A stretch of DNA of 64,000 bases. Source: Aphanomyces cochlioides (taxonomy: Eukaryota > Oomycota > Saprolegniomycetes > Saprolegniales > Verrucalvaceae). The stretch covers positions 992,001 to 1,056,000 of the forward strand of contig JAHQRK010000022.1 in assembly GCA_019828595.1 (NCBI GenBank), read 5' to 3'. Of the stretch, positions 1 through 64,000 are shown one piece after another (the first letter of the stretch is position 1; every line of letters begins with the position of its first letter). The position numbers and the translations under genes are program-made. The notes under the pieces were generated by a model. The model was not told the DNA's origin. It worked only from the letters and a program-made list of their open reading frames with translations, and searched no databases.

Positions 1-419
1 CTCCTTGATCGGGATGGTACACGAAATCGTCGCTGCGCTGGCGAGGCCAGAGGCCTCTCCACTCGTTGTACGCTCAACGTGGGGAGCGCTGAATAACGTG
101 GAATTCTCTTCGAGGTGGGGTCGCTCTGGAAAGTTGTTCAGAGTCATAGAGATGACGTGAGATTTGCAGCTTTTCTCTCACAAACTTAGGTCAGTTTTCA
201 GCCAATCAATTGATAGTAAAATTATTTTTAGCCAATCATATTGTCCGGGCGATTTCCAGTGAATGCGATTAAGGAGAGACTTTCGCTCTGTCGCTATTTC
301 TTCCAAGCCTCTCCATTGTTAGCCCCACTATGAAGTCGCAAACGTGCTCCATGAGCTGCTATCGTATCTTTCATGCGTTCGGTGAACTGTGCAGGAGTTG
401 AGTTAGATCGACAGTTGCA

Positions 420-1350
420 TCATGCCAAGGATGATTTCGCTGCTCCTAGCGCCAACGCATTGCCTTCGTCGTCGTGGCTGCCCATCCAAGATGCCAGTGG
501 AATATCAAGACGGATGTGCCTGTCGTAGGGGCATGTTCGTAGTCTCCCCCTGATTTCCCCCCCTTCGACCATAGCATGATAGAAGACAGAGATCGGCAGA
601 GTAAAAGATTCACGATGCGTGGTTCCCCCTAGCTCTAGCCACTGACGACAGTAGTAGAAGTAACCATAGCTCAACGACAAGCGGATGACAGAGGACGTGA
701 CAGAGATGTTGAAACCCCCCGTCGGTTTCCACCTCGACAGATTCAGAGGGCAATTGGACAACTCTTTCACCGCAACGATGCTGGCATTGTTTACAAATCA
801 ATGAGCAACGAACACTCACGATCATTGCGATGCTCTTTCGACAGTAACGACCAGCACAGTGCCACGGCTTGCACAGAGGCCAGGAGCAGAGAAAAGCGAT
901 GCATCGAACGATGGAATCTCCAGAGTCGATGCTATGTGTTTCACTGATGTCGATTTGGAATCTAAAACAGCACGCAACTGCTCGCGTCATTCTGGAAAAG
1001 ATCGCGACTGTTCTCGGGCTCCTCGCCATCAACAGCACGTCTTCATGCTATCGTAGCGTCGTCACTAAGAGCGTGGCAACTGCTCTCTACAATTGATGTA
1101 AAGGGGAACGAACTCTACCGTAGTACTCGTCTTTTCTATGAATCCAAAGTGGACGACGTGTATCGGCGTATCTCTGTCTATCGCTCTGCGGGGGATAGAA
1201 TCGGATGAACAATTTCTCCTCTAGAAAAGTGACGTGTCTGTCACTGCAATCAACATACACTGCGACTTTCCCCCCTCGAGAATGGGCAACGGGGGGGGGA
1301 AGAAGGGGGATGTGCAATCCAAGGCTGCTCAAGTAGTCAAGATTGTCCAT
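420..1350 (-). other. unresolved overlapping ORFs, possible decayed or multi-exon gene
   Basis: Three stop-free stretches follow one another on the minus strand (1350-1087, 1038-610, 770-420). The last encodes a peptide of ordinary composition ending in GAAKSSLA. A GTGAGT donor-like site lies near 813, but I could not join the pieces in one reading phase with normal splice sites. No domain is recognised. It could be a multi-exon gene, a decayed gene or chance. Positions 1-419 hold nothing I can name. Confidence 0.2.
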
Positions 1351-1471
1351 ATATCATATTAGCTCGTGGCTCTACATCTGGCTGACAAGTGCTACATTCT
1401 CCTGATGCTAGCGTCTTCCCTTGGACGCTAGAGTGCACGAATGCATATTACGCCCCCAATGCCTCGTTGCC

Positions 1472-1990
1472 CTACGCGATAGTAAGCCTCGAAAGACTGG
1501 ATGAAAGCCATACATATTCGCTGACGTTGAGGCATTCAACAATGCAATTCATGTCATCCACTGTTAAGCAGACCTTGCCTTGGATCGGCAGTGGATCCAA
1601 AATCCCCCGTCGGCCTTGTCTTCGTGTGATTATGACAGCCAAGTCGGGATCGTCGCGGGTGAAATACGTGTGGGAGAAGGTACAGACGGTCGCCTTCCGC
1701 TTGGTCCATTTCTTAAAGCCAAAGTAGTTGAGCTGGCGCTGGAAACTCGAGTACTTTGTCCGTCGAAAGTATTTCGGCAGCACGAGCAGTTTAAACAGCT
1801 CCAGGTTGAGGACTTCAATGGCAGTGCCTTGGGCATTCCATCGAATGATCGAAGGGCATTCACAAGCGAGCATCCGCCTCATTTTAACCAAGAAGGGCGA
1901 TACTTCAGAGCTTTCTTCGCCGTCCTGGAGTTTGCAAGATCCTGCAAGAGTAATCGGACTATACGTTTGACATGGCGGGGACTCAAACAT
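1472..1990 (-). CDS. HSF-type DNA-binding domain protein, copy 1
   Basis: Predicted 172-residue protein whose core is a heat-shock-factor DNA-binding domain (winged helix). The sequence SSFQRQLNYFGFKKW corresponds to the HSF recognition-helix signature, normally FVRQLNxYGFxKV. It is followed by the usual wing region and a CTFSHTYFTRDDP stretch. The open frame extends further upstream to 2251, but I chose the ATG at 1990 because the paralogs at 5956 and 7751 start a similar distance before the domain and the extra N-terminus looks like untranslated sequence. Classical HSFs exceed 300 residues and carry a coiled-coil trimerisation region; none is visible here. Role inferred: sequence-specific DNA binding in the nucleus, targets unknown. 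Confidence 0.8.
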   Translation of the reverse strand: MFESPPCQTYSPITLAGSCKLQDGEESSEVSPFLVKMRRMLACECPSIIRWNAQGTAIEVLNLELFKLLVLPKYFRRTKYSSFQRQLNYFGFKKWTKRKATVCTFSHTYFTRDDPDLAVIITRRQGRRGILDPLPIQGKVCLTVDDMNCIVECLNVSEYVWLSSSLSRLTIA

Positions 1991-2490
1991 TTGCCACGTT
2001 GCGGAGAGATTGTAGAATGCCACCAATGTCCCCGCAACGCTCTGAGCAAGCTCAAATGTATGGTTTTTGCCTCCTCTGAGGCCAGAGCTTGCCTTTGCTC
2101 TGGATCGAAGCGCGAGCAAGATACATATATAACTTGGTTGAGGCTGGGTTGATCCCCCCCCTTGTCGCATGAGAACACACGGGATGGAAGGCCTTGGAGG
2201 GGGAATTGCAACTGCTTGTAGTAGAGCTTCCATGGCATAAATACGAGCCAACGATGGAAATTACAGTATGGAGAGATATCTCATCCCCTTGGCGATGAAA
2301 ATCCAAGTCCCAGTCTGAACAGGTTATTCCAGAGACAAATCTATTCACGTGTCGAATAATTCTCTGCTCGCAATCAATCATGTGGTGAAAGAGACTGAAA
2401 GCTTTCCAACTTCGACTCGCCAGCGCGTCAATTGAACCTTGGGGGATTTTTTCCAGAGTCGAGAATCAGAGAGTGTCAAGAAATGATATC
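1991..2490. other. upstream spacer of HSF copy 1
   Basis: Probable promoter and 5' region of the HSF-type gene at 1472. Open frames here run into that gene or overlap it in other frames. No separate gene is supported. Confidence 0.5.
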
Positions 2491-2730
2491 GACATAATCT
2501 CTGTATTTCCACCACAATTATGGAGACTAAAATATTGAAATGTCAACATGATCTCTGTAATTCGACCACAATTATGGAGACGATGTCGACATTATCTCTG
2601 TAATTCCATCGCGAATATAGAGAATACGACATAAAAATTTCGATGAGATCTCAGTAATTCCACCAAATATTATTTGGTGGAATTATCGTCTCCATAATAT
2701 GGAGACGATATATTGAAATCATGTTTGCAA
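2491..2730. repeat. diverged short tandem repeats with two adjacent palindromes
   Basis: Units of about 45-55 bp beginning near 2491, 2545, 2588 and 2640 share words such as ATCTCTGTAATTC and CCACAATTATGGAGA. Two inverted repeats sit side by side: 2656-2684 (AATTCCACCAAAT arms) and 2687-2707 (CGTCTCCAT arms). AT-rich and non-coding. Confidence 0.7.
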
Positions 2731-3262
2731 ATTTTAAATTGAGGAAGAGATACCGAAGTATTTGATGGACATTATTATGTTAGACTTACTGTCAAATGTT
2801 TGGGTATTTTTGGCGACACCTTTGGTGTTGCTTTCCCAGTGACACAATTTACAAGGCACCCCATCCTTTGAAATTGTTCTCCAAATGCTTTCCACGGTCA
2901 AAAGAAATTGAGACATACAAGACCTATTTATTCATAAAGGTAAGAAATGTGAAGATAATCACGCGACAGAAAGTAAGAGTCCAGACGAGTTGATATCTGG
3001 CGTATGTAGCTGTTTGCTCGCCTGTGCTCGTTTCTCAAGCTGGAGATCTCGATCAGATGCGCTTTCTCTGTGAACATGATCGCGTGTCACTTGGGGAGAG
3101 AGTTGAATGTCGTTACTCATCAAGATTCCCCCTCGACTGGCAAGAAAAATCTCACACAGAGCAACAAATTTTCTCACTGGATTCATGCCGAGTGTCCACA
3201 TAGTCATTTCAAAATGACATCTCCGACACGATCCTGCAAACATTGCTCACATGTTTACCTGC

Positions 3263-3364
3263 CAGCTCATAAAAATGCATCCACATTCATTCCCACGTCT
3301 AACAAGAGACAATCAGCTCATAAAAATGCATCCACATTCATTGCCACGTTTAACAAGAGACAAT
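3263..3364 (+). repeat. 51-bp tandem duplication
   Basis: Two copies, 3263-3313 and 3314-3364, with only a couple of differences. The unit is 17 codons, and a forward open frame (3070-3411) reads through both copies as AHKNASTFI.T.NKRQS repeats. The frame itself resembles nothing I know and may be chance. Confidence 0.75.
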
Positions 3365-3514
3365 CAGACCAGAAGTTATCCCCCTCAAGGCCTCGAACAG
3401 ATTATTTTTGAAGTCAACTAAGAGGTAAAAGGGTGCAAGCTCTGAAAATACTTGCAGCTCCTCGACTGTCTAGATTTATCACCTATTTAAATGCCTTTGG
3501 GACTTGTAGTACTA

Positions 3515-3969
3515 CCGTATTTCCTGTAAGGTTGTCACCACTATTTTTTCCCATTGAGTTGTCACTACTGATATAATTATTTAAATGATTCATACAAATT
3601 TATAGTATACATTTATAATACAATCTGATGAAATTTTTCGGAGTTCCCCTTGAGTTGTCACCAGTCAGATCTTATTGGAAGAAATGCAATGGCTCAATTT
3701 GATACCAGGGCCATAAATTTGTCGTGTTCATGCGTTGCAGTCGGCAAACCTGGACCCAAATGAGCGTTGCAGGTTTTCATTCTCCCAAACTGGAGTCAGC
3801 CACTCGTAAAGTCGACATACGACTGCGAAGTGTTCATGATAATAATATGATTGGTAAATAAGTATAATTTTTACCCAATCAAATGTACCTCGTTTTGATA
3901 TCTGATTTCCTTTGGACTTGTCACCATTTTCGAAAATCATTCGTGGTGACAACCTTACGGGAAATACGG
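3515..3969. mobile_element. MITE with TA target duplication
   Basis: 455-bp non-coding element bounded by inverted repeats of about 28 bp. The left end starts CCGTATTTCCTGTAAGG and the right end is its complement with one change. Both ends are flanked by TA, as in Tc1/mariner-type elements. The word TTGTCACC recurs inside. A 74-codon minus-strand frame (3728-3952) shows no similarity I recognise. It is probably non-autonomous. Confidence 0.8.
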
Positions 3970-5955
3970 TAGTTCCTCGTTTATTCTCATTAATTTGAAT
4001 TTTTACCAGTAACTAATACAAATTTCCAGTTGAATTATTTTGATGTAACCAATGAGATTGCGTTATAAATTATTTTGGCCAATCATCTACCGTTAATATT
4101 GAAATCATGTATTATCGCGGTTATGCCGTAACCACAACGCAATTCACATTGCAGGACAACCCGTGGATTCACCTCTGCACTGAGTGCTTGGATCACAGCA
4201 TCTCATGGTCCAAGGAGTACTTTTACATAAGAAATCATTAAATTCAAGTATATCGTTCAGATATCTCCGTCGTTTGCCAATTTCGCATTGTATAGGAAAC
4301 GCTGAGAGGCAGGAGATGTGTAAATTAGCGCTAACTCGTAGATTGGTTATCTCTCTACATTCAAAACAGCGCATAGTAATATTCATCCCCCGTTGGTAGA
4401 CAAGCAATGCTGGGTATCGGATTGCGTGCTCTTGATGCCAATAAAAATGGAAGGATTTCTACCCAGAGCCAAATGCATTTTGGAAGCAATGGAGGATTCC
4501 ATCGATTGTTGTCCACGACGTCAATATATGCTTTATTAAACGTCGAAGCAGTCCCCAAGCATCTTAACTCGGGACTAGATTATTAAGCTCATACAAGGCA
4601 ACTCGAGTCTTTCAGGTAACTTCTTGATGATGGTGGTCAAGGTTTGTTGGCCTTCGAATTTTGATATTTACCTCGCTGGATTCTAAACCACTTGAACCAG
4701 CTTGGAGCTACCTCTGCAGCTCCACGCCAGTTTTGTACGAGTGCTTTCCTATCAACGGGATGAATCAAATACGATAGTTGCAGTATTTATCCACTCGACA
4801 TAAAAACGACGTTAAATAACTCAGCTGCGCCGTTCCATGTCGTCCCCTGCCAAGTCCAACACTGGTGGAAACAAACCATACTTTTGTGCAGTCAATTAAT
4901 TTTGACTTGTCCACAGGTGTTCAATTAAACGATGACATCAAAACGGATGGATCTGGGTAAAGTTTTTCGCAGGGAATTGTGAATCATATGCAGCTATCAA
5001 GCCATCAAGGTGGAAATGAAATTCTCTGTTATGCCATTGAATGGCGCGAATAAAATTGAGTCTATTTTTTTGCAACCTCGGTCTATTCGTTTAATGTGTA
5101 GCCCTAGAAGAATGAGCGAAGCAGGATAGATCAAAGAGAAAACAAACCCCGGTTGAGCAAACTTGAGAGCGAGAAATGAATCGCACAGGGCTAAATTTGT
5201 AAACTTGTTAAGCCCAAGGCTGGAAAAATAAAAGAAATTCGAGCAATCCCAGCGAAATCGAAGCATCTCTCTACCATGAAAATGTCCCCCAAATTGCCAT
5301 ATTGGGTGCAATTTGGACCTTGGTACAATCCCTATTTATCTACATGGGGTCAACGCAGATTATTTTAGAAGGTAGGAATATACGACTGATTAGTCCACTC
5401 GTAAACAAGTCAATTCACGCTGAGATTCCTCTCGGACCACTTTGTAAATAACGACGGGGATAAGCTCACTGGCGTGCTCAGGCCAGAGATATAAAATCTC
5501 TTTCCGGTGGATTCATCCGCTGCGGTAATGCGCAATCAAGCCGTTCCCGAGAAAAATATGTCATATGATACTTAAATTGCACTTACAACTTTCATCTGGT
5601 CAGCATACATACACAGAGTAGCACTCTCAGTTTGGATAAAGATCTGAGCGGAAGCTTCTTCTCTACCCACTTGAATATACCAGTAGAAGCACGCTGGTCA
5701 TTTTATCGGAATTACAGAGACTATCTCGTTAAATCAAATATAATTGACTTCGATTATGTTGTGAATTGATTCGAAAATTCTATTTATAGAAAATTGAATC
5801 CGTTTCGACTGCCTATGACATGTTGACAGCAAACAGAAAAATCGAACGACCGTTTTGAGGCAGATGCGATTGACCCCTTCCAAGCGATCAAACGCAATGC
5901 TCGTGCTGGTTTTTGTGAAGCGATAAATGACGAATAAATTAGAAAATAATAGACG
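3970..5955. other. gene-poor spacer
   Basis: AT-rich sequence between the MITE and the second HSF-type gene. Minus-strand open frames at 4144-4407 (87 codons) and 4997-5311 (104 codons) have no recognisable domain or paralog in the window, so I do not call them genes. Confidence 0.4.
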
Positions 5956-6465
5956 CTAGCACTCAAACCAAATTCCAGACGTTGACGACAGTAGCGGAAG
6001 ATGATGCTCGAGCTCGTCAAAATCCAAAAGCAGGTCGAATTGACTCACCGCTTCCGTTGGTAGCGATTTGGGCGATGGTATGCTTCGCTTTCGCAGAATT
6101 AAAGCGGCTAACTTGGGCTCATCGCGGAGAAAGCATGCGTTGGAGAATGTGCACACTTTGGCTCGTCGTTTCGTCCATTTCTTGAAGCCAAAGTAGTTTA
6201 ATTGACGCTGGAAGCTCGAGTACTTGGTCTGTTTGAAATACTTGGGCAAGACGATGTGCATAAATCGCGCCATGTCGACAATCTCGAACGCAGTGCCAGT
6301 GGGTGTCCATCGGATGATTTCGCAGCTTTCATACGTGAGCATGGTGCGTAGTGTGACCAAAAACGGTGCAATCATTGGGCTGGCGAGCTTTTGTACAGGG
6401 CGAGGAGACCATGGCTCATCGACGGACGTACACGGTGATGCAGGGCAGTCAATCAAACTTAGCAT
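5956..6465 (-). CDS. HSF-type DNA-binding domain protein, copy 2
   Basis: Predicted 169-residue paralog of the gene at 1472. It shares the SSFQRQLNYFGFKKWTKR block, the preceding LPKYFKQTKY helix and the following CTFSNACFLRDEP segment. After the domain comes a short acidic/hydrophobic tail (DFDELEHHLPLLSS) like the tails of the other two copies. The frame continues upstream to 6732, but the ATG at 6465 gives the length shared with the paralogs. No heptad coiled coil is visible. It probably binds DNA as a stand-alone winged-helix domain. Confidence 0.8.
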   Translation of the reverse strand: MLSLIDCPASPCTSVDEPWSPRPVQKLASPMIAPFLVTLRTMLTYESCEIIRWTPTGTAFEIVDMARFMHIVLPKYFKQTKYSSFQRQLNYFGFKKWTKRRAKVCTFSNACFLRDEPKLAALILRKRSIPSPKSLPTEAVSQFDLLLDFDELEHHLPLLSSTSGIWFEC

Positions 6466-7124
6466 GGTAAATGTGTACGTGGTGGCAAAATGCAAAATGA
6501 ATACCAACGATAATTGTTGACTCAGAAAAAATGCAGCGAATGAAAAATAGAGGCGATTAAACGGTTGCGACTCTTGGAATTGCGCAAGAATCACATAGAT
6601 TCTGAAAGGATTCTGGACTTCGTGAGCCAAACAAACACGTTGTGAGGACGTGATATCTGTGGCGATGACCGCTTCAAGATCCCACGGTAGTAAAAATAGA
6701 AACTTGAAGAAGCTGACTCCTGGTTCCCACAATTACGAAGAGTCTTCGAATTAATTTAAAATACAGTAATGGCGTAAGAAGACAAGAGCGTACTATCACG
6801 CGTGTTGCAAGTATTTCTCTGCTCGAGATTACTCACGATAGCATCTATGCATCCGCTCCACTCTATTTACACAACAATGCACAGGCCAGCTCCGTCTCCC
6901 TCCGACAAATATATCTTCAAAAGATTGCACAAGAGCGAAAATGTATCTGACATATGGGAGATTTGAAAATCGAGAATGGATGATTTATTGAGACTATCTC
7001 CATTTATTCGAGTCAAATGCGACCGAGTCTTCATAAATGACAATATATATTATCCCTGACGTCTTCCTACAGCCAGAGGAGATCAATACTGTTAGGTTTA
7101 CATGGCTGCCATAAATAACAAAGT
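6466..7124. other. spacer upstream of HSF copy 2
   Basis: No gene supported. Probable promoter region of the minus-strand gene ending at 6465. Confidence 0.4.
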
Positions 7125-7179
7125 CAACTTAATCCCTCTTTCATCTTTTGACTCAAAGGATGAAAGAGGGATTAAGTTG
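7125..7179. repeat. 25-bp inverted repeat (hairpin)
   Basis: Arms 7125-7149 and 7155-7179 (CAACTTAATCCCTCTTTCAT and complement) separated by GACTC; one mismatch. It lies in a spacer between two HSF-type genes. No T-run or other feature makes it a recognisable terminator. Confidence 0.85.
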
Positions 7180-7750
7180 ATTTTGATATCGTCCAAAAAA
7201 ACGAGAACTCCACCAGCCGATACAGGAGAAATCGAGCCTAATTCTTTTATATCACCTGTTTTTTTCGGTTGTCCTTGAACCAAGACCAGACTAGGTACTC
7301 CATGCTGACTACAACCTTTCAGACTTGGAATGCCCGAGAACAAACCGTTCCTCGCTCGCCACACGACGAGTAGTCTGATTGTCCGCTCATACTGTACTCA
7401 TTCCTTGAATTTACAATATCAATATGGAAGTACCTCTGTAAAGAAATAATACATCAACAACATTTTATTGAGTAAACAAGACTAGCCCCGACATGAAAAA
7501 CAACGATCTTTGCGCGGCCGACTGGCTTGGAACAATTCTAGGGGATATAAACACACAAGCTAGCATTGCATATTATTGATATGCTTTCATACGCAACCAA
7601 GTGATAGTTATCATGATAAATCAAACACTTGGAATTAATGCATAACTAAATATCCTCATTTTTTATATTTATACTGTGAACATGAATAATTATTAAATAC
7701 TGGAAGTTCATCACGAACGTCAAGTGAACAATCCATGTTAAATAATGCAT

Positions 7751-8281
7751 TTACAATTCCAAAACAATCATGTTGTTTCCTCCATTGCCCTCGTTGGCTG
7801 TGAGGCGATCGTATTGTATCAGCCATTCCAAGTCTTCTTTGGACAGGATATCAACGTCCTCGTCAGGGAGGCCAGACTTGGTCATTGGCGTCAGAGCTCG
7901 GAGGGGACTCGACGAACTGGAATTGGTATCACGCCTTGACCGTTTTCGAGTGATGCAAGCGCTCAGCATCGGTTCTTGTCTTGTGAAATACGAGTTGGAG
8001 AACGTGCAGACGTCGACGTGCGACTTGGTCCATTTTTTGAAATGAAAGTAGTTGAGCTGGCGCTGGAAGCTGGCGTACTTGTTGTGTTTAAAGTACTTGT
8101 GCAAGACTTCTCGCTCGAGGTTGTCCATGTCGAGGATTTCAAACGCCAAGCCATCCTCTTTCCATCGAATGATATCGGGGCTCTCCGTGTCGAGTAATTG
8201 GCGCAATGTACGCAAGAATGGGGCGATCTCTTGCATCGACATGTCGTCGTCTGAAAATGTCGAATAATCGGTCGGCTGCAT
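7751..8281 (-). CDS. HSF-type DNA-binding domain protein, copy 3
   Basis: Predicted 176-residue protein with an HSF DNA-binding domain at about residues 18-112. ASFQRQLNYFHFKKW is the recognition-helix block, with glycine replaced by histidine relative to copies 1 and 2. After the wing comes a basic, serine-rich stretch (ITRKRSRRDTNSSSSS), a plausible nuclear-localisation signal, then an acidic tail. The ATG at 8281 is well placed, 15-20 residues before the domain. It is the most diverged of the three. All three are minus-strand and intronless, consistent with tandem duplication. Too short for a full HSF. Confidence 0.82.
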   Translation of the reverse strand: MQPTDYSTFSDDDMSMQEIAPFLRTLRQLLDTESPDIIRWKEDGLAFEILDMDNLEREVLHKYFKHNKYASFQRQLNYFHFKKWTKSHVDVCTFSNSYFTRQEPMLSACITRKRSRRDTNSSSSSPLRALTPMTKSGLPDEDVDILSKEDLEWLIQYDRLTANEGNGGNNMIVLEL

Positions 8282-9169
8282 CGGTGGCGCGGGCTCAACA
8301 AATTGAAAAGTGAGCTAAAAATGCATTCGTGCAATCTATTTTTTATAGTCGAACGAGTTGGACAGACGACAGAGTCTGTATCAAGTGGCGCCAGCTCATT
8401 GAGAGTGGTCTTTACTGAGACTTTCGAAGCTGGTCATCGATTTTCTTAAACTTTGAAGCGGAAAGTTCGATCCACTGCATCCATTTGGTGAGCCTCCACG
8501 ACCGACCTCTTGGATACAATCGACGTTTCTGCTTGAAGCATAAAGTTTTTCAACAATGAAGACTACAACACCCACAAAGTCGTAATGCACCGCACGTCGA
8601 CGTTTGAATGTCACACATTTTCGCCGCCGGAACGGGACTCAGCTTGAACTTTTGGCTTTCTTTTGGATGTCTACTGTACTTAAAAGGCCAAGAAGGGCTC
8701 GCGTCGATCTTGCACCAAAGATCTATTGGTAGCAGCTGGGAAGCCAATGCGTCTCAATGAAATCCATTCGCAAATCTTTATTGAGATTATTTAACGAGAT
8801 GGTCAGCGAAAAAATACAAATATCTATTTCAGCTATAAATAAATCTTTTTTATATCCTCTCTGTCGAGTCTCAAATAATTCGTCTCTATTTACAGTAACT
8901 GTAGACTAAAAATGTCTGTCGGTGCCCTTCCCTGCAGTCAGTTTTATTCTCACGTTTTGCGACCTCTCGCAGGAACGCAGGTTTTTTGCCGTGGTAATGG
9001 CAGGATGTTGTGTAAAAACACTTGGAATAGATTCGGTATGATACTGTGCAAAAACTGGGGAAGCCACAGGGAAAACGATTTGAATGGCGATTGGTCATCT
9101 TGCGTTATAAGGAGAGTGGTTCAAAGATCCGCCGAGTGTGTCGACAGTGGATCAGCTCTCCGATTCGAA
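8282..9169. other. spacer without supported gene
   Basis: Open frames of 65-104 codons occur on both strands (for example 8912-9226) but show no domains or conserved composition. Nothing else recognised. Confidence 0.4.
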
Positions 9170-9306
9170 AAATTTCGCCGTTCATTTGCGCAGAGGTATC
9201 AACGACAGGCAGGCAGCAGTACATAGGAGTTACAAGTTGTAACTCCTATGTACTGCTGCCTGCCTGCCTGTCGTTGATACCTCTGCGCAAATGAACGGCG
9301 AAATTT
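9170..9306. repeat. long near-perfect palindrome
   Basis: Arms of about 66-70 bp meet at about 9237 with almost no loop. AAATTTCGCCG at 9170 is mirrored by CGGCGAAATTT ending at 9306. The only clear difference is one extra GCCT/CCTG unit in the right arm. Such a structure can extrude as a cruciform and is often a product of template switching. Confidence 0.9.
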
Positions 9307-9408
9307 CTATGTGCTCATCAAGGGTTGGACTTGATAGCTGCAGCATGGGAGGGGAATGCATCGTTTATGTTGCTGAACGTCAAATTCAAGACAAGGGGAA
9401 AGAGTCTC

Positions 9409-9458
9409 TTTTTTGTCTCCTTTTTCATCTCCTTTTTGTCTCCTTTTTGTCTCCTTTT
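9409..9458. repeat. TTTTTGTCTCC short tandem repeat
   Basis: About four units of an 11-12 bp pyrimidine-rich motif, one reading TTTTTCATCTCC. Confidence 0.8.
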
Positions 9459-10627
9459 ATTCAAACAGCATTTGATCGAGATGGGATTGAGGGCTCTGTG
9501 AAGATTGAAATTTCCATTCAGAGCTGCACCCATATACTACGTAGTATAGTGCATCCAGCAAGGAGAGACCATTATTAATAGTCGCATTTCGATGTCGACA
9601 GGCATATCAGTTTTAAAATGCAGTTGCCAGCCTCTTCAAAGTAGACTTATGCTCGTCTCCACGCCACGGAAACAATGGAGAGGTCATGGGCTGTTGTGCA
9701 ATTTTGGAGAGGGCATTATGAGATGCTTTTTGATGTGAAGCCGAGGGAAGTTCAAACTTCCCAATGTCCAGGACTGGAAAGCGCAGTTTCCCAAGAATGG
9801 TCGAGAAATCTTACGTTGTCGTTGACAGCTCAAGTTTGTGTGGAATTGTAAAGTGATGTTGGTGATAAATTCTATAAATTTTGACAGGTTCACCCAGCCC
9901 CATAGCTTATCACTAACTCGCTTACCATGAGCTTTTTGTCGATTGACGACGGTCTAGATGACAAGTAAGCTCTAGAAATATCGATTCCTGTGAGACGTAT
10001 TTGTGCTCGAGAGTCATACCCCATAGCAATGTTGATCAAGGAGTAATATTAATCAAATCGTAAAATATTAATGCTGACAGTTATCATTTGTGTATTATCC
10101 CTGTGTTTACAAATAAGTATATATTGATTCATACAGTATATAAATTTAAACAGTGAACATTATAGAATGTCCATCTTGGATATTGACACATCTCCAGACC
10201 ACACAGCGACGATGACGTTGAACTGACGATTCCATGGAGAAGGGCTTCAACGCGAGTGAGTTCTCGTGTCCGTTGGGTGTCCTACAGTGTATATGCCGTA
10301 GGAAATGCAATTTCCAAGCCGCACGGTGATCAAAGACGGAGTTGGTGAATACAAGCTACGTTTGCATCGTCAAGGTCCTGCGAATTTCCCTCACGCACGT
10401 CTAGGGCCATCTTTCTCCCTCTTCATCACATCTCTCCAGCGAAACAATCCATGAAAGCTTGTTTCAGTGGGACGTCCAGCTATTTTCCAGACGAGATTTT
10501 GCTCATCTGGACTGCTGATCAAGCAAGATCTTTCACGGAGGAGACTTTTGGCGGTCGAGATCTCATTTCCAAGGGTGAGGACAATCGCATTCTCCAATTT
10601 CATCCTCGTAGAGAAGATCTTTCGGCC
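9459..10627. other. spacer without supported gene
   Basis: No convincing coding frame. The segment 10391-10627 just before the MFS pseudogene probably contains its former promoter and 5' region. Confidence 0.4.
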
Positions 10628-12513
10628 ATGGCGTGCGTCGCGGACTATTGGAAAGTCGTCGTGCCGACAAAATCCACGGCCGAACTCAATGCGGAAGATT
10701 GGCTCTTCGTCCTGCCTTCCTTTGGCTCGACCGAGTTTGTCTACCTTCGCACGGTGGCATTTACTCGCCTTCCTTTGGCTCGACCGAGTTTGTCTACCTT
10801 CGCACGGTGGCATTTACTCGCCTCCGCTTGCTGTTTGTGAGCCTTCTCGCTCATTTCTGCATTGGTTCCTTCCTTGCTTTTGTCACGCTGGACGACGCGT
10901 TGGACATGTATTTTTACCAGCGTCCAACCGGCCAGACGAGGACGACGATGCTGCTGTCCTTTGTGTTTTTCGGACTGAGCGCCGCCGTGAGCGGGCCATT
11001 TATTGAGCGCCATAGTCCCCGTCTCGGCACTGGCATTGGCACGGCCTTTGTCGGCGTGGGCTACGTTTTATCGCAGCTCTCCGTGTCGTTCCATGTCTCG
11101 ACGCTGCTGCCGATTAGGTAAAACCACTCTCTTTGCCCTGAAAACCTCACTAAGTTGCTTGCTGGCGCTTAGCTTTGCATTCTTGTGCGGCACTGGCTTT
11201 GGCTTTGTTCTCGTCGCGCACACTTGCGCGATTCAAAAGTGGTTCCCCGACTTCCGCGGGGCGATCAGCGGCCTCTGCATGTTTAGCCTCGGCTTGGGCT
11301 ACACTGGCGTCTCGCTCATGTACACGGCGGCGCTGCACCGCAAAGGACCTTACGATCCAGTGACCGATGTGAGCTCCGTCCCCCATGTCTTTTGGGCTAC
11401 AGGTACTCCATTCCCCCTCCAAGGGGGGGGCTCATTTTAGCCGTAGGGATCATCGTCGTGCCGCTTTTGATACTCTCCTGGACGGTCATTCGAACGCCCC
11501 CGTTGAATTACGCAGTGAATGGCCAAGACATCCACTGCATTCCAGTGTCGAAAGCCCCAAATCCACATGCGATTCAAGACGAATATCTTCTCCCCCCTTG
11601 CTCCCCCTTGGACTAATTTCTCGGGGGAATTGGTAGGGATGACGTTTGTCAACTATGCCGTGCTCCAACACGACGACGGGGAATTGATAGACGAGAAATA
11701 TTTTGCGCAAGTCAAAGCCATGTCGTTGGCGCAGTGCATCGTGTCGTCGGATTTCCTCTTTTTATACGTGGCGTTTGCGGCAAATTCACTCCCGGGGTTG
11801 ATTTTGCCACGCAAGTCTATGATTTAGCCACGGGATGCTTTGGTGATCGAGCGAAACGACCAACAAGCTCGTCCTCCAAGGCTTCTGTACGTCCCCCGTT
11901 GCCGCCACGACGCTGACGTGGTGCTTGTTGTGGCCAACTCGATCGGCCGCCTCATTTGTCCGCTCGTTTCCGACATTTTAATCCGCGTCTTCTACTGGAA
12001 TCCAGCATTTCAAGGAAAGCCATGTTTGTCTTCATCATGACGATGCAGCTGGCGATGCTAGCGCTCGTCGTCGCCGAGATGACGTTCGAGACGTTCCGCT
12101 TGATGCTCTGCGTGATTGTCTTTGGCACGGGCGGGGGCTTTGCTCTCTTGCCGTGCTTTGTCACCGACATGTTTGGCGTCTACCACGCGGGGACGATCTA
12201 TGGCTTGGCCATGACGTGTTGGTCCATCCGAGCTGTCGTCGCTGGCAACGCGCTCGACACGTTTGAGCTCACGCGGGACTCCATGGCGAGTCAATTCCAG
12301 TGGATGCTCCTCCTGACGGCCTTTGGGTGGTTGGCCATCTTTTTCGTGCGGACAAACTCGATCGACCGCTTCTTCTATGGATATCAACTGACTCTGTGCA
12401 ACAAAACGATCTTCCAGTTTGCCTTCCGCCGCGACACCAGCGCCACGATCGACGAAGACAGCGTGACGATCATGGGCCGTCAAGACAGAGAGGCTCAAGG
12501 GTTTGTCCTCTGA
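10628..12513 (+). pseudogene. MFS transporter pseudogene (oxalate/formate-antiporter-like)
   Basis: Third paralog of the transporters at 13119 and 18637. It starts MACVADYWKVVVPTKS, keeps GPFIERHSPR, AIQKWFPDFRG, NGQDIHCIPV and CFVTDMFGVYHAG, and ends in TGA at 12513. Lesions: a 53-bp tandem duplication (10715-10820) shifts the frame in the N-terminal region; the donor after QDEYL near 11590 is missing although the acceptor (TTGGTAG) remains; a frame break follows AANS with a stop at 11825-11827; a 1-nt loss near 12015 occurs after NPAFQ. Introns at 11118-11172 and 11403-11440 still look usable. Unless the sequence is wrong at several places, this copy cannot make a full transporter. Confidence 0.88.
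10715..10820 (+). repeat. 53-bp tandem duplication inside MFS pseudogene
   Basis: Copies 10715-10767 and 10768-10820 are identical. Because 53 is not a multiple of three, the duplication throws the gene out of frame. Removing one copy restores the frame matching the paralogs. Confidence 0.93.
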
Positions 12514-12669
12514 CATGGAGATCCCGTCGACGTGTAATTATAAACTTGACTTTATCTTGCTGAAAATGCCGCTCCAGTCACTTGGAGGCTGTAGAGTCCC
12601 ATACGATCGTCCTCCTCGGGGGAACTTTACTCTATTGTCTTTCTTGCGTGTAGCGAGACGTTATTCCAG

Positions 12670-13125
12670 GTTAAGAGGATAAAGGCTTAAGGGGGAGCTA
12701 CGGGGGAATAGAAGGGGAATTGAGGGTGATACAGGGGGAAGAGAGGTGGGTACAGGGGGAATAGAGGGGGAATAGAGGGTGTGTGGAGGGGGAGCTTTGA
12801 AACTTTGGATGTTAGAGACTAGATGGGTTTCCTATTGAATATAAATACTTGGGGGGATGGCTAGACATATTTGATGGGGGGCTAGAGGGGGAATAGAGGG
12901 GGAGCTTTGAAACTTTGAATTTTAGAGACTAAAAGGGTTTCCTATTGAATATAAATACTTGGGGGGATGGCTAGAGGATAAAGGCTTAAGGGGGAGCTAC
13001 GGGGGGCTAGAAGGGGAATAGAGGGGGGCTGGAGGGGGAATAGGGGGAGCTTTGAAACTTTGGATGTTAGAGACTAGACGGGTTTCCTATATATTGAATA
13101 TAAATACTTGGGGGATGGCTAGACA
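12670..13125. repeat. G-rich minisatellite, three main units
   Basis: A unit of about 80-90 bp (GGGGGAGCTTTGAAACTT ... TATAAATACTTGGGGG ... GATGGCTAGA) occurs near 12789, 12900 and 13044. It is joined by G-rich filler such as GGGGGAATAGAGGGG. A second word, AGGATAAAGGCTTAAGGG, occurs at about 12676 and 12973, implying a higher-order duplication. The array lies between the 3' ends of two convergent MFS genes and touches the stop codon of the gene at 13119. The G-runs could form quadruplexes. Confidence 0.88.
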
Positions 13126-15106
13126 TCTTTGATAGCATGCCAGATTGCACTTGCTTCCTCGGGGGGATAGCTGTAGCTCAATCCGCCGACGTCCATCATG
13201 GCCACGCTGTCGTCGAGGCATGTATCGCGAGCAGCAGTGAGAATCGGGCGAGAGATGAGCGTTCTTCCAAAGGCTGTGTATTGATAGCCATGGAAGAAGC
13301 GATCTTCTGCTCGCGATCGGACAAAGACAAGAGCGACCGCGCTAGCTGCCGTCAAGCCAAGCATCCAGTGCACTTGGTGGAGCAGAGCGTCAGGGGTCAA
13401 AGGGGTTTTGACAACGCCACCAAGGAGAGCTTGAGCTACGCACGGGAGCAATACGAAGGAATAAATAGGACCCGTGTGGAAAACGCCAAAGAGATCCGTG
13501 ATCATGGCTGGAAGGAGAGCCAAACTACCGCTTCCAGTGAAGCTAGCGAGGGAGAGAGCGACGCGAAAGACCACGGAGTTGGAAGCGTTCACAGCCACCA
13601 AAAGGAGCGCGACGAGCTGGAGGCAAAGCAAGATTTCAAGGGCAATTTTGCGGGCTTGGTCGGATGTGGAGTACAAAATGCAAATGAGCGCGTCCGAGAA
13701 GAACGAGGCAGCGATGGCGCCTGCAACGCCTGTGGCTAGAAAGAAGCACGCTTTAGACAGCTGAAGGGGCGACAGGGGGAACGTACCAAGCGTCAAAGCA
13801 CGAGGGAGAGCACTCTGGAAGAGATTGCTGCTGATGTCATGGGCTTGAACGACGAGAATTTGTGCAGGGAGGAGTAAACACGCTGAGGAAACCGCCAAGG
13901 CGATCAAATCCGACAAAAGTAAGCAGCCGATGAGGCTCATGGCTTTGCGCTGTTGCTTGTAGAGCGGATGAAATCTGCTCGAGTGGCTCTCGAGGATTGC
14001 ATGGTCGATCAAGGTCATTCCTAGATCCAAAGTATGAATTTACGGTTGAAATATGCAGCCAAACGTACCAATTTTATAGAATTCGTCTTCGGAATCGACG
14101 CGACTCGAGAGGGGAATGACATGGGAGCAGTAGGACGCTTCTAGCTCTTCCGCCACGGCGCCAAAGTTGATGCAAGTCAAGCCTAGATGCAGTCAGTAAC
14201 GCCCCGGCGCGATCTCTAGCTACCATTTTGGAGAAATTTCGATTGCGTGTATGTTGGATAAGGGGCACGACTGAGGGAAACTCGATGCATGTCGTAGCCC
14301 CGAATGGAAAACGTCGGCGGAGGCGTTCGGAGCATGAGGGAGGCGATGAAGAGCCCGCCGCAAATCCAAAGTCCTAGAGAAATGTCATGATGAATACGTG
14401 GGGGGGGCGCGGGGGGAGTACCAGAAGTAAGGAAAACACGCGTTAGATGGCTGGCAGGGGGTTTCGAGGCGATGAAAGCGTGCCAAGAGTGGAAAAGAGC
14501 GTAGCCAGACAGACACAACGCGGTCGTCAAGCCAGCGACGACGCCACGAAGGTCTGGAAACCACTTTTGAGCTGTCGACACGGCCGTGATGACGAGGATG
14601 CCAAAGCCGCTTGCTGTAAACCCACAGTGGCTGGTAAAAAAGAGTTAGAAATGCTGGTTGGAGCGAGGAAACCAATACCCAAGGAGGAGAAACGTGTAGT
14701 GGCCGCTTTGGACTGCCAAGTGCGAGAGTGCAAAGCCAGTCGTGACCATGACGGAGCCGATAAACATGGCAAAGCGCGGGCCTTCCCGTTCAAAGTACGG
14801 CGCAGAGAGAAAAGCCACGGCGGCAAAGCAACCGAGCGCGAACGCCACCAAGTGATTCGAATGTTGCGTGTTGAAATGCAAGTCGAGAGACTCTGCGAGG
14901 CTGTGGAAGGCGAACAAGGAGCCTGCGAAGAAGGTCGTGATGCAACTTGCAAACAAAAGCCACCAGCGTGAAAATACCCAGCAGCCCAATTCAAGATAGG
15001 AGTCGCGGCCGATCGCGACCAGGAAGAGCGAGCGTTCTATCATGAGCTCGTTCTGTGACTTGCCAGTGATTGTGATGGTGAAATAGCGCTTCAGCCAGTG
15101 CAACAT
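13119..15106 (-). CDS. MFS transporter, spliced (oxalate/formate-antiporter-like)
   Basis: Five-exon model: 15106-14679, 14630-14422, 14373-14224, 14182-14069, 14020-13119. All junctions agree in phase, giving 600 residues. The product is a polytopic membrane protein, probably 12 helices, of the major facilitator superfamily. Marks shared with the paralog at 18637: PYFEREGPR after the second or third helix (the loop motif of the family), STAQKWFPDLRG, RTPP with GYDMHRVSL, and ITDLFGVFHTGPIY. Substrate unknown; resemblance to oxalate/formate or monocarboxylate antiporters is by motif only. Exon 4 (38 residues) has no counterpart in the paralog. Intron 14374-14421 is 48 nt and stop-free, so retention would only insert 16 residues. 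Confidence 0.85.
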
Positions 15107-16369
15107 GCGCTGTCGTTGAGGCCACGGGGGGGAAAGATAAAATAGACACAGGATGAAAGCCCAACAAAAAGAGACGCGATAAGACGGAGATGGCCCAAGA
15201 GCGTGGATTTGCACAGGAGAAAGGCATGAAGGCGACGAGAAAGTTCCATGATCTCGTGCTAACATACCCATACCCAACGTAGATATTTCCTGTGAAATAT
15301 AATATTCTATGTAAAATAATATTGCCCATGCATTAATGATAAGAGTTTATATCTATTTATATCATTCAGAATATTGTATAATATTATACCTGTATGTTTG
15401 AATATTTTTCATGTTGAAGTATGATGGAACGAGGAAAGGTTCACAATGAAGTCGCACATTCCTCAGTCAAGCTGTAAACACTTCGACGGAACGACACTGA
15501 AGTAAGAAAAACAAGAAGCTTCTTATTGAAACTGTGATTTATGACGCGAGAAAAATGGATAGACGATTTACAATGCACAAGATGAGCATGTCATCGAGGC
15601 TTGTCCATCCTTGGCCGGGATATGGATTTGCCTATCATCCGAGGACGTAGAGGCAATGGAATCTCGTTGAAACAACGCTCAATGAGATACTTCACAAATA
15701 TCAATGCTAAATTGAGAATATACCATAACATTTAATATCCTTGTTTATTTTCATATTGCATATTCCATAATGGGTAATATTCCACTTGACAATAACCTGC
15801 AATAATTAATATCATTGTTATTCTCATGTTTTGATGAGGTATAAAATCTCGTAGGTAAATGGGTTTAATGAGAACCAACCTACTCCTTCGCATAGAAGAT
15901 CAATTAAAACTTGGCAAGTCAACATCGGAGTTTATTGCGTGTGTGGTTTCAACCAAAGAATTTCTTCTCCACTTGAACCAATATAAGTTATTTCTATCAA
16001 TTTGCACGGTTGAAATACATATTTTAAGGGAATAAGTAGAGCACAAGTGTATGAGTAATTCTGATTGGCTATAATTAAAATGGGATTTATGTAATGGTTA
16101 ATATGATTGGATAAAATGGTTTGACTCCTTAACCTCATTGACTATCATTGAATAAATAGCCTTATCTTAAAGCTACGTTGGCGTGGACGATCTTGGACGC
16201 GACGATATGATGTGACAGTCATGAGACTCATGCCATTGTCTTTCTCGATTTCACGCTTTTTCTCTGGAAAATCTCTTTATCTCTATTGTGTGTTTTTTTG
16301 GGGTTGGTCAACAGGAAGATTTGTAGACTGGAGAAATAAATTAAGAGATTACTCACACATAGAAACAAC
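15107..16369. other. AT-rich spacer
   Basis: Probable promoter of the MFS gene near 15107-15300, then AT-rich sequence with no gene I can support. Confidence 0.45.
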
Positions 16370-17176
16370 TTAGACTTGACGAAGATACGCCGCGACTTGG
16401 GGATATTTTTGTTGGTAGATGGACGTCGCCCCCACAATGTCCAAGACAAATCGCTTCGACTCGGGCTGACGGGCGCAGAAATACTTGACAATTTCGAGAT
16501 GGCCACGGCTGGCAGCGCAGCAAAGCCCGACGAGAAGATTGCCCCCGTAACGATCAAATAAAAACTGAACGATTGACATGTGACCTTGCTCGATGGCCCA
16601 CTTGAGACCGAGGCTGGAGCATCCTTCGGTTCGATTATCGTGCAAGTACGTGACAATTTCAAGGTGGCCATTGGCAGCAGCTCGGTCCATGGCTTCAGTT
16701 GTGCAGCCTTCTTTGCGGTGGTTGTGGAGAAACTTGACAACTTGTAGGTGTCCATTGGCAGCAGCTTGGTCCATGGCCATCGTCGAGCATCCTTCAGGTC
16801 GATTTGCGTGGAGAAATTCAACGACTGCCAAGGAGCCACTGGAAGCTGCATCGTCCATGATTTGCTTGGAGAATAAATGGTTCAATGGGGCTTGGGCGCT
16901 GAGGAAGTTGACAACGTCGAGCTGGCCCATCGAGGCCGCCAATTGAACCAATTCAGGGGTGAACAGATGCCGTCGAAAGCGGTAAAGCGTCGTGAGGGTT
17001 GTCAAACCTCCCGATTTTTGAATGTACTTGAGGAGACACGTAGCTTGGACGAGGGGAGACGTCGAGGATGCCGATGGCCAGGAGAGCACTGCAAAGTGCA
17101 CCGAGGCGTCGAGACCATCTTGATAGGACGTGATGAGCTGGACCAAGCTGGCACTTTGAAAGACACTGGCGACCAT
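16370..17176 (-). CDS. ankyrin-repeat protein
   Basis: Predicted 268-residue protein. From about residue 85 to 250 it contains consecutive ankyrin-type units, seen as repeated phrases: AASMGQLDVVNFL, AASSGSLAVVEFLH, AAANGHLQVVKFLH, AAANGHLEIVTYLH, AIEQGHMSIVQFLF, AASRGHLEIVKYF. These have the helix-turn-helix spacing of the short 'EGC' ankyrin variant common in protists. Ankyrins mediate protein-protein contacts; the partner is unknown. The ATG at 17176 (MVASVFQ) is preferred over the longer frame to 17239. No catalytic domain or signal peptide is visible. Confidence 0.85.
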   Translation of the reverse strand: MVASVFQSASLVQLITSYQDGLDASVHFAVLSWPSASSTSPLVQATCLLKYIQKSGGLTTLTTLYRFRRHLFTPELVQLAASMGQLDVVNFLSAQAPLNHLFSKQIMDDAASSGSLAVVEFLHANRPEGCSTMAMDQAAANGHLQVVKFLHNHRKEGCTTEAMDRAAANGHLEIVTYLHDNRTEGCSSLGLKWAIEQGHMSIVQFLFDRYGGNLLVGLCCAASRGHLEIVKYFCARQPESKRFVLDIVGATSIYQQKYPQVAAYLRQV

Positions 17177-17337
17177 GTTTGAATCCACGGTCAAATTGAA
17201 AAATGATCGTTTTGTCAATGAAGTTTTGTTGCATCCCACTATTTATAGTGCAAATACAACCGGCAAAGATGAAGAGAAAGACGTCGCATCCTCCTCCGCG
17301 ACTTTTTCCATCGATTTCTATGCAAAGTTGATGAAAA

Positions 17338-17490
17338 GTCGGCATTTTCTATTGGGAAATGCGCATTTTGTTTGGAAAGATGGGCTCTTTCTTGATGAAA
17401 GTGCACTTTTTGTGTTGCGAATTGCATTCTTTGTTTGGGAAAAGTGCACATTGGAGTTTAAAAAAGTGCACTTTGCACTTGGAGGTGGAT
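17338..17490. repeat. degenerate ~21-bp tandem repeats
   Basis: Successive segments contain GTGCACTTTTTG- or GCATTTTGTTTGG-like words about every 20-22 bp. Read on the minus strand they give seven-residue units such as TKCAFPN, TKSALSS and SNVHFSQ. The repeats begin about 160 bp upstream of the ankyrin gene start. Whether they are translated is unknown. Confidence 0.6.
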
Positions 17491-18517
17491 GTTTTCTTCT
17501 ATGGGAGCGGAGACGAAAACGCCAATGAAATCGATACCAAGACTTGCATCTCAGATCGTTCCAAAGGCACGACCGACAGGTACGCCAGCCACGCGGGCGC
17601 GGCAAGGATAGGCACACTTGCCATACCGTACGTGACCTCTACAAGCTCCTAAATACTATAGCAATTTATAACCTGTTAAATCGAATATAATTAGTACGTA
17701 TTCATTATTGAAGTATATCTTTGACATGGCTTATGAATAGACTTTTCAATGTTTTCAGCGAGTCAATCATAGCCCGAGAGCATTAAATATTACCCATAAA
17801 GAGTTCAATATTGACGATAAGCTTTAAACTTGGGTGGTTTGATGCTACTTTGGAAAAAATGTTGTAATCGAGAGTGAAATAGTCTGTACGAATTTTACGA
17901 AAAGAAAAAGTCTACACACCAAAAGAATCAATTCATTACGATCTTAATAAAAGAATGGTATTCTTGTGTGGATATGAGAGGAAGTTTGAGTCCGCAAGAG
18001 TCTTTTCGAGTGAAAATATAGCACTGTCTACGATACCTCTATAAGATAATAATTAATATTCCATTATAATTTATAGAAACAGAATTGACATCCATTTTAA
18101 TTGACACGCGTTTCATTGGCCGATCCAAGTTCAATTTGGATAAAAACGACGGTGCGCTTGGTCGACAAGTTGAACATGACGGGGCAAAAGAAGATCTGCA
18201 GTGCACGACGACGCTTTATAAAAAGCCAAATGAATCCTCTTGGAGCTGATTACAGCTCCGTGGGAATCCCCAAGCCAATCTCCCCCTTCCATCTATCATC
18301 GCCCTTTGACACCAAAATGACATCAAACTTGATTAGGGATTCGATATATACACTCCCAATAGCAACGAAATATCCAAGGGGGAAAGCCTACAGACTCTAT
18401 GACGAGTAAATAAGCTGGAGAATGGCTTTGAATTCAGTTACAAAACGCAATTCTTCACGACGAATGAAACGTCCTGCTCATCCTGGTGTGCATAAAAAGT
18501 TAAGCTAGGGGTGCAGG
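17491..18517. other. spacer without supported gene
   Basis: A forward frame 18101-18409 (about 100 codons) has ordinary composition but no recognisable domain and no clear ATG. I do not call it a gene. Confidence 0.35.
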
Positions 18518-18576
18518 GTTATCGGGGGAAAAAACAGGGGAAAGGGGGACACGAGGGGGGAGTGGAGGGGGATTTG
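18518..18576. repeat. G-run repeat downstream of MFS gene
   Basis: Runs of 4-6 G separated by A/C-containing spacers (GGGGGACACGAGGGGGG and similar), 60 bp past the stop codon of the minus-strand MFS gene. It resembles the 12670-13125 array. Confidence 0.7.
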
Positions 18577-18636
18577 ATTGACCATTAGAAATATGAACAT
18601 TGAGAGATAGATATACACACTGGCAACTAGCGTAAC

Positions 18637-20472
18637 TCATACACCCAAATCGTACAATTTGCCGTCTACTTGGTGGTTCCAAAGGACAAAGCCGTCCTTG
18701 GGGATGGTTGTGGGCGTGGCGATGCTGGCTTCGTCGTCTTCTTCGATCGTATCGCGCGTCAAGTTGTGGAAGGAGACTTGGACGAGAGGTTTCCCGCATG
18801 CTGTGATTTGATACCCATCAAAGAATCGATCCATGGAATTCGTGCGGACGAAAAACATCAAACCCGTGCCGACACAGACTAGAATGAGCATCCAGTGGAG
18901 CTGGTCCGTCACGCCTTGGACTGTGAATGCAAAGTTGGAGAGAAGAGCCCCCGAGATGACCGCCCCGAGGGACCAACTTGTCCAGATAATGCCGTACATT
19001 GTGCCAGTGTTGTACACGCCAAACATATCAGTGATAAAGCACGGCATGAGGGCTAAACCACCACCTGAAGCAGACGTGAGCGTCGCCGCGAGGTACTGAA
19101 ACACTTGGGGGTTGTGCATATAATATGGCAGCAGAACAAGCACGACACATTGCAGGATGAGCAAGGCGACAAAGACAGTCTTTCTCGCAAAGGCAGGATT
19201 GGCGTAGAAGATGCGAATGATCAAATCCGACAGCACGGGGCTCATGAATCGACCGCCCAAGTTGCCGACTACAAGTCAGTTGAGGGGAACGGGGGAAGCG
19301 GGGGGACGTACTGTAAGTGTAGAGGAAGAAGTGATAGACTTCAGTTTGAGTGCGTAAGCCGATAATTATGATGGCAATTTGACGAATTTGTGGCAAAAAG
19401 ACTAGAATCGGCACGATATTTGCTGCAAAAGCGACGTAGAGGCAGATAAAATCCGTCGATGCGAGGCATTGCAGCAACGTCATAGCCTTGACTTGCTGGA
19501 AGTAATACCCATCTGTGCCGTCCATTTCACGCTGGATAACGTCGTAGTTTACAAATGTCATGCCTAGAATTGATGGGTAAGCTCGGGGGAAATAGGGGGC
19601 ATGCGGGGGGGGCTTACCAACGTTCAAGTATTCGTCCTGAACATGGTCTGGATTTGGAGCTAGGTGCATCGGAACACCGTGAATATCTTTGCCATTGACA
19701 GAGTAAGTCACAGGCGGTGTACGCAAGACGAGCGTGCAGAAGAGCAGGACGACAACGACAAACGTGCCGATAACCCAAAAAAGATCCTCGACGCCATTGC
19801 CAGTAATGATCGTGCGCAAGGCTCCAACAGACTGCCCGAGGAGTTTAGACGACACGGTAATGAAAGCGCCGTTTCCAATCGCAAAGAAGAGAATGCACAG
19901 ACCAGAAGCATAGCCACGAATGTCTGGAAACCACTTTTGAACAGTTGAAATTGATACAATCAAGACAAGACCGTAGCCAGACCCAAGCAAGATCCCAAAT
20001 CTACAAAGTTGTCGGGAAAATCTTGGCTAAACACGTACCCGACGAGGAGCAAGAAATAAACCTTGTAGGTGATTGAGAACTGCGAGATGACGTAGCCCAC
20101 GAAGACCAACAAAGTACCAAGGGCCATAGCAGGACGGGGACCGTTGCGCTCGACAAATGGGCCGCAGATCGCCGAGACGACGCCCAGAAAGATGTAGGCC
20201 AAGAGCAAAACGCGGCTGGATTGCTTGTTCGCGCCGCTTGTTCCGTAGAAATAAACGTCGAGGCTGTCAGCGACCATCGTGAATGCGTAGATGGAGCCTG
20301 CGCAGAATTGGACGAGGCAACACGCGAGCAAAAGCCACCATCGATGAAACCGAATGCAGTCAAAGCGAGCATAGAAGTCGCACCCCATGGGGAGGACGAC
20401 AAGCCACTGCTCGGCCATGACTTCCGCCGGCGATTTTGTCGGCACGATGATGTTCCAGTAGCTGCACCACAT
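18637..20472 (-). CDS. MFS transporter, spliced (oxalate/formate-antiporter-like)
   Basis: Four-exon model: 20472-20039, 20000-19618, 19563-19312, 19268-18637. Every junction is GT..AG and phase-consistent, giving 566 residues. It begins MWCSYWNIIVPTKS and has about 12 hydrophobic segments. Motifs: CGPFVERNGPR in the loop after the first helices, STVQKWFPDIRG in the middle, NGKDIHGVPM in the central cytosolic loop, and CFITDMFGVYNTGTMYG in the second half. It is the best-preserved of three local paralogs. Probably a plasma-membrane or organellar carrier of small organic acids; the substrate is inferred from family resemblance only. Introns are 38, 54 and 43 nt, two of them C-rich. Confidence 0.9.
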
Positions 20473-20809
20473 TGTAGAAAATCCACGAGTGAAACCGGAA
20501 TTCCAAGCGGTTTACACTGTAGCCGTTACGTAACCAATCGTGTAACCGCTTCCGAAAAAGCCAACATGGCGGAGCTTCCATAAATCCTTGCTTTCTTCAA
20601 GCTTATCCTTGCTTTGAAACGCGTCAACTGAAGGCTAAGCGCCGTGTCACTGACGAGTTGGCTTCTTGAGAAAATCTACATTGGACTGAAGATGGCGAGG
20701 GGGGGATTACTGTACTCGACGGATGCCGTAAATCCACTGCCGGGGCAAGTCACTCTTTCTTATCCTTTAGCTCAGGGACCGCATGGGGCATACCACGTCG
20801 AATTGCTAC

Positions 20810-20970
20810 ACGCCATGCGGTCATACATAGTCTTTGATCTCGGCATCAACCTTGTCGTTGCTCAGTAGGATTTCAACAACGTCAACGTATAGGAGATGGA
20901 TAACTTGCCAAGGGAAAGCTGGACAGTATCAAGTCGTCCATTGGCGGCTGCGAGCATCAACGCTGTCCGT
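20810..20970 (-). pseudogene. ankyrin-repeat remnant
   Basis: On the minus strand a short frame reads RTALMLAAANGRLDTVQL and, after a frame change, VDVVEILLSNDKVDAEIKDY, both typical ankyrin phrases. Stops and frame shifts surround them. It is probably a fragment of a degraded ankyrin gene, about 340 bp upstream of the MFS start. Confidence 0.6.
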
Positions 20971-21172
20971 TCAAACTATGGTGTAAACTTCGGCAAGTCT
21001 AAATTTCTGGTTTACAGGGAGCGACAGAATGTAAGCGGCAGTGGTACTCAAAGACAAACAACCTATTTCAACCAATTAGACTCAATGAAGAATTTCTATT
21101 GGTCCAAATGGTTTCGCGGGATTTTTTGAATTTTGAAGTGTAATAAAATAGGTCTTTCTTTTAAAATTAAAC

Positions 21173-22251
21173 ATGCCACGCCGACAACAGCACCAAGTGC
21201 ATGCCAAAATCGCCGCCATCAAGCGCGTTCAAGCCGGTGAGTCCCAAAACTCTGTCGCCGAATCGATGGGAATTCGACGAAAAACGCTTCAATAGTGGGT
21301 TGCACATGCAGCGAGGGTCTCGTCGAGCATATGACGCATCTCCGGCAAGAAGAAAAGGCCCTATCTGCCAGTCACATGATACAATACTTGAAAGAAGTCG
21401 TACCAGAATGGTACCTGGCGTACTTCGAGGCGAAGCAGACCAATCGCACAGCGTACAAAACACTCTTGCGCCTCCTCGAGCGGTTTTCCCACCGCCATGG
21501 CTTCAGTAGGCAACGCGCGACGATGACCAAGATGCCTCAAGCTGACCTTGACGCCCTCCGTGCCGAGTTTGGCGCTGCCTTCCATCGAGAATATGTCGGT
21601 TTTGACGATGATTCGATCTACAACGCGGATGAAACAGGCATATACTATGATATGTCACCAAAGGTAATATGGGCCATTCGCGGCGGTTCGTCGAAGATTT
21701 CTGGTGGCGACAAGCATGCATACCGCATGACGGCCGTTCTGACAATCCGAGCTGATGGCGCAAAACTTCCCATCCATTTTGTGATCAAGGGAACTCCCGG
21801 CGGCACCATCGACACAAAAGAGCTATCAACTTACCCTCAAGGCCATTTCTACGCCGTGCAAGAGAATGGTTGGATGAACAAGCGGGTGTGGGAAATGTAT
21901 CTGTGGAGTGTGTTCGCCCCCGATATCCAAGGTCCATTGGTCCTGCTCGTTGACAACTTTGACAGTCACGTAAACAAGTCATCTTACCGGCTCGTCCAAG
22001 AGGAAATGGGAAGCCATCTTGCAACACTGCCACCAAACAGCACGAGCCACTGCCAACCTTTGGATGTGTCCATAATGGGACCGTTCAAACAGCACCTACG
22101 GGATCTCTTCTTGGTGGAAACTCAAGTTGCAATTACCTGCGAAGACAAGAGACGAGCAATGATCAACAGGTCGATCCTCGCATGGGAAATGATCACCGAA
22201 GAAGAGGTGCGCAAGAGCTTCAAGAAAGCGTTGCCAATGCCGCCATCCTGA
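21173..22251 (+). pseudogene. pogo/Tc5-type transposase, frame-broken
   Basis: The N-terminal segment from the ATG at 21173 is a Psq/pogo-like helix-turn-helix (KIAAIKRVQAGESQNSVAES). It stops at TAG 21293-21295. The rest continues in the next frame to 22251. That part is a DDE-superfamily endonuclease: NADETGIYYDM carries the first Asp, LLVDNFDSH the second, QPLDVSIMGPFK the third, followed by the usual C-terminal helix. One shift near 21290 separates the DNA-binding and catalytic halves, so the copy is probably inactive. I could not find convincing terminal repeats. Confidence 0.82.
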
Positions 22252-22386
22252 ACCATCAATTTGATTGTAGTTAGATAAGGAGTTAATATCCTAGTTTTGT
22301 TCTAATTAGTGTTTAATTGGGCAGACTATTGCGCTCTCCAGCTGATGTGCACCATGCTACGGAAAAATGATAACGTACCGTATTAA

Positions 22387-22429
22387 TGTCGACGTATTTA
22401 CAGTATGACGGGGAATATATACGTCGACA
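22387..22429. repeat. 11-bp inverted repeat
   Basis: TGTCGACGTAT and its complement, separated by 21 bp, about 135 bp past the transposase stop. It could be part of the old element's end. Confidence 0.5.
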
Positions 22430-24073
22430 GGGAACTCAGTTAAATTCCATTTAATCTATTCTTCTGTCTGCAGTTTACAGAGAAACTTAATTCAGAGGAG
22501 AACCGCTTTCGATCTCAAGCTCTACAATATTTGCGATAGTATGCACACAATGCAAATTGATTCGATGTCGAAATGTCGACTTTAGCACTGAGAACTGTTT
22601 TAATCTGTTGTTCCACACTTTCATGCCGAGCCATTATTTCTTTTTGTCGGATCGAGCTTTCTGGTTGATAGCGAGGTGTAATAAAATAGTTTGGATCGGC
22701 ATATCCTAGATCGGCGCAGGTCATTTCACCGTCACAAACCCGAAAATAGGTGCCAAGGTCGTTGGTCCAGTCGATTGCGTCGTTGGATTAAAGGGTTTTC
22801 AGAAAACACAGCCAAAGGCCCTCCAATCCAATAGGTTCAGCCCAATCGAACGATGACCTTGGTGCCTTCATTTCGCGGATCCTTCATGTTCACATTGAAA
22901 GCGAGATTTAGCATAAATGATATTGTGAAATGTGATTGGAATCTTTGGATTGTCAAAGCATGGAAGATGTAGAAACAATCCATGGGCGCACAAAATCTTG
23001 AAGTCAATGACTTCATTGCAGTCTCGGGATCTATCATGCTCTCAACCACAAACCCATGGATTTAGAGCAGGACTTCCCAGCCTCAAGACGAAGACAGAGT
23101 GAGGAAGATGAAACTTCGTTGGATTTGAGATCATGACTTCCTGCTAGTCCAGCTCGATAAAGTCGATGACGGCCATCCAAAGATGCGCTCCCAATAACAT
23201 TTTTCAGGGAAGATGTCCCATCCAAGTGCAAACTTCTTGTCAAGAAACCTATCAAACGTTATACACTTTAAAATTTCATTATATTAATTATGCAAGGGAT
23301 AGCAATATACATATAGCTATAGCGACTGCATCTGTAAGTGCACCTGTATCATTTTGAAATTCTATACAATAATAAATATACTGTTAAAATTCATTCCTCT
23401 CATGAGAGTACTGACTATACTGTACCGAAACCGTCCTGCCTTGTTGCATTCCAACTCACCCAATCTTGAGGTACGAGCCTTCGAAACCAGTCAATATTCA
23501 CTCAAGATCGAATCTCTCATCGAGTTTCAGCTCTCTTTTCAACGCAATTGGATGTACAGTCGTCGATGCTTCCCACTGAAACGGCCACCTGAGCTTGAAA
23601 AGTTTCAAACAGCTCACCCTCCCTTAGCTCAAGTTAACAAGCATGGGGCTCAACATGTGAATTGCAAGCATTTTATAGACCTCAAGGGATCTCTATCCTT
23701 ACTTCTCCGCTGCAAAAAAGTCATTTTGATCTCCAGTCGACTGTAGAACGTGCGTATTCGATCCCATCCCCAGTAAGGGCAAAGTGCAAAGTGGGGAAAA
23801 GTCACATCTGTAAAGAGCTGAAAATCGTCTAAAAGGCAAAGTCAATTTCATCGACTGCTATTATCGCCAATAGCCTTCATCATGCTTCACAATGCAGTGT
23901 CTAAGTGTACCAAGTCTGCCTAATCTTGAAGGCGGTGATAAGTTGCAATGCGTTTCAGGGTGATAGGCTTTCTCGTCGCAGGTGTCGATGGCCTGATATC
24001 CTCACTCGGTGGATGCATGCCAACCTCTGAACAGTACTCAGAGGTCGTCAATCTTGTCACAATTCAATTTGCC
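22430..24073. other. spacer with anonymous ORFs
   Basis: Minus-strand frames 22837-23049 and 23034-23255, and forward frame 23354-23746 (130 codons), have protein-like composition but no recognised domain. Possibly decayed genes. Confidence 0.3.
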
Positions 24074-24610
24074 ATGGCCACTTGGGATCATCTCCAGCTC
24101 AAGAAAGATCTTGTCGTCCTCCGCAGTGGTTTGGCGTTTAAAAAGGGCAGTAGACGGCATTGGTGGAGTCGAGCCAACTGGAAACTGCGCTATATCGTGC
24201 TCACTGATATGAAGTTGAGCTACTACACGCCCATGAAGGGGAAACTCAAAGGCTCGATCGACCTCCGCGATTGCACGTCACAAGATATTCAAATCATGCC
24301 ATCTGACTGCCCCAAGACTGGAAGGTCCAAATCCTCCATCTGGCGCATTGCCATTCGAACTCCAAGTCGACGTTTTGTCATGGCAGCTCTCTCTGAAGCC
24401 GACATGATGGCTTGGGTCGACGCCTTGGACTCTGTCATCTCGGGCAGACCGAGGCTGTCCAGCTCAGCCGATACAAGGCCGTCGTCGATGCTGTTTGATT
24501 CGTTCAAGGACGTCAATCCAAGGAAAACGCTGGCCACAAACGATTTACTGTGGCGAAATAGCTGGGAAGAAGTGTTTGCAAGTGCCAATTTTCCAGCTCG
24601 ACCAATTTAA
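24074..24610 (+). CDS. PH-domain protein, copy 1
   Basis: Predicted 178 residues dominated by one pleckstrin-homology domain. It has a basic first hairpin (FKKGSRR.WWSRANWKLRY, the usual phosphoinositide-contact region), middle strands (DIQIMPSDCPKTGRS, IWRIAIRTPSRRFVMAA), and the C-terminal helix with its near-invariant Trp (MMAWVDALDSV). The ATG at 24074 is chosen because copy 2 shares the bases just before it (CAATTCAATTT.CCATG). The frame is open further upstream to 23948. PH domains bind membrane lipids or proteins; no catalytic partner domain is present. The MULE end lies 46 bp past the stop. Confidence 0.85.
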   Translation: MATWDHLQLKKDLVVLRSGLAFKKGSRRHWWSRANWKLRYIVLTDMKLSYYTPMKGKLKGSIDLRDCTSQDIQIMPSDCPKTGRSKSSIWRIAIRTPSRRFVMAALSEADMMAWVDALDSVISGRPRLSSSADTRPSSMLFDSFKDVNPRKTLATNDLLWRNSWEEVFASANFPARPI

Positions 24611-24656
24611 GGGTGAAGGTCATGAAAGTCTTCGTCGTTGTCGGAAGAATCCTCTA

Positions 24657-26326
24657 CAGGTCATATCCGGGTCAGGTCACACTTTAGGTCAAATTAGGTT
24701 TTAATATAGGTCATGACTTGGTCACGAGGTTTTTAGTATGGTCACAAGTGGTCACATGGTTTTTTTAAATTGTCATGGTTGGACATAGTGCCAGCTCATG
24801 CATGCCATTCAAGACAAAAGAACTTACAAGTGACCTTCAACAACCATTGCTCCACCCTGCCGCATGTCAAGCGTCATGCTTCGTTCGAACAATGCCCAAC
24901 AGCGAGGCTCCACCGAGTCCAGCCTGTCATCCCCTGAAGTCGCAGCTTCCAGTCCTTTCTCGAATTCACGCGACGACAGGCTGGACTCGATCGCATCATC
25001 ACAAGGCGAAGCCGACAGTGAAGGCGACAATCTGATGTAATCACAACCGCAAACGGCGCCGCTCAATTGAATCTTACTCATCCGATGAAGATGAGGCGAT
25101 GGGAGACTCCAACGAAAACCCAAACAAACCAAACAGCGGGCCAAGAGAAGGACGTACTAAGATATTCTTGGGTCAATACGAGATGACAAGAGCCAGCATT
25201 ACCCAAAGGAAGATAACTTACCGTTGCAGTTTTTATCGAAGTCAAAAGTGTCGAGCAAGACTGGAGTATTACTCATCCACGATGGACTACGACTATGAAA
25301 TCATGGTTCCACACACTTGCTTGCCGCGTCGACCTGTTGAGACTACCGAAATCGCCAGCATGTCATCGATTTCAGTCATTTCAGCAATGAAACGAGCTGT
25401 TGATAGCTTGGCAACATCAACAGCCAAGTCACCGGAGCAGATATGGGAAACATTGCATGCCTAGTTTTATAACCAAGACAACGTGGTCGTACATGGTTTA
25501 ACGAAGATACAAGTGGTGAAGCGGGTCCATCGAGCAAGATCCTCACATTTTGGGCTCAGTATTCATGGGCGAGTTGAAGTGCCTCCATTGGCTTTGGTAA
25601 AACATTCAACCTTGAAGTTCTTCCAATTCCATCACGTCTGGTCCAATATTCACAGCAAGCGAGAAGACAAGCTAGATCGACTCATTGGATGGGCACATCC
25701 TGAGCTGATTACATTATTGCGTTACGACAATATCACACTCTTTCTTGATGGCACCTTCCGTTGCACACCAAGTGGATTCACCCAGTGCATTGTATTGATG
25801 GTGTTCGATCGAGGAACAAAACTCTGTCCCAGTTTCTTATGTATTATCGACATCAAAATCCTACGATGCATCTTGGAATGCACTGCAATATGTCGGCAAC
25901 ACGAGTGGCGAGTCATTGAAGCCCAAGGATATTGTGTGCGATTTTGAGAAAACGCTTGTTAATGCAGTCTGTGACCGATTTCCTAGCGTTCAAGTCATGG
26001 GATGCTTCTTTCATTTTAAACAAGCATGCCAACGTCACATGATTAAGTACCGAATCCCATCTTTGGAGATCAAAATTGCGATGTCAAGTGGAGTGCTCGA
26101 TATGCTGACCGTCGTAGATCCAGAGAAGGTGTCGAGGCACGGCATCAGGTGGGTAAGACGAAAGATCAAAGAAATGTGCGAGCAAGATCAAATCGAATAC
26201 TCGAAGACTAAATGGCATCGATTTTGGAAATACTTCGTGAAGACATGGATCAACCTGTATCCCCCTCATTTATGGACTGTACATGGTGTACGGATGGATA
26301 CAGTGACCTGCCCCGGACATGACCTG
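24657..26326. mobile_element. Mutator-like element (MULE) A, decayed
   Basis: Ends are inverted repeats: CAGGTCATATCCGGGTCAGG at 24657 and the complement of CAGGTCATGTCCGGGGCAGG ending at 26326, about 24 bp with three differences. It encloses a broken MULE transposase. I could not find a matching target-site duplication, so the exact ends may be off or one flank altered. Confidence 0.72.
25099..26275 (+). pseudogene. MULE transposase, broken
   Basis: The N-terminal part has a FLYWCH/WRKY-like zinc-binding segment (ITYRCSFYRSQKC ... PHTC). The catalytic part has TLFLDGTFRC (first Asp), then KPKDIVCDFEKT (second Asp) and GCFFHFKQA, the C-x2-H signature of MULE transposases. Lesions: in-frame TAG at 25462-25464; a frame shift near 25828, after which the correct frame reads VPVSYVLSTSKSYDASWNAL; and a truncated C-terminus with no SWIM finger. 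Inactive. Confidence 0.85.
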
Positions 26327-26507
26327 TTTCGGACACTACCTCGTTGTCACCTCGTTGTCAACTCACACTCCTACAATCCAATATGGATACCAAAACCTGT
26401 ATTAATACATATCCTGTCAAACAATATTATATACTTTGATATTAATATTGGAAGTATAGGACCTTCTGGGAATCGTTAAAAGGGTTGACGGGTTAAAGAG
26501 ATACGAT

Positions 26508-26622
26508 GAATGCTCTTTTCCTCAGTCTAAAGTCGTCTGAAGTCTTAAGATTGTGATTCGAACATATTAATTTATCGTGATGCACACTTTAAGAAGACTT
26601 TAGACTAAGAAAAAGAGTATTC
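26508..26622. repeat. 115-bp foldback
   Basis: Inverted arms 26508-26534 and 26596-26622 (GAATGCTCTTTTCCTCAG and near-complement, a few mismatches). Small MITE-like hairpin. Confidence 0.65.
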
Positions 26623-27107
26623 TTCACTGGGTTTATCTGTCAGGTACTCTAGCTTTATGCTTTACAGTAGCTACAGATATATAAGCCTTGAGAAACACAA
26701 ATTCACTTATTAGGTGTACAATTGCTGGCTAGGAGGCTTTTAAAGTCGATTTATATGTAGGATAACGCGATACTGTATATAAGTGATTATGTTGACGGTA
26801 AAGATCTTCAATGACATTGACTTCATCCTTGGCCAAACGTGTAGATTTTCCACTGTCTATAGTTTGAAACGTTCTTGGGCTTTACTTATTTCTCTTCACT
26901 GAGTTTGAATTACACTTAAGGCATAAGTTCACTTAGGTTTCCTTCCAATAACGATCGAAAGACCTATAACCTCTATCATTTTATACGTCAATGATGGTGT
27001 CGACCATCAGTTGTTGCCAAGTTGCTCAAGTGACCACCAGCTGAGACATTGAACTCCAAGATCTTGGGAGTTTTCGTTGCTTTCTACTTGCCACAATTCA
27101 ATTTACC
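26623..27107. other. spacer upstream of PH copy 2
   Basis: No gene seen. The last 25 bp closely match the sequence before PH copy 1, so this includes a duplicated promoter-proximal segment. Confidence 0.4.
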
Positions 27108-27566
27108 ATGTCTTGCAACCATCTTGAGAAAGACGCTGCTGTAGTGCGAGCTGCCTTGGCTTTTAAAAAGGGCAACAAAAAGCGCTGGTTTGATCGCGCC
27201 AATTGGAAATTGCGCTACATTGTGCTGACAGACACGACTTTGAGTTACTACACGCCTTTGGACGGTAAACTCAAAGGCTCGCTCGACATTCGCGATTGTT
27301 CGCCACGAGACATTCAAATCATGTCGTTAGACTGTCTCAAGACAGGTCGCTCAAACGCCTCCATCTGGCGCATTGCGATCCAAACGCCAGGACGGCGATT
27401 TATCATGGCGACCCACTCTGAAAACGACATGATCGACTGGGTCAACGCCTTCGACTCTATGATCCTGGGACGGCCAAGAATGTCCAGCACTGCTGATACA
27501 ACTGCGTCGTCGATTTTATACGAAGCATTCAAGGACTCGAAACCAAGGAGGGCGAAAGCAGTCTAA
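27108..27566 (+). CDS. PH-domain protein, copy 2
   Basis: 152 residues, close paralog of the gene at 24074. Same order: basic hairpin (FKKGNKKRWFDRANWKLRYIV), LKGSLDIRDCSPRDIQIM, SNASIWRIAIQTPGRRF, and the helix MIDWVNAFDSMI containing the conserved Trp. The C-terminal tail is short (KDSKPRRAKAV), whereas copy 1 has an extra 20-odd residues. Intronless. It probably binds membrane phosphoinositides or a protein partner; no second domain. Confidence 0.87.
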   Translation: MSCNHLEKDAAVVRAALAFKKGNKKRWFDRANWKLRYIVLTDTTLSYYTPLDGKLKGSLDIRDCSPRDIQIMSLDCLKTGRSNASIWRIAIQTPGRRFIMATHSENDMIDWVNAFDSMILGRPRMSSTADTTASSILYEAFKDSKPRRAKAV

Positions 27567-28227
27567 GAAATACCATGGCAATTCGCAGCTGTGGTGTTTG
27601 GGAGTATATCTAATGTATTTAAACTATTGGCGAAATCTTCTTATCCTGCCCTGGAATGCTATCTTTTAATTAGAATAACCGGCATTAACTGCATTATTTA
27701 CAGCGTAGAATAGCACTCAGGCAGCTTGATGTAGGCAAAATAACCAGTCCTTAAAGAATATTATATATGGCAACGTAAGCCTTTAAGGAGACTGCCTAAC
27801 TCGATCTTCAACAGTCACAATGCGATAAAACTTATAAGCTGTATCATACAGTTCATGATTAATTCTACTATTATAGCCTGCACTTCGCCTTCAGGAGGGG
27901 TTTCATCTTACCTCGCATTCAAAACATAGTAGAGCCTTGTCCTTATTCTTTAAGCTTGATGGCTACGCCCAATATCCTAGGACTATACTAGTAAGAAGTA
28001 AGCTTATCCCATTAACTGTATATTTTAATATCTAATTATAGAAACCTCCAACATTTTATCCCTATCACAAGATTCAAAGCTGTCTCATCGTACAATGCCC
28101 GTGTGACAAAGCTGGCAAACCTTTAAAACACGTGGAATGCGCCATGTTAAATGTCTCAAATCCGGGACAATAGCTGCGGACATCGCGCGTCCATGGCAGT
28201 TTTCACTGTATTTTCAAATTTCCTACC
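27567..28227. other. spacer without supported gene
   Basis: AT-rich, no convincing frame. Confidence 0.4.
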
Positions 28228-28649
28228 ATGGTCCAAGCCACCATCGACATTGAACTTTCCCCCGAGGCACTGATACTGTAGCTGCTGCTGGTGACGTGGT
28301 TCGAGCTGGCTTGGCCTTAAAAAAGGGCAGCAAGAAGGGCGTCTTTGGTCGAGCCAACTGGAAACTCCGCTACTTGGTGCTGTCGTCGAGCGAACTCTGT
28401 TATTTCAAAACCCCAGGGGGTGAGCTGAAAGGCGTGATCGACTTGACGCAATGCACGCTCTCTGACATTCAAATCATGCCAATCGACTGCTTGAAATCGG
28501 GTCGATCCACATCGTCAATCTGGCGGGTTGCGATTCGAACGCCCGCGCGGCGGTTTGTCTTTGCAGCCGCGTCTGAAATGGACATGAATCGATGGATTCA
28601 AGCGCTCGAAGACGTTATCCTGCTGCACCAGCGCAAGTTTCAAGCCTAG
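28228..28649 (+). pseudogene. PH-domain protein, copy 3, start disrupted or spliced
   Basis: The PH domain is intact from about 28296 (VVRAGLALKKGSKKGVFGRANWKLRYLVL ... shortened; core IWRVAIRTPARRFVF and MNRWIQALEDV). The only nearby ATG (28228, MVQATIDIEL) is in another frame and runs into TAG at 28279. Either a 1-2 nt indel broke the start, an unseen short intron joins them, or translation starts elsewhere. The domain shows no other damage, so a functional spliced gene remains possible. Confidence 0.6.
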
Positions 28650-28848
28650 AATTAGAATCTTCTATATTATATCTGTTATAAAGTGTAATCCGTTGCTGTT
28701 TTGCCGCTCTTTCTCCAGCTAGAGAACGAAAATGGTGTCCAACACGAGTGTCATTCTTTCAAGATCTTTCTCTTCGCCAAGGACTTTTGTATGTACAAAC
28801 ACGTAAAACCGAAACGTGGAAGACGTGCCCATGACGTTTTTCTCGGTC

Positions 28849-29085
28849 CTAGTTGGAGCTCTTCGACGCTTCTTTCTCGCTGACCTTCATCGATGATTCC
28901 AATGCTCGTTGTGCCTGGCACACGGCAGTTACGCTGTAACCGACGTTCGAGAACGTGGTCACAGCCACGTGAAAGCTCAAAATCGCTTGCAATTTGCTCT
29001 GCTTGGCGCTCGTTCTGGTTAAAATTGATAGCTCTACACCGAGCAACGTGTAGCCAAGCATGACACGGACGGAGATGTCATCCAT
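28849..29085 (-). other. short anonymous ORF
   Basis: 78 codons from an ATG (MDDISVRVMLGYTL) ending in a polar, Ser/Lys-rich tail. Hydrophobic middle. No domain recognised; it could be an exon of an unseen gene or chance. Confidence 0.25.
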
Positions 29086-29194
29086 CAGCTGGTTAAGACA
29101 AAATGTGTAACCGACAACCGTTTCAAAGTTTTTTTAGCCGTAGATTATCCAAATCTAATCTACAAGAATGGGGAAAACAGAGCTGATCTCTGCT

Positions 29195-29692
29195 CTAGAC
29201 GTCGTCGTCGCATTCGATGGGCGACGGCAATTCTCGGCTCGAGATTCTGTACACGCGGAAGGACTCCCGCTGGCTCGAGCGCACAAACGAGTCCCGGAGG
29301 AAGGACGCTCTTGAATCGAGGCTGGAGCGGGGGCCTTGACGCCCCAAGATGATCCCTTCAAACGCTTTGATCCACGCATTCATGTCGACTTCAGACCCCG
29401 TGGCGAGGATAAAGCGGTGGTCTGGAGTCAAACGAATGGCGATACGCCAAATGCCAGCTTTCGATCGACCTTTCTTGCGCACATCCGGGGGCATGATCTC
29501 AATGTCTTGGAGACGCAACTTGGTCAAGTCGACGTGGCCTTTGAGTTTATTGCCCCGCGCTGTGTAGTAGCAGAGCTCTTGTGGCGTGAGCACGGCGTTG
29601 CGGAGCTTCCAGTTGCCCCGACCAAACCAGCCGCGCTTCGTTTCTTTCTTAAAGACAAGCCCAGAACGAACTGCACCAGTCGAGTATTCCAT
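29195..29692 (-). CDS. PH-domain protein, copy 4
   Basis: 165 residues in the opposite orientation to copies 1-3. PH core: FKKETKRGWFGRGNWKLRN, a strand pair ending DIEIMPPDVRKKGRS, AGIWRIAIRLTP, and the closing helix MNAWIKAFEGIILGR with the conserved Trp. A 50-residue Ser/Arg-rich tail (SSLDSRASFLRDSF ... SSRELPSPIECDDDV) follows, possibly phosphorylated or disordered. ATG at 29692. Likely membrane-lipid or partner binding. Confidence 0.86.
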   Translation of the reverse strand: MEYSTGAVRSGLVFKKETKRGWFGRGNWKLRNAVLTPQELCYYTARGNKLKGHVDLTKLRLQDIEIMPPDVRKKGRSKAGIWRIAIRLTPDHRFILATGSEVDMNAWIKAFEGIILGRQGPRSSLDSRASFLRDSFVRSSQRESFRVYRISSRELPSPIECDDDV

Positions 29693-31075
29693 GTGTGAAG
29701 TAGGGAGAGAATTGAATTCTGTGTCTCCGAGCGATGCATATCAGAAGTCCAGCCAGCTCTGTTCTATGGATAGGCAAACCACGACGACCGTTGGTTAAAG
29801 GTGTCGCGACTATGAGGTGGAAGATCGAACGCACGACGTGGTTCCAACGTTCGGTCGATCCCACGGTGGACACAGCCTTCGGGGGTTTCATTCAGTGTTT
29901 ATGCATACTACGCAGTCGGAATGACTTAGAACTTAGCACTTCTTACAAGCCAAGCGCGTAACGCTAGCTTTTATGGCCTATAAAGGTGTAGACTAGACGC
30001 AGTTGGGATAAAGGGTGGCGGGGAATATTGAAGGGGGAATGAGGGGAATCAAGGGGGAATTGGTTGAGATGCGAGATTCCATAGACAAGGACACACTTCG
30101 ATATTCTAACCGCCGGGCAAGGCTCGACGCGTGTTTGACACGACAGTGTCATGGTTGGCACTCAAACGAATGTGTTGGTCACCACAAGAATTTACTAGTC
30201 CGACACGATCCATGTTCAGAAATCCAACGAAGATTAGGCTCGTGACAGCGACAATTCCAGCGTCTTGGTGGTTTTACGTGGAGTCAGATGTCTTGCGGAG
30301 ATGGTGGAGAAAAGAGTTGTTCGTTCCGTTCTGTTCGTCAATGGGGATTCGTTTGAGTTGAGGGGGTGTAAACTGCAATTTCAGCATCTGGTTGCGTCGG
30401 TTCGATTCTCGACAACGTTGACAAGGTCTATGGAGTGGACAATCCAACTGCTTGCCCTGTTTCGCTGCGTGCTGATGGAAGCTACTGCAGGCCTAGTCAT
30501 AGCGCTGTCGTGATGCTGTGGTGTATAACAAATGTAAATACATGTAGCTCTCCCCCCAAATATAAATTAAAGCCAAATTATTGGACAAAAATAATCATAT
30601 TCCGTATTTTGATTGGCTATTTGATTCTCAATTTGACAATATCGTTTTTCATCAACTTGTTTGGCCGACAGCATAATTATTCCAATTCGAATAGGCTACA
30701 ACAGCGCAGCTGCCATTGATAGTTCTGGTTTGGCACGATAGCGGACCCCTTCGTGAATAATTTTGTGATGTGTCGACGGTCGAACAGCGCACTGACTTGT
30801 CGCTATTTGTCAATATACTTGAAAGAAATGGGAGGGCGAAAACTAGCGCGTTGCACGTAGTTATACAAACAATGAAAGATCAAAGCAGGTCACAGGGGGG
30901 GGCTATTGTGCTTCAGGGGCGAGAGAGGAAAGAGTTGAAGTTTGTTTGGGTCGAGCATGCACGTTCACCATCCTGGAGGCGATGCCACAGCCAACCAGCT
31001 CCGAATCGTCATACGAGCATGTTGGCCTAGTGGCATCGTCGACCAATTCATTTTGCAATTTACTGAAGTAGGCGA
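29693..31075. other. spacer with G-rich and duplicated segments
   Basis: Contains a G-run stretch at about 30003-30065 (GAAGGGGGAATGAGGGGAAT and similar). The segment of about 30225-30490 resembles the sequence just after the Hsp70 pseudogene (see 32930). A frame there reads ILDNVDKVYG, possibly the tail of another Hsp70 copy. No intact gene. Confidence 0.45.
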
Positions 31076-32909
31076 ATGTATACCATCGACGGAGCGAGCG
31101 TGGGCATTGACTTAGGCACGACCTATTCGTGCGTCGGCGTGTGGAAGAATGGACGTGTTGAAATCGTTGCCAACAGTCAGGGCTACTGCACGACACCATC
31201 TTGCGTTGCTTTCACCGACTCGGCGCGATTGATCGGTGAATCTGCTGTCAACCAAGCTGCAGCCAATGCTACCAACACTGTCTTTGGTGCCAAGCGCTTG
31301 ATCGGTTGTGAGTTCGACGACCGTGCAATCCAACAAGACTTACAACGCTTTCCATTCACTGTCACGCGTCGAGACGACGGCAAGCTCCAAATTGAGATCA
31401 CTTACAAAGGCGAGACCAAGCAGTTCCTCCCTGAAGAGATCTCGGCGATGGTCTTGATGAAGATGAAAGAAATCGCCCAAGCGTTCAAACCGGTCAAGAA
31501 CGCCGTCATCACCGTCCCGGCTTACTTTAGCAACCCGCAGCGCCAAGCCACCAAGAATGCTGGTGCGATTGCTGGCCTGAATGTCTTGCGTGTCCTGAAT
31601 GAGCCCACTGCTGCTGCGATGGCTTACGGCTTCCACAAGACGGACCAAGAGCGCAATGTGTTGATCTACGACTTGGGCGGTGGGACTTTTGACGTCTCGG
31701 TCGTGACTACCGATGGCTGAATCTTCGAAATCCAGGCTGTCGCTGGCAACTCTCACTTGGGTGGGGACGACTTCGACAACTGTCTCTTCGACTATTTCAA
31801 GAACAAATTCAAGGACAAGCACCGGAAGGATCTCTCGAGAAACCAGCGCGCTGTTCGGCGCTTGCGAACTGCGTGCGAACGTGCCAAGCGCACGGCGTCG
31901 TCGTCGGAGGTCAAAGCTTACATTGAGATCGACTCGCTGTTTGACGGCATTGACTTCCACGAGGTCCTCACACGCGCTTGCTTTGAAGACTTGTGCCGAC
32001 CTTACTTTGAGCAGACGATGGAGTGTGTTGAGAAGGTGCTGCGTGATGCCAAGATGTCCAAGGAGAATGTGCATGAAGTTGTACTCGTTGGTGGCTCGAC
32101 CCGTATCCCCAAAATCCAACAAATGTTGACCGACTTCTTTGGCAAGAAACCTTGCCAAGAGGTCAACCCGGATGAAGCTGTTGCTTTCGGTGCCACCGTT
32201 CAAGCCATGGTCGTGAGCGGTGGGGATATCGATAGCGTTGCGCTGAATGAAGCATTGCTGCTTGATGTCGTTCCTCTCTCGCTGGGCGTGAGAGATGCCA
32301 ACGGTCGCATGCAAACGATAATCCCTCGGAATACGACGACGCCGACCAAGCTACAAAAGACTTTGCCGATTGCAGCCGATCACAAGGCAAGACAGTGTGA
32401 CGATCGAAGTGCTTGAGGGGGAACGCTCCATGGCCCGCGACAACCTCTTCTTGGGCCAGTTCAAACTTGAAGGCATTCCCACGATGGCTCGTGGTTCTGC
32501 GCAAATTGACATTACGTACGACGTCGATGCGAATGGCATCTTGGACGTGTCAGCAGTGGAGACTTCCTCGGGCAGCAAGAAGAAGATCACGATCACACGA
32601 GACCATGTCTTGACGACTGAAGAGATTGAACGCATGGCCCAAGATGCTGAAAGGTACAAGGCGGAAGACGAAGCGAACATGTTGCGAATTGAAGCCAAGA
32701 ACGACTTGGAGGGCCGTGCGTACGTCATCCGTGACAATGTGCAGCGTCCAGACCTTATCATGAGCAACCAGGACAAGGAGGATATCGAGAGCATGGTGAC
32801 GGAAGTCCTCGGCTGGTTGGACGACAATCAGTTGGCCGACAGGGAGACATTTGAAACCAAGGAAGTAGAATTGTACGAGTACGCCATCAGCAAGGGATTA
32901 CCCCCATGA
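31076..32909 (+). pseudogene. Hsp70 pseudogene
   Basis: Cytosolic-type Hsp70 frame without signal peptide. All three family signatures are readable: [14 protein letters not shown] near the N-terminus, [15 protein letters not shown], and [17 protein letters not shown]. The substrate-binding domain ([30 protein letters not shown]) follows. Lesions: an in-frame TGA at 31718-31720 between DG and IFEI; a frame shift near 32385 after PIAADHK; early end at LPP with no linker or EEVD tail, about 611 codons where the family usually has about 640-650. Hsp70 is an ATP-driven folding chaperone; this copy could give at most a fragment. Confidence 0.88.
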
Positions 32910-32929
32910 GGCGACTAGCATGACCAGTG

Positions 32930-33180
32930 CAGCTCTTGTCAACTTCGTGGCTTTATGTGAAGTCAGATGTCGAACAGAGACGGTGGAGACGACGGAAGAT
33001 CGACAAGAGAGAAGTTCTTCGCTTGGTTCTGTAAGCCACAGGGGGGAATTACATTAAGGTGATGGACAGTTGAATGCAATTTCAGCATCTGGTCGCGGCA
33101 GTTCGATTCTCGACACCGTTGACAAGGTCTACGGGTGCATTCGCGAGGCGATGGAAGCTACTGGAGGTCTACGTGTAGTT
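32930..33180 (+). repeat. segment similar to 30225-30490
   Basis: Shares GCAATTTCAGCATCTGGT, GTTCGATTCTCGACA and GTTGACAAGGTCTA with the upstream segment. A frame here reads LDTVDKVYGCIREAMEATGG, reminiscent of the C-terminal helix region of Hsp70. This suggests two decayed Hsp70 copies flanking one another. Confidence 0.5.
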
Positions 33181-33468
33181 AGCCGTTGATATTGATTAGA
33201 TAGTAATAGCATTGGGATATTTTGAAATCGAAAAAATGGGGGCGAAATCGATGCGCTCCATGAAGGGCATTGAATATTTGAAAGAAGAATAGTGGATTGA
33301 CGTCAAATCTGCCCGCTCCCTCCAACATTGGCATTTATGCGGGGGTTGAACTATTAAGGGGGGGGGCATGTCGTAGCATAACGCTCTCGTTGGGATAAAC
33401 AAACTTCCATGAAAGACAGCCACCGTCACATCGAGTATTTGTTAGCGTGAGCATAAAGTCAAGTGTAA

Positions 33469-34197
33469 GAGCATCTCCACTCCTGGTTTGTATTGTAACG
33501 TAAATAAAAACTTGGACTCAAGTTTTTATAAATCTTATAAACGTAAATAAAAACTTGGACTCAAGTTTTTATTGTAAACTTGGACTCAAGTTTTTATTTA
33601 CGTTACAATACAAACCAGGAGTGGAGATGCTCTGATTGGCTAGTCATGCTTACAAACCAAGTGCCATTGATTTTTATGCACTCGCATCGATTGCTAACAC
33701 AGCTGACAGCGACTCTGAGGAAGAAGTTGCCTTGCTTCTTGAGGAATACTCGACATTTTGTCATACTATGTGAGCAACCGAACATGTAAAGGCTAGTCTG
33801 GTCGCGAGCAGGACGCTTGAAGTCTCATCCGGGACTATTTCAGTGAGGCACCAGTTTGTGGAGGGCACACTCTATAAGGTTAATTGTAATCATCTCTCTA
33901 TGACTAGAGAACGACGTCGTGTTGCCACTTCGCGTGAACACTGCTCCAAAACGTCGCTTGCTTCATTGTCCTACCAACACCGAGTCTTCAGACCAACATT
34001 TGGAAGTGAACAGCCAATCACATTATTCTTCGACCAACATTCCCATGTTTGTAAGCTGGCCAGCCAATTTTTATTTTGTCAATTTTACAAACAAAAATGT
34101 CTCAGATGTGTAAATTTTACAAATTTTGTAAAATTTGGGTTGATTTTTCCTGACTTTCGTTTGTTTTTACCGTTACAAACCAGGAGTGAAGATGCTC
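33469..34197. mobile_element. Harbinger-type MITE with internal foldback
   Basis: Left end GAGCATCTCCACTCCTGG and right end its complement with one change, both flanked by TAA, the PIF/Harbinger target site. The first 164 bp (33469-33632) are themselves a foldback with perfect arms longer than 45 bp and three copies of a short AACTTGGACTCAAGTT palindrome, flanked by TAA and TGA. The termini resemble those at 43172 and 48402. No transposase; an internal frame (33843-34262) runs across the right end and looks non-coding. Confidence 0.75.
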
Positions 34198-34782
34198 TAA
34201 GATGCGATGAGAGGCCGACGAATCATCAATCAACAAGTCTAAACAGTACAACAACAGTATAACATTCTCGCACGATTGACGTAGAGAAGAATCTAGAGCA
34301 GAGCAAGTCCATCAAACGGAAGACTGCTTTCGCAAAACACATTTTCAAGCAATGCGCCTCTCGAAATAATTTCAAGTCAAGGTCAAGCTCCCGTTGCGAT
34401 GCAATTGGGGGGGCACTCTTTCGTCGAACCCTGGGATTCTTTGTGACTCAAGTTGTAAATTCGTGCTTGAGGGTCTTCAATACACTATAAAGACCAGAGG
34501 GAATAGGTGACGCAGTTTCAAATTATTGAGGCAATCTTAAAAGATAGTACTGGTTGTAGCTATTCCAACATAATTTTGCTATTCCCCCAAGCCAAAATAA
34601 TTATTGCATTGTTACTGCTCTCTTTCGGCCAGATTTCAACCGCGCTTTAACTACAGAATTGAATGTCGAAGTCAAAGTCCAGGGAGATCAGCAGTGTTGT
34701 TTATGTGATCTATCCCAAACCTCCAACCACGTTCCTGATGTGGTTCAAGCATTCGACTCAACATAACACTTGCTGTTCAATA
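34198..34782. other. spacer between two elements
   Basis: No gene seen. Confidence 0.4.
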
Positions 34783-36775
34783 CTACCTCCATTCCGAAAT
34801 GATTGTCCCAGTTCGCAAGAGATGAACTTCAGAAATGATTGAGACAAAATTTGATTGGCTAAAAAAATATATAGGCCAATGGCAACACTTGAAACATTAT
34901 ATATTTACAATTTATTGGCAAATTAAATCAGTCAGATAATTATTCACTGTCAGTTTCGACAATTTCCAAGTTGTCAAGCAAGCACGATGGATCGTTGGTG
35001 CATTCCCATTCTTCATCGTCAGCATCTTCTGTCAACTCAAAATCATCACGCAGTTGTAGACATTGGTCAAGCTGCTCGCTCAAGGCCGCCACTTCAAGCT
35101 CAAGCGCTATTTCGACACTCATAGCCTCCAAGAGGTCTTCAAACTCCTCTGTCGTGGCAAGCGCACAAACTCGATCAAACTCCTCTTTTGGGCAAGCTGG
35201 GCTTTCCGTCAAACGGCCCTTCACGAGCAATGTATTCTTTCCAGTGTGAGGCAGCTTGTAGTCAATGCGCCCATCACACTTGACAATTTCAATCAATACA
35301 GATAGGAGCGTTCGAAAATTCGACTCCAATTTCTCCATACTCACGTCCTCCCAAGCTCGGTACGTTTCGGCAACCAACTGGTCAATATTTCGGCAGTGGA
35401 CTCTTTGTTGGATGGACTGGATCGCGCGGAATAACCAAGATCCAACACATTGCAGTCGGGGGAGTTCGGCGGTTGGCATACAAGGGAAATCAACCAGGGG
35501 GACTTGCAACCAGCTTCTAAAACTTCGACATCATCGCTGCTCACATGTGGCTTTGCATTATCTTGTTGAATGTAGATAGTTTTTGATTCACACGCTGGCC
35601 ACTTTGCTTTGATAGCTGGGATCACATGATTGACAAGCATTTGGCGGTAAATTTCACGGGTCACATTCACGGGCTTGGTTATCATAGTTCCCTTTTCACG
35701 ACGCTTGCTGCTTCTCTGAGCAGCGACAGTCTCAGTAAATGACCAAGTTCCGATTTTACCGTCAAACCATTCGTTCTTTGAATAATCCAAACGTGGTCGA
35801 GCTACGGCCGACAAAAACATCACTTTCTCAATGAATCTTTTCGACTTGGCCGATCGATGGGGTGGCTTTTCGCCTGGTAGGAGGTATATTACCTTCTTCT
35901 GTTGAGTCATATAGAACCATTTTTCGTCTATATGAACGTATTGCATCATGTCGTTGATAGACAGATTGGCTGAGATGAAACTCATTGCCCATTTCAGACG
36001 CGTGGCTTTGTTTGCATCGGTCAATGATGGTTTAATGGCATTCGTATGGCGTCGCATTATACCACGCTTGTGGTATGCATGCAGTGTTGTCAATGGCATG
36101 TTTAGAGCAGCAGCTATTGCGCTTAAGCTTGTTCGTTGTAAAGGGGGTATCTCCCGAATTCGGGACGCAAGATCGCTATATTTTTGTTTTCTACCTAGTG
36201 GTATTGAGAATATAGATATATGTTAGTTGTGTTGTGCACCTGAATTCCCAGCTATGCGAGAACTGACGTCACAACATATAATTTTGTTGTTTGGGTCGAA
36301 TCCACCGAGCTTCCAAATGCGGTAAACGGTCTTGGTACTACAAGAACATTTTGCAGCCACGGCTGCGATAGCTCCTTTTGGAAACTTCCCATCTGGCCTC
36401 ACATGAAGAAGGCAAAGCTGCAGTACATTCTGCCTTTCCTCGTTCGTGAGGTTCGGCTTCGTTTTCGCGGATGGCACGGAGCTTGAGTTCGTCGACAGCA
36501 TTTTGATTATGGAGTGACATGTTGAATTAGCACAAAATTTTCTTAACTGAGTACATTTGGTTTGGGTGAAATGTCCAGCTTGTATGAATTATTGTAATGA
36601 ATGTGTGCATGCAATTTGTGGAATCGAATGCTGACATGGAAGAGTCGTAACTATTTTAGGAAATTATGCAGGCATTCCTCTACTCATCGGTACCCTTTCT
36701 GACTCCTTTGGTGGAATGCTTCATCCAATACATCACAATGATTGATTTGGGACAATCATTTCGGAAGGGAGGTAG
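34783..36775. mobile_element. mariner element
   Basis: 1993 bp. The termini CTACCTCCATTCCGAAATGA and the complement of CTACCTCCCTTCCGAAATGA form inverted repeats of about 28 bp with one mismatch, flanked by TA on both sides. It carries one minus-strand transposase gene. Confidence 0.92.
34940..36501 (-). pseudogene. mariner (DD34D) transposase, one frame shift
   Basis: Exon 1 36501-36240, intron 36239-36195 (45 nt, GT..AG), exon 2 from 36194. The N-terminus has an HTH (KGAIAAVAAKCSCSTKTVYRIW). The catalytic residues are in HIDEKWFYM, QQDNAKPH and PPNSPDCNVLDL; 34 residues separate the second and third Asp, the mariner DD34D spacing. Near 35430 a 1-nt loss shifts the frame after LDLG. The tail continues in another frame (LFRAIQSIQQRVHC ...) to 34940. 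Probably inactive, but otherwise complete. Confidence 0.87.
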
Positions 36776-37301
36776 TATATTGCAAAATATATTATTTAAA
36801 TTATTGTATTTTTCATTACTCCAATAGAATAATGTATTGAAAACAAAAATAAATATATTGGCAATACCACAATATATTGTTACCCGAAAGCCAAGACTGC
36901 ATTGTCAACCGACGCTCCTCCCTTGGAATACAACAAGATGCAACGAGTCTCGACAGCTAGAGGCGATGATTGTTGATACAAGCAATGCCGAGTGTCCTTC
37001 TCTCAGGAGGTTGAAGACGGACTCGCGTTGCGGCTTCCTCACATTCTCTTGTGCGATTTACCACGTCTGGACTCGAGGATCGCCCCACGAAAAACGCCAC
37101 ATTTGACGTGGTTAGCGAGACTGCCAACATCCAAGGCAGACTAGCCAAGCTTCGCGTCGTCGTCGCAACAGATTGCACAAGGCAGGCTCTCGATTGTCGA
37201 AGTTAGGCCTAGGAGCGAGCAACAAATGGAACAACACGACAGTGATCTCGACAACAGACACACTCAATTAGAATACCCAGACGCCTTTCAAACTGTGACC
37301 T
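36776..37301. other. spacer without supported gene
   Basis: No recognisable coding sequence. Confidence 0.4.
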
Positions 37302-37814
37302 TCATAACGTTAACAGCCATCCTGGAGCGTCAGGTTTTTCCTGTGAGATCTTTCGACTCCGCTGGGACTGGAGGAAGTGCATTTCGGTGTAGTGTTCAAA
37401 GCATGAATAGCGCGTATCGACGGAGCTGCCGGCGCTGAATCTTCCATTGTGTTGTATCGCCGCTTCGAGAGCTTCCGCCCATGTATTCATGTCCTCTTGA
37501 GAGAGCGCGGCCATGACAAATCGCCGGCCTGGCGTTCGAATTGCGATCCGCCATATCGTCGAGACGTCCTGAGGGCGTTTGAGGCAGTCTGTCGGCATGA
37601 TTTCAATGTCTTCGAAGGTGCTGTGGGTCAGATCCACGTAGCCTTTGAGTGCGCCCCCGCGGTTTGTGTAGTAGTAAAGTCCTTTCGTAGTCAAGATGGC
37701 GTAGCGAACCTTCCAATTATCACGGCCAAACCAGCCACGCTTCCTGCCCTGCTTATAAATGGAGCCCATGCGCAGGACTGAGCTTTCTGCGGCGCAAAGC
37801 GGCTTGGCGGTCAT
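37302..37814 (-). CDS. PH-domain protein, copy 5
   Basis: 170 residues. PH core: YKQGRKRGWFGRDNWKVRYAI (basic hairpin), ALKGYVDLTHSTFEDIEIM, STIWRIAIRTPGRRFVMAA, and MNTWAEALEAAI (closing helix with Trp). The tail is polar and ends QEKPDAPGWLLTL. ATG at 37814. It is the most distant of the five copies, 7.6 kb from copy 4, with an Hsp70 pseudogene, a MITE and a mariner between. Likely lipid- or protein-binding; the function of the family is unknown to me. Confidence 0.86.
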   Translation of the reverse strand: MTAKPLCAAESSVLRMGSIYKQGRKRGWFGRDNWKVRYAILTTKGLYYYTNRGGALKGYVDLTHSTFEDIEIMPTDCLKRPQDVSTIWRIAIRTPGRRFVMAALSQEDMNTWAEALEAAIQHNGRFSAGSSVDTRYSCFEHYTEMHFLQSQRSRKISQEKPDAPGWLLTL

Positions 37815-38981
37815 GTGGCAACTTGAATAATGGCCACCAGGTGGCAGGTCGAATGGTGAGATATACCCAGTCTCCGCAGTGACATGTCACAATGTGTGTG
37901 CTCCGTGCCGTACTTCAAAGTCAGTCAAAGTCCATCACAATTCACTGTAGGAAAGCTTAGGATGCGTCGACTTGATGAGGCTTTGAGTAGATCTTATGGG
38001 CATGGCCAAGCATGTAGACGGTGGCGGTGGGGGGGCGAGGGGGAGTTGGGGGAATTTGGGGGGATTTGGGGGGTGACAGCGTAGTGACGACGAAATTTTC
38101 CTCGGAGGCAGAGAATGCAAAACAGAAGAAACCAGAGCAAGTTTCTGCCACTGGACATTGGAGTATCTCGTGCTGCCATTCGTTCTGTGGCTAAAATTAA
38201 CTCGATGCGACCGACTATCCCCACGAGAAGTACTGTAGACTGCCTCAAACCAGCGTCCAAATCCACGCAGGTACTCAAGTTTTTAAGTATTTGAAGCGAT
38301 TCCTGCAGCTGATTTAGGGCGAGCGAGTCAAGGGAATGAGGAAGCAATGGCATGGAGCCGACATTCTGCTTGCGTTTCTTATTGACTGGCTGCAGACAAC
38401 GGTGTGGGTGCGCTGTTAAATCTTCGTCTTGGCGTTGGCAGGTTGATAGTTTGGATGATTTTCGAAGTATCATGACGTCAGCGTGGATCTGCAGCCAGAG
38501 CCGCCGCTTTGAACAGACTTTGCAAGCTTTTCTGTGGGCGAACGTCGTTCCACAGCACGTTTGGCATGCAGAGGCAGGTCACGCTGCTCGGCTGATAGGA
38601 ATAAGATGCCATTATTTGACGTCGACGACAAAATTCAGAGTCCACAAAGACGTGGTGGAATTCGGTAGTTTGGCTCCATACAAGTGATAGAGCTTTGATG
38701 CAATACAGTACGAGGAGCGGCATGGATTGGCGCTTTGGATTGGGATGAAGATATTTGTAATTGTGATGCTCAAGGAATTGCCAACAACCCAAAGCTGAAT
38801 TCGTTGAGGTAGACATTCAGCCGTCTCACCAGAGTGACAGGGGGATTTTGCACTTACAGACTTCCTTCAAAATAGTGATAACATCCAAAACTAATATTTC
38901 TGAAAATTTATATTTTTTGGACAAAAATAAATATATACGTTTTAAGAGTTTGAAGGCGATGGTTGTCATTCAGTGTCAGCC
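37815..38981. other. spacer with G-rich tract and anonymous minus-strand frames
   Basis: A G-run stretch lies at about 38025-38075. Minus-strand frames 38816-38478 and 38473-37994 could be pieces of a decayed gene: the first holds SVTCLCMPNVLWNDVRPQKS, the second ends in a proline-rich translation of the C-rich tract. No domain recognised. Confidence 0.3.
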
Positions 38982-39983
38982 ATGCAAGCTCAAGCGAAAC
39001 CGAGGCGACTGCGTCTTAGCAAGGAAGAAAAACAAGCCATTAGGCTCCATTAAAGAGCCAACGGCCACATGACGCAACACCGTTTAGCTAAATGGGCCAT
39101 GGAGACCTTTGGACTGCCATGTCCACCAGCCCAATCGACAATCGTAACGATTCTTAAGACTCCACCGCCAGCTGACCTTGCGCCAAATCGTCTGTCGTGC
39201 CACAAGGGTTTCTACCCTGAAGTTGAGGCCGAACTTATGGAGTGGATATCCAAAGCCGAAAGCTTCGAAGTTCCTGTCGTTACAGGAGAAATGCTGCGAT
39301 TCAAGGCTGACCAAATTCGTCGAGAATCCTGGCAAGTCGCACCCCAAGTGCATGTCAAGACCAACGACTGGCCAGCGCACAGTTCTCCAAAGGATGGTTG
39401 TACCGATTCCAACAGCGGCATGATTTGAAGATGCGGCATCTTCATGGAGAAGCCGCCTCTACAAATGGTGCTGTTGTTGAAGCTGGTCGACAGCCCTTGC
39501 AAGAAGTGACGATGAATTACTCCAAGGAGAACATATTAAACATGGATGAAACTGCCTATTTCAATTGCTCTGCTCCAAAGAAGACAATATCAACGCGAAG
39601 AATTCGTGGTCGCAAAGAAGTGAAAAAACGCATAACGGTGGCAATAACAAGCGATGCTGCTGGAACGAAAAGACCACCGCTTCTTTTTATTGGCCAAGCT
39701 CGACGCCCAAGGTGTTTTTCGCGGGAGACTTGCATCGACATGTCTTCAAGCTACGCGAACTCGAAGAAAGTATGGATGACCGGTGAAGTTTTTTCAGCTT
39801 GGATCAAGTCGTTGAATGAAGAAATGAAGCGACAAGGAAGATATGTACTCCTTCTGCTGGACAACGTATCGTCACATAGATGTGACCAAGCTCTGTCAAA
39901 TGTTTGCGTTGAATGCGTCCGCCAAACACCACAACCCACCAACAACCATTTGTCCTGCTTGCAATGCTCCACATTGCGTTAGG
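38982..39983 (+). pseudogene. pogo/Tigger transposase, 5' two-thirds, broken
   Basis: Starts MQAQAKPRRLRLSKEEKQ, with a TAA near 39051 in the HTH region. It continues in frame (HRLAKWAMETFGLPCPP, CENP-B-like HTH), shifts near 39370 (AQFSKGWLYRFQQRHDL), and then carries NMDETAYFNC (first Asp) and LLLLDNVSSHRC (second Asp). The third-Asp region is garbled; another frame reads PPNTTTHQQP. The C-terminus is missing. The fragment at 46483 could be the lost end. Confidence 0.78.
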
Positions 39984-40275
39984 ATCCGAGGGAAGTGTAA
40001 TGTTTGTTTTTACAATTGTTTGTTGAATTCCCGTGCCATTTTTGGGAACTGAAGTCAAATTTACGTCATGAATTTTAGTGTATTTTACTCCAAATCATCT
40101 CCTAGAAATCTCGCATCAACCGATAAATTGTGCGAATACAGTATTATCGATTCGGTACGAATTTCCCGGATCGGTTCAAAGAATCGAATCGATCGCAAAT
40201 CGATCCTATTGGTCAATTTCATTTGTTTTCTTCTTGCGATGCACGGAGCATTTCGAAACATCCGCCCACAAAGCT

Positions 40276-41264
40276 CCTTGCAACAAGATGGATTGCCCTG
40301 CCAGAAACACCAGATCTTCGCAAAACTCATCACAACAGTCTGAGGAAGAGGGAGGTGCACAATCAAGCATCCTCTATGAGCTTCTGCTTGAACCTTTGGT
40401 CAAAGATACGGTTGGGATGCGAACTCGTCTGCGGTGAGTTGGGAACATTTTTGTGTGGTGGCTCGTGCTGGAGTGAAGTCCAGACGAAGATCTTTGCTAA
40501 ATTCAAGTCGAAGTGCGTCGTTTTGGCCGAAAGAACAGACGACGGAAGCTGGACAATCGTCGATGGTGAGCTCAATGAGTCTCACTTTGAGCGCATTTTT
40601 AAAACATGGGACACACGTACGAAAAATAGAGAACGAGTCCAGAATGAACGAATGGCTTGTGTCAGTGCGCAATATCAGAGTTACACTTTCCATATACAAG
40701 AATGGCAGCGAGATCATGACAAAGAACCAGTTGGCTGAATTCACAGCTACGTGTATTGCGTCAAATAACCACGACAGATCTGGAGCGCCCAATGAGGCCA
40801 CCATACAAGAGTTTATTGTTAAGCTCCACAACAAATGGGACCAGACTTAGGAAGGAGAGCATTCCATTTGGCGCCTTTGGGAGAGTTGTATTGTGAAACC
40901 TCCTTTTGCTGCTTGGGAATCTCGTTTACAGCTACTCCCGCCGGCACATGTTTAAGCCCGACTTCGGTCAAAATCATCTGAACATCAAGTCAGAATTGCA
41001 AATTTTCAACGTACGATACGAACAGCAATGGACGTCGTGGATGGCTCTTTGATTGAGTTGGGGCACTTGAAAGGGGCAGTGGATATTGTCCTTGAAAGAG
41101 TCAAATTGTTTGAACAATCTCTCTTATCAAAGAGAGAAATTTTGGCAGCAATGGAAGTTGATATAGCGCCCGCAGTCGATGCTGACATTGGACCACTAGA
41201 GTTATCTAGTGAACATAATGCTGACGACGTTGACCACGATTTTTCTTTAGAGGATACGGAATAA
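40276..41264 (+). other. unidentified decaying gene or transposon accessory ORFs
   Basis: Several forward frames with protein-like composition follow each other: MDCPARNTRSSQNSSQ, an exon-like frame with KSKCVVLAERTDDGSW and KNRERVQNERMACV, a shifted continuation NQLAEFTATCIASNNHD, and MDVVDGSLIELGHLKG (41028-41264, acidic). A GTGAGT donor lies at 40434. It converges on the Tc1-like transposase. I recognise no domain; it may be a frame-shifted accessory gene. Confidence 0.35.
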
Positions 41265-41317
41265 GCTAATCAAATAAAGGTTGAAGTGACTCTCTTGCTT
41301 TGAGCTATCATTATGAT

Positions 41318-42406
41318 TTAATCATCATTACGCAGTCTGAAGCCTAAGTCATTAAGATCCATGTCGACCTTTCCAAGACAAATTTTTTCTTGATGGAGGC
41401 CTTTGCTTGGATCAAATCGCCCCGATGGGAGCCATCCGCAGTGGGTGAATACATTTCGCATGTCCATATTTTTGACTTTGTTCATGACGTCAATTACAAA
41501 GAAAATCAAGTGGTGCTCGCTTTGGCATTCAGCATAATTTCGTTGGAAGGCTCTTTTGAGATATCCAAAGAAAAACTCAATTGGATTGAAAAACGGACAA
41601 TACTCTGGAAGGAAAAGAACGACAATTCCAAGCTGCCGCAGATACATAACAATGTCGGGATGACAATGTATTTTAGCTCCGTCCATAATTCACACTGATA
41701 GGCGTCCGGGGTACATGGCAACATTGCCAGATCGAGCAAAAATGGAGCAATAACGTAGAAAAGTCGCTCTATCGAATGTACCATCAGTGTGGTAATAATC
41801 CAGAATGCCACTGGCACCAATAAAGCATAAAAGTGATACGCGCGGTTTTCGTGTGAATTCACCGCGATAAACAATCTTCTCGCCCTTCATGGAAAACCCT
41901 CTTTTTCTCAGCATTCCTCGATTATCGAAGCTGACTTCATCGAGAAACACTATGTTTTGTTGACTCCACCATATCATATCGGTTTCATTCACAAATCGGC
42001 AAATGTCGGCTTGGTTGATTTGAATAGCTCGCCGCTCCAAAACTTTCCATGTCATGCCATACTCATGGATTATTGTCCAAATGTGTGAAATGCTGATTGA
42101 CTTGCGGAACGATCGAGCAAAGGAGAACTTAGCTTCGTCGAGAAACGACAGTGGATGAGATTGATAGTACGAAATAATCCAGTCCTTTTCCAGCTGGGTG
42201 AACAATCTTGATGGCACAGACTTCTTTCTCATGTAAGTTCCTGTTTCGTTGTAGCGTTGGACCCAGTTGCGTATGGTTCGTTCGTCTTTCCCATATATGG
42301 TTGCTAGATCGCTCTTCTTGATTCCCAGAAAGAAATGTCCGTACAAGCAGTGCATGACAGTGTTAGTGGTTGCGTGACGAGCGATTGCCGACTCGATTTC
42401 GCTCAT
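41318..42406 (-). pseudogene. Tc1/IS630-type (DD34E) transposase with one nonsense codon
   Basis: 363-codon frame from the ATG at 42406, interrupted only by TGA at 41687-41689, where GRLSV.IMDGAK suggests a former Trp. N-terminal HTH (IKKSDLATIYGKDERTIRNW), then NIVFLDEVSFDNRGM (first Asp), IMDGAKIHCHP (second Asp) and NPIEFFFGYLK (Glu); 34 residues lie between second and third. Otherwise intact, so loss looks recent. Terminal repeats were not found. Confidence 0.83.
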
Positions 42407-43171
42407 GAAGGAGTATGTGAGAATCAAAGGCTTCGAAATCCCACCAATCAACGGCTGTGCGTCATTTGTGAACTATTTAACCAATCACTCCAGAACAGAA
42501 AATTTCAAGAAAATCGACAATACATTCTGTTCTTTTGGATAATTTATACGTACATTACGTTATTGGCATACTTGACTGTTCTCATATTTGCATCCTTTTC
42601 GTGTGCTGTGTCAAATTCTTCGTAATTCGGGTTCAATACAAAATACCCATATTACCCATTTAATTTACTTCGAAATTCGTGCGCATACAAATTTCAAGAA
42701 ATGGGTACAGCAACAGCAACAACAGCAACAACTAGGGTTTTAAAATTATACGTATAGTGCGATTTTAGTATACAAATTATACAAATACAATACGTTTATT
42801 ATACATGTACTACTCTGGTCCGCATTATGAGCAACATTTGGATTACACAGTATTTGACACATTTGTTTTTTGTATACTTCATTTGTGACACTGGGCACTA
42901 TTTAGTGCCAACGTAGTTGATGAGAGCAAGATTGTCGTCAATAGCTGGTTGTTGGAGCTGTTAAGAGGTCTATTTAGCTTCACATAGACGGTATACAACC
43001 CGTAGATCTGACAGGGTTCCTGTCTGATGATTAAATAGAGCTTGAGAAACTCAAACCTTACCATTTAACAGCGTTTGTGCTGTGATGAACGTATTGTGTT
43101 TCAGAGCGGCAATTCTAGCTTGACCACAATGTAGTACAAAGTGTGCTTTACTTAATTACTCTCTCTCATAA
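42407..43171. other. AT-rich spacer with CAGCAA microsatellite
   Basis: An (A/C)AACAGC-type microsatellite at about 42706-42737, then AT-rich sequence containing TTATACGTATAGTG, also present (inverted) near 46420. No gene. Confidence 0.5.
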
Positions 43172-43350
43172 GAGCATCCCCACCGGCTGCTCTAAACGCT
43201 ATTCTTTATTGATTGGACGAATATTTTAACGTTTTTTGTGTCCACACCGGGGAACTGTAAATTTAAGCGTTTGCGCCAGACAGTGCTGTAAAGCTAAATT
43301 TACCGCCAGATCTGTCAAGTTTTATATCGGCTAGCGTCTCTGCGTCAACT

Positions 43351-44675
43351 ATGGACAAGTTTTTGGACAACCTTGCTGACGAAGACTCCTTCGGTTTGTT
43401 GGCAGACCATTTCGAAGTCGACACACTCGATAAAGCTCTTGCAACCTTCCTCCAATCAAAACAAATGAGAAGGCAGAGAGGGATACGTGGTGGGTCTAGA
43501 CCGGGCAAAAGACCAAACACAGAGCGGCAGCGAACTTTCTACGGCCATCTACTCCATCAAGACTACTGGGGAGCCTCGCCAGTTTACAGTGCCGACCAAT
43601 TCAGGGACAATTTCAAACTGCCCCTCGGTCTGTTTGATCGAATCGTACAGGATGATCGTCAAATGATGATATATCATCATTTGACGACTACTTCTGCCAA
43701 AAGAAGGATGCCACTGGACGACTTGGCGCAACTTCCCATCAAAAGTGCTGTGCAGCCATGAGAATGTTAACGTCGGGTGTATCTGCGCAAGAATTGGTTG
43801 ACAAATATCGACTTGGCGCATCAACTATTCTGAAGTCGCTCAAACGCTTTTGCTATGCGCTATCTCATGTTTATGGTGATTCCGCTTTACGTACACCGAA
43901 TGAGTCAGACATGAATCGCCTCCTTGATGAGGGACTATCGCATGGTTTTCCTGGGTGCATCGGGTCGATCGATTGTATGCATTGGCAATGGAAAAATTGC
44001 CCAAGCGCTTGGAAGGGAATGTTCCAGGGCAAGTCAGGAGTCGCAACAGTTGTATTGGAGGCAATAGCAGATCACCGTGGGCGCTTCTGGCACTTTAACT
44101 TTGGAACACCAGGTGCACTGAACGATATTAATGTGCTAGACCGATCTCCCCTTTTTTTCAACGCTGTTAACGGTCAGAGTCCCCGTGTGATATGGTCAAT
44201 AAATGGCCATGACTATGAATATCCCTACTGGCTTGCCGACGGGATCTACCCTGACTATGCTTGCTTTCTTAAAACATTTCCTCGGCCTGGAACGCGAATG
44301 CAAAAACTCTTTGCTTCGAAACAAGAAGCAAAACGCAAGGACATCGAACGCGCTTTTGGAGTTCTCCAAGCTAGATTTCATGTCCTGACAACGGGGTGTC
44401 GTCTGTGGGATCGCGACGCTATGAGAACTGTCATCAAGGCGTGTGTCATATTGCACAATCTCATTATCGACTTCGAGCGAGAAATGGGTTTGTCGTCCAC
44501 CTACATCAGCGCGGATGTTTATACCCCTCAGCACCCCTTCATACTGTCACCTGGCTATCCTGACCGACCAAAGATGATTCGGGGTATGAAAGACCAGGTA
44601 GTGCATGATCGCTTGCAGCAAGATCTGATGCAACACTTGTGGACAATGCGATCTCTAGAGACAGAAGACTCATAG
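43351..44675 (+). pseudogene. PIF/Harbinger transposase, frame-shifted
   Basis: Frame 1 covers the N-terminal helical region (SPVYSADQFRDNFKL, LFDRIVQ). The continuation DDYFCQKKDATGRLGA and AAMRMLTSGVSAQ lies in the next frame back and runs to 44675. Catalytic triad: GSIDCMHW, LNDINVLDRS, KDIERAFGVLQARF. The shift coincides with a 28-bp perfect palindrome (about 43658-43685) whose right half pushes in extra bases between DRIVQD and DDYF. Compare the sibling at 48590 (FERIMTNIVGIDDYF). Everything downstream looks intact. Confidence 0.88.
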
Positions 44676-44686
44676 TTCTATTGCAA

Positions 44687-45550
44687 TTACATTGATTTTT
44701 CATCTGCTTGATCTGTGAATTCATCATTTTGTTCCATGCTGCTTAGATGTTCCTCTTCAGCCTCCATTTCGGCCAAAAATCGCTTCGCTTGAATATCAAA
44801 AAATGCCTGTGCGGCAATGCTGTTTGGTTGTTGCTGAAAGAAAGAAATACGGGCGTTTGTACGCTGAATCGCAAGGCTCTCTTTCAACAATACATTTTTC
44901 TCACGAGCAGCAGCAGTAGCTTGTTTTAGTGCCTCCAGTTCTGACTGTGAGACTTGATTCATCTTGTCGTCGCTCAAGTCAATTTTCCTTTTCTTGGCCA
45001 ACTTCTTACCTTCGTTTGGCCTTTCGGCAACTTGTATGACTGGTTCGATTGTTCCATCGCCAAAATCTGCAATATCGAGCCCAAGAGCGTCAGTCACTTT
45101 GCTATTGATTTGATCGAGAGACACAGAGTATTTTGGCAACTTCGAGAGAATTTTGTAGACTTCCTCATGCTTGAAGCGATGTCCATCATTTGATAGTGCA
45201 AAGTTGACCTGAGCCTGCTCAACGTAGTCGTTATACTGCCAGCCGCTGTGGTAGTCTCTCAAAGCGTCCGACAGACAGCCAACCCACTTGTTCGTCTTCT
45301 TTGCAAGCGTTCCGTTGAAGCGGTTCGTCAAGGATACGGCGCTGCGTTTGGACGAATTCTCGGCGACAAGTGTGTGGTAACGTGCAGCCACCTTTCCCCA
45401 GAACGTGTCTCCAGATTGATCCGTCCCAATTGCTGCGCAGGTTGTCTCCATACAGTATGCCTTGGCGAGAGCCATGTCTTCCTCGACCTTGAAGTTGGGC
45501 TGGCCAAGCACTCGACCCTTGCTCTGTACTCTCATCGGTGGCGAGGACAT
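44687..45550 (-). CDS. Harbinger Myb/SANT-like accessory protein
   Basis: 287 residues from the ATG at 45550 (MSSPPMRVQ). The N-terminal half is a trihelix/Myb-like domain (FKVEEDMALAKAYC, DTFWGKVAARYHTL, SLTNRFNGTLAKKTNKWVGC), followed by a basic linker (KKLAKKRKIDLSDD) and a coiled-coil-like C-terminus, matching the NAM-associated accessory of PIF/Harbinger elements. Known role in the family: helps the transposase bind the termini and enter the nucleus. Uninterrupted frame. The open frame extends 10 codons upstream. Confidence 0.88.
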   Translation of the reverse strand: MSSPPMRVQSKGRVLGQPNFKVEEDMALAKAYCMETTCAAIGTDQSGDTFWGKVAARYHTLVAENSSKRSAVSLTNRFNGTLAKKTNKWVGCLSDALRDYHSGWQYNDYVEQAQVNFALSNDGHRFKHEEVYKILSKLPKYSVSLDQINSKVTDALGLDIADFGDGTIEPVIQVAERPNEGKKLAKKRKIDLSDDKMNQVSQSELEALKQATAAAREKNVLLKESLAIQRTNARISFFQQQPNSIAAQAFFDIQAKRFLAEMEAEEEHLSSMEQNDEFTDQADEKSM

Positions 45551-45742
45551 GCTGGCAAACCACGACAATGGCAAGCGCAATTAGAACCAAGAATACACTT
45601 CGAAGTTCGTTCCTCGAAGTCCACAGTCAGTCTCAGCAGCGACCGGTGTGAATTTGATTTTCTGATGCTGTACTTCAGTCTATTTCTCCGACTCTAAACT
45701 AAAAGTACAGCATCGTGATTAGAGCAGCCGGTGGGGATGCTC

Positions 45743-46356
45743 TAAGTCGAAGCTTCGTCTATTTGATGGCGCACATCATAATCTACTGGTCGTCAAATTT
45801 TTGGAATTTTTACACTTCTGTCATTTCACAACCAGAACTCCGTTTGAAGATCAAAAAGTGTCCAATCAAAGCTCTTTTTCTGCTCTGTTTTATAAACCAA
45901 TCAGCATCGATTTTACTATAGAAGCAGCCTTAATCCACCAATTATACCCCAAATGTTGCTGATATTATGGACCAGAGTAGTATATGTATAGCAATCTATC
46001 ATATTGAGTGATCGGTCAATCAACAAGTCCTTCGGGACTAGACTGGAGCAACTGCAGACACACGTTGTAAAGGAGGCTTCTGAGAGCCTCTGATGGATAT
46101 GATGCTTTGAACAAATCCTTAGTTCTTTGATGAGATTCCCAGTAGTACCTGTTAGGAGGCAGTACATGTTTTCACAGTATTTTCACTCGACGATACGCTC
46201 TGAGCCGTGCCAAATCTTGATTGCAGGGATTTCCATTGCAGCACACATCAACAGCCCCACTGAAAACTAGAAAGACAAATGGATTTCATAATCCAGCCTT
46301 ATTCTTCAATCTTCTATCCATAAGAACAGAGGATTCTCTTAGGTCTGCTTTTAAAA
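45743..46356. other. spacer without supported gene
   Basis: No coding sequence recognised. Confidence 0.4.
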
Positions 46357-46436
46357 TTATACGTATACTTCCAATTTGGTATACACTTACATGACGTATA
46401 AATGTATAGTTGAACACTATACGTATAACAACATCA
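46357..46436. repeat. 80-bp foldback
   Basis: ATTATACGTATA at the left is mirrored by TATACGTATAAC at the right. The same TTATACGTATAGTG word lies near 42748. Possibly a very small MITE. Confidence 0.5.
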
Positions 46437-46482
46437 GACACACCTCCAGAAGGAACTAACCTTCGGTGAAGTGGGATATCGG

Positions 46483-46808
46483 AGATATCCTCGTACACAC
46501 TTCCCTCGGAACAAGATGCTGGGGTCATCCAGTCCTTCAAGTCGAAAATTGCACAACTGACGACAAAATATGCTGTCGACAAATTCGACGAGCTGTTGCA
46601 ACGTGAAAATGAAATTGGGGACGACGAAATGAAACTGGCCATCGAAAAAATTCATCACGTTGACGTTTTGACTGCAATGGAGTGGGCGAGCGCTGTTTGG
46701 CAGCATATTACTGATAGGACGATCTCAAATTGCTGGAAGCACACTCGTATTTTAGGCGAGGAAATGTATGAATTGGTAGATAAGTTTGTTGAATGTAAGA
46801 TTCGTTAA
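46483..46808 (+). pseudogene. pogo/Tigger transposase C-terminal fragment
   Basis: The frame reads SEQDAGVIQSFKSKIAQL (around the third Asp of pogo-type transposases, compare QPQDAGIIAAFKAK at 60100), then HHVDVLTAMEWASAVWQHI and ISNCWKHTRIL, the conserved C-terminal block. There is no N-terminal part; it could be the detached end of the copy at 38982. Confidence 0.75.
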
Positions 46809-47849
46809 GATTTGTTGTTTATACTTGATTTTTGTATATTGGGGGAGGTCCAGTCGCAAGGATGTACTTGGTTTTCGTATGAGTCGGGTTAGGGTTGCTT
46901 CCAAGCACAGAGCAGTTTTATTTCACACCTTTCAAATGTGAGACCATGGCCGATATGTTCAGTTCTCTGAAATACAGTTACTATGAAAACTTATATTTTG
47001 TATTGTGAAATTTTATATCACTACTAGTATTTTGAAGGACGTCTGTACACACACACCTGAGAGGGGAATGTCTGCTGAGATATCAAACGCCGAGCAATGC
47101 ACGAAGCAGCTAACAATCTTCTCAGTATGAGTGAAATGGGCTAAGTTACCTTTCGGGTGCCATGGGACTGGGGAAATAAGCGTGGGGGCTTGTACCAGCA
47201 CCTCGTTCGATATCAAGTTTCTGCTTTTTGTATGGATAATGTTGAGAGGTTTAGCAAACATAGCGGGGGCCACTGGCGGCCAAATGCACTCAAGGACCAA
47301 CGCTGGCGTTACTCATGACGAGTCAGGATAACGATGGAGGAAATGAAATCTTCTTGAGGGTTTAGTTCTTCCCAAAACCCATGCAAACAGATTTAAACGA
47401 TCAACCTCACTTCGCCACTACCAATCGTCAAGTAAAGTGGACTTGACACTTAAGGGCATGCCCCAACGCAGTGCTGCTGGACAATAGTTGAGCCAACAAA
47501 TGAGTCGAAACAGCGTCAACGTGGTCATCTGATGGTGAACAACTGACATATTTAATCATTTCCATATGCTTGATTGCTAGGTTAATCAAACAGCGGAAAC
47601 CAAAATAACTTTCTCGTCGCGTTAGCATTTCGAATGGCTGGTGACCTTACTCAAAACCTCATAGCGATATAGTCCCCAAAGTTCAGTCCATCGCAGTACA
47701 CTAAATGCTATACGGCTCTCTGCTTCAACTCTAGTCGCGTCATTTAGCTTCAAAGTATATAAACACGCCAATCGCAAGCAAGAGTTTATCCTCAGTTTCA
47801 ACAACTGGACTGTAACTTGTTAATAACTGCGTTTACGATATAATCTTAT
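46809..47849. other. spacer without supported gene
   Basis: Short frames at 47013-47331 and 47428-47804 show nothing recognisable. Confidence 0.4.
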
Positions 47850-48589
47850 GGGAAAATGTCAAAAGGTGTATAATGTATCAAAATATTTCCAAAATGAGCA
47901 AAATGTATGCAATATGTGTATAAACGACAATCATTCTTGTGTCATATTGAGTATTGTGAATGTGTCGTCAATTAGTGTATAATTATGTGAAAATTGGTGA
48001 CAAAATGTGAATCTGAGAAAATCCGAATATTGGGCTCCTGGACAGGAAGGACTGTTAACAAGTCAAGGCACTCCGAGACTCTCTGGAGCTCAGTTGCGAC
48101 TGAGGGACACGGCCAAAGAAATGAATGACACGATATTTGGAGATATGGATCGAGTGAGCGATGACTCGGAGGAATTGCAAGTCGGAAGAACGTACTTATC
48201 GGCCAGCGAAGGAGTGCAGGCAGTACAAGACTACGCACTGGCGGCAAGCAAGTCTGTCAAAGTAATGCAACGAAGTGGTGTGCACAGGGTGATAGCATGC
48301 ACTACCCCTGGCTGCAGTATGTTTGTTCGACTTTACCGAAGACAAGTGAACTATGAAAGAACTGACGTTTGGTATATTTCGTCGCTATGCCTTGATCATA
48401 AGAGCATCTCCACCGGTCACTGAGTTTTGACACTGAAACTGAGTTTTATTCAGTGTCAAAGTCAGGGCGGAGTTTCGAAACTCCCTGTTTGAGAAGAAAG
48501 AGCATTTTTGGTGCACTGGGTTTCAACACTGCTTTCTCTTTAATCCTATATTTAGATAATAAAATTACACGGGCACATTTTCATGGAAC

Positions 48590-49140
48590 ATGGAAGCATG
48601 GAAGGCAACGCTGACCCAACTGGTCGACGATGTCTTCGACTCATCAGACGAAGACGACCATATCGCTGCGACAATTCTCTGCTTGACAAGAACGAGGATC
48701 CAAAGATACAAGGCCCATTTAGCAGGAAGTCCTTGGGGTGGCTCTAGACCCGGTCGGAAAGCGAATTTGCCTCGACATCAAATCGAGGGACACGAAAGAA
48801 TTGTCCGTGACTACTTTGGAGACGTTTCCACGCCACCCGTGTATTCGGAGGTCATGTTTAGACGCAGATTTAGGGTGTCAAGAGAGTTATTTGAACGTAT
48901 CATGACGAATATTGTCGGTATTGATGACTACTTTGAGCAAAAGAGAGATGCTGCAGGTAGAAGAGGTACTATACTATTCGCACTATGGTGGCTTTAAATT
49001 TATTCAATAGGACTATCAACAATACAAAAGTGCACTGCTGCTATATTGAGCTCTCAAATGCAGTTCGTGATGAAAATGGACACAACAAGCTAAGAAGGGA
49101 TATCATTGAGCACCTGTGGAATAAGAGAGGTAATCAATAA
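48590..49140 (+). pseudogene. Harbinger transposase with catalytic core deleted
   Basis: N-terminal region MEAWKATLTQLVDD, PPVYSEVMFRRRFRV, LFERIMTNIVGIDDYFEQ and KRDAAGRRG aligns with the copy at 43351. After WWL the frame stops. The QKCTAA motif and a C-terminal scrap (VRDENGHNKLRRDIIEHLW) survive up to 49140, so the whole DDE core is missing by internal deletion. Confidence 0.82.
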
Positions 49141-49179
49141 ATGTAATTAACTTTATTACAAGTCACGCATCACACATCA

Positions 49180-50021
49180 TTACAGAAGCACTTCACTGCC
49201 TTTACTAGCTTTAGCTTGTGTTGCATCAGCATCGCCTTGCAATTTTGCTTGTCTCTCTTGTGCTCGGGCTTCTAATGTAGCGATAACCTCGGCTTGTTGT
49301 AATTCCACAAAGCGTTTTGCAATTGGAGTCAAATTGTCAGTGCTCATTGTAAACAATTGCATGTTGGCAACGATAGTCTGAGCGTGCGCCTTTCTTTCCA
49401 TTGCTGCTGCCATGTCTGCCGTTGCTTTGGCAAGCGATTCGTCATGATCTGGCAATTTCGCAAGTACTTTTTTTCGACGTTTGGCCGCCTTGACACCTTC
49501 GGGTCGCTCCAAGCATGATGTTCCCGATGATAGCGTAATATTTCCTTCATGGAGCTACCATCGCTCTCATCGGAGACGTCATGCTTGGTCTTTTTCACCA
49601 ATGTGTTGCTTCGGTAGGTTTCCCACTTGGGCTTGATTGAAAGGAATCTCCAACATTCCATGAACTTGAAGTGCATGTGCTTGCCGGATTTGTCCACATT
49701 GCGTTCATAGTACAGCGTCTTGGCACACTTGATAACATCGTCGATGTTTGTGCCACTGGCTCGCAGATCAGTAGCTTCAGCATAGCAGCCACAAAACTTC
49801 CCGACGTGGAGTTTTATTGTTGCAAATTTCGACTCAAGGGCACGGGCAGTTCTTTCAGGTCGACCTTTGGGGATCGACGCATTGTACACCGCTGTGATAG
49901 CCTCCCAGAACGTTGATGAGGGCTGTCCTGTTCCAGTTATCTGATCTTCAGACACTTGTACCCACGCCTTGCACAATAGCTCGTTCTCCGCGTCGGACAT
50001 CCACACAGACATTTTACTCAA
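49180..50021 (-). pseudogene. Harbinger Myb/SANT-like accessory, frame-shifted
   Basis: From the ATG-containing start near 50012 (MSVWMSDAENELLCKAW), a trihelix/Myb-like domain (TFWEAITAVYNASIP, RTARALESKFATIKLH) and KWETYRSNTLVKKTKHDVSDES. Near 49540 a 1-nt change shifts the frame. The C-terminal part continues as SSGTSCLERPEGVKAAKRRKK to a glutamine/alanine-rich coiled coil ending GSEVLL at 49180. Paralog of 44687 but diverged. Confidence 0.82.
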
Positions 50022-51256
50022 CTGACGGAATATTGTTTCAATGTATGCTATAGTTCAGTATATTTTTGAAGCATACAAATTCGAAGATATTCGAAAACTC
50101 AGTGTCGGAGGCTCCAAACTGCGGGGCCTGACTTTTAAACTCCGTGTCCGTGTCAGACTCAGTGTACCGGTGGAGCAAGACTCAGTGTCACTCTGCCCGA
50201 AAACTCAGTTTCAGTGTCAAATTCAGTGACGGGTGGAGATGCTCTAAGAACTGCATGTCAAGCGCGAAACCAACTCGTCGCCAAATAGCTTCTCTACCCA
50301 CGTTCCGTGCTGCAGTTCAAGCCGACTCGTCTATATCTGCAACCGCTCTGGTAGACCAAGTGCAGCGTCGTGATGGAATCTCACTTTCTCAGGTGAAAAG
50401 GACTGTGTATCGAGCAAAAGACAACATCTCTAGAGGCACTATCCGTCGAAGTTGGATCTGATGTTTACAACTACCTCAAGAATATTGCTCCCATTCACTG
50501 GTGTTTACATGCAAACATTGGTGTGAAATCATTGTATGGATGGCGGACAAGCAATTTTGTTGAAAGCTTGTTTGGTTCTCAATTGGTGCAGGGGATGCGA
50601 AGCCTTCCTCCCATGCAATTCCTTGACGCTGTCTGCAGTAGCATGGTCGACGCTGCATATCAACGATCTCAATCAGCAACTAAATGGATTCAGGAATCCA
50701 TTTTAGTCACACCTGCGGCGCAAAAGATGTATGACGAAGAGAGCGCGTGTATCGGTCATTATGCAGTCCAGCATGCGTCTGATGACATTGCGTACGTGTG
50801 GAATACCTCCTCAAGTACTCGTTCAATTGCACTTGTCCGATTATGGACCAATTTGGTATACCATGTCGGCACTTGATTGCCGCTTTGAACTCCATGAATG
50901 AGTTGGAGAAGATCCACTCTGCGTTTTCCGAGTGCTACCTCGTTTCATTGTACGAGGAGGCCTTTCGCAATAAGTCGGTTTTTGTTCCTTTGGAAACTGA
51001 AGTTGACAGAGAGGTAAGCAACGAGGTTGACGTTTGCCTTCCCCCTGTTGTATCACGACAGCCGGGTCGCCCAAAGATGAAACGTATACGAAGTAAAGGT
51101 GAAGTTGGCGACATGTCCTCGTACAGATGCTCGAAGTGTAGCAAGCCAGGTCACAATAAACGTCGATGCAATTTGACGTAAGCCGCGCGTTCAAATCTCA
51201 TAGATGCATTGATTGTTTATTATTGCAGCATATATAATAATCTAGATACAATGAAA

Positions 51257-52406
51257 TCATGCATTTCGGCATTTGCTTGAACCACACTGGCATTCAAACC
51301 ATAAATCTTTGCCATAATCGACTGACAACTCCTCGCCTGGTAAAACGATTTTCGTCGTAGCAACCACAACAGTAATATGGCGCCGATTCTGGACTTCAAA
51401 GAAACCACAGTTTGCATCACACCAGTGATTGATAAATCGAGTGATGTTGCCATACTTTTCAGCATCAATGGAGAGCTTCTTCCCTCTGGTAGATCTTGCC
51501 CCTAAAGCAATCACATATGAGTTTTGCTGGGTCTTATCGCGGGTGAAATCGTGCGTCGTGAGAATGCCAGAGTACTCGCCAACCACAGTGCCATGTTCGA
51601 TGAGGTTTTTAGTCGTCAACGTATAACCAAGGCGGCCCATTTTCAAGACAAGTCCATCCAAGTTCTTCAATCGATTTCCACAGTCTTGGAGAACACAATT
51701 GTTGTTTGCACAAAACATGCCAGAGCGAGCATTTGGGCAATGATCGATTCTGCATCTCCCTTCACACTTACACCAATCAACTTCTCCAATGTCATGAATA
51801 CAAATGCCACACGGGTTCAATGTGTGGTTGATATTCACAACACTTGCAGGCCATTCAGCATCAATCAAAGGACCATCGCTGACTTCGTCGTTTGGCTGAG
51901 CGGTTGTACTGTCGAGGGGGGAAATCGACTGATTGAGTGACAGCAGTGCAATCAAAGTCTTCAGGGAAAACATCATGCGTAATCGTGTTGCCTTCAAAGT
52001 TGCTGGCATACAAGCTTTCGATTTGCTCAGTGCAGTGCTCAATATCTTTCGGCTGCCGAGGTCCAGGTTCCTTGATAGTTAGTTTTTGTGCAAGAATTTC
52101 GACAAAGTTAGAAAGCATCTTCGACATCATGACAGAGACATGATACGCACGCTTGGAGTCTCTAACCATGACTCGAAGCTTGTATTTCTTCTTTCTCGAT
52201 TTTGGCTTTGAACAGCCGGTCTTTCCTGTGCGTTGCTTCTTAAAGCTATACTCCTTTTCTCCATATGTGGGAATATCTGTGAAGTCAATTCCTTTTCGAT
52301 GTTCCCTCAGTCGCAATTCGAATGCATCGGTCGTATCCTTACCTGCATGAGATAGTGCATCCTTGGATAGACCTTGTGTATTGTCGGATTTTGTTTCAAA
52401 GTTCAT
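51257..52406 (-). pseudogene. SET-domain protein gene inside MULE, one homopolymer frame shift
   Basis: The N-terminal frame (52406 to about 51910) encodes a basic region (TGCSKPKSRKKKYKLRVMV). After a six-C run at about 51916-51921 the frame changes by one base. The rest reads: a Cys-rich pre-SET/AWS-like block (NPCGICIHDIGEVDWCKCEG ...), the SET core with GEYSGIL, NITRFINHWCDANC and GEELSVDYG, and a post-SET zinc motif CQCGSSKC. SET domains transfer methyl from S-adenosylmethionine to protein lysines, usually histones. One base fewer in the C-run gives a single protein of about 382 residues. The common NHSC motif is NHWC here. It may be functional if the run is a sequencing error. Confidence 0.87.
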
Positions 52407-52571
52407 CTGTCAGGTGGAAAGGAAATTTCGAAATGTGTAAAATGTGTCACAATGTGTTTAATGAGTGATTGTCATTATTTTCTCCAAAATTTTGTAACCC
52501 TAACCATTTTTATCACTTTTTTGAAATATTTTCAAATTTTATACACCTTTTGACATTTTCCCTAATCTTAT

Positions 52572-53143
52572 TATATTTTTAACCAATAAAAATGGACCCC
52601 CAAGAAATACATTTTAATTGGCTATAATTTTGGTATTTCGATGGCTGGCTCTGTATATCGACGCATAACATTACAATATGTTGTGTATGTAGTTCGCCTA
52701 TGTCCAAACCACGCTGCTTCATCTGATACCTCCTCCGTCTCAATAGATGCAGAAATGTCCACGCCGCACCAATATGACAATATTTAACTCATTTTTCCAC
52801 CCAGAGACCACCCAGATATCAAACTTCACTCCCTTTTGGACCTCCACTTCGAAACGAAGGCTCGTGTATTCAGCGATCGATCCAATATGTTTATCGAGCC
52901 CCAGAGGAGCGTATTTATCGACGACAAGACGACAATTTCAACCTCCTTCGCTTGGGAGATAGGTGCGTAAGTTTTAGTATGTAACTGCCCCGCAGTGAAG
53001 CTTACATTATCAATTCAATCTATGTAGTAATTATTTATACAAAAATATATGCAAATTTAATTGTTTAAATTAATACATTTAGTATTATGTTAATTTTAAA
53101 TTTATAAAATATATGCATATTACTTTTTTAGCTTGTATAAATT
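52572..53143. other. AT-rich spacer, probable promoter of FYVE gene
   Basis: No coding sequence seen. 53020-53130 is strongly AT-rich. Confidence 0.4.
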
Positions 53144-54751
53144 ATGACGAGTCAGTTGACAGAAGGACGGAAGACATGGCGAATTGCCGCGATACAAGCT
53201 CAGAGATACGTACATGGAGAGTGTCACTCCTCCTGTCGCCTTTCTATTAGTTCAAAGGTGACAAGTCGAAAGTGGTCATCGGCCATGGCGCTTGTGCCTC
53301 CTCCACGCAAGTCCTCAGTGCTTTCTGAGGCCTCCCGCGTGATTCGACCAGAAGATAGAGCCTTCTACCCATTGCCAGCTTCGGCGTTCCACCTGCCGCC
53401 GCTTTCAGCGCTCGAAATCGACTCGTTTGTCGCGACTGCGAGCCGTTCGTTTGACGTTCTGTTCAATCGCTGCGTGAGCACAGAATTGCTGTGGCCACCA
53501 GCGAGCCAGGCCCATAGTGTCCATCTAGTCTATGGCAATCCAATCACCACCCGCTCAGCGTCCGTTTTTGCGTGTGCCAAGATGTACGCCACACTGGGTG
53601 ATATTGTCGCTCTGAAAGACAGAACAGAGTCCATCCAGCACGTCGCCGAAGATGTTCTTGACTCGAAAATACTCTATGAAGTCGTGGACACGCCTCGAGA
53701 AAGCATCTACGTCCGATGGGAAGCGCTGGCCTTTAATTTACCGCTCCTCCATCGAGATGTTTGTGTGGTCGAGGTGAGATTTGACCTTGACAGCGGGCAT
53801 TGACGATGATTTTCGACTAGGCTCAGCGAGAATTTGATTATGTGAATGGAAGACGTGGCTGGGGCTTTGCACAGCACTCTGTCAACCTTGACGGTTGTCG
53901 AGAATTGCACGAACCGCCGTACAATTTAGTACGCGGAACGATGTATCATTCAGGGTAGGCTGTCATTTTGCTACATTATTTAGCTTGACTTTCCTAGCAT
54001 GCTCGCCTTTGAAAGCGGCGTTCACGGCCTCCTTGACGTCTATTTTCAACTGGAAATCGATCTAAAAGGACTTGTGCCCATATGGTTGACGAAAATGCAA
54101 GTCGCCAAGCGAGCAAAGCGCCATTTGAAAGCTCTCAGCACTTGCATCCACGAGAAAAGATTAACTGAGCGCATTCAGTATCAATTCGTCGTCCTTGTGC
54201 CCAAAGAAGAGCGAACGCACTGCTCACGGTGCACGAAAGCCTTCAATGCTTGGAGGCGTAAATGTTATTGCCGAGTCTGTGGCGAAGTACGAAAACCTTT
54301 GCATTGACTTGCGATGTCAACGACTTTGTAGGTCTTTTGCTGGAGCTGTACGCAATTTTGGCGTGTGGAACAGCGTCCTCGTCGTGTTTGTCTTCTCTGT
54401 GCGAGTGTTTATCAAGCCCCCGCTGGACAATACTACCACGATCCACTCCTGAACTCGAACTTACAAGCTCTGATTTCGAACGGAGATGTCGCGGTCATTC
54501 CAAGACGACAACGAGCTTCCACGAGCGTGACTGCGCGGTCGACGAGTTTATTTGGACGACGAAAGCTTGGCTTGACGTCCTTTGAAGAGAAACGAAGTAC
54601 GGAAATGCTCTCGGACATGGACCAATTTGAAACCGTGCCATCCACGGAAGCCATCTTTGGCGACGACAACCGGCCACCGATGCTAGAAGCACTCGACAGC
54701 AATCGACAAACGAGAGGACGCCGTGCCAAGTCGGAATTCTACGTGTGGTAG
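53144..54751 (+). CDS. START-like/FYVE-type zinc-finger protein
   Basis: Four exons: 53144-53773, 53821-53954, 53998-54286, 54332-54751; introns 47, 43 and 45 nt, phases 0, 2, 0. 490 residues. The first about 340 residues resemble the START-like lipid-binding region typical of oomycete FYVE proteins (FHLPPLSALEIDSFVATA near the start, GTMYHSGMLAFESG later); this part is inferred. Then the zinc finger: HCSRC, RRKCYCRVCGEVFCWSC, VCLLC, eight cysteines in FYVE order. The canonical RHHCR is replaced by RKCYCR, so phosphatidylinositol-3-phosphate binding may be altered. The last 110 residues are polar. The finger is split by intron 3. Confidence 0.88.
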
Positions 54752-54897
54752 ATAGATAGAGAGATAGAAGAGCCCCAAACTTATTTATTCCAAAGTTAAA
54801 AGGCGAGCGACACATGAAGACCCTCCCATGGGCATTGATTTTTCTTTTGCCCCTCAGCGTTCGAGTCTAGAACGAGGAAACAGACTCAATTACAGCT

Positions 54898-56280
54898 TTA
54901 GAAGAAGGTCTTGTAGGCCAAGCAGGCCGACTTGGTCGCGCCGGACGAGTAGTCCTTGCCGTTCTTGGTCGACCAGCCCGAGTTGATCCAGGAGCCCATT
55001 TCTTTGTCTTGGCCTTGCAAGATGTACATGCTGTTGGTCGATGGATCGACTTGGCCGTAGTATTGGCAGGCAAGTTCATAGAACGATTGGATGCAGTCAG
55101 GGCTGGACTTCAAGCGGTTGTTCACCATAACGACACCATCGCGGACCAAACGCAGCATATCACAGTCGCCATCGGAATCCCCAGAGACGTACACGGGCTT
55201 GGCTCCGTTGTGGCGGGGGGAAATGAGATTTTCAGACACCCACGCTTTGCCAGGGCCCCACGTGATCGGGTACTTGGTTTGGTCAATCAACTCGCCGGTG
55301 AATTTGCCGTCGGCCGTGTATTGGAAGCGCACGCCAAAGACGTTTGTCGAGGGAACTTCGTACGTAAGTCCGCTGTGGGTTGATGCGATTTCGACAAATT
55401 CTTGGGGCGACGCACTGATGATGTAGAGGCTCATGTTTTGCGAGCGCATGGCACGGAGAGAAGCTTCTTGGCCGTTGAAAATACGCAAGCCCTTGGGCAT
55501 GTCGACCGTCACGGCGGCATTGTCGGTGTGCGTGTAGGTAGTCGAACCAATCGCCGCTTTCAAGTTGGCACGCATGCTCAATCGAATCAAGTCGTGGATC
55601 TCGTCCTTCGTCATGCCGACAAGCATTTGGGGCAAGGCAATCATACCAGCGCGAACAGAGCAGTTGGCATATTCGTTGGCACCGCCGTAGTTTTCCAAGT
55701 AGAACACAAGCGAGCCAAAGGAGGCGGCAAAGTTGTTGAAGACCGTGGTTTCTTGGATCTGGGCCAACGTCAAGTTGCCAGGGAGGGGGCTTTCGCCGCA
55801 AGCAGCATGAGCCGAAGATGGAGGTTCAGAGTACGTCGTGAGCTTGTACGTGGGAGCAATGTACGCGTTGTACAAGTTGGTGTAGTCGGCCTTGGCGAGT
55901 TTAATCAAGTCGGCAAAGGTCGCGTTTTGTCCTTTTCCAGAGGCAGCAACGCTGTTAAGACCAGCGGGGAAGCACTCGTCTTTGGTGTCGGCCGTGTATC
56001 CAAGAGAGAAGATCTTGTCGAAATCAGCGGGGCTGAAGCGAAAGTTAAGGTTCGAGACTTGGTACCACACGGACGATTCCGAGATGTCGCCAAACATCAT
56101 CGTGTTATCCCAGTCGTAGAGCGCGAAGGCTTCGCCGGCCTTGCGGACGGAAGGGAGCTTGGCGAACATGTCATTGATCGCCTTGCTGTTGTATTCCGGC
56201 GATTCGGCGGGGAAATAGTCGTGGGCGGCGACGGATACGATGGCAGTGAGCACCGTGGCGAGTGTTCCAATCGATAGCAT
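54898..56280 (-). CDS. secreted HAD-superfamily phosphatase (phosphorylcholine-phosphatase-like)
   Basis: 460 residues, single exon, ATG at 56280. Residues 1-19 are a signal peptide (MLSIGTLATVLTAIVSVAAH). HAD motifs: I, DWDNT at residues 56-60 (nucleophile Asp56, acid/base Asp58); II, YIISASP; IV, SGDSDGDCDML (metal-binding acids). A large helical cap separates motifs I and II and carries several N-glycosylation sequons and cysteines, fitting an extracellular enzyme. Probably hydrolyses a phosphate ester outside the cell or in a vacuole; substrate assignment to phosphorylcholine is a family-level guess. It converges on the FYVE gene 147 bp away. Confidence 0.87.
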   Translation of the reverse strand: MLSIGTLATVLTAIVSVAAHDYFPAESPEYNSKAINDMFAKLPSVRKAGEAFALYDWDNTMMFGDISESSVWYQVSNLNFRFSPADFDKIFSLGYTADTKDECFPAGLNSVAASGKGQNATFADLIKLAKADYTNLYNAYIAPTYKLTTYSEPPSSAHAACGESPLPGNLTLAQIQETTVFNNFAASFGSLVFYLENYGGANEYANCSVRAGMIALPQMLVGMTKDEIHDLIRLSMRANLKAAIGSTTYTHTDNAAVTVDMPKGLRIFNGQEASLRAMRSQNMSLYIISASPQEFVEIASTHSGLTYEVPSTNVFGVRFQYTADGKFTGELIDQTKYPITWGPGKAWVSENLISPRHNGAKPVYVSGDSDGDCDMLRLVRDGVVMVNNRLKSSPDCIQSFYELACQYYGQVDPSTNSMYILQGQDKEMGSWINSGWSTKNGKDYSSGATKSACLAYKTFF

Positions 56281-57395
56281 AGCGGCTTGTGGCGTTGGAA
56301 AGTCGGGCAATGACAAGAAATATCCAGCCACCTCGCGGCCATTCAACAATCAGGCACCCAAAAGTTAAAAGCAAGAGGCACCCACGTGTTGCTCACACGT
56401 CTCCATGGGTTGACCATCGTCAGGCAATCGAATCTAAAAATAGCATCCAAGTCCTCTTGAAATTCACACAAATCAGACCGGCATATAATCGAATTTGGAG
56501 TTTTGACCAATCAAAATGCAGTATTTTATCCTTAAAAGATATCCTTATCGCAGTATAGCAGCGCATGTGAACAAGCAATGCTATCAAGTTAAAACTGTCA
56601 ACTGAGTGAAGAAGGGGGAGGCTAGCTCCAACTTACTCAAATGCATTCCCCGTAGCATGCCCCTTGAGTCCCCCGAAGTATTCTTCGTTGTAATGATATG
56701 GACATGACCACGGCTGAGCAAGATGAAATCTTTGTATCTTTGTGGATATTTCATCAAGTTGTCGGCGGCTAGATACTTGAAGCTACAAATCTTGCGAGGA
56801 GAATCAAGTTGAAATGTAGTGTCAACATTTTCTTGATTATACATGTATAGCCAAAACTCGGAAGACTTGTTTGTTGTTTGCTTGAAACATATTCCATCAA
56901 GGAAGAAAATCAGCTACGGCTGGGTTGTCATACTTGAGTCGCATCTATTGAGTGGCCGATTTCATCGAAGGCATCAGTTTGAGTTAGCGCACAAATTGAA
57001 AGTTCATATTTATGAAGACACAATAATACAATGGCATGAGCTAATTGGAATTATTCCACCTCGTTTCAAGTGAGGAGTCGTGACATGTTTGTGAGAAATA
57101 TGTGTCGTCCGCCCATCTGGATGTCTTCAACAAGATGGCGAAGAGTAGATTCAAACATGTTCTTATCGCCCCTCGCTGCCTGCTCTCAAGCAAACTTTTC
57201 ATTGACTTTGTCGTCCTCATTTTGGTACCCACGTCGTTGATTGCAAAGAACAGGAACTGATGGTTCAGTATGAAGTGTTGGATTTAGTTGTACGATCGCA
57301 ACGTCCACGCAAAGTCGAGATTCGATTTGATATCACTCTGTCGCCCCAAAGAAAGCGCCATGGGAACGAGTTTCAAGCATGATTTATTTCGCACG
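56281..57395. other. spacer with anonymous ORFs
   Basis: A minus-strand frame 56584-56844 (SFKYLAADNLMKYPQRYKDF) and one at 57041-57232 have protein-like composition but no domain I recognise. Possibly remnants. Confidence 0.3.
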
Positions 57396-59306
57396 TCAAG
57401 GCTCTTTTTTCCACCATTGATAGACTTGGTTCCATGGAAACACAGACGCTGGCTCAACTTGACTCTCATCGTCGTCATCGTCGTCTGGTTCATCACTTAA
57501 AACGACCACTTCAATATCTTCGTCGCCTACAGCCAAATCGAGTTGATTGACTTCTTCATGAATAAGTTTTGAGTAAAATGTAAATATGTCTTCGCCCAAA
57601 TACTTGCGTGGATTGCTCTCGATGAATTTCAACAGACGCGTGAAATGCGGCTAGAAGAGAGTGAAAACCAGATGGGAGTATTCGAGTCATTACTTGGATC
57701 TCAGCGAGGGGGACATGCAAGGCAAACGACAACTCAGCGTAGACGCGAAATTCCGCAGCCAATACTTCTCGTGATGGAATCGAATGCACTTGGTCAATTT
57801 CTCCCAAAAGCTTCTTCACAACAACGATGGTGTCATCCATGGCCTACACTTTCAGGTCAATCAGTTTTTGAAGGGATTAAGTTTCATGCCCTTGGCTCGT
57901 TGAACTTGACAGCAAGGAGAAGACAAGCAGACATGTACAATTTGCGATTGGCTTTCGTGACGTACTGCATTCAGACGGGAGCTTTTCAAACAAATCGCAT
58001 GAGAGAACTTACATTCTGCAGCACAAGCTTCTCAAAGTAGACGCAAGCTAGAGCTACTGAAGAAACATCCAAGTGAATGCGTTGGCTCATAACCAAAGCC
58101 TCTTGCTTGAGGTTTCGAATTTTACTCAAACTCATGCCTGGATCCCGAAGCCATGTATGGGTTTCTCGGAATTGTTTATTGAGCTCCTACAGCTCAGGAT
58201 TATGCAATGACGATGAGGATTACTGTTTTACCTCTTTGAGTTCATGGGGCTTGACGTACCGAAGTATACTGCTCACGATGGGGCCAACTTTACGATCACC
58301 TCGAATCACATCACGATGTCGTCCTTGGCGATATCTACAAGCAAGTTGAGCTCTTCTGACTTTGATTTTCAATCAACTCTGGATTGTCAAGAAAATTTGG
58401 TTGGTATGAAATCGGCGCGGGGTGCTTATCTTGCGCATCTCGATCTTTATCACAAGGTGACCAAGTTGAATGAAGCAGTTGAAAGTAAGCTTTGCCACGC
58501 CAGTCGTAAGGCTGATCAGCTGCTGCATAGCTCACTGGTTGCTTTATCTTAGTTTGATTGCCATTGTACTAAACGCCAAGAATGACAACGACGACGGAAA
58601 CGAAGTGAGTACCTTAATGACTGAATGCACGGCGACAGGATAGCATTTGTCACTCGAGAGAAAAAGCCGGCCATGGAGAAGGCCGTTCATATTGCCTTCC
58701 CATAGACGAACTGTTGCTGAACCTGGTGGAAATTTTGTCGTCATGCGGTATCTATTGCAAGGATGAAGTCCAATTGATAATGGAGATGATCAACCTAAAC
58801 GTCGGGGGAATACGCACAACGACACAGTCGGGGCCAGGAAGACGGCGTCCCGCAAGGGTATGATCCTCTTCAGTGTCTGAAACGAGAATGTCTGATGTGC
58901 CTTCGTGGAGAGGAGAAAGCAATGGATTTGTATCTGTCATGCATTCCGATGACATGGGAATGTTTTGGAGGAAATCGAGCGCTGCAATGTCTCGTGTGAC
59001 TTTTTTCACACGTCCAGACGATGTACTCGCGACAAGCGGGCGAGATGGGGGTGCTTTAGCTGTATTCAGATTGAGATGCAAACTCGGACGCTTCTGGGAC
59101 GATTGAGGACTTGATGCACTTTCTGCTGTTGGTGGTTTCTTTGGCGAATTCACCGGCGTTATGACTTTGTAGGCGCCATGGACTGAAGAGCGCTGTACTA
59201 AGTGGGGTATTGGTGACAGAGGCACTGATGTAGCAGGCGCAAATCCATGCGGGACATTCGTTATGTTCATCGAGACTTCTTCATCGGAACATGGATGATC
59301 CGCCAT
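57396..59306 (-). CDS. CABLES-like cyclin-box protein
   Basis: Eight exons: 59306-58795, 58751-58613, 58568-58378, 58334-58232, 58186-58013, 57964-57890, 57843-57694, 57650-57396; introns 43-48 nt; phases agree throughout, 532 residues. The C-terminal half matches the cyclin-like fold of CABLES proteins (CDK5 and ABL1 enzyme substrate): YQPNFLDNPE, ILRYVKPHELKEELNKQFRE, MSLSKIRNLKQEA, VALACVYFEKLVLQ, KANRKLYMSACLLLAVKF, EFRVYAELSFALHVPLAEIQ. The N-terminal half is Ser/Pro-rich with AALDFLQNI, as in CABLES. Expected role: adaptor linking cyclin-dependent kinases to regulators. Intron 6 (57844-57889) needs a GC..AG boundary. Acidic C-terminal run of Asp. Confidence 0.88.
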
Positions 59307-59861
59307 CGACTTGAAAATTTGTTGGCTTTAGGGGTGCAGTGGTTATTTTGAAGAGGGTTAAAGGAGTGAGGGGTTGAAGGGTTTCAACTTTATCCGGTTA
59401 TTATCCGGATTTCACAGTACTTGAGCAAAAAATTTCCCGAAAATGAGCACAGCTGAACGTTGAGAGGTTTGGGGGTTTGGGGCTTTTGTTTGTCACCAGA
59501 AGGAACTCCGGAGTAGTTTGAAGAAATATCCAGCAGTCCACAACAACGGTGGTTAACAAAACATGGGTGCAATGATGGCTAGAAAAGTCAAGGAAGATTT
59601 AGCTGGTCGTCGAGAGATGGCTTGCGTAAGGGCTATCTGTCTCTTTAATTAAGCCATGCGCCAAGAGCTGCATCTATCTGCAATCCAAAGGTCGCCGTTT
59701 GTTGAGACTCATTAAAAAGATATCCGTCAAACAAATATCTGTCACAAAAACACGTCCTCATCGTCCTTGGTGGAGCGTTGCTATGCAAGAGCCCGTTCAT
59801 TTCATCAATAAATGGTAAATTGACAATCCATCGTAGATATATTTCCAGCGAATCATCATTA
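59307..59861. other. spacer upstream of CABLES-like gene
   Basis: No gene seen; includes the probable promoter of the minus-strand gene. Confidence 0.4.
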
Positions 59862-61270
59862 CCAGGTACTGATTTCCCTCTCAGTTTTAAACGGGTGATA
59901 TTTATCGAGTTTCACAAGTCATTTAATTGAATGAATATAAAAGTTTAGAGGCTACTCTCACTATCAGCCATTCCCATACTGACTTCGTGGTTCACAATGC
60001 CAGTGCGAGCCCAGCAGTTCACAACAGTGCTTTGGGAGACACACTTCCAAGCGTCTTTTGCCCACGACATAGCTTCGACCAGAGGTACCTCGTACAATCT
60101 GTCTTGACGTCCATTCATCATTGAGTCGATTTGATCTAGAGCATTTTGCAATTGCCGTTGCTTTACCTTTGCCTTAAAGGCTGCAATGATTCCCGCATCT
60201 TGGGGCTGTAGGTGAGCTGTAGTGTTCTTTGGAAGCATCTTCACCTTCACATTTTCCAGTTCAGCGTCGTCGTCAACCATATGAGGAGGAGCATTGTCCA
60301 CAAGCAACACGATTTTTCGACCCTCTTCAACCATTCGAGCATTCAATGCAGACAGGTAGGTCTTGAAGATTCGTCCATTCATCCAACCCTTCTTGCTAGA
60401 TTCATAATTGAAGCCCAGTTGGTGCGCGGAGCTGCCGTTGAAGCAACGAGGCCTAGCAGCTGTCCCTATGAAGAGAGGATCCACGTGATCCGTGCCTGCT
60501 GAATTGGTGGTAAGAGCGACGGTAATTCGCTTTTTTGACTTCTTTGTTCCAGGGACACGGCTTCTTGTGATCGAGCGGTGGGGCGACATGCAGTAGAACA
60601 GCGCTGTTTCGTCCATGTTGTACACGTTCGATGGGTCGTAGCTGCTGACAGTTCGAATCATGTCTTGTCGTCCTTCGCTCACAACATTTGGAGCCACTGA
60701 ACCGGCCTCTCCATGTTGCACTTTGGACGACAAGCCGTGCCTTATTTGAAATTTGTGGAGCCATCCTTTTGAGAATTTGATTGTTTCGGATTGTTGTATG
60801 TTCAGTTGTGTGCAAATCAAAAGGGCTTGCTTTCGAATAAGCTCCCCCGTTATGCAAACACCAAGTTCTTCGCAACGTAGCACCCAACCAACGAGCATTG
60901 TTTCGACTGCAGGGAGTGCGACTGGCCGGTCAATCGATCGCTCTTTACTATCAGCGCGGGTGGAGCGAGTAACTTGGCGCTTGATTATGTTTCCGATTGT
61001 TGCCTTTGTAGGCGGTTTTGCAAGGTTAAACGTTTCGGCCGCCCATGCTGAAAGCACTGAATAAGACGCACCAGGACGCAGTGCATGTTCGAGGCACAAC
61101 TTGTGCTTGTCATCCAATGTCATTCTTGCCTTCGTCTTCCTTGGGGTGGACATGTCTTCAAACACAAATGATACAATTCAAATGTTTGAAAGTACTCTAT
61201 ATTTTGATAATATTAATTTGTAAAAATTATCAATTGTGGGCCGTTTAAAAGTGAGAGGGAAAACAGTAGG
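59862..61270. mobile_element. pogo/Tigger element, apparently intact
   Basis: About 1.4 kb. Ends share TACTGATTTCCCTCTCAGTT-like inverted repeats (right end: TACTGTTTTCCCTCTCACTT on the opposite strand), with small indels at the very tips. TA flanks at 59860-59861 and 61271-61272. One uninterrupted transposase gene. Confidence 0.85.
59945..61153 (-). CDS. pogo/Tigger transposase
   Basis: 402 residues from the ATG at 61153 (MSTPRKTKARM), uninterrupted. N-terminal Psq-type HTH (DDKHKLCLEHAL, YSVLSAWAAETF), then a CENP-B-type second HTH (SKGWLHKFQIRHGLSSKVQ). DDE_1 domain: NVYNMDETALFYCM (first Asp), IVLLVDNAPPHM (second), HLQPQDAGIIAAFKAK (third). C-terminal CVSQSTVVNCWARTGI as in the family. 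Carries out cut-and-paste transposition in the nucleus. It is the only transposase in the window with no visible lesion. Confidence 0.93.
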   Translation of the reverse strand: MSTPRKTKARMTLDDKHKLCLEHALRPGASYSVLSAWAAETFNLAKPPTKATIGNIIKRQVTRSTRADSKERSIDRPVALPAVETMLVGWVLRCEELGVCITGELIRKQALLICTQLNIQQSETIKFSKGWLHKFQIRHGLSSKVQHGEAGSVAPNVVSEGRQDMIRTVSSYDPSNVYNMDETALFYCMSPHRSITRSRVPGTKKSKKRITVALTTNSAGTDHVDPLFIGTAARPRCFNGSSAHQLGFNYESSKKGWMNGRIFKTYLSALNARMVEEGRKIVLLVDNAPPHMVDDDAELENVKVKMLPKNTTAHLQPQDAGIIAAFKAKVKQRQLQNALDQIDSMMNGRQDRLYEVPLVEAMSWAKDAWKCVSQSTVVNCWARTGIVNHEVSMGMADSESSL

Positions 61271-61464
61271 TATATATTATTCTAATTCGAATTATAGCCA
61301 ATGAAATGCATTCTTCCAAAGACTTCGGCAGTTTCAAAGTTGGTCGATTGGCGAGAAAGTGCAGACCTTGAGGAAAGTACAGGACTTTGCGAGTTCATAA
61401 GAGCTCACAGTGCAAGGAACCAAAGTTAAGAATAAGGCAATTGGGATGGCAATAAGTTATGAGT
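61271..61464. other. short spacer
   Basis: Nothing recognised. Confidence 0.3.
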
Positions 61465-62379
61465 CTATATCCAGACGAAGGAACCCATCGTCGAGTTCTT
61501 CTCCTTCTCTTTTGCCGACACACGGAGCGAGGCACTCATGCGATCAGCTTGTTGATGCCACGACGACGAAATGTGGAAATTGTGTCGCGGTGCTGTCTCG
61601 GCTTCTTCGTCTTGTACGTACGACATGCGCGGATAGAGCACTTGATACGATGCACTCAATGGTCGCACGGGCTCTGAATGTCGGTACGTCATATCTGGAA
61701 TTGGGGTTGGTGCTATCTCTTCTTCCTTCTTTGCCTTTTCAGTAAACGGCTTCATCAAGAACTGCGTCGATGCAGACCACCAATTCTTGTCAGATTCCTT
61801 CTTTTTGTCAGACTCCTTCTTGGGTTGGTCAAAGAAGAGTCGAATACTGTCAAACAGGTTGATGGGTTCTGCCTTTGCTTCACTTCGCTGCTGTGGTTCT
61901 TCGAAGTGACTAAGAGACAGCATGCTGTTGAGATTAGCGTTGTCTTCGTCTCTTTGTTCTTCGGTATGTGTCTGGGTCTCTGCTTCAGCTTTGGTTTCGT
62001 CAGGCGTTTGCATCGGAAGGTAATCGAGTTCTGGCGAGAATTCTGGACTCATGTGCGAGCGCACGACCGCTTGCATGCCTTGGACTTTGTTCGAGATGAC
62101 TGCATGGAGAGTTTCGCACTGATTTCCTTCGTCGTGGAAGATTTCAAGGAGTGCTTCATCGTCTTCAATCCACACGACGGCGTCGTCGACAAGTCGGCAG
62201 AGCACATATTCAGTCGACTTCGCTGGCAAGAATGTGGCAAATAGCTGTGGAAACAGCCTCATGCCGACCGCACACACGTAGTTGGCATCGAGAAGCACGC
62301 GTGTGACTCCTGTCATTTGTGGAAACGTCAGGGAGCAGACGCGGCCGAGCGCGGCATTGATCTGGCCTTCGCCTCCCAT
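61465..62379 (-). CDS. hypothetical protein
   Basis: 304 residues, ATG at 62379, stop TAG. I recognise no domain. Residues 1-110 look folded (VCSLTFPQMTGVTRVLLDAN, YVLCRLVDDAVVWIEDDEAL). The rest is charged, Glu/Lys-rich and probably disordered (EAETQTHTEEQRDEDNAN, KKESDKKKESDKNWW). It lies 228 bp downstream of the PPR-TrmB gene on the same strand. Length and even codon composition support a real gene. Confidence 0.7.
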   Translation of the reverse strand: MGGEGQINAALGRVCSLTFPQMTGVTRVLLDANYVCAVGMRLFPQLFATFLPAKSTEYVLCRLVDDAVVWIEDDEALLEIFHDEGNQCETLHAVISNKVQGMQAVVRSHMSPEFSPELDYLPMQTPDETKAEAETQTHTEEQRDEDNANLNSMLSLSHFEEPQQRSEAKAEPINLFDSIRLFFDQPKKESDKKKESDKNWWSASTQFLMKPFTEKAKKEEEIAPTPIPDMTYRHSEPVRPLSASYQVLYPRMSYVQDEEAETAPRHNFHISSSWHQQADRMSASLRVSAKEKEKNSTMGSFVWI

Positions 62380-62607
62380 CTGCGCGCTTTTTATATAACT
62401 GAGACAAAAACAGATTAAGATAACAGAGATGTATCATTTTATCAAAATGTGCATCAATATCTTGACATTTGTATGCCAAATTAGATTTTATTAAATGAAG
62501 ACGATGTCACTTCGCCGTCCCCAAACGCGTTCAGGAACAATCTTCTGGCTCACTTTCTCTTTTTCTCTCCAGGGTACACACCACAGAAAAAGGCGCAACA
62601 GTCATGC
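62380..62607. other. intergenic region between two minus-strand genes
   Basis: Short AT-richer gap; presumably terminator of the PPR gene and promoter of the hypothetical gene. Confidence 0.35.
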
Positions 62608-64000
62608 TCAAGAAGATGCGCGCGCAATTGAGAGAAAGTACGTGCCTCGACTTGCGCGAATGTTGTCGTGTTTCGCCAGTCGATCGAAGTAGGAAGACGA
62701 ATGTTCATCTGCAACGCCGCATTCTTTCGGGGGATGACCCATGTAGATGTGGATTGCGCCAATGGATTCGACGGTTTGCTGCTTTTTCAAGCGCACGCCT
62801 TCCACATCCGTCAATTTTGCGACGGTCTTGAGGAGTAAAGTCGCATACCATTTGTTGTCTGTGACAATGGTGAGACGTCCCCCTGGCTTCAAAAGTTGCA
62901 CGCAATCGGTGAAGAAGGGCTGCGTGAGAAGGTGTTTTGCTTGCGTTGTGGCTGCAGCACCTCCTGTTTGCTGGGGTGGTTCTGGCTGGTTGATAAAGAT
63001 AAAATCGGCCAAATCAGTCTCGAGAAGGTCACGAATAGCCATTGCAGCATCGCCACCAACGATGCACAAGTTGTCAACGCCACTGAAGACTGCGTGGGTA
63101 AAGACCTGGTAGACGCGGTCATGACGGATTTCCATGGCCATCCACCGTGCTTGAGGGTCTTTTTTAGCTTGGGAAACAATCCATTCACCAGCACCGCTAC
63201 AGATTTCAATCTTGAGTGGGTAAGCCTTGGCCTCTTTGCCAAAAACCTTGCGGAGCCTCAAGCGATTTGACTCTTCGCGCAGTCTGGATGAAAATTTGTC
63301 CTCGATGTTGTTCTCCTTGTTATGCTTCTTGAGGAGAGCTCGAAGGCCCATAGAGTCCAAAACTTTCACGGAACAAGATGCTGCCAAGGGTTTATCATCT
63401 TGGACAAGCGGGAGCAAGAAGATTTTCTTGAACATGTCAATCAATGTAGCAGTGTCATGGTTGTACGCTTCCATGGCGGTCAGTTCGCGACGCAAATCTG
63501 CACGTTTGATCTTCAAAAAGACAGCAAGCGATTCCTTGCGCGACGCCGAGTCAGTACCCCAGCCACGCTTGCCACCTTCCTCAACAGGAGCATCCTTGTC
63601 ATTGTCTGGTTGTTTTTCCTCCTGTTCGAGACAGACTCGAGTCATGGCGATATACTTCTCAGCAGTGTCACGATCCCCCAGAAGCATCGCAGCTCGTGCA
63701 AGATTCAGCAGTGTAGACGAGTTCTCACTCACTTGAGAGCCACTTGCCAAGATCCCTTTGCCGAAAAGATTGAGAGCCTTCTTGAGCTGGAGATTGCGGC
63801 AAAGGAGAGCGATCATGTATTCCCAAGTGGATGCATCGGGTGTTAACTTCCATCGACCAAGCGTCTTCTCAAATATAGTCTCGGCAGTCGCAACGTCACC
63901 TACGAGAATACATCCGCGCAAGAGAGTGTTGACTGTGCGGACATTGAGTGGCACTTTGCTGGCTTCCATTTCAGCCACAATCTCCATGGCTTTGGTCAAT
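62608..64000 (-). CDS. PPR / TrmB-type tRNA methyltransferase fusion, 5' end cut by window
   Basis: At least 463 residues; the frame is open to the window edge with no start ATG, so the N-terminus lies outside. Residues about 1-125 of the visible part are pentatricopeptide-repeat-like helix pairs (VRTVNTLLRGCILVGDVATA, TWEYMIALLCRNLQLKKALN). Residues about 260-385 match the tRNA (guanine-N7) methyltransferase TrmB fold: IEICSGAGEWIV (SAM loop), AMEIRHDRVYQ (the ExR acidic residue), GGDA and LLKPGGRLTIVTDN. The usual NFPDPWxKxRH motif reads INQPEPPQQTGG, so catalysis may be changed. PPR repeats suggest RNA binding, possibly in an organelle. Ends in TGA. Confidence 0.88.
   Translation of the reverse strand, partial: LTKAMEIVAEMEASKVPLNVRTVNTLLRGCILVGDVATAETIFEKTLGRWKLTPDASTWEYMIALLCRNLQLKKALNLFGKGILASGSQVSENSSTLLNLARAAMLLGDRDTAEKYIAMTRVCLEQEEKQPDNDKDAPVEEGGKRGWGTDSASRKESLAVFLKIKRADLRRELTAMEAYNHDTATLIDMFKKIFLLPLVQDDKPLAASCSVKVLDSMGLRALLKKHNKENNIEDKFSSRLREESNRLRLRKVFGKEAKAYPLKIEICSGAGEWIVSQAKKDPQARWMAMEIRHDRVYQVFTHAVFSGVDNLCIVGGDAAMAIRDLLETDLADFIFINQPEPPQQTGGAAATTQAKHLLTQPFFTDCVQLLKPGGRLTIVTDNKWYATLLLKTVAKLTDVEGVRLKKQQTVESIGAIHIYMGHPPKECGVADEHSSSYFDRLAKHDNIRASRGTYFLSIARASS

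What the first reader, a model, noticed from the sequence alone, without database searches (positions are those of the whole stretch)
47850..52562. A Mutator-like transposon that carries a SET-domain gene
Seen: a 9-bp target duplication TAATCTTAT, 24-bp perfect inverted ends, a MULE transposase remnant, and between its stop and the right end a minus-strand gene with pre-SET, SET and post-SET motifs. Known: MULEs can capture or carry extra genes (for example ULP1-like proteases in plants), and SET proteins methylate histones. Inference: the SET protein is transposon cargo, perhaps modifying chromatin at the element or its target to escape silencing. I do not know of a described MULE-SET element in oomycetes, but I cannot search.
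Basis: partly seen in the sequence, partly recalled or inferred. Interest (0 to 1): 0.88.

Follow-up and report, generated by a model that had tools for sequence, protein, structure and literature searches.

The report
Jumping gene carrying a histone-methylase-like gene
In a genome that appears to be that of a sugar-beet root-rot water mould, a family of jumping genes carries beside its transposase a gene for a SET-domain protein that selection has kept about as strictly as the transposase, and that protein would likely let the element change the chromatin around it and escape silencing; SET-carrying elements of this kind were already known from a related genus.

Summary
Window 47850-52562 is a Mutator-like element with 24-bp perfect inverted ends, a 9-bp target duplication, transposase remains and an opposite-strand SET gene. 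Transposase and SET distances correlate (16 copies, r 0.86, 0 of 5000 permutations). Between subfamilies synonymous sites are saturated, while pN/pS is 0.26-0.43 for SET and 0.22-0.32 for transposase. The window copy is dead: transposase core missing, a Harbinger-like insertion, SET frame broken.
The kind is known: SET-bearing MULEs of Phytophthora are in print. Added here: a family in Aphanomyces with inverted ends and target duplications, a second MULE lineage beside SET genes in the same genome, and a changed SAM-binding motif (second Gly replaced in 19 of 19 copies), which leaves open whether the protein still methylates. The anti-silencing role is inference.

The parts
47841..47849 (.). 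left target-site duplication TAATCTTAT
52563..52571 (.). right target-site duplication TAATCTTAT
47850..47873 (+). left 24-bp terminal inverted repeat (imperfect to 47903)
52539..52562 (-). right 24-bp terminal inverted repeat (imperfect from 52509)
48007..48401 (+). 5' part of the transposase remnant (DBD_Tnp_Mut below cut-off), cut by the nested insertion; the open frame runs on into the insertion to 48423
48402..50244 (.). nested PIF/Harbinger-like element, TSD TAA at 48399-48401 and 50245-50247; absent from the copy C5:1547748-1551338
48590..48997 (+). ORF of the nested element, taken by eye for a piece of a Harbinger-type transposase; no Pfam match
49180..49512 (-). NAM-associated ORF of the nested element (28.6 bits, cut-off 27.7)
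49344..50021 (-). overlapping ORF, probably the upstream part of the same nested gene (NAM-associated 23 bits, below cut-off)
50246..51181 (+). rest of the transposase remnant: SWIM zinc finger and a C-terminal knuckle-like cysteine motif; residues 189-364 of the 621-aa relative are missing
51257..52406 (-). SET gene, convergent with the transposase, split by a frameshift into ORFs 51861-52406 and 51257-52042
51311..51628 (-). SET domain
51680..51772 (-). seven-cysteine AWS-like segment before SET
51269..51292 (-). post-SET C-x-C-x4-C
52140..52277 (-). conserved N-terminal basic motif (DIPTY...SRKK...RDSKRAY), its basic half shared with P0003, P0010 and P0012

Best explanation
The 4.7-kb unit is a dead copy of a Mutator-like transposon family in which a SET-domain gene travels with the transposase between the same inverted ends, and the SET protein is predicted to methylate a histone lysine on the element's own chromatin and so would likely keep the transposase gene from being silenced. 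Shown: copies at many sites with the same ends and target duplications; SET and transposase diverging together; purifying selection on SET of about the strength seen on the transposase. Inferred: the usual convergent layout lets each terminal repeat drive one gene (as recalled for maize mudrA/mudrB); the protein binds chromatin through its basic N-terminus; its AWS-like/SET/post-SET unit acts like H3K36 or H3K9 methyltransferases (ASH1L, NSD, Set2, GLP/G9a); it acts on the element that encodes it. Not shown: enzymatic activity, target residue, effect on silencing.
Against: The SAM-binding G-x-G has lost its second Gly in 19 of 19 copies (Thr 18, Ala 1) and its first in 10 of 19; MLL5 and relatives, which lack this and two further signatures, are described as inactive or likely so (PMC5094779 passages). 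No expression, chromatin or activity data. Genes are convergent in 15 of 17 loci with both; in E12 and E45c they are not. pS is saturated, so selection is judged by a bound, on 5 of 19 SET and 6 transposase frames chosen for being open. One element (E9) has only 6/9 and one (E89a) 5/9 matching flanks. The same data fit self-repression.
Confidence: 0.45

Rival explanations
1. SET pseudoenzyme: the protein no longer methylates, but works for the element by binding chromatin or partners, as a decoy or blocker of the host's silencing methyltransferases.
For: Second Gly of G-x-G replaced in 19 of 19 copies, with states GYT, NYT and DYT (twice DHT, once DYA) that follow the subfamilies, while the frames tested are under purifying selection. 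MLL5 and relatives lack this motif among others and are described as inactive or likely so (PMC5094779 passages). Relatives P0003 and P0010 keep GYG and GFG; P0002 has GYS.
Against: The other two signatures named in PMC5094779, NH and the catalytic Tyr, are kept in 16 of 19 copies each, as in a working enzyme.
Confidence: 0.27
2. Self-regulation: the SET protein deposits a repressive, H3K9-like mark on the element and keeps its copy number tolerable to the host.
For: Best PDB sequence match is the H3K9 enzyme EHMT2/G9a at 4e-16; GLP ties with H3K36 enzymes by fold. Copy number is low: 19 SET places found.
Against: Fold ranks cannot separate K9 from K36; the benefit to the element is less direct than for anti-silencing (inference).
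Confidence: 0.15
3. Passive cargo: a host SET gene caught by chance, as in Pack-MULEs, without function for the element.
For: MULEs are known to take up host genes (PMC6446971 introduction passage).
Against: Purifying selection between deeply diverged subfamilies, co-divergence with the transposase, oomycete relatives with the same basic N-terminus.
Confidence: 0.05
4. The SET protein is an accessory for integration or DNA handling (mudrB-like) through a non-histone substrate, for example methylating the transposase.
For: Convergent two-gene layout like mudrA/mudrB (layout recalled; a PMC6446971 passage says mudrB is apparently required for integration). Conserved basic N-terminus.
Against: No similarity to mudrB was tested; the SET unit is of the histone-methylase type.
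Confidence: 0.08

Closest known systems
MULE-Phytophthora_1 (group 16 of the MULE phylogeny in PMC6446971; oomycete MuDR families with SET, Repbase Reports 2014 as cited in PMC12730594)
   Same: Oomycete Mutator-like elements with a second gene encoding SET ('SET for 14 members').
   Different: The table gives TIR 'None, except one with 71 bp', TSD not indicated, SWIM only in MuDR-5; family A here has 22-33-bp perfect ends in 6 of 8 copies measured, 9-bp TSDs and SWIM, in Aphanomyces. Repbase sequences are not held here, so common descent is untested.
HarbingerS (SET-encoding Harbinger elements, PMC12730594 passages)
   Same: DNA transposon carrying SET.
   Different: Different transposase superfamily; no SET domain was found in the ORFs scanned of the nested Harbinger-like element.
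Arabidopsis Hiun/Vandal MULEs with the anti-silencing gene vanC
   Same: MULE with an accessory gene against silencing (passages in PMC6446971 and PMC12730594): the role proposed here.
   Different: Those passages do not call VANC a SET protein; homology was not tested.
TET/JBP-carrying fungal DNA transposons (PMC12730594, passages)
   Same: Epigenetic enzyme carried by several transposon lineages.
   Different: A DNA-methylcytosine dioxygenase in fungi, not SET.
SETMAR (recalled; PDB 3bo5)
   Same: SET unit together with a transposase.
   Different: A fused primate host gene (recalled), not a mobile two-gene family.

Membership tests
Mutator-like (MULE) superfamily | 9-11 bp target-site duplication | tested here: met
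   9/9 in 7 and 8/9 in 2 of 11 pairs; 6/9 and 5/9 in the other two; window 9/9
Mutator-like (MULE) superfamily | terminal inverted repeats (not universal in the group) | tested here: met
   24 bp perfect in the window; 22-33 bp perfect in 6 of 8 copies measured, E67 32 of 33, E11 24 of 27
Mutator-like (MULE) superfamily | MULE catalytic (DDE) domain in the window copy | tested here: not met
   that region is missing in the window transposase; PF10551 not found there
Mutator-like (MULE) superfamily | MULE catalytic domain in the family | tested here: inconclusive
   PF10551 not found in open frames of E89b and E5b; homologues P0007 and P0008 (55 and 51% identical) match at 25.8 bits, cut-off 27.6; the sister at C9:1466322 is over the cut-off
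Mutator-like (MULE) superfamily | SWIM zinc finger (usual, not universal) | tested here: met
   over cut-off in the window (32) and E89b (31.9), below it in E5b (17.6)
Mutator-like (MULE) superfamily | Mutator DNA-binding domain (usual, not universal) | tested here: inconclusive
   DBD_Tnp_Mut 16.9 bits in the window, 22.1 in E5b, cut-off 25; not in E89b
MULE-Phytophthora_1 | SET as second gene (14 members) | tested here: met
   description
MULE-Phytophthora_1 | transposase inside group 16 | not testable with these tools
   Repbase sequences and the paper's supplements are not held
Catalytic SET lysine methyltransferase | SET domain fold and Pfam match | tested here: met
Catalytic SET lysine methyltransferase | N-H motif and catalytic tyrosine | tested here: met
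   NH in 16 of 19 (E89a reads NL, E9 out of frame there, E89c gap); Tyr of V-[DNK]-Y-G in 16 of 19 (E11, E45c, E89c gaps); window NHWC
Catalytic SET lysine methyltransferase | X-G-X-G SAM-binding motif | tested here: not met
   second Gly absent in 19 of 19 copies
Catalytic SET lysine methyltransferase | methyltransferase activity | not testable with these tools
   needs a bench assay
AWS/SET2-ASH1-NSD class | AWS domain | tested here: inconclusive
   seven AWS-like cysteines complete in 12 of 19 copies but no Pfam AWS match; K9 and K36 enzymes tie by fold
PIF/Harbinger (nested element) | 3-bp target duplication and inverted ends | tested here: met
   TAA; 27-nt ends at 93%
PIF/Harbinger (nested element) | Harbinger transposase | tested here: inconclusive
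   fragment 48590-48997 has no Pfam match

The most novel reading that the evidence does not exclude
A transposon family has turned a captured histone methyltransferase into its own dedicated chromatin protein: the SET unit is kept by selection about as strictly as the transposase while its SAM-binding motif has been rebuilt, so it works as an altered or catalytically silent SET protein that disarms host silencing; and in the same genome a second, non-homologous MULE lineage recruited different SET genes in the opposite layout, making SET recruitment a repeated strategy of oomycete transposons.
Probability: 0.27. Interest if true: 0.75.

Novelty: new member of a known kind. Interest (0 to 1): 0.5.

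Why it matters
Transposons with their own chromatin proteins are a direct handle on how mobile DNA meets silencing. Here the SET gene sits between defined inverted ends in many insertions, with subfamilies deep enough to measure selection; this indicates that the SET gene counts for the element itself, and the relatives with and without the SAM motif make it testable whether catalysis is needed. It also places SET-carrying MULEs in Aphanomyces as well as in Phytophthora.

Tried and rejected
Module swap in C20: its transposase piece is only 72% identical to the window's while SET is 95%; DNA comparison gives 95% over 2.2 kb that spans the end of the transposase and SET, so the low figure is a frame effect. 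Rejected.

Independent origin of family A and family B SETs: suggested by the trees, but one common clade is not rejected (AU p 0.145). Left open. SETs of the two family B branches as one clade: p 0.027, group named after seeing the tree; family A with the C19 branch: p 0.054.

Inverted ends and target duplication for family B: none found; the homologous block of the C89 and C17 copies shows no clear ends. So family B is MULE plus SET in recurrent neighbourhood, not a proven single mobile unit.

Not a test.

Viral contigs: 19 stretches matched a pattern, none encodes a relative. Empty site for the window insertion: the left flank is unique in the assembly; the right flank was not searched.

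First structure model (7 sequences) had pLDDT 49 and was dropped. K9 against K36 class could not be decided by fold.

Protein searches: (transposase) scored 7994 and (SET profile) 7998 best-sharing candidates, so absences there mean little.

Literature searches: seen as listings. None listed an Aphanomyces SET transposon (one paper, on pea germplasm); most subscription papers and Repbase Reports are not held.
Full report
What is there. Window 47850-52562 (genome place C15:1039850-1044562) is bounded by 24-bp perfect inverted ends and a 9-bp duplication TAATCTTAT. Inside are a plus-strand transposase remnant with a below-cut-off Mutator DNA-binding domain and a SWIM finger, and a minus-strand SET gene; 75 bases lie between the two stop codons. 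The genome is Aphanomyces cochlioides by inference: three hits named so lie on contigs of exactly the lengths of C5, C89 and C15 (P0001; P0011 and P0013; lengths).

The window copy is dead. Its transposase lacks residues 189-364 of a 621-aa open relative, which by coordinates is where sister transposases carry the MULE domain. A 1843-bp Harbinger-like element, 48402-50244 with a TAA duplication, interrupts the gene; the related copy at C5:1547748-1551338 has the uninterrupted site. The SET gene is split by a frameshift and NHSC reads NHWC.

It is a family. A protein search finds the SET gene at places 50-95% identical, well above the next SETs at about 30%. Laid against one open copy there are 19 places, 17 of which also hold transposase sequence; E89a (two ends, SET, no transposase) and the fragment E89c do not. 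Conversely 15 of 15 loci with a transposase piece of 62% identity or more have SET, and 0 of 7 sister loci at 26-33% have a SET hit within the roughly 3 kb in hand (all these searches give lower bounds). The SET nearest to a sister (C9) belongs to the family A element E9, 8.3 kb away. Genes are convergent in 15 of the 17; in E12 and E45c both lie on one strand, which looks rearranged or nested.

Independent insertions. For 11 elements both ends were in hand: 7 have 9/9 identical flanks, 2 have 8/9, one 6/9, one 5/9; 110 mismatched flank pairs never exceed 7/9. For two of these (E22, 12 kb, and E89b, 8.2 kb) the stretch between the ends was read only in part. Eight other places lack one or both ends in the DNA held and were not counted. 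Short pieces of about 210-490 bases between two such ends also exist; two of about 212 bp share their flanks and so may be one event copied.

One unit through time. Transposase and SET distances over 16 of the 19 copies correlate at 0.86, 0 of 5000 permutations (near-copies contribute; E1, E89a and E89c had too little transposase). The SET tree (14 of 19 copies) and the transposase tree (16 of 17) give the same four subfamilies. Family A transposases form one clade (100/99) apart from the seven SET-less sisters and from homologues P0007-P0009, whose SET status is unknown. Between subfamilies pS is 0.70-0.79, saturated, while pN/pS is 0.26-0.43 for SET and 0.22-0.32 for transposase; in the three near-copy pairs it is 1.03, 1.16 and 0.65, from few differences, as for decaying copies (5 SET and 6 transposase frames chosen for being open). 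So the SET gene has been kept by selection acting through the element, about as strictly as the transposase.

What the SET protein is. It has a conserved basic N-terminal segment, seven cysteines in AWS-like spacing, SET and post-SET. Above cut-off Pfam gives SET only. The nearest solved sequence is EHMT2/G9a at 4e-16, then EHMT1, MLL types, NSD3 and SETD2. A model with mean pLDDT 82 ranks ASH1L, NSD2, Set2 and GLP within one Z unit, so H3K36 and H3K9 classes cannot be told apart. NH and the catalytic tyrosine are kept in 16 of 19 copies each, but the second glycine of the G-x-G SAM motif is Thr in 18 and Ala in 1 of 19, and the first is Gly in 9, Asn in 3, Asp in 7, following the subfamilies; relatives P0003 and P0010 keep GYG and GFG, P0002 has GYS. 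MLL5 and its relatives lack this and the other two signatures and are described as inactive or likely so (PMC5094779, passages read).

Relatives. The SET protein has relatives in Phytophthora nicotianae (P0003, P0012), P. capsici (P0002, a JGI identifier Phyca11 read as that species), an unnamed contig (P0010) and a fragment in A. euteiches (P0014). P0002, P0003, P0010 and 12 family A rows form one clade at 95/94 in a tree of 44 rows, for which two family A rows and three other genomic rows, and P0004-P0006, were left out. Whether these relatives lie in transposons could not be seen.

A second SET-MULE association. Pfam MULE (80 hits) and SET (96 hits) lie within 5 kb for 12 SET hits where a uniform spread gives 0.92; family A's own transposases are not among the MULE hits. 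Nine pairs at 2.0-3.3 kb are divergent, a tenth divergent hit belongs to an already paired MULE locus, and two pairs are on one strand. Of the nine, seven have one type of SET, while those of C19:68924 and C12:1490922 group elsewhere. Two family B transposases (725 and 773 aa, 57% identical to each other) have no blastp similarity to family A's. The B SETs fall outside A in the trees, but a common clade with A is not rejected (p 0.145); the SETs of the two B branches do not group (p 0.027, group named afterwards). No inverted ends were found for B.

Known or new. PMC6446971 (passages) lists group 16 MULE-Phytophthora_1 with 'SET for 14 members', and PMC12730594 (passages) says SET genes are incorporated by HarbingerS and MuDR families from Phytophthora, citing Repbase Reports 2014, which I have not seen. 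So the kind is known. The searches named under Tried and rejected listed no report in Aphanomyces, and the passages seen do not mention selection on the SET gene or an altered SAM motif; the library lacks most subscription papers.

Mechanism. I commit to a transposon-encoded chromatin modifier that counters silencing of its own element, at 0.45; the pseudoenzyme, the self-repression and the accessory readings stay open. Shown are mobility, linkage, co-divergence and selection; methylation, target and effect are inferred.

Noticed in passing
48402-50244: Nested Harbinger-like element with a TAA duplication, a NAM-associated gene and a transposase-like ORF fragment inside the MULE transposase gene.
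   Followed up: yes
25820-26023: Another MULE transposase domain (PF10551, 1.0e-5, 226-aa open frame) in the same window.
   Followed up: no
L068, L069, L070, L071; C15:653733, C21:779047, C19:250520, C20:781051, C12:1490922: Second MULE lineage with divergent SET genes (family B and neighbours); no inverted ends found in the C89/C17 pair examined.
   Followed up: partly
L076, L079, L081, L087 (C5:828784, C7:1549668, C6:962707, C18:784423); L077, L078 (C89:330882, C2:2237064): Other near-identical multi-copy SET genes, some with stops, with no PF10551 hit within 20 kb: possibly further transposon-borne SETs.
   Followed up: no
C19:838237/839958 and C78:2357745/2356914: SET and MULE domains on the same strand within 1.5 kb, perhaps a third arrangement.
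   Followed up: no
C89:681089-683688 (L017): Stretch with both ends and SET but no transposase found: perhaps a SET-only, non-autonomous derivative.
   Followed up: partly
C22:690554-702564: 12-kb family A element with a perfect 9-bp duplication, probably enlarged by an insertion that was not read.
   Followed up: no
C15 (P0013, AC1031_010177): Annotated 212-aa protein on the window's contig with the N-terminal part of the SET cargo but no SET domain.
   Followed up: no
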